Positions 1-21,390 of a DNA stretch of 21,390 nt are shown here, one piece after another (position 1 is the stretch's first letter; each line of letters opens with the position of its first letter). The stretch is from a virus, in IMG/VR virus record IMGVR_UViG_3300030333_008210, positions 1 through 21,390 of that record, one strand, 5' to 3'. Below the pieces are notes generated by a model. It worked only from the letters and a program-made list of their open reading frames with translations, did not search any database and was not told the origin of the DNA. Both the position numbers and the translations under genes were made by a program.

Positions 1-854
1 AAAGTCCCAATGTCTGGCTTTTCTTTATAGTTAACCGAATTATTGGCGAGGGCTCGTTGAGGATTATTCTCCCACCATTGTCCCGACTTAGCGTGTCGCA
101 TTGACTCATCACGGAGGTTTGACAGGCTGATAAGAGCGGACCTGCGAACACCACCAACGACAACAATCTCAGCAATTTTACATACAATGTCATGTGCTTC
201 TACCGATTTAAGTTTACGTCCAGCGGCATTCTGAAAGGTATTTATTGTGAACTTGAATAGTTCTTCAAGTGGTTCTGGACCGGAGGCTCTACCTCCGAAT
301 GTTTTAAGAGGCGTCCCTGCCGGTCTTACGTTTGACAAATCCCATCTTGGTATTTGACCTTGCCACACTAATGATAGCAATTCTTTATATGCTTTAGCCC
401 AACCGAGTTTTGAATCTGCTACTACAATTGTTGTGTCAGTTTCATGAAATTCTTCTGAAACTGGTGGCAACTTATCTACATATTCTTCTTCTACCGAGAA
501 TCCTACACCCGTACCATTCATTAATACATACAAAATTTCATCAAATGATCTTGGCGAATCCACTTTTACATAAGAACAGTTATAACCTGCTATGTTTTCT
601 TTTTTTAATGCCTCTCCAGCGGTCATCAAACATCTCATTGACGGCATGACATCTAAATTTGTAATCGCATTTCTTAAATCTGCCTCCACACCATTTTCTA
701 ATTTAAACTCGTGTCTACTGTCTAAATGTTCCTTAAAAAAATTGATAAATCTGTCAACTGTTTCTTCCCAAGATTCTCTTCGTTTAAGATCATAATTCCA
801 TCTTGCATAACGTGATAAATGTATAAATGATTGGTACTCGGTAGGTAGAGGCAT
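1..854 (-). CDS. nrdJ: Adenosylcobalamin-dependent (class II) ribonucleotide reductase, N-terminal part, cut by window edge
   Basis: Reduces ribonucleotides to deoxyribonucleotides for phage DNA synthesis, with adenosylcobalamin as radical source. The first 284 residues are visible; the gene runs off the left edge and is not truncated biologically as far as can be seen. It resembles the monomeric Lactobacillus-type ribonucleoside-triphosphate reductase. Shared points are YARW near residue 16, SWEETVDRF (28-36), YNCSYV with C93 as the likely first redox cysteine, NGTGVGFSVE (113-122), LSNVRPAGT followed by FGGRASGPEPL (186-196), and VGGVRRSA (233-240). The segment between GVGFSV and LSNVRP is only about 60 residues, shorter than I recall for the Lactobacillus enzyme. 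The ATG at 852-854 has a clear ribosome site, AAGGAG, at 861-866. It follows thyX closely (the site overlaps the end of thyX), so it is probably the third gene of the primase-thyX-RNR operon. The catalytic-loop and C-terminal cysteines lie outside the window. Confidence 0.9.
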   Translation of the reverse strand, partial: MPLPTEYQSFIHLSRYARWNYDLKRRESWEETVDRFINFFKEHLDSRHEFKLENGVEADLRNAITNLDVMPSMRCLMTAGEALKKENIAGYNCSYVKVDSPRSFDEILYVLMNGTGVGFSVEEEYVDKLPPVSEEFHETDTTIVVADSKLGWAKAYKELLSLVWQGQIPRWDLSNVRPAGTPLKTFGGRASGPEPLEELFKFTINTFQNAAGRKLKSVEAHDIVCKIAEIVVVGGVRRSALISLSNLRDESMRHAKSGQWWENNPQRALANNSVNYKEKPDIGT

Positions 855-866
855 TTTTTACTCCTT

Positions 867-1694
867 TTAATTTAACTTGTCTAAAAATTCTTTTGATTCT
901 CGTTCTGATAGACCATATTTGTCCATCGTCCAACTTCCATCTAAATTATCTTTTATGATCTCCATTTCTTTTGCTGAAAAAGTTCTTGAATTCATAATAT
1001 AATCTTCAAATGCTTCACAACAAATTGGAAACTTTGGTTTAATCATCTCGTACATTGCATCTGCATAATCTCTAATTTCTTTTTGTGCGTGTGCATCCAT
1101 ACGTAATTTTGCAAAATGAAAAAAATTATTTAAATCTATTTTCCAAATACATTCAGTATAATTTGATACGGGTAAAACAATTCTTGCAAGTTCTCTTGCA
1201 ACACCCTTAAATCCTTCATAAAAACCGTCTAACGGAGTTGGGTCTACAATTTGTCTATAACACTCTTTTGCTTGATCATTTATGGCAACCATACGACCGA
1301 GAACAAGCATTTTATTGTTCTCATCAAGCAATTCTCCACGACCTTGATTATTTGTATCCGATTGCACATTCACATCTGCTTCAGCAGGCAGATAAAATTC
1401 ATCACTCATAATAGAGTAACGACCAGAGTATTCATTTATGTTAGCAGTCCTATGTCTAACTAATTGTCTCATAATAAAAATTGGCAGTTTCAAATGAAAC
1501 TTTACTTCACACATCTCAAATGGTGATGTGTGTTTGTGTCTCATCAAATAACGAATTAGGTTTCTTGTTTGGCTTACCTTCCGTGTACCAGTACCGTAAC
1601 TAATTCTTGCGGCGTTTTCAACTTCTTCGTCATTGCCCATCACTTCTAGTAACTTCACAAAACCATGCTTATGCACTTGAGTCATTTCAATCAT
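867..1694 (-). CDS. thyX: FAD-dependent thymidylate synthase ThyX
   Basis: Makes dTMP from dUMP using methylenetetrahydrofolate and reduced FAD, independent of the ThyA mechanism. The 275-residue product carries the ThyX signature RHR-x7-S as RHRTANINEYSGRYS at residues 80-94, preceded by HTSPFE (55-60). A C-terminal helix segment LRMDAHAQKEIRDYA fits the conserved substrate-binding end of the family. Length is slightly above the usual 220-260. The start ATG overlaps the primase stop as ATGA (1691-1694), indicating coupled translation, and the RNR gene follows with its ribosome site inside the thyX end. ThyX with RNR and primase forms a nucleotide-supply and replication operon. The family assignment is firm. 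Confidence 0.96.
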   Translation of the reverse strand: MIEMTQVHKHGFVKLLEVMGNDEEVENAARISYGTGTRKVSQTRNLIRYLMRHKHTSPFEMCEVKFHLKLPIFIMRQLVRHRTANINEYSGRYSIMSDEFYLPAEADVNVQSDTNNQGRGELLDENNKMLVLGRMVAINDQAKECYRQIVDPTPLDGFYEGFKGVARELARIVLPVSNYTECIWKIDLNNFFHFAKLRMDAHAQKEIRDYADAMYEMIKPKFPICCEAFEDYIMNSRTFSAKEMEIIKDNLDGSWTMDKYGLSERESKEFLDKLN

Positions 1695-2692
1695 AATTTA
1701 TATTCCATCAATTTAGTTTTTGCGGTCAAACCTTGATATGTGTTTTTATGTATAATTTCCATGATATTGACATCATTAGAAAACATATCGTTAATATCTT
1801 TCTGAATAATATGTCTTGGCCAAATGACAATTTTATAATTGTCATCAATTATTTTTGTCATTTTTTTTATTATTTCTTTATTTCTTTTTTCATTATCATA
1901 AATGAAAACAACATCTTTATTTTCAAACATTTTACAATATGTGGATAGATCAGCACCAGCCATTGCGAGAGAATTATCTACAAATAAAGAATCGATAGGA
2001 CCTTCAACGATATATGTTGTTTTACTTTCATCCCAAGTATTTAAACCAAAAATTTTTGGAGCATTTTCTCTAACTTTTATTGTAATATATCTTAATTTCG
2101 AATCACCTCTTAGTGACCTTCCTTGTGCGGCAATGAGATTTTCATTTTTATCAAAAAAAGGAATGACTAATCTAGGATCATCTTGAATTAAGTCATATTG
2201 AACATCAAGATTTAAACTTTCAACCCAATGTTTAAAGTCTTGTGCAAAATAAAGATATTTGTATTTATTGACATTGATATTTCTAGATTCTACATATTGT
2301 TTACAAAAATGATCATCTTCTAAATTACTGACACAAGGTATGTTTAATTTTATTTTTTGAAATTTTGGTGTTTCAAATTTAAATTCAGGTTTCTTATAAT
2401 TACTAAAACCATTTTCACCATTTCTATATCTTTCCATGATATATTGATCATGTAAATTTGTGTCCAGTTGTTTTAAAAAATTAGTAAATGAAAGACCTAC
2501 ACCACAATTATGGCATTTATAAAAAAGATCATTATTTTTTCTATGTACATATCCTCTTGCCTTTGTGAGTTTTTTTTGTGAATCACCACATATGGGACAT
2601 CTAAAGTTCCATAAAAACTCTCTTTTTTGTGTATAAAGAGGAAGACGATTAGATAAAAGATTTAAATATTTAACATCAATGAATACTGACAT
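1691..2692 (-). CDS. DNA primase, T4 gp61-like
   Basis: Synthesises RNA primers for lagging-strand replication, working with the gp41 helicase encoded further upstream in this window. The 333-residue product is close to T4 gp61 in length. An N-terminal zinc-binding domain shows CPICGDS (C32, C35) and CHNC (C60, C63). A Toprim catalytic domain shows VEGPIDSLF (229-237, with the catalytic Glu) and IYDNE (264-268), followed by KDIND (298-302). The ATG at 2690-2692 has only a weak ribosome site (GGTG). Upstream lies a consensus sigma70-type promoter at 2727-2755, so this is the first gene of an early operon continuing into thyX and the RNR gene. Assignment as primase is firm; equivalence to gp61 rests on gene content and size. 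Confidence 0.93.
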   Translation of the reverse strand: MSVFIDVKYLNLLSNRLPLYTQKREFLWNFRCPICGDSQKKLTKARGYVHRKNNDLFYKCHNCGVGLSFTNFLKQLDTNLHDQYIMERYRNGENGFSNYKKPEFKFETPKFQKIKLNIPCVSNLEDDHFCKQYVESRNINVNKYKYLYFAQDFKHWVESLNLDVQYDLIQDDPRLVIPFFDKNENLIAAQGRSLRGDSKLRYITIKVRENAPKIFGLNTWDESKTTYIVEGPIDSLFVDNSLAMAGADLSTYCKMFENKDVVFIYDNEKRNKEIIKKMTKIIDDNYKIVIWPRHIIQKDINDMFSNDVNIMEIIHKNTYQGLTAKTKLMEYKL

Positions 2693-2726
2693 GATACACC
2701 ATATTATTTTGAGTGAAATTTAATAA

Positions 2727-2755
2727 AGTATATCAATTTTTGGATAGAATGTCAA
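2727..2755 (-). promoter_or_regulatory. Consensus sigma70-type promoter for the primase-thyX-RNR operon
   Basis: On the minus strand the -35 box is TTGACA (2750-2755), the spacer is exactly 17 nt, and the -10 box is TATACT (2727-2732), one mismatch from TATAAT. The predicted transcript start near 2720 gives a leader of about 28 nt before the primase ATG. The -35 lies directly against the stop codon of the preceding small gene. It sits where late-type virion genes end and replication genes begin, as expected for a host-polymerase-dependent early promoter. Confidence 0.8.
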
Positions 2756-2914
2756 TCACAGGCCAGCATATTTTATAACATTACCTATTTTTTCATCATC
2801 TAGTTTTAGTTTATATCCTAATTCATAAACCAAACCAACATCTCTAATTTTATTTTTATTTTTAATTGATTCCGCTAATCTTAAAAGTTTTTTTTCATCA
2901 TCATTTAGTTGCAT
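2756..2914 (-). CDS. Small hypothetical protein, 52 aa
   Basis: Unrecognised small protein beginning MQLNDDEKKLLRLAESIK and ending VIKYAGL, predicted mainly helical and charged. Its ATG lies inside the last codons of the upstream membrane-protein gene (overlap 2901-2914), and its stop abuts the -35 box of the next promoter. The Shine-Dalgarno is weak (GAAGAG upstream). Support comes from the open frame exactly filling the space between the upstream gene and the promoter, and from protein-like composition. It could still be a chance frame. Confidence 0.55.
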   Translation of the reverse strand: MQLNDDEKKLLRLAESIKNKNKIRDVGLVYELGYKLKLDDEKIGNVIKYAGL

Positions 2915-3116
2915 ATTCTAACTCTTCGACCGATTTATTCAAAGCAAGTTGTTCAGACATTCTATCAACTGTCTCTGAAATATGTTTTACTTCAGTTTTG
3001 ACAGTTGCAATGTCTTCTTTAAGTTCTACTACGTTTACAAGACTCCAACCTACAATACCGATGATTGCTACAATCATCGGGGTAACAACCATTTGTAGTA
3101 GAGTCTCGTGTCTCAT
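2901..3116 (-). CDS. Small single-pass membrane protein with coiled-coil tail, 71 aa
   Basis: From the ATG at 3114-3116 the product is 71 residues: a short N-terminus (MRHETLLQM), one hydrophobic segment (about residues 7-27, with VVTPMIVAIIGIVGW), then a charged helix with heptad-like spacing (LKEDIATVKTEVKHISETVDRM). A TTG four codons upstream (3128) would lengthen it, but the ATG is preferred: GGATAA lies upstream at suitable spacing and the ATG follows the previous stop by 4 nt. Function is unknown; small holin-like or membrane-anchor roles are possible for a phage late gene. It overlaps the next small gene by 14 nt. Confidence 0.75.
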   Translation of the reverse strand: MRHETLLQMVVTPMIVAIIGIVGWSLVNVVELKEDIATVKTEVKHISETVDRMSEQLALNKSVEELEYATK

Positions 3117-3120
3117 TTCT

Positions 3121-3474
3121 TTATCCAATACTGTTTACCATTTTTAATAGACTTTTACCCATGGCAATTGCATCATTAACTTTTTCTACGGCGGCATCAA
3201 CTTCTGCATCAACATCAATATCACCACCTAAACCCAACTCAGTCATTGAATATTTAGCAAGTTCTACAATTTCATCAACAGATAAATCTTCAATTTCAGG
3301 AAGAACTTCATCAATATTTTCTACTGCAGGAGCAATTTTTTTGAGAGGATCAACAAAGTTTTTTGCATCATACCAATCAAAATCTCCATCTGCCAAACTA
3401 ATTTTAATTGCATTAGCCATACTGAATACAAATGCTAATACTTCTTTTGTTTCTTTAACTCCTCTTTCAGACAT
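3121..3474 (-). CDS. Hypothetical acidic helical protein, 117 aa
   Basis: I do not recognise this family. The product is acidic and predicted mostly helical, with a central run of Asp/Glu-rich segments (NIDEVLPEIEDLSVDEIVEL and DIDVDAEVDAAVEKV) and a Gly/Leu-rich end. The ATG has an AAAGGAATAAA-type ribosome site. It lies between the 213-aa fibre-like gene and a small membrane protein in a tight run, suggesting late expression and possibly a virion or lysis accessory role. There is no signal peptide or clear membrane segment. Confidence 0.8.
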   Translation of the reverse strand: MSERGVKETKEVLAFVFSMANAIKISLADGDFDWYDAKNFVDPLKKIAPAVENIDEVLPEIEDLSVDEIVELAKYSMTELGLGGDIDVDAEVDAAVEKVNDAIAMGKSLLKMVNSIG

Positions 3475-3483
3475 TTTATTCCT

Positions 3484-4125
3484 TTATGTTGTATTGATTA
3501 TGGTACCATTTGCATCTACAACTTTTAGAAAACCTTTTACATTATTCACACTATTTGTTATCTGTCCAGAAAAAGTAGTTTCCCCGTTAGCATGTAAATG
3601 TATGTGATTAATAGTACCTGATCCATTGTTAATTTTAATAAACATTTCTCCTTTATCATCAGCAGATGTTCCTTCATGATCTACAACAAATTCTGCTAAT
3701 TTATGTGGAGTCGCTCCTGATAGCGTAGTCATTTGCCATACATCATTTAATGTATGACCAGTTGTTGCTGAAGCAGTTATCGTAATACCATTATCTAGTG
3801 TTTGTGCAGAACCAGTAAGAGAGACACCTGTTGCTTCTGTAGTAGAAAAATTATCTTTTGACCAAGAGAATGTGTCTGGTGTGCCTGTAGCATCTATTTT
3901 AACATAATATGTGACAGATGTGGCTCCAGTGAATAAACCGCCAAAAGTTATATCGTTTAGACCTGAACCTGTACTTTGAGTAGTTGCACCCAATCCCGAT
4001 AACGCATCATTTCCATCAATTTCTCCTGAACTGAATCCATAAAATTCTACTCTAGATTGTCTATCAGTAGTTCCATCTGCATCATTATAATTTACAACTT
4101 CAACTTTTTCTCTAAAAATTGCCAT
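3484..4125 (-). CDS. Fibre-like virion protein with HxHxH motif, 213 aa
   Basis: Probable virion protein, rich in Gly, Thr, Ser and Asn as phage fibres are. Residues about 55-135 form a beta-rich domain (GGLFTGATSVTYYVKIDATG, then SLTGSAQTLDNGITITASAT and TGHTLNDVW) of a type that recurs in phage and phage-like structural proteins. Near the C-terminus HIHLH (174-178) stands in a fibre-like context (HANGETTFSGQI). The N-terminus MAIFREKVEVVNYN resembles short start segments of marine myophage structural proteins. The start ATG lies in a weak AT-rich inverted repeat with the ribosome site GGAAAT. Exact structural position is unknown. Confidence 0.8.
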   Translation of the reverse strand: MAIFREKVEVVNYNDADGTTDRQSRVEFYGFSSGEIDGNDALSGLGATTQSTGSGLNDITFGGLFTGATSVTYYVKIDATGTPDTFSWSKDNFSTTEATGVSLTGSAQTLDNGITITASATTGHTLNDVWQMTTLSGATPHKLAEFVVDHEGTSADDKGEMFIKINNGSGTINHIHLHANGETTFSGQITNSVNNVKGFLKVVDANGTIINTT

Positions 4126-4148
4126 TATTTATTTCCAATAATGTTTTT

Positions 4149-4463
4149 TTACAATTTACCTTTACCAAAATTTGAGACATTAATTGGTTTACCTTTTCTG
4201 TCAGGATTTTTATCATGTCTCCTTTTTGCTTTAACGGCATTACCTCGTTCTTTTTTAGAGAGTTGTTGTCTTTTTTTCCTCGACATGCATTTGGGTTTTG
4301 GACCATCTGCTTTACCATCACCGTCTTTATCATCTCTAGCACAATCGCCTACAACTTCGCCCTTAGTATTAACTCTTTTCCAATCTCCTTCAGGATTAGA
4401 TTTACTAAACCATTTTCTAAGATCTTCGTTGAATTGTTTATATGTTTTCAACCTGACTTCCAT
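4149..4463 (-). CDS. Small basic conserved marine-phage protein, 104 aa
   Basis: Function unknown. The N-terminus has an aromatic F-x-x-type helix (LKTYKQFNEDLRKWF) reminiscent of capsid-targeting peptides. Then come DWKRVNTKGEVVGDC, a DxDxDG-like acidic loop (DDKDGDGKADG), a second cysteine in PKCMSRKKRQQ, and a very basic end (KKERGNAVKAKRRHDKNPDR). This C-x-n-PKCM-x-n-KKER arrangement recurs in marine tailed-phage proteins of unknown function (recalled from memory, possibly DUF6321-like, not verified). Its ATG overlaps the end of the 57-aa gene by 16 nt, and its ribosome site (AAAGGTGG) lies within that gene. The two neighbours carry motifs that I recall seeing together elsewhere, so they may act together. 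Confidence 0.85.
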   Translation of the reverse strand: MEVRLKTYKQFNEDLRKWFSKSNPEGDWKRVNTKGEVVGDCARDDKDGDGKADGPKPKCMSRKKRQQLSKKERGNAVKAKRRHDKNPDRKGKPINVSNFGKGKL

Positions 4464-4621
4464 CCACCACCTTTTGATTTATACCATTTTGCGGCCCATC
4501 CGTTGGCATATGCCGATGGATATACATCGAATTTTGACTTAGCCATTGACTTGGCTTGTGACCAAAGTTTAGGATTTGTAGGAATGCTTTTTTCTACGAT
4601 AAAATCTTTAAATCTTAACAT
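4448..4621 (-). CDS. Small conserved phage protein with PSAYANGWAAKWYK motif, 57 aa
   Basis: Starts MLRFKDFIVEKS, close to the T4-type capsid-targeting pattern with a possible prohead-protease site IVE at residues 8-10. It then carries KFDVYPSAYANGWAAKWYKS, a motif recurrent in small tailed-phage proteins of unknown function. A longer frame upstream to 4693 exists, but the ATG at 4619-4621 is preferred: GGGGAG (4626-4631) lies just upstream, and the extra residues would be a Lys/Ile/Phe-rich run from coding overlap with the neighbouring 113-aa gene. It overlaps the upstream gene by 14 nt and the downstream one by 16 nt. Probably a minor internal virion protein; that is inference. Confidence 0.8.
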   Translation of the reverse strand: MLRFKDFIVEKSIPTNPKLWSQAKSMAKSKFDVYPSAYANGWAAKWYKSKGGGWKSG

Positions 4622-4949
4622 GATTCTCCCCAAATGATGAAAAAATATTTTTAAAATTTTCTTCAACTTTATTCTTTCTAGTTTTTTCTTCATCTATTTT
4701 TTTCATTAAAAAATCAAACATTTCTTTTTTCTTTTCAAGTTTTAAAGTTTTTTCGCCTTTTTTTTCATTTCTTAAATTTATCAATCTCATAATCGTTTCT
4801 ATAACATCATCCTTGAATTGCAGATCTCTTTTTGAAACCTCATTAATTATATTTTTTGTTTCGCTATCAGATAAATTATATTTTATTTTTAAGTAGTTTT
4901 CTTTTTCTTCTGTAATTTTTTCTATAAAAAAAATTTTAAATTTTTTCAT
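4608..4949 (-). CDS. Hypothetical charged helical protein, 113 aa
   Basis: Unrecognised. It is Lys/Glu-rich and predicted almost entirely helical, with coiled-coil-like stretches (IEKITEEKENYLKIKYNLSD and LEKKKEMFDFLMKKIDEEKT). Its ATG overlaps the stop of the 250-aa gene as ATGA (4946-4949), so translation is likely coupled. The ribosome site is weak (CGGAAAA). Composition and the tight operon position support a real gene. No enzymatic motif is visible. Confidence 0.78.
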   Translation of the reverse strand: MKKFKIFFIEKITEEKENYLKIKYNLSDSETKNIINEVSKRDLQFKDDVIETIMRLINLRNEKKGEKTLKLEKKKEMFDFLMKKIDEEKTRKNKVEENFKNIFSSFGENHVKI

Positions 4950-5698
4950 TTTTTTCCGTATCTTAAATATAACATTGCGCCGGATAACTCATCCTGTAAA
5001 ATAATTGGTCTTCCGGGATTGCTTCTACCATACTGTCTAATAGCATCTCCTATTTCATCATTTCCCACATAATTTTCATATTTGGCATATTTCTTTTTAC
5101 CAAATCTAGATCTCATAAAAACTTCAGGTTTTACAAGAAAAACGTCTGATCCTGCAAACTTTTTTCTCTTTATTAATTTAGATGGTCCTGGTGGTTCCCC
5201 ATGAGGGCCCGCACCTATTCCATGTATACCTGATCCATCACCAACTGCAATATTTTCTGTTTTCATTCTTGCTTCTAGTAATTCTTCTTTTTGATCTACC
5301 TCATCCATCATCTCATAAATTTCATACTTCTTTGATCTACATTCTTCTAAAAAATTCATATATTTTTTTTCTAAATAATGCTCTTCCAAATAATTTTTTA
5401 AATTTTTCTTCTTTTCCTCTTCTTTTAACAAAAATAATGCCGCCGCAAAAGTCGCAAATCTAGTTGATCCACCAGGTATTTTGGCTAAAACTTTTTTCAA
5501 ATTGAATACCAATGTATCGGTTAATGTATAAGCATCTTTTTCTTCTTTAGATTTTAATGATGATCTTTTCTTTAAGACTTTGCCTTTTTCATCTATTATT
5601 CCCAATTTAAATGCTTCAGTCTTTTCAAAGGGAGTGGTCAATTTTTTTATAAATTGATATACAAAATAAATGTTACCTGCGGCTGTTACTATTGACAT
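4946..5698 (-). CDS. Conserved marine-myophage protein of unknown function, 250 aa
   Basis: A conserved type I associate with T4-like marine phages, function unknown. The N-terminal half has YFVYQFIKKLTTPFEKTEAF (11-30) followed by GIIDEKGKVLKKR and a predicted helix ending in AKIPGGSTRFATFAAALFLL. The middle is a charged helix (EEEKKKNLKNYLEEHYLEKK), then a Gly/Pro-rich hinge (GDGSGIHGIGAGPHGEPPGP). The C-terminus (IRQYGRSNPGRPIILQDEL, then SGAMLYLRYGKK) is compact and basic. Its ATG follows the previous gene as TAATG (1-nt overlap), and the next gene starts within its stop. Location among fibre and virion genes suggests a virion or assembly role. No enzyme motif is visible. Confidence 0.85.
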   Translation of the reverse strand: MSIVTAAGNIYFVYQFIKKLTTPFEKTEAFKLGIIDEKGKVLKKRSSLKSKEEKDAYTLTDTLVFNLKKVLAKIPGGSTRFATFAAALFLLKEEEKKKNLKNYLEEHYLEKKYMNFLEECRSKKYEIYEMMDEVDQKEELLEARMKTENIAVGDGSGIHGIGAGPHGEPPGPSKLIKRKKFAGSDVFLVKPEVFMRSRFGKKKYAKYENYVGNDEIGDAIRQYGRSNPGRPIILQDELSGAMLYLRYGKK

Positions 5699-6090
5699 TA
5701 ATACTTTCTTAAATTTTGTGCGATTCTCATATCAACTCTTATATCACTACTAATAATAACTTTTCCATTTACAGATTGAATAATTTCTGGCATGCCGTCC
5801 AAATAAATCAAAAAAGTTTTTAAAGCAGGCCAATAATTTTCAGAAATTTTTAAAAATAAAATTCTTGCTAACACTTCAAAAGGAAAAACATTTCCTAACA
5901 TAATTAAATGATTTAATATTAATCTTTCTTTTAAGTCACCATTTATTTTATATCGATTCAGTAATCTTTTAATATATTTTATTATCTTTAAATCATTATA
6001 AAAATCTTGTTCCGTTAGACATTGAGGATTTTCATAATGCTTCATTGCATATAAAATAAAGTTTTTTTCATTCAAATCTTCAAAAAACAT
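5698..6090 (-). CDS. Conserved phage protein, 130 aa (DUF7207-like)
   Basis: Resembles a conserved tailed-phage family of unknown function. The pattern is N-terminal FILYAMKHYENPQCLTEQDF, a helix IKYIKRLLNRYKINGDLKER, then LILNHLIMLGNVFPFEVLAR, LFLKISENYWPALKTFLIYL, and DGMPE. I recall this as DUF7207 but have not checked. Predicted all-helical and soluble. Coupled by 1-nt TAATG overlaps both to the 61-aa gene upstream (6090) and the 250-aa gene downstream (5698), so these three are probably co-translated. Role unknown; the context is virion assembly. Confidence 0.85.
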   Translation of the reverse strand: MFFEDLNEKNFILYAMKHYENPQCLTEQDFYNDLKIIKYIKRLLNRYKINGDLKERLILNHLIMLGNVFPFEVLARILFLKISENYWPALKTFLIYLDGMPEIIQSVNGKVIISSDIRVDMRIAQNLRKY

Positions 6091-6275
6091 TATGATTTTT
6101 CTTTTTTATTTTCTGAATTTTGAAGTAAAAAATGACATGTTTGTATTGCTCCTGTTAACATGTCACTACTTTTTTTCAGTTTTTTTAACTCCTCTTTTAA
6201 TTGATATATTTTAAAATCTGTTGTCTGTTTATCTAAAGTTAATCTTTCAATTTCATTATTTAAATTTTCACTCAT
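6090..6275 (-). CDS. Small coiled-coil protein after the large fibre gene, 61 aa
   Basis: The product is one long helix with heptad spacing (LNNEIERLTLDKQTTDFKIY, then QLKEELKKLKKSSDML), followed by TGAIQTCHFLLQN. The start is placed at the ATG 6273-6275: GAGGAG (6284-6289) lies 8 nt upstream, whereas an upstream GTG at 6284 would overlap that site. It directly follows the 1311-aa fibre gene and overlaps the next gene by 1 nt. Size, coiled-coil nature and position recall small fibre-assembly chaperones such as T4 gp57A, but there is no sequence evidence of homology. Confidence 0.82.
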   Translation of the reverse strand: MSENLNNEIERLTLDKQTTDFKIYQLKEELKKLKKSSDMLTGAIQTCHFLLQNSENKKEKS

Positions 6276-6280
6276 TATTA

Positions 6281-9200
6281 TCACTCCTCTTCAATAAATT
6301 TTTCTCCTGTATGATCTTCTAATATACGAATCATTCTTTCCATATTTATTCTAACAACTTTACCAGTCTTCAAATTTTTGGAATAAAATTCCCATTCACC
6401 CTCAGCATTGTGTGGACTCCCCTGAGTTTGGTTTCCTGCTTCATCGATAAAAAATAATTGTGATATTTGATTTTCTCCTACTGTTACAGGTCTTGCTACA
6501 ATATAAGATTGACCTGTAGGAAAATTTGTCGGAACTACTCCATTAGAAAATGCTAACACATTATTTGCATCACCAATTCCTCCCGCTCCCGTAGTTATAG
6601 TAGTATCACCAATTCCAACTGCTCTTGCTTTTATGCTCAATGAATCAGCAGAACTATCCCATGATGTTAAAAAATCTGTTGTTGAACCATTGAGTGTAAA
6701 ATCAGTATTAAAAACTGTATTACCGTGAACTGTTAGATTATCTCCTATAGTAGCTGATTTTTTAACTGCTAAACCACCTGCTGATTTCAATGCACCCGTA
6801 GTATTAGATGTTGAATTTGTAGTAGATGTAACATTAACTTGTCCAACATAAACTCTTCCAAGAGTATCCCCAAAATTTACAATCTTATTCGAATCAGCAG
6901 ATATTAATTTTGATGCATCAACCGATCCTAATGTAATTCCTGATGTCAAGTTTAAATCAGTTGAGGTTGCAGTTAAACCATCTAATAAATTTAATTCAGT
7001 TGTAGAGGTTGTCACACCATCTAATATATTCAATTCAGTTGCAGAAGAAGTAACTAATGTACCTCCCAATTTTAATCCATTAGTTGACTCATCATGTCCT
7101 GCAACGTCCAAATCTTTACTAGATTTAATTGTTACTGTAGATGTGGTTGCCGATACAGTTTCTTCAAAATTTTCAATCGCTTTTAAATCATTTGTTGATA
7201 ATGTTCCAATTCCATCTAAAACATTCAATTCATTAGCAGAACTTGTAACTAATGTTCCACCCAATTTAAATCCCACAGAAGATCCATCATGATTACCAAC
7301 ATCTAAATTTGTGGATATCTCTAAACTACCTGTAATTAAAGAATCACCGATTACATGTAGTGGTCTTTGAGGATCCACACCAACACCTAGACGACCATTT
7401 TTACTTACCGCCACGTATTGTGTTGAACTATCATTCAAAACAATTAAACCATCCCCACTTCTTGCACTTATAACAGTATTAGCACGACCAAAATCAGTTA
7501 TAAAATTACCATTTAAATCTAAATTTCCGCCTAATTGGGGTGAAGCATCCTGAACTACATCTGTTAGGTTTACACCTGTGCCAGATGCAAAAACTAAGTT
7601 ACCATTTAATAGTCTTAAATATTGTCCATCGGAACCAGCAGTATTAGGTAAATTATATGCATCACTAATTCTGATAACGCCATTAGCAACACCATTATGT
7701 GTTCCTAAATTTAGTGTTCCATCTTGTGAATTAAATCCTGTTGTATTAGCAGGAAAAACAATATTACCACTAAATACAAACCCGTCAGCACTAGATTCTA
7801 TTTTATCTGTATTGGTCAAATCCTCTAACTGAAGTGTACTTTTTCCATCAGCATCACCATCTCTTTCCAATAAAATTGCACCCGCTTCACCATCCCCATC
7901 ATTATTCATTATCATATCACCACCAAAAACTAATCCAGATTCTCCACCTAAAGTGACACCTTTATTTGCTTTTAGTTTTGAATTTTGATTTAATTGAATA
8001 TCCGAAGTTATGATATTATCATTCGAAAATAATTCAAATTTTTGATTAGAAGATGTAGCATTTAATGTTGATACACTAATTGTTTCATCGCCCGATCCAG
8101 TATTTCCTATGGATGTTTTTGGTATTGTTAGAGAATCACTGATTTCATAGTTAAAACCACCGTTAGTAACTATAACTTGAACAACTTGTCCACCACTTAC
8201 GTAAACAGTTGATTTTATACCAAAACCGTTACCACCCGTTAACGTGACATTATCATATATTCCATCCGTATGATCGGAATAAGTTTGTGTGGCAGTTCCT
8301 AAAGTTTTTACATTTCCGCTTAAAAATGAAATTGTATCTGTATTAAATGTTAAATCTTGTCCAGTTCCATCAATACCAGAAACAACTTTTCCCTTAAAAT
8401 TTGTTTGACTCGTTGTATTTACTGTACCAGAAAAATTTATTGATGATGTAACATTCGCTAATGTACCAGTTACATTAAATTCTGTTCCTGAAAAAGTTGC
8501 ATTTGCGCCAGTATGAGTTAGGTTTGCAGTAACATTTAATAGAGGACCTTCTACATCAAATCTTGTAGTAGTATTAGAATATAAAATTGCAGTATTAATT
8601 TCTAAATTTGCAGTAGATAAAAATGTGATTTTATCATCAGAACTAATTCTTATATCACCATCATTTGGTGAATTTATTTCTAATCCACTATCTCTAAAAA
8701 CTAAAGATTTATCAGTTAAAATTTCTACATTATCAGAAAATTCTCCCTTAGCACTTTGTACTGTTCCTGTTGTAATAACATTTTCTGATGTTAATAAATT
8801 TTTGACATATCCATTAGCAAATTGATTTGTAGTATTTCCCAAATCAAATGTTACGTCTGTTGTCGGTATAACATTTGATGAAATTGTTGCCGCAAAAGCA
8901 ACTGTATCACCACTGCCAGTTGGTGTATTATTACCTAAAGTAACAGTTCCACCATCAGAAGTAATATTTCCATTTGCGTGTATATTTCCATGAACCAGAA
9001 GATCTTCACCAACGGTGACTTTTTTGGCTACACCTACACCCCCTGAAACGGTTAAAGCACCCGATGTATTTGTTGTTGAATCGTCTTGGTTTGCAATAGA
9101 AATAGCGCCTTCATTAGCACCAGAAGATAAAAAATTTACATTCGATGATATTCTAAGTAATGTACCTTCAATATTTGTTCCTGTAGCAGTTAGTGATGTA

Positions 9201-10216
9201 TTTGTACCCGTAACATGTAAGTTTGCACCATCTACAGTTGTATTTCCACCAACATTTAATTTGTGATCTAAAGTTACATTTGTATCAAAATAGGCATTAG
9301 TTGTTGATTCATCACCTAAAAAAGTTAAATTAGTTCCGGTAAATTCTAGGTTTGAACTAACATTTAAATCTGTTCCCTGAACTTTAAAAGATGATGAATT
9401 TACTAATGCTTCATTTGTGCTAACCACTAATGTTTGATTTGTATCTGAACCTCTAGGGTTACCATCTGTTTCGGTTACACCAATTCTTACATTTCCATAA
9501 AATGTTGAGGTATCATTATTTCCATAAAAATTTATACCATTAGATGTAAAGTCTCTACCATTGTGATGTAAATTTGCACTAACAATAGTATTTGCTGAAA
9601 TTTTGAGATCAGAACCATCAATGTTTGTACCTGTACTATTAATATAGAGATTGGCAGATTCTATATTAGTATTACTTGATTGAGAATTAATTGTGAATTT
9701 AGCGGAAAAGACGGAGTTAGAAGAAACATTTAAATCGGTTGTTTCAAAAACAACATTATCACTTGTAAATTGTAAATTAGATGCTACATTTGTTATAGCA
9801 GTAATCAATAAATTACCTGATGTATTACCGTTGATCACACCAGCATATAAATTTTTAAAAGCCGATGTTGTATTTCCTAAATTGTAAATATCATCTGTTT
9901 CGGGATTTACATTTGAACTAAAAGAATTTAAACTAATGGTGTTTATTGTAGTATTACCATCTATCGTAATATCACCATCAATTCTTATGTCTTTTTGAAA
10001 ACCAACTCCCCCCTTAAAAACTACCGATGCATCAGACGAATCTACAACATTTGCAGTATTTGAAAAAAATATTTTCGGTTCAACATTTGAAAAGAAATTT
10101 TCAACTGATATTTTTTTGTTACTAGGAGTTCCCGCTGGATCATTTACAACCATTAAAATATCTTCTTTGGTTGAAAATGATAGTGCAGGAAGACCTGAAA
10201 TTCTTTTGTCTGCCAT
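6281..10216 (-). CDS. Giant fibre-like virion protein, 1311 aa
   Basis: Predicted long beta-structured fibre or appendage protein, the largest gene here, very rich in Asn, Thr, Ser, Gly and Asp. The N-terminal ~40 residues (MADKRISGLPAL, DILMVVNDPAGTP, NKKISVENF) match the N-terminus of the 260-aa gene upstream and probably form a common attachment domain. The shaft has repeated short strand-turn units (forms of VHGNTTVDGANLHVTGTN, and NLGNTT-x-F-x-N-L). Around residues 940-960 is RLGVGVDPQRPLHVIG. At about 970-1090 are repeats with LGGTLVTSSA-x-ELN-x-LDG, typical of phage tail fibres. The last ~80 residues form a distinct end domain (SQLFFIDEAGNQTQGSP, VVRINMERMIRILEDHTGEK). ATG at 10214-10216 with GGAAAAG upstream. 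No peptidase or lyase domain was recognised. Confidence 0.88.
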   Translation of the reverse strand: MADKRISGLPALSFSTKEDILMVVNDPAGTPSNKKISVENFFSNVEPKIFFSNTANVVDSSDASVVFKGGVGFQKDIRIDGDITIDGNTTINTISLNSFSSNVNPETDDIYNLGNTTSAFKNLYAGVINGNTSGNLLITAITNVASNLQFTSDNVVFETTDLNVSSNSVFSAKFTINSQSSNTNIESANLYINSTGTNIDGSDLKISANTIVSANLHHNGRDFTSNGINFYGNNDTSTFYGNVRIGVTETDGNPRGSDTNQTLVVSTNEALVNSSSFKVQGTDLNVSSNLEFTGTNLTFLGDESTTNAYFDTNVTLDHKLNVGGNTTVDGANLHVTGTNTSLTATGTNIEGTLLRISSNVNFLSSGANEGAISIANQDDSTTNTSGALTVSGGVGVAKKVTVGEDLLVHGNIHANGNITSDGGTVTLGNNTPTGSGDTVAFAATISSNVIPTTDVTFDLGNTTNQFANGYVKNLLTSENVITTGTVQSAKGEFSDNVEILTDKSLVFRDSGLEINSPNDGDIRISSDDKITFLSTANLEINTAILYSNTTTRFDVEGPLLNVTANLTHTGANATFSGTEFNVTGTLANVTSSINFSGTVNTTSQTNFKGKVVSGIDGTGQDLTFNTDTISFLSGNVKTLGTATQTYSDHTDGIYDNVTLTGGNGFGIKSTVYVSGGQVVQVIVTNGGFNYEISDSLTIPKTSIGNTGSGDETISVSTLNATSSNQKFELFSNDNIITSDIQLNQNSKLKANKGVTLGGESGLVFGGDMIMNNDGDGEAGAILLERDGDADGKSTLQLEDLTNTDKIESSADGFVFSGNIVFPANTTGFNSQDGTLNLGTHNGVANGVIRISDAYNLPNTAGSDGQYLRLLNGNLVFASGTGVNLTDVVQDASPQLGGNLDLNGNFITDFGRANTVISARSGDGLIVLNDSSTQYVAVSKNGRLGVGVDPQRPLHVIGDSLITGSLEISTNLDVGNHDGSSVGFKLGGTLVTSSANELNVLDGIGTLSTNDLKAIENFEETVSATTSTVTIKSSKDLDVAGHDESTNGLKLGGTLVTSSATELNILDGVTTSTTELNLLDGLTATSTDLNLTSGITLGSVDASKLISADSNKIVNFGDTLGRVYVGQVNVTSTTNSTSNTTGALKSAGGLAVKKSATIGDNLTVHGNTVFNTDFTLNGSTTDFLTSWDSSADSLSIKARAVGIGDTTITTGAGGIGDANNVLAFSNGVVPTNFPTGQSYIVARPVTVGENQISQLFFIDEAGNQTQGSPHNAEGEWEFYSKNLKTGKVVRINMERMIRILEDHTGEKFIEEE
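7012..7310 (-). repeat. Imperfect direct repeats encoding LGGTLVTSSA-ELN-LDG units
   Basis: Two ~95-bp imperfect copies (about 7016-7111 and 7212-7307) encode DLDVAGHDESTNGLKLGGTL and NLDVGNHDGSSVGFKLGGTL, each continuing VTSSA-(T/N)-ELN-(I/V)-LDG. A third, shorter ELNLLDG unit lies just downstream at about 6975-7000. This is an internal repeat of the fibre gene, not a mobile element. Confidence 0.75.
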
Positions 10217-10240
10217 CTTTTCCGCTTAAAAAATTATATT

Positions 10241-11023
10241 TTACGCAACGCCAGTACCGAAAAATCCATTTGATGTTGCTAATAGAAAATATTCCGTACC
10301 GTTAACTTTAATTCTTATTTTAGAATCAAACGAGTTGTTGTCTGTATGAAATGTAAATGCATTTACAGATGTACCCATAATTCCATGTCCATTTGCAAAT
10401 GCTTGACCATTTGCAGTTGCTTTTACATAATCAGTACCAGAACCCATTTCAATCAAATGCGACATCTGATACAATTCTTCTGTATCATCATTAGCGGCAT
10501 CGTCATTCAGACAAATAAATGCATCAGGTTTTACTGCTCTTGTACTTTGGCTATCAGTCATATTAATTTGCAATCCATAAACCCTAGCAGTTCCACCAGT
10601 AAATGCAGTGTTTACATTGTCAGCAAGAACACCAGAAGTTAGATCGAAAGTAATTTTTGCGCCTGCGGCAGTTCCAGTTACAACTGATGATGCACCAGCA
10701 ACATTCGCATGAACTTTTGCACCAAAAATATTAACAACTGAATTACCAGTACCAGATGCACCTTTAGTATGTGTAGTTACACTTTCAAGTGCTACAATAT
10801 CACCCGATGTGGTACTTCTATTAACATCAATCGTAGATTTTACTAGAGATCTACCTGTAACGTCACCAGTATTTGTTGTATGATTTAAATTACCCATTAA
10901 ATTAAAGACGGAGACCTTTTTATTAACTGGACTTCCTGATGGATCATCTACAACATGTAGAATATCATCAGATGCAACTCCAGTAGAGAGATCTGTTAAA
11001 TCCGTCATTTTTTTATCAGCCAT
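10241..11023 (-). CDS. Fibre-like virion protein, 260 aa
   Basis: Predicted virion protein sharing its first ~40 residues with the 1311-aa fibre (MADKKMTDLTDLS, DILHVVDDPSGSP, VNKKVSVFNL), then diverging into a Gly/Thr/Ala-rich beta domain (GDVTGRSLVKSTIDVNRSTT, ASGTGNSVVNIFGAKVHANV). A C-terminal part (KIRIKVNGTEYFLLATSNGF) looks like a compact fibre-end or capsid-surface domain. The middle contains an alanine/threonine-rich segment with YGLQINMTDSQSTRAV. The ATG at 11021-11023 has a strong ribosome site, TAGGAG. The ~100-nt gap before it holds a stem-loop, so it may have its own control. Short tail fibre, whisker-like or decoration roles cannot be told apart. Confidence 0.82.
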   Translation of the reverse strand: MADKKMTDLTDLSTGVASDDILHVVDDPSGSPVNKKVSVFNLMGNLNHTTNTGDVTGRSLVKSTIDVNRSTTSGDIVALESVTTHTKGASGTGNSVVNIFGAKVHANVAGASSVVTGTAAGAKITFDLTSGVLADNVNTAFTGGTARVYGLQINMTDSQSTRAVKPDAFICLNDDAANDDTEELYQMSHLIEMGSGTDYVKATANGQAFANGHGIMGTSVNAFTFHTDNNSFDSKIRIKVNGTEYFLLATSNGFFGTGVA

Positions 11024-11085
11024 TGCTTTACTCCTAAAATTTTTACATGAAGTGCTGGGACTCAGCCAAGACTGTTCATGATTTA

Positions 11086-11119
11086 ATAGAACAAAAAAAT
11101 TGATGTTTTAATGTTCTAT
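11086..11119 (-). terminator. Stem-loop between the 83-aa and 260-aa genes
   Basis: A perfect 8-bp inverted repeat (ATAGAACA / TGTTCTAT) encloses 18 nt that can add a 4-bp AAAA/TTTT stem after a 2x2 internal loop. It starts 5 nt after the 83-aa gene's stop. There is no run of T directly after it on the minus strand, so an intrinsic terminator is uncertain; an RNA-processing or stabilising hairpin is equally possible. Confidence 0.4.
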
Positions 11120-11123
11120 AGTC

Positions 11124-11375
11124 TTAATCTTGAATCTTTGCTTCTTCTATTAATTGTTCTAAAACAGTTTTAGCACCGTGCAATCCACTTAATTCGTATT
11201 GCACGGTTTCTTCATCTTTATTTAGTTTCTCTCTCTTAATGGAAATTTGTTCTAAAACTTCCATGTGAGCATTAAACATATTTTCAATTTCTTTATATTT
11301 TTTTTCAATAATATCAACATAAGAATTATCTGAATAAGTTTTCAGTAAATTCAATTCAGGACTATTTTTTTTCAT
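11124..11375 (-). CDS. Small coiled-coil protein before the 260-aa fibre gene, 83 aa
   Basis: Predicted helical coiled-coil protein (IIEKKYKEIENMFNAHMEVL, EQISIKREKLNKDEETVQYE), ending LSGLHGAKTVLEQLIEEAK. The end pattern (helix, G-A, then a hydrophobic helix) is like the 61-aa protein that follows the 1311-aa fibre gene (SDMLTGAIQTCHFLLQ). The two may be distant paralogues, each paired with a fibre. ATG at 11373-11375 with GAGGAA upstream. Function is unknown; a fibre-assembly chaperone is a reasonable guess only. Confidence 0.8.
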   Translation of the reverse strand: MKKNSPELNLLKTYSDNSYVDIIEKKYKEIENMFNAHMEVLEQISIKREKLNKDEETVQYELSGLHGAKTVLEQLIEEAKIQD

Positions 11376-11414
11376 AATTCCTCATAATATATAATGATGT
11401 TTTAAATAATTTAA

Positions 11415-11885
11415 TTAAAAATCTGTACCTGCAATATCTGTACTAGATCCAACACTACTAGATGCTACGAGAGTTTCATAAGATGTAGATGAAACACCTA
11501 ATCTAGATTTTGTAATTTTTTTCACCCAACCAGTATGTGGAAGACCTGAAATTCCGGCTGTTGCTTCAGTTGTCGATGCTCCCAAAATACTACCTGAAGT
11601 TACTTCAGAATCAGGTGTATATTTTGGCGCCTGTGACCATTCAGCATATTCAGTACCAGAAACATCCGAAGTTGTAAGATTTGTAGTCATCTCAACTAAT
11701 GTTGTTGAATGAACATGCTTTACTCTAGCGTATTCAGGTGTTCCTGATCTGTCTATAATTAAAGTATCGCCAGATTTAACATCATAGTCAGCAATGGATG
11801 CGCCAAAGGTTACATTTGCACCACTAATTGCCGAAATGTCAATGCTTCCCATATCATCACCATCTTTATTTCCCCAAAGTGCCAT
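11415..11885 (-). CDS. Small virion structural protein, 156 aa
   Basis: Resembles small structural proteins of marine T4-like phages: they begin MALWGNKD and contain a beta-rich N-terminal half (SGDTLIIDRSGTPEYARVKH) and a C-terminal HTGWVKK...SYETLVASS block. Here HTGWVKKITKSRLG lies at about 117-130 and YETLVASSS at about 136-144. Predicted beta-rich, without signal or membrane segments. Strong ribosome site AGGAG before the ATG at 11883-11885. Close upstream is the 64-aa Lys/Ala/Pro-rich gene. Probably a capsid surface or neck-associated protein; the exact role is not established from sequence. Confidence 0.8.
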   Translation of the reverse strand: MALWGNKDGDDMGSIDISAISGANVTFGASIADYDVKSGDTLIIDRSGTPEYARVKHVHSTTLVEMTTNLTTSDVSGTEYAEWSQAPKYTPDSEVTSGSILGASTTEATAGISGLPHTGWVKKITKSRLGVSSTSYETLVASSSVGSSTDIAGTDF

Positions 11886-11893
11886 TTATGCTC

Positions 11894-12088
11894 CTATTTA
11901 AATTTTCTTATATAATTTTTATATGCACGATCTGAAGAAAAACCAGAAGCACTGGATTCGTCAGAACTTGCAGTTGGTGTAGATTTTGGAGCAGGTTTAG
12001 GTTCTGCTTTTTTTACCGTTTTTTTAGGTGCAGGAGCCGCCTTCTCCACCACTTCTATTGTTTCAGTTGTATCAGACTTTTCAGCCAT
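11894..12088 (-). CDS. Lys/Ala/Pro-rich disordered small protein, 64 aa
   Basis: Low-complexity, histone-tail-like protein. After an acidic start (MAEKSDTTETIEVVE) comes a run of Ala, Pro and Lys (KAAPAPKKTVKKAEPKPAPK), a Ser-rich linker, and a basic end (SDRAYKNYIRKFK). Such composition suits binding to DNA or to acidic surfaces in the head. It starts at the stop of the 1083-aa gene (TAATG, 1-nt overlap), with ribosome site AAGGAG inside that gene, so the two are translationally coupled. It may be an internal head or DNA-binding protein, by composition and position only. Confidence 0.78.
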   Translation of the reverse strand: MAEKSDTTETIEVVEKAAPAPKKTVKKAEPKPAPKSTPTASSDESSASGFSSDRAYKNYIRKFK

Positions 12089-15000
12089 TATTTTCTCCTT
12101 GTAAACATTCCATTTTTGCTTCTAAAAACTGAATCATTAATACTCTCTACATATTTATCTAAAGATTCACCAAATGTTTTAGGTGGTTCTGTAGTATAAA
12201 TTCCTTGACCCATTTTATCTTTTCCTATAGCAGGTGTTCCTTCATCCCCAATTACACTATTACCATCCTCTTTTTCAGATAATTCTTTAACACCAAAACC
12301 ATCGATCAATTCAATGAATTCTTCCATGGTCATTTCCGGATCATCATAAAATGCTTGAACATCCGCTATTGTAATTGTTGCTAAGGCGCCCTCAGTATTT
12401 TCTAATCTAAGTTTATCAGGTGTTTCTGAAATTTTATAATAAGAATAATTTTCAATATTTTTAATAGATGTACCCATCAAATAATGTACTAATTGTTCAA
12501 AAATTCTAAATGGATCTCTACCGTTTGCAATTATATTGCCTTCTTCGATTCCTTGACCAGGAGTATCTTTTCTATATTTTTTGGTTAATTTTGTGGTACC
12601 TTCTTCACCAGCACCATGCTCTTCATCTGTTTTTCTTTTTTCAAGAAGTTTATTAATCTTAGAAAGATTTTTATTTACTTCTTCTTTTTTAGAATGTTTT
12701 GCAACCATTCTATCTGTATATGTTTTAGATATTTTAAATCTTTTTTCACCATCTTCATGTGACAAATGTCCTCTTTTATCATGTCTTTTATTAATTGCTT
12801 TCAATTCTTTGCCATGAGCAACTTCTTTAGGATCTTTTTTATTATGATATTTTTTCCAAGCATAAACAGCGGCTTTACCATGTTGATTTTCATCTTCGTA
12901 TTTACTATATTGCTTGTCCATTTCTTCAATGGGTTTTGTATTAGAGTTCATCTCTACCTCTTCTGATTTAATTTTTTTAGGCAATCCTTCATGTTTAGTA
13001 CCAGCATAATCTTTTACATCTTTGGCACTCATTTCTTTAGCGGCCTGTTCTGCTTCTGGTGAGCCAGATGCTTTACCCTTTTGTATTGCTCTAACTAGAC
13101 CAAAAAATTTTTGTTGTTGTTTTGAAACTGCTTTTTCATCTAATTGGACATCTTCAATGTACATGTTAAGTTCATATCGTTTGTCATCAAGATTTGCAAC
13201 TTGAACATGCAAGTTTTGCTTTTTATCTGTTCCTAGAATATAACGATTTGTTTTACCGCTAGAAGGTTTTCTAGGACCTGTTGCTACTTTATTGTCGATA
13301 TCATCTTTATCAACTGTATATCCTCTTTTCTTAGCAACTGCATAGGCATGTTGCATAGCAGATGAGAAATCTTTATGATATAGTTGGTAATCTGAACCTT
13401 TTTTCTCATCAATATGATCCATTGCACCACACTCACCACAATGTTCTTCAATTTCAACTTCTTCTTTGTATCCACGTTGTTTAGCAAATTTCTTTGCTCC
13501 ATCAAGAGAAGGATGAGAACCCCAATCTTTATTGATGATTCCTTTATCATCGATAACAACCATATGAAATTGATCTTGACCAGGTTTATATGCTTTCTTC
13601 AATATCATAAAGTCACCTTTACCTTTTGGTCCACTTAGAGATGCACCAAGATTGCCACTTCCCCCAACATTTAATTTATCACCCTTTTTTTGTTTAACAT
13701 AACCTTCTTCAACTTCTTCATTAGCCCTTTTTACTTCTAATTCTTTATGACCACCTTTATCCATGAGTTTATCCATTGCCCTAGAAGCATGTGAGCCAGA
13801 TTTGTATGTACCAAGTATTTTACCATCCGCATCTTTTACATGATAAGTTCCTTTTTTCCAACCTCTTCTAACAACTTCATCTAATCCTGCTCTTTTTCTT
13901 TGTGCTTCTTCTCTTGCCTTTTTCTCGGCTTGAGCAGTTTTTCTATTAGCATAAGGTGGTATTTTCATTTTAGGTGTTTCATCAACATTATGAAACATTT
14001 TTACACGACCAACAATTTGATTAGGAAAACCATCACCTTTTACTTTTTTATGTTTTTCATCAATATTTTCTTCATTTGCGAGACCTGTTTTTTGATAACC
14101 TTGAGATGCTTTCTTATCTCTAAGTCTCTTAAACATCTTCACACGTTTTTCAACACTGCCTTTGTCCATTGGCATAGAACGACCTTCATCCTGTTGCTTA
14201 TTAGCCTCTTTTTCTGCTTTTTCTTTTTCATCCTGATCAGAATGAATTTTCATTGTCTTTGCAAGTTTTTTCTTAAAACCTGATATTGCCCCTTTAACTT
14301 TTTTCTTATCAGGACCAGTATATTTCTTAACTGTTCCACCTTTGGCTTTATAATCAGCAATTTGTTTTGCATATGCGGATTCAACTTCATCAAGTTCAGT
14401 TTCTTCCTTAGTGTCCATTAACTTTTTTCTCTGTTTTTTAGAGTATCCCATTGCCACGAGATCACCATGAGATAAATTTTCACGTTCTTTTTTGGTCAAT
14501 GGTTTCATATCATTTTCTTCTGGAACACAATTTGGAACCATCTTTTGACCCTTTTTTTTCATTCCAACTTGTTTGAATCCAGTCCAACATGCTTCTGAAG
14601 TTTCCTGTTCTTCTTTGTTCAATGTCTTTTTAATAGAATAATCAGCAAACTTTTGTGCTTGTCTTCTTCTCCTTGCGGCTTTTTTTGGATCTGTTATGGA
14701 CATCTCTCCTCTGCTTTGTTTATCTGCTTTATCCATAGCATTGTAAGCCTTATCCGCGGACATTTCTTTTACTGCATCTTCTTTCATACCCTTTAGATGA
14801 TAATCAAAGGATGGAGATACTCCTTTGTAATTTTTCATGACAGATTTTGGAAAAGTCTTAGCCATCATTCCTAAGACAAAATCTCTAGGATCTGTATCAT
14901 TTTGAATTGCATCTGCTGATGGCATTCTGCCTGAGGAAGCAATTGATGCTATATTTTCGAAATATTTTTTATCTATTCCCCCTTGCGATTTAGCATAAGC

Positions 15001-15339
15001 GGCTAATTCAGAAGCAAAATCTCTCAATTTTCTTTCCATTCTTTCATTAAGATCTTCTTCATTTACTTTTGGATTCAGTTTTACTTTTTCTTGTTTATTA
15101 TCCAATTTTATTGGAGACTTGCTTTCAGTCTTTTTTTGACTAGCAATTGCTTTACCAATTGCTTTTCTTCTTTTTTTCAAATATTCATCTGAGGAATCTT
15201 TATCCCCATCATTATCTACATCTCCATCTTCTTGACCGACAGGATCCATCTGAATCTTGGCGTTTACTGTTTTTTCATATAATTTTGCGATACTATCATC
15301 ATCATTTGAAAAAGCACCGCCTTGAAGTGATTTTAACAT
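12088..15339 (-). CDS. Mosaic multi-module protein, putative internal head polyprotein, 1083 aa
   Basis: A Lys/Glu-rich string of small modules with no single known function. In order: EF-hand-like acidic loop (D40-D48, GDVDNDGDKDSSDEYLKKRR); helical module (100-245); CWTGFKQVGMKKKGQKMVPN (251-270), a cysteine motif seen in marine phages; lysine-rich helical segments (319-485); a module with RGWKKGTYHVKDADGKILGT (492-511); HCGEC (633-637); a DUF3008-like module, KAVSKQQQKFFGLVRAIQKG to TKHEGLPKK (736-789); and a C-terminal module with RIFEQLVHYLMG (945-956). Many boundaries carry (L/I)-x-E: LNE97, LDE316, IDE426, LDE486, IEE630, IDE643, LDE733, IEE804, IEE931 and LSE1020. That is the T4 prohead protease pattern. 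ATG with CAGGAG upstream. It is coupled to the next gene by TAATG. Polyprotein processing is inference. Confidence 0.85.
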   Translation of the reverse strand: MLKSLQGGAFSNDDDSIAKLYEKTVNAKIQMDPVGQEDGDVDNDGDKDSSDEYLKKRRKAIGKAIASQKKTESKSPIKLDNKQEKVKLNPKVNEEDLNERMERKLRDFASELAAYAKSQGGIDKKYFENIASIASSGRMPSADAIQNDTDPRDFVLGMMAKTFPKSVMKNYKGVSPSFDYHLKGMKEDAVKEMSADKAYNAMDKADKQSRGEMSITDPKKAARRRRQAQKFADYSIKKTLNKEEQETSEACWTGFKQVGMKKKGQKMVPNCVPEENDMKPLTKKERENLSHGDLVAMGYSKKQRKKLMDTKEETELDEVESAYAKQIADYKAKGGTVKKYTGPDKKKVKGAISGFKKKLAKTMKIHSDQDEKEKAEKEANKQQDEGRSMPMDKGSVEKRVKMFKRLRDKKASQGYQKTGLANEENIDEKHKKVKGDGFPNQIVGRVKMFHNVDETPKMKIPPYANRKTAQAEKKAREEAQRKRAGLDEVVRRGWKKGTYHVKDADGKILGTYKSGSHASRAMDKLMDKGGHKELEVKRANEEVEEGYVKQKKGDKLNVGGSGNLGASLSGPKGKGDFMILKKAYKPGQDQFHMVVIDDKGIINKDWGSHPSLDGAKKFAKQRGYKEEVEIEEHCGECGAMDHIDEKKGSDYQLYHKDFSSAMQHAYAVAKKRGYTVDKDDIDNKVATGPRKPSSGKTNRYILGTDKKQNLHVQVANLDDKRYELNMYIEDVQLDEKAVSKQQQKFFGLVRAIQKGKASGSPEAEQAAKEMSAKDVKDYAGTKHEGLPKKIKSEEVEMNSNTKPIEEMDKQYSKYEDENQHGKAAVYAWKKYHNKKDPKEVAHGKELKAINKRHDKRGHLSHEDGEKRFKISKTYTDRMVAKHSKKEEVNKNLSKINKLLEKRKTDEEHGAGEEGTTKLTKKYRKDTPGQGIEEGNIIANGRDPFRIFEQLVHYLMGTSIKNIENYSYYKISETPDKLRLENTEGALATITIADVQAFYDDPEMTMEEFIELIDGFGVKELSEKEDGNSVIGDEGTPAIGKDKMGQGIYTTEPPKTFGESLDKYVESINDSVFRSKNGMFTRRK

Positions 15340-15372
15340 TTATACTCCTGTAGGTTTCATTAAATTTAACAT

Positions 15373-16752
15373 TTAATTTTTTTGTGAATCCGTATTGTAA
15401 CCAGTTTCTTTTTCTCCGGAATCACCAGATTTTTTTAATTTTACTTTTTGTACATATCTTTTTTCCATGGAATCCGCTTGTCTGGCTTTCACAGTGTTTC
15501 TATCTTTAGGATTATTAAATTTTCTCTTAATATTAATTTCTGCGGTTTTTGGCGATGTCTTAGGAACAACAAAATCACCGACTGAAGTAGAAACATATGC
15601 ATCTGACTCACTCAAGGAAATCCATTTTTTAAAAGATAAATTGATATCTTTTTCTTCTTTCTTTGCCTTTTTTGCAGATGATGCTTTTGACCATAAATCT
15701 TTATCAGCGGTTGTTCTAGTCTTACCACCAGTCAAAAAAGAATTAACCCGTGCATATGCCCATTGTTGTGGAGTAGTTCCAGGTCGATGTCCAGTTTTCC
15801 ATGCGGCCATACCTCTATTAAAAACTTTTTTTAGAATACCATATGGAACACCTGATTTTTCAGATTTCTTTTTTAAACCTTCTAATTGTTCTTCCGATAT
15901 CGTTTCTTCACCATACATTGCTTTATACCTCTTAGTATATTTTGATTCTTTTGATGATGGTTTTCCATCACCTGGCGCTTTTGCTAAGTCATATGCTCTT
16001 TGGGAATCGTCTGGCATTTTTTTAGTTTTTTCCCATCTTGCATATCTTTTTTGTTTTGTTGATTTTGATAATCCAGCACCATATTTCTTAGGTTGATGTC
16101 CAGGAATGTCTGGATCATCTGCGTTTTTTTCTTCTTTTAAAGATTCAGAAATTGTTTTTATCTTCATGGCTTTTCTAATTTCATTATACATCGATTTTGC
16201 ATCTTTATCGGATAAATTGGTTCCTTTTTTAAAATTATCAAAATCACCACTAGATGCAAAACCTCTAAGTTTAGATGCAGACATTCCAGAAACACCTTCA
16301 GCATCAGGATCTCTATCACCAGAACTTTGAAATTCAATATTATTGAAATTATAAAAGCCGTGTGCTTTCCCTTCTACATTATTATATTTAGGTATCATGT
16401 TAGAAAACTCTTTAATTCTATCACTACCTACAACAATATTTACTGATCTATAACCTTGTGAATATAAATCAGATAATGCTTTAAAAATATTAGGTTTGAT
16501 ATCAATATGTATTGACTTGTTTAATATTTTTTTAGCGTAGACTATTTTTTTGGAAGGATCTAAAGGATCTTTTTTAGAATTTTGAGAGGGAGATAAAAAT
16601 ATAAAAGGGTCCGCTTTTTGTCTTTTCGACAATGAAATAATTTTGTCCGCTAATTTAACATGACCAATTGTGGGCGGATTCATCCGCCCATAACTTAAAA
16701 CAGCCGTTTTACCATTTTTTGTTTCTAAAACCAACCGTCTTAAAGTTTTCAT
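15373..16752 (-). CDS. TIGH-type nucleotidyltransferase domain fused to small phage modules, 459 aa
   Basis: Residues 1-200 form a cytidylyltransferase/NMNAT-type nucleotidyltransferase domain. Evidence: YGRMNPPTIGHVKLAD, with the HIGH-family motif as TIGH (28-31), VNIVVGSDRIKEF (104-116), and the C-terminal MSASKLR (157-163), which corresponds to the ISSTKLR-type motif. After ISE (201-203) comes a basic module (DIPGHQPKKYGAGLSKSTKQ), and after ISE (285-287) a conserved phage module (GVPYGILKKVFNRGMAAWKT to WAYARVNSFLTGGKT, 301-345; DUF5824-like from memory). After FKKWISLSE (374-382) follows a basic tail. The N-terminus MKTLRRLVLE resembles a capsid-targeting peptide. Substrate unknown. No clear ribosome site precedes the ATG at 16752, which lies 5 nt after the previous stop, so translation is probably coupled. 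Confidence 0.87.
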   Translation of the reverse strand: MKTLRRLVLETKNGKTAVLSYGRMNPPTIGHVKLADKIISLSKRQKADPFIFLSPSQNSKKDPLDPSKKIVYAKKILNKSIHIDIKPNIFKALSDLYSQGYRSVNIVVGSDRIKEFSNMIPKYNNVEGKAHGFYNFNNIEFQSSGDRDPDAEGVSGMSASKLRGFASSGDFDNFKKGTNLSDKDAKSMYNEIRKAMKIKTISESLKEEKNADDPDIPGHQPKKYGAGLSKSTKQKRYARWEKTKKMPDDSQRAYDLAKAPGDGKPSSKESKYTKRYKAMYGEETISEEQLEGLKKKSEKSGVPYGILKKVFNRGMAAWKTGHRPGTTPQQWAYARVNSFLTGGKTRTTADKDLWSKASSAKKAKKEEKDINLSFKKWISLSESDAYVSTSVGDFVVPKTSPKTAEINIKRKFNNPKDRNTVKARQADSMEKRYVQKVKLKKSGDSGEKETGYNTDSQKN

Positions 16753-16756
16753 CTAA

Positions 16757-17200
16757 TTATTTATAACCGTTATCTTCGCAGAATTTTTTAATTGCTACAT
16801 CATTATAAGGAATAAGTTTTTCATCTTCACCGACATAAAATTTTTGTTTATTATGCTCTACGATTGTATGTGTAGATTCAAAAATTTCTTTATGTCTTTT
16901 TCTTGTTGTTTCATTTTCCTCTTTAACTTTTTTAAGAATTTTTTGATAAACAACATTATCCTTAGTAATTAAACCAAGAAGTTTATCGAAAAGTCTTACC
17001 GTCAACATTCTCTGTTTTGGTGTAAGAACTTTCTCATCTTCCATATCTTTCATCATTTTAATGAAAAGTGCATATTCATCATCAGCAATAAGACCTGCTC
17101 TAGCAAGTCTTCTCAATCTATCATCGATTCCCTCCTTCAGGGTAATATCGAACATAGATTTCTGCAATCTGTCTAATAAACTATTTTCGTTTTCTAGCAT
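16757..17200 (-). CDS. Hypothetical helical protein between two nucleotidyltransferase genes, 147 aa
   Basis: Not recognised as an enzyme. Predicted helical: DDRLRRLARAGLIADDEYAL, then KVLTPKQRMLTVRLFDKLLG (58-77) and a charged coiled-coil-like stretch (VYQKILKKVKEENETTRKRH), ending in IVEHNKQKFYVGEDEKLIPY. Similar helical proteins with an R-L-A-R-x-G-L repeat and a T-x-x-(E/Q)R-x-x-L-x-x-L-x-(D/E)-K-L core occur in marine myophages (recalled, not verified). It starts inside the stop of the 411-aa gene (TAATG) with ribosome site GGGAG. Co-translation with the flanking nucleotidyltransferase-like genes suggests a related role, or shared packaging in the head. Confidence 0.82.
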   Translation of the reverse strand: MLENENSLLDRLQKSMFDITLKEGIDDRLRRLARAGLIADDEYALFIKMMKDMEDEKVLTPKQRMLTVRLFDKLLGLITKDNVVYQKILKKVKEENETTRKRHKEIFESTHTIVEHNKQKFYVGEDEKLIPYNDVAIKKFCEDNGYK

Positions 17201-18435
17201 TATTTGCTCCCGAATGTTTTAGTTGCCATAAAATTTTGTCTAGTAAACTCTAAACGATCAATTAATTTTACTGCACCACTATCAGTAGTAACTGCTACAA
17301 ACCCCTCTGGATTAGTAACTTTATAACCGTTTATTGTTTGAATAAAAGTTTTAGTTAAAGGTTTCATATCTTGCAATTTCTTAATTACTAGCATTTTAGC
17401 GGCTATTAAAAGATTTTGCATTTCAAATATATTCTTCAACTTTAGAGAATTATTTTTAAAAAAACTTAAAAATGTATCATTCTTTTCTTTTCTTTTTTGT
17501 CTTCCTTTTTCAGATTTCAATTTTGAAACTTGATCATTTAATTTTTTTTCTAGATATCTAACCATTTCTTTTACATGTTTTCGTGTATTACCTATTGGCA
17601 TACCTTGCATAATTTTTTGATTATTGAATGCTTTAATTTGCAAATTAATATCTTTATCTTTCGCTATTTGGTTTAATATTTCTTTATCTAATTTTCTGAA
17701 AAGTTTTCCTGCTTCTGATAAAATTAAGAAAAATCTTTCTGATTCTTCTTGTGTAAAATTTGCAACACCATCCATTTTTTCATATTCGGCATCCTTAAAC
17801 CAAACATCTTTACTACTTTTAAAATTAGAAATATCAACATCAAATGATGCATTCATCTCGTTTACTTTTTCCCCATCATATTTTGTATGCCAAACAACAC
17901 CAATTTTAGCATAATTAACTATTTTTCCTAATTCACTATTTAAGGGTATAGCATATGTTATTGTGTTTGGTTTAAATACTATATGCTTTTCATCCTCAAT
18001 GGCTTCAATTTTTTTATGATAAGGTAAACTGAATAATAAATCTCCTTGATATACCCCATCCATATTTAACTCACTTAAATATTTAAGTGAATTTTTTAAT
18101 TTATCATTCAGATCACCTTCACCATGATTATTATCTATGTCTTCATCCGTAAAATTTAATTTCGGTTCTTTAGCAAAAGCACCATGTTTTGTAGCAACGA
18201 AAAACTTACCAGTCTCTGGATCTTTTCCCGCTACTATTGCTGGAGCCCCATCCCATTTTGTTGTGATGGTTATCTTACTTTTTGAAGAACCTTTTAATGT
18301 TTTTGCTATCGAACTTAGATAAACAATGGATTTTCTTACTCCATCAAATCCATTGTTTAATATCTCATCTTCAATATGCTCAAGGTGTTTATTAGCACCT
18401 TGAGATTCAGTTACGAATTCTTGGAAAGATATCAT
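17200..18435 (-). CDS. Predicted ligase-fold nucleotidyltransferase (KWDG motif), 411 aa
   Basis: Motifs in the order of the DNA/RNA ligase superfamily are visible. Motif I is KWDG (K60 as candidate nucleotide-accepting lysine, in ITTKWDGAPAIVAG); a motif Ia-like segment is FFVATKHGAF (78-87); a motif III-like segment is GVYQGDLLFS (127-136); motif IV is NPEGFVAV (375-382); motif V is VKLIDR (389-394). The helical insertion at about 225-365 is long for the family. The N-terminus MISFQEFVTE resembles the T4 capsid-targeting peptide. I recall such proteins as DUF6267 in marine phages, without verified activity. ATG with AGAGGA upstream; a late-type promoter box lies about 36 nt upstream. First gene of the late block, followed by the 147-aa gene with a 1-nt overlap. 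Confidence 0.85.
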   Translation of the reverse strand: MISFQEFVTESQGANKHLEHIEDEILNNGFDGVRKSIVYLSSIAKTLKGSSKSKITITTKWDGAPAIVAGKDPETGKFFVATKHGAFAKEPKLNFTDEDIDNNHGEGDLNDKLKNSLKYLSELNMDGVYQGDLLFSLPYHKKIEAIEDEKHIVFKPNTITYAIPLNSELGKIVNYAKIGVVWHTKYDGEKVNEMNASFDVDISNFKSSKDVWFKDAEYEKMDGVANFTQEESERFFLILSEAGKLFRKLDKEILNQIAKDKDINLQIKAFNNQKIMQGMPIGNTRKHVKEMVRYLEKKLNDQVSKLKSEKGRQKRKEKNDTFLSFFKNNSLKLKNIFEMQNLLIAAKMLVIKKLQDMKPLTKTFIQTINGYKVTNPEGFVAVTTDSGAVKLIDRLEFTRQNFMATKTFGSK

Positions 18436-18452
18436 AGTCCTCTAGATATAAA

Positions 18453-18478
18453 CATAAATAGTCTAATTACTATTTATG
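18453..18478. repeat. Perfect 9-bp inverted repeat between lipoprotein and 411-aa genes
   Basis: CATAAATAG (18453-18461), an 8-nt loop and CTATTTATG (18470-18478). It lies 8 nt downstream of the lipoprotein gene's stop, so it could end that transcript as an AT-only hairpin, with a poor T-run after it on the minus strand. It also contains the CATAAATA box noted separately. Confidence 0.6.
18471..18478 (-). promoter_or_regulatory. Putative T4-type late promoter (CATAAATA)
   Basis: On the minus strand this reads CATAAATA, which fits the NATAAATA late -10 box known for T4 (TATAAATA) and T4-like cyanophages. It is 35-42 nt upstream of the 411-aa gene's ATG, leaving room for a short leader with the AGAGGA ribosome site. 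It stands exactly at the boundary between early-type and virion-type genes. In such AT-rich DNA the octamer can occur by chance. Confidence 0.5.
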
Positions 18479-18486
18479 CTTTACCA

Positions 18487-19290
18487 TTATTCTATGATAT
18501 TACTGGGGCAGGTATTGATTGGATCGTGCCAATTAATTGCAATTTGATGACCATTTTCACTATAAAATTCATCACTTCCATCATTATATCGATAGTGTGA
18601 ATCACAAAATTCTGCTTTTGTATATGCTTCGAATAATTGTCTTTTTTGAATAGGTGTCTCATACTGACACATAAACAATGTTTTATAACAAATCCAAAGA
18701 GGAGTACCGTAATTTTTTTCTGTTATTTTTTTCATCAAACCTTCATTGAAATATGAAGGTAGGTTAGATAATTCTAATTTTTCTTGTATTACATTGATCT
18801 TTTTTTGATCAATATTTTTAGAAAATTCTTCAAACGATAAATCATTTTCAGTTTTTTCTTCCATACAAATTTTGTTCTGACCAAACATTTTCCACGTTTT
18901 ACATTCTTTAAATGTTTCAATAGTTGTTTTCTCAGAAACAAACTCTTTATAACAATCTGGACAATCGCCCTCAATGGTCATAGGACAACCCAACGGATTA
19001 TCACATGTTTGTACAATTTTAGATTCTTCTGTTACAGTTTTTTGCCACTCTGGATATTGAATAAATTCAGTTGATCTTACTGCTAACAATTCATCTTCAT
19101 GCAATTCTTCTATTACATTAATCTGTTCTGGTTCAATGTAAGGTTTTAATTTATACTCACCATCATTAGTTGTGACGGCTATAAATTTTTGACCTTGAAT
19201 TTCTATAATTTTATCAGAATTACCATGTGCTAACATGCCGCAACCCTGAATTAATACAGAAATAATTACGATACTGATGAATTTAATCAT
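18487..19290 (-). CDS. Cysteine-rich predicted lipoprotein, 267 aa
   Basis: N-terminal signal peptide MIKFISIVIISVLIQGCG with a lipobox-like LIQGC, so cysteine 17 is probably lipidated and the protein exported to the host envelope. The mature part has ten more cysteines, including a cluster (TCDNPLGCPMTIEGDCPDCY, about 105-124), ECKTWKMFGQNKIC, WICYKTLFMC, FC and TC, enough for several disulphides. No enzyme motif recognised. Strong start: AGAGG ribosome site and a consensus promoter (19329-19356). Solitary gene between the helicase gene and the late block, as morons often are. Candidate roles are superinfection exclusion or alteration of the envelope; neither can be decided from sequence. 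It could instead be a host-derived lipoprotein. Confidence 0.83.
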   Translation of the reverse strand: MIKFISIVIISVLIQGCGMLAHGNSDKIIEIQGQKFIAVTTNDGEYKLKPYIEPEQINVIEELHEDELLAVRSTEFIQYPEWQKTVTEESKIVQTCDNPLGCPMTIEGDCPDCYKEFVSEKTTIETFKECKTWKMFGQNKICMEEKTENDLSFEEFSKNIDQKKINVIQEKLELSNLPSYFNEGLMKKITEKNYGTPLWICYKTLFMCQYETPIQKRQLFEAYTKAEFCDSHYRYNDGSDEFYSENGHQIAINWHDPINTCPSNIIE

Positions 19291-19328
19291 TTTACCTCTT
19301 TGATTAGAATTAACAACAACATGATTTT

Positions 19329-19356
19329 ATTATACAATATCATAGGAATGTGTCAA
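19329..19356 (-). promoter_or_regulatory. Consensus sigma70-type promoter for the lipoprotein gene
   Basis: On the minus strand TTGACA (19351-19356), a 16-nt spacer and TATAAT (19329-19334): both boxes are perfect matches to the bacterial housekeeping consensus. The predicted start near 19322 gives a leader of about 32 nt with an AGAGG site before the ATG at 19290. The -35 begins about 13 nt after the helicase stop. Confidence 0.85.
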
Positions 19357-19369
19357 GTCTTTTCTGTGT

Positions 19370-20815
19370 TTAGGTAAATGAAAATTCTGAAAAATCTTTT
19401 TTTCTTGTCATTCGATTATCAGTTGCCTGATCAAATGCGGGAATATCATCTTCCTCTTTTTTATTCCAAGGCATTGATTTTTTCTTTTTATTTTTTGTAC
19501 GTTCAACAAGATCTGTTTGTGCGGTCTCTTCAAGATCATACAATTTCATCTTTGCTCTATCAATACCAATCACGAATCTCTTGTTTGTACCAGGATCACT
19601 ATATCGATTCTTCAATTGCTTAACAAGAATCTGATCTAGTTCTTCAAGTTCTTCTGTACTAATCAATGCAAACATAAAGTCGGCAGTTGCTGGAAGACCA
19701 AATGATTCGGATGTATCTTCAAGACCAAGATCTGTGTTTGTATAACCAGATCTCGTTGTTTGAGTAGCAGATACAATTGGCAAATTGTTCTCAACTGCAA
19801 GACCACGAACCTCTTCAGCAATCGATTTAATATAGTTATATGAGTTGACTGTATTACCATACTTTAATCTTGAAGATGACATGATGTTTAGATAGTCAAC
19901 AAAAATGATATCAGGAACAAACTTTCTTTTCAGTTTCAATTCATTTAGAAGATTTCTAAAATGATTTACATTCGCAGATGCAGGTGGATATTCTTTGACA
20001 ATCAATTTACCTTTTGTATTGGCTTTGACTCTCTTGATTTTTTTCTCAAACAAATCTTTTGATATCTCATGCAGATCATCAATTGTTATGTTCATCAGAT
20101 TAGCATCGATTCTTTCTGCAATTTTTTCTTCTGCCATCTCAAGTGTGATATACAATACATTAAAACCTTGAGATAAACAACTGGCCGCATGATGACACAT
20201 AAACAAAGATTTACCAACACCAGTACCAGCGAGAGCAACATTCAAAGTCTTTTTAGATAGACCGCCTTTGGTTATTTTGTTGAAGTAATCCAAGTCCCAA
20301 GGAAGTTTTTCTTCGACTGTATGATAACTCTCAAATCTTTCATCAGAATCCTCAATATAATCATGACCGATATTAGGATCAAAACATACGGCCAAAGCAT
20401 CAGACAAAATTTGAGGTATAACGCCTTTATCTTTTCCCGAATCTTTTTCATTATCGATAATACTAATTGATTCTAAAACTGCATTATAGATTGCACGATC
20501 TTGACAAAATTTTTCAGAGGTTTCCAACAACCAATCAACCTCCGTATCTTCTCTAGTTGAAAAATACGTATCAACTTTATCAGATATGTCCTTAAATTGA
20601 TCTTCGCTCAGACTTGAATTATTTCCTATTTCTATAATAAGTGCTTCTCTAGTTGGAAGCACATTAAAACTATTTACATACTTTTGAATTTCCTCAAATA
20701 AACATTGATCATTTCGATCTGAAAAATATTCTTTTTTAAGATAAGGTAAAGATTTTCTGGTAAACTCATCAGAGAATATCAGATTCTTCAATATTGTGTC
20801 CTCTATTCTGTTCAT
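19370..20815 (-). CDS. Replicative DNA helicase, DnaB family, T4 gp41-like
   Basis: Hexameric 5'-3' helicase that unwinds DNA at the phage fork and works with the gp61-type primase encoded at 1691-2692. The 481-residue product is near T4 gp41 in length. An N-terminal helical domain (1-160) precedes the RecA-like core: Walker A AGTGVGKS (196-203), TLEMAEEK with catalytic Glu (224-231), Walker B IIFVDYLN (303-310, D307), and SATQTTRSG (349-357). Then a region with RFVIGIDRAKMK (413-424) leads to a basic and acidic low-complexity tail ending KDFSEFSFT. The ATG overlaps the upstream 129-aa frame by 47 nt. The order uvsX, small gene, gp41 matches the T4-like cyanophage arrangement as I recall it. 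Assignment is firm. Confidence 0.94.
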   Translation of the reverse strand: MNRIEDTILKNLIFSDEFTRKSLPYLKKEYFSDRNDQCLFEEIQKYVNSFNVLPTREALIIEIGNNSSLSEDQFKDISDKVDTYFSTREDTEVDWLLETSEKFCQDRAIYNAVLESISIIDNEKDSGKDKGVIPQILSDALAVCFDPNIGHDYIEDSDERFESYHTVEEKLPWDLDYFNKITKGGLSKKTLNVALAGTGVGKSLFMCHHAASCLSQGFNVLYITLEMAEEKIAERIDANLMNITIDDLHEISKDLFEKKIKRVKANTKGKLIVKEYPPASANVNHFRNLLNELKLKRKFVPDIIFVDYLNIMSSSRLKYGNTVNSYNYIKSIAEEVRGLAVENNLPIVSATQTTRSGYTNTDLGLEDTSESFGLPATADFMFALISTEELEELDQILVKQLKNRYSDPGTNKRFVIGIDRAKMKLYDLEETAQTDLVERTKNKKKKSMPWNKKEEDDIPAFDQATDNRMTRKKDFSEFSFT

Positions 20816-21128
20816 TAGTATCCAAATCTATATTTTCTTGTATAACTTCGATAAGAATATCGCCGATGAGACTTTCAAATTCTTTACCTTCCACATCGGT
20901 ATATTTTTTATCTCTTATTTCCTGTGGTATCTCAAGTATATCATATTCAAAACGATATTTCAACTCTTGTTCATTTTCTTTTGGCTCAACCACACCAAAT
21001 CTATTATACTTGTAAACTACATCTTGAAATTTACCATCTTTGATACGAAATGCATATTGATCATCATTTTCATTCTGAGGATTCTGTACTATCTCGTACC
21101 ACTTCTTCATCGACTGATTTTGTTCCAT
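20769..21128 (-). CDS. Conserved small protein between uvsX and helicase genes
   Basis: Beginning MEQNQSMKKWYEIVQNPQNE, then DDQYAFRIKDGKFQDVVYKY, FGVVEPKENEQELKYRFEY, DILEIPQ and a C-terminal LIGDILIEVIQENI followed by an acidic tail. Occupies the position of a small conserved gene of unknown function in T4-like marine phages. Three candidate starts exist: ATG at 21158 (129 aa), at 21128 (119 aa, chosen) or at 21110 (113 aa). None has a strong ribosome site. The shorter starts reduce the overlap with uvsX, whose stop is at 21070-21072. Probably a replication or recombination accessory protein, by context only. Confidence 0.75.
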   Translation of the reverse strand: MEQNQSMKKWYEIVQNPQNENDDQYAFRIKDGKFQDVVYKYNRFGVVEPKENEQELKYRFEYDILEIPQEIRDKKYTDVEGKEFESLIGDILIEVIQENIDLDTNEQNRGHNIEESDIL

Positions 21129-21390
21129 ATAAAAACTTTTCTTTACAGAAATCGTCAATTCTTTTCATGACATCCTCTGTAAAATATTTTTCAGGTTGTT
21201 GCAGAATTTGTTTACCAAACATTTTTGATCCGTCTGGTAACTCAAAACGTGTAGAGACTTTAGTGAAGATACCTGCTTCTTCTGCAAGTTCAAGCATACC
21301 ATACCATCTATCTAAACCTTTGTCGTATGTGACAAGAGCATCTACCATTTTATTTTCCACTGTCAATCTAGACTTGTGATTTTTACAATG
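21070..21390 (-). CDS. uvsX: RecA-like recombinase UvsX, C-terminal part, cut by window edge
   Basis: Strand-exchange recombinase for recombination-dependent replication and repair. Only the last 106 residues are in the window, read from the right edge in an open frame: HCKNHKSRLTVENKMVDALV at the start, then YDKGLDRWYGMLELAEEAGI, RFELPDGSKMFGKQI and PEKYFTEDVMKRIDDFCKEK. The KSR-x-T-x-E-N and GLDR-(W/Y)YG patterns fit the C-terminal part of T4-type UvsX rather than bacterial RecA. The Walker A region is outside the window. A TTG at 21364-21366 is not the start; the frame continues off the edge. It overlaps the next small gene. Confidence 0.87.
   Translation of the reverse strand, partial: HCKNHKSRLTVENKMVDALVTYDKGLDRWYGMLELAEEAGIFTKVSTRFELPDGSKMFGKQILQQPEKYFTEDVMKRIDDFCKEKFLYGTKSVDEEVVRDSTESSE

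Follow-up and report, generated by a model that had tools for sequence, protein, structure and literature searches.

A modular phage protein with prohead-protease motifs at its module starts is a likely capsid-cargo precursor

Results

A mosaic protein on a fragment of a phage genome

The 1083-residue protein encoded by ORF P0001 (12088..15339, minus strand; 122 kDa, whole-protein pI 9.2) is a modular mosaic whose modules are shuffled between related viruses and in which the (L/I)-x-E motif of a phage maturation protease is placed at module starts. It is likely a capsid-cargo precursor cut by gp21, the T4 form of which cuts after L/I-x-E (PMC9026906). No cleavage product is on record for any of these proteins, and the cleavage itself, the packaging of the 1083-residue protein, its injection and the function of each module are inferred. 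A preliminary description, made from sequence alone, had claimed that the ORF encodes a string of small modules, and this held.

The ORF lies on a stretch of 21,390 nucleotides (the window), a fragment of the genome of a marine T4-like phage with a bacterial host. No head genes, including gp21, were found in the 21-kb window, because it is only a fragment. Lack of a gp21-type protease in the phage had been named as grounds for rejecting the cut-precursor reading; 20 of the 39 relative records searched encode such a protease (Pfam Peptidase_S77), with 6 positives in an initial set of 18 and 14 in a further 21. Among them is the close relative contig G019 (L135), whose modules are up to 88% identical to those of the 1083-residue protein. 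In gp22 of four relatives, (L/I)xE is enriched (53 versus 25) and VxE is not, and these statistics suggest that VxE is not favored by the protease.

Module architecture

All segments are given on the minus strand. The N-terminal segment (residues 1-22, 15274..15339; MLKSLQGGAFSNDDD...), which ends at LYE22, has no clear T4-type capsid-targeting sequence like MKTYQEFIAE. A DxDNDGDxDSSDxYLxxRRKAI module follows (residues 23-99, 15043..15273), ending in EEDLNE99 and 56% identical to a stretch of the S-SCSM1 virion protein gp280. Residues 100-318 (14386..15042, end EETELDE318) comprise four modules, namely a KLRDFASEL module (about 100-190), an MSADKAY module (about 195-245), a CWxGxxxxGxKxxxxxxPNC module (about 252-276) and then an MKPLTKKER module; no (L/I)xE is present at the joints between them, which may escape cutting. 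Next come an VESAYAKQIADYKAKGGTVKK module (residues 319-428, 14056..14385, end EENIDE428) and a GRVKMF..PYANRKTAQAEKK module (residues 429-488, 13876..14055, end AGLDE488); AGLDE also occurs in relatives, there ahead of different next modules. Residues 489-632 (13444..13875, end EEVEIEE632) hold an RGWKKGTYHVKDADGKILG module and a second module (about 552-625), and are separated by a 13-residue HCGECGAMDHIDE spacer with two Cys (residues 633-645, 13405..13443) from the α+β module YQLYHKDFSS...ELNMYIE (residues 646-735, 13135..13404, pLDDT 79, end DVQLDE735). The remainder consists of a DUF3008-like module, KAVSKQQQKFFG (residues 736-806, 12922..13134, end IEE806), an MDKQYSKYEDENQHGKAAVYAWKKYH module with a basic helix (residues 807-933, 12541..12921, end GIEE933), an NIIANGRDPFRIFEQLVHYLMGTS module of pI 4.3 (residues 934-1022, 12274..12540, end ELSE1022), and a C-terminal tail (residues 1023-1083, 12091..12273) that is largely of low confidence in the model and is kept in syntenic relatives. 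The joint consensus is acidic, EE-V-E-(L/I)-(D/E)-E.

An AlphaFold model of the whole chain, built on a shallow alignment, shows separate folded beads (mean pLDDT 60.8), and 7 of the 10 joints listed in the preliminary description fall within, or border on, regions with pLDDT below 50. Neither the whole model nor module 646-735 had a Foldseek match in the PDB at E ≤ 0.001, a VIA-align search with the whole model gave none at Z ≥ 8, and no Pfam-A or named PHROG domain scored above cut-off in the protein; these weak or absent matches exclude nothing.

Candidate cleavage sites within the protein

All ten tripeptides named in the preliminary description are present, with their Glu at 99, 318, 428, 488, 632, 645, 735, 806, 933 and 1022, and four more were not listed there (LYE22, LLE900, IFE948 and ISE972). 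The claim that new modules start directly after the joints was confirmed after residues 488, 645, 735 and 806 by homologous proteins in which the modules are ordered differently. The cut-precursor interpretation needs corrections. At least two (L/I)xE fall inside a folded module, E948 and E972 lying within the folded 942-1013 region of the AlphaFold model (E900 is in a long helix), and these two are probably not joints. Several joints, moreover, have no motif, and V-x-E is also frequent at joints; joints of either kind may remain uncut.

Compared with shuffled sequences, the raw count of (L/I)xE is only marginally over chance (14 versus 8.9 expected, p = 0.048), too weak as evidence alone, whereas the stricter (L/I)(D/E)E occurs 8 times versus 1.5, a number reached by none of 2000 shuffles. 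Agreement between sites and homology breaks is likewise weak for this protein alone, since 6 of the 14 sites lie within 6 residues of a break versus 3.5 expected (p = 0.12). We also tried a genome-wide ranking of proteins by (L/I)xE enrichment, in which the window protein was not outstanding over an observed/expected baseline of ∼1.2. The same ranking in S-CREM2 placed the known substrates gp22 and gp21, together with the virion mosaic protein gp160, at the top.

Motif position at module starts in relatives

Elsewhere the modules were found arranged differently or encoded as genes of their own, as the preliminary description had proposed they might be. A module-anchored test does not rest on the window protein alone: for 13 modules of the 1083-residue protein, with 123 distinct upstream contexts in related viruses and an upstream span of 12 residues, (L/I)xE was present just upstream in 70 contexts versus 18.5 expected (Poisson p = 5e-20). 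The control tripeptide (L/I)xK occurred 20 times versus 24.5 expected, and (L/I)xD likewise was not enriched at module starts. Enrichment at joints, a second proposal of the preliminary description, is thus strongly supported against both background and controls. Module 646-735 alone accounts for 26 embedded contexts, 20 of them with (L/I)xE just upstream; for the DxDNDGD, CW and MSADK modules, upstream (L/I)xE was not above background in this test.

The position of the motif, and not its number, is the informative signal, and the test pooled over relatives is very strong. At the last Glu of acidic clusters, L/I/V occupied P3 in 65% of mosaic proteins versus 20% of others (p = 4e-14). When every Glu near homology breaks was taken as the test set there was no significant signal (L/I/V at −2, 0.25 versus 0.21), because acidic linkers contain several Glu; the signal needed the last Glu per cluster, or exact module starts.

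One alternative is coincidence, (L/I)xE being common in any E- and K-rich protein and this protein being unrelated to heads. The modest site count and the general 1.2-fold excess across the genome speak for it. It is contradicted by the position-specific tests in relatives and by the virion proteomics of homologs described below, and we regard it as very unlikely.

A DUF3008-like module exchanges its initiator Met for x-Glu

The clearest case of the motif at a module start is the DUF3008-like module. Residues 736-790 match DUF3008 (PF11450) over the whole profile with 18.7 bits (E = 0.0019), and are called DUF3008-like only because this is under the Pfam gathering score of 24. When the module stands at a protein N terminus it starts Met-Pro (19 of 19), and in each of the 25 distinct contexts in which it is embedded it directly follows (L/I/V/M/Y)-x-Glu; P3 is L/I in 18 of these, P1' is never Pro, and the upstream sequences are unrelated. 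The initiator Met is thus replaced by x-Glu in the embedded copies. In a search for pairs of stand-alone and embedded copies in any protein, the exact exchange was found almost only for this module; most other pairs came from badly placed alignments or from internal-start artefacts, and the exchange is therefore shown for one module only. A scan of bacterial genomes with the module confirmed no relatives, and so there is no control lacking gp21. The open-access literature searched made no mention of DUF3008 or DUF6267.

These data bear on a second alternative, that of an uncut multi-domain head protein, packaged and injected intact like some polyvalent proteins, in which the acidic EE-V-E-L-D-E stretches serve as flexible spacers or as short homology patches for module recombination. 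In its favor, the linkers are acidic and similar, the modules are shuffled, some joints have no (L/I)xE, and no fragment is on record. However, a spacer does not predict an invariant Glu at −1 and L/I at −3 with variable −2 and −4 in unrelated contexts, nor an initiator Met in place of that Glu in stand-alone copies; the (L/I)xK and (L/I)xD controls fail, and in many embedded DUF3008-like copies no acidic run precedes the tripeptide. We consider an uncut protein unlikely.

Neighboring genes and virion proteomes

Upstream of the precursor on the minus strand lie a gene for a protein with an NMNAT/cytidyltransferase-like domain and DUF5824 (15373..16752), a 147-residue gene (16757..17200) and a gene for a DUF6267 protein (17200..18435) with a T4 IPIII-like N terminus, MISFQEFVTE. 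Capsid-targeting N termini are present on the first and third of these. T4-like capsid-targeting N termini occur on 44 of 868 proteins versus 2.6 expected, mostly in the cargo block, and in S-CREM2 the motif is found on 3 of 51 virion proteins versus 0 of 161 others. Two separate minus-strand genes of the window have fused counterparts. The module of a 104-residue cargo-like gene (LKTYKQFNEDLRKWF.., 4149..4463) is joined in one protein of contig G014 (64% identity) with that of a DUF5872-like gene (4448..4693, inner start MLRFKDFIVEKS), which is itself fused in G014 (69%) and in the S-CREM2 virion protein gp160 (44% over 27 residues).

Homologous block proteins are present in the virions of three cyanophages, according to published proteomes and record annotations and not for the phage of the window. 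Orthologs of the 15373..16752 gene product are virion proteins in S-CREM2, S-SZBM1 and S-SCSM1. The reported virion proteins are S-CREM2 gp154, 155, 156 and 160 (PMC10665884), S-SZBM1_139 and 140 (PMC9146016), and, by annotation, S-SCSM1 gp279, gp280 (the syntenic mosaic protein), gp089, gp282 and NMNAT (PMC9602691); gp279 is the DUF3008-like module alone, in 69 residues. The S-CREM2 authors state that their proteome may include carry-over (PMC10665884), and the virion matches could partly reflect this.

A third alternative is a sacrificial prohead core, or scaffold, like T4 gp22, gp67 and gp68, cut by gp21, with its fragments expelled and without function in a new host. It is supported by the same motif enrichment in gp22 of relatives and by G014, where the homolog of the 147-residue gene lies beside the gp21, gp22 and gp23 genes, at about the position of T4 gp67/gp68, and is fused to modules joined by EEVEQIDE and EEVELEE. 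Against it, homologous block proteins, including the lone DUF3008-like module, are in finished virions, and the modules vary greatly in content and are in part folded, unlike a repetitive coiled coil. The block is separate from gp21-gp23 in Melnitz and S-CREM2, where it adjoins helicase or primase/nrd genes, neighbors that it also has in the window, and the T4 core criterion of a coiled-coil scaffold gene adjoining portal and gp21/gp23 is not satisfied. A scaffold role therefore also appears unlikely.

Discussion

The preliminary proposal of a gp21-cut precursor delivering many small proteins into the capsid is supported, with cleavage remaining an inference. In the favored scheme, the precursor and its block neighbors, which bear T4-like capsid-targeting N termini, would go into the prohead core together. 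During head maturation a gp21-type protease would cut most acidic joints on the C-terminal side of the (L/I)-x-E Glu, freeing about 8-12 small, mostly basic proteins that would stay with the DNA and probably be injected, like T4 internal proteins. Because the tags match the capsid protease site, many proteins could load into the head from a single gene. Several observations weigh against the scheme: the evidence from the 1083-residue protein alone is weak, V-x-E is frequent at joints though the gp22 statistics suggest that the protease does not favor it, three modules show no (L/I)xE excess, and the protein's own N terminus has no clear targeting sequence.

The closest known systems are the T4 internal proteins IPI-III and Alt, which are capsid-targeted, processed by gp21 and injected. 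They share the L/I-x-E motif, basic small products and highly variable cargo, and IPIII-type N termini are found on block neighbors (MKTYSQFIEE in P-SSM7, as well as that of the DUF6267 protein). However, each T4 internal protein has its own gene and loses only a short leader (Alt also its C terminus), whereas this ORF holds many modules with cut-like sites between them and no evident leader. T4 gp22, gp67 and gp68 resemble it in having many (L/I)xE sites in one protein and giving several gp21 pieces, but the T4 core fragments are mostly discarded, while modules homologous to those here are in virions, shuffled and partly folded. The open-access literature searched treated capsid targeting and cyanophages together in only one T4 review.

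Polyvalent proteins carry 2-15 unrelated domains per polypeptide, are predicted to travel with DNA and show extensive mosaicism, and an analogy to polyproteins has been drawn for them (Iyer et al. 2017, PMC5512222). The 1083-residue protein shares their disparate domains and mosaic architectures. However, their processing is assigned to internal peptidase domains (zincin-like, or C-terminal assemblin-like; PMC5512222), whereas no peptidase domain was found here and the sites fit a separate gp21 protease; no named polyvalent-protein domain was recognised in it. In the giant phages SPN3US and phiKZ many packaged head proteins are likewise substrates of a prohead protease, which acts after x-x-E and in some cases at more than one site, but this is propeptide removal (13 of 14 mapped SPN3US sites are N-terminal) with the motif A/S/G-x-E and no chain of cargo modules.

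We lean, with reservations, towards a bolder reading, that of a plug-in cargo system in marine T4-like phages, which would be a true in-capsid polyprotein strategy of tailed phages with the maturation protease acting in trans. A swap between an initiator Met and (L/I)-x-Glu would insert a small protein into the precursor or move it to its own gene, and each phage would have its own set of about ten injected proteins, released within the capsid by the prohead protease. If this is true, the known role of T4 gp21 in removing leaders and destroying the scaffold would widen to include the release of multiple proteins from one precursor, and replacement of Met by (L/I)xE would be a simple signature for phage head cargo. 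Much unannotated K/E-rich protein of abundant marine phages would become readable, and in silico cutting at (L/I)xE would yield candidate injected micro-proteins, many of them probably for host take-over or counter-defence.

Architecture of the mosaic protein and its relatives

The mosaic protein is encoded by a 1083-aa ORF on the minus strand (12088-15339) of the window, a 21-kb fragment of the virus record. Based on searches, synteny and reading of the sequences, the gene order was assigned as gp41-type helicase, DUF6267 protein, cytidyltransferase-like protein, mosaic protein, fibre-like genes, gp61-type primase, thyX and ribonucleotide reductase. The same block, with variations, is found in Methylophilales phage Melnitz, S-PM2, S-CREM2, S-SZBM1 and S-SCSM1, all Kyanoviridae. 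A 1311-aa repetitive protein rich in Asn/Thr/Ser (6281-10216), which is probably a surface protein such as a tail fibre, adjoins related fibre-like genes with the common N-terminus MADK(R/K)...

Loci carrying the modules in other orders were retrieved from IMG/VR and phage searches, and show the modularity and shuffling. Between the 1083-aa protein and its nearest relative (locus L005), whole modules are cleanly gained or lost at linkers; other related loci (L129, L131, L135, L136 and others) carry these modules at up to 92% identity in different arrangements. Syntenic proteins of 667-1413 aa (L005, L013, L018, L019, L024 and others) are constructed alike; their joints include EEVELDE, EETEIEE and EEVELGE.

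Placement of (L/I)-x-E at module joints

The preliminary description proposed a head polyprotein cut by a T4-type prohead protease, gp21, at ten (L/I)-x-E tripeptides; all ten are present, together with four that it did not list. The count alone is weak evidence (14 vs 8.9 in shuffles, p=0.048), and genome-wide the motif is ∼1.2-fold above shuffles in these phages. The narrower (L/I)(D/E)E does stand out, with 8 occurrences vs 1.5 in shuffles. Within the 1083-aa protein taken by itself, the match between sites and homology breaks reached only p=0.12. Motif position was therefore tested in relatives.

Placement at joints is clear there. L, I or V stands two residues before the last Glu of an acidic cluster in 55/84 cases in mosaic proteins vs 50/251 in other proteins (p=4e-14). 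A test anchored on 13 modules of the 1083-aa protein, with 123 embedded occurrences having distinct upstream sequence, placed (L/I)xE within 12 residues upstream of the module in 70 (expected 18.5, Poisson p 5e-20) and (L/I/V/M)xE in 100 (expected 30.8), the control (L/I)xK reaching only 20 (expected 24.5). The signal was strong for the KLRD, SAYA, GWKKG, YQLYHK, DUF3008-like and MDKQ modules and absent in relatives for DxDNDGD, CW and MSADK; cutting at every joint is therefore not required.

The clearest case is the DUF3008-like module (residues 736-790; E=0.0019, below the Pfam cut-off). Where N-terminal, it starts with Met-Pro in 19/19 proteins; where embedded, in 25 contexts with unrelated upstream sequence, the preceding residue is always Glu (25/25) and P3 is L or I 18 times (V, M or Y in the remainder); P2 and P4 show no constraint, and P1' is occupied by Lys or Glu but never by Pro. 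Ahead of this module, a start codon can thus take the place of an (L/I)xE site and vice versa. A plain linker would not predict this exchange, whereas a protease-made N-terminus would, an inference from sequence alone; a general search for Met/xE exchange found it almost solely at this module. Stand-alone DUF3008-like proteins (L230 8995-9204, S-SCSM1 gp279; L231 1495-1968; L232 1495-1965) end in, or precede, a capsid-targeting-like motif (KRTFKEFLEYIE, GKTLKEFLENI, KKTYEEFVSE), which hints at a targeting signal located behind the module.

Prohead protease and capsid targeting

T4 gp21 cleaves after L/I-x-E, and T4 internal proteins carry an N-terminal targeting sequence, of which the first ten residues are enough (PMC9026906). 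The protease is present in relatives: gp21 was found in 20/39 records searched (6/18 + 14/21), many of those without it being short fragments, and the positives include contig G019 (locus L135), with modules up to 88% identical to those of the 1083-aa protein. In gp22 of four relatives, (L/I)xE was enriched (53 vs 25) and VxE was not (19 vs 17). Major capsid protein N-termini contain several (L/I)xE, the last directly before the conserved mature start. Contig G014 encodes, close to gp21, gp22 and the major capsid gene, a protein (L086 7400-8506) that fuses a homologue of the window gene at 16757-17200 to other modules through the joints EEVEQIDE and EEVELEE, which connects the module system with the cluster of head genes.

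T4-like capsid-targeting N-termini were found in 44/868 non-redundant proteins of these loci (expected 2.6). Most of them are DUF6267, cytidyltransferase or mosaic proteins; the window has MISFQEFVTE, for instance, and P-SSM7 has MKTYSQFIEE. Among S-CREM2 proteins, the strict motif occurs in 3/51 from virions vs 0/161 others (p=0.013); gp14, whose annotated start is GTG, would bring the virion count to four. The virion-detected S-CREM2 accessory proteins gp6, gp12, gp13 and gp14 (L111, 1-20000), comprising a SAM hydrolase, a Cas9-like nuclease, a 78-aa protein and an APH/ChoK-like kinase, bear such sequences (MKDFDSFLEE, PLRFASFMAEA, MKDLHSFLTE, KRFDAFLTE), initial except in the Cas9-like protein, where the motif is near the N-terminus. 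The motif may serve as a general marker of cyanophage head cargo. A predicted Ser/Thr kinase of the same block in S-CRM01 (g130, L097 13670-16135) begins with the capsid-targeting-like MISFDQFLSEK; protein kinases in S-CRM01 virions are noted in the S-CREM2 paper (PMC10665884).

Homologues in virions

Published virion analyses and record annotation place homologues in virions. In S-CREM2, gp154 (cytidylyltransferase), gp155, gp156 and gp160 were detected, with the authors' caveat that some such proteins may be carry-over (PMC10665884). S-CREM2 gp160 is itself a module chain with LSE, LEE and EETEISE joints; besides a CW-type module it contains a DUF5872-like one, for which the window has a gene of its own. 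Residues 21-44 of gp160 (L068 18343-19236) share 75% identity with part of the S-CREM2 major capsid protein (GATGFTGAAAPEGPVAGYDPLM vs GADGFTGAAAPGGPNAGFDPVM), namely the segment that begins immediately behind the presumed gp21 cut. S-SZBM1 virions contain the cytidylyltransferase and the neighbouring SZBM1_139 (PMC9146016), which occupies the position of the 1083-aa gene and whose CW-type module shows 48% identity across 29 residues. In S-SCSM1, five proteins of the block bear the label of virion protein (PMC9602691; record annotation). One is gp280, the mosaic protein in the syntenic position; another, gp279 (69 aa), consists solely of the DUF3008-like module and shares 59% identity with residues 737-789 of the 1083-aa protein.

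Proposed mechanism

Polyvalent proteins (PMC5512222) are close in spirit to this system; unlike them, the 1083-aa protein has no internal peptidase that we could find, and its sites fit a separate maturation protease. We did not find the arrangement described in the literature searched, which left out most subscription papers, and structure comparison gave no usable match for module functions. The recruitment route is left open because the 1083-aa protein's own N-terminus lacks the targeting motif. Seven of its 12 predicted pieces have a pI >8.7. The system resembles two T4 strategies merged into one: internal proteins that are targeted to the capsid, and core proteins that are cut at several sites. 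In the mechanism we infer, the precursor would be incorporated into the prohead core, gp21 would cut most (L/I)xE joints, and V-x-E joints perhaps slowly or never, and the cleavage products would be packaged with the DNA and then injected.
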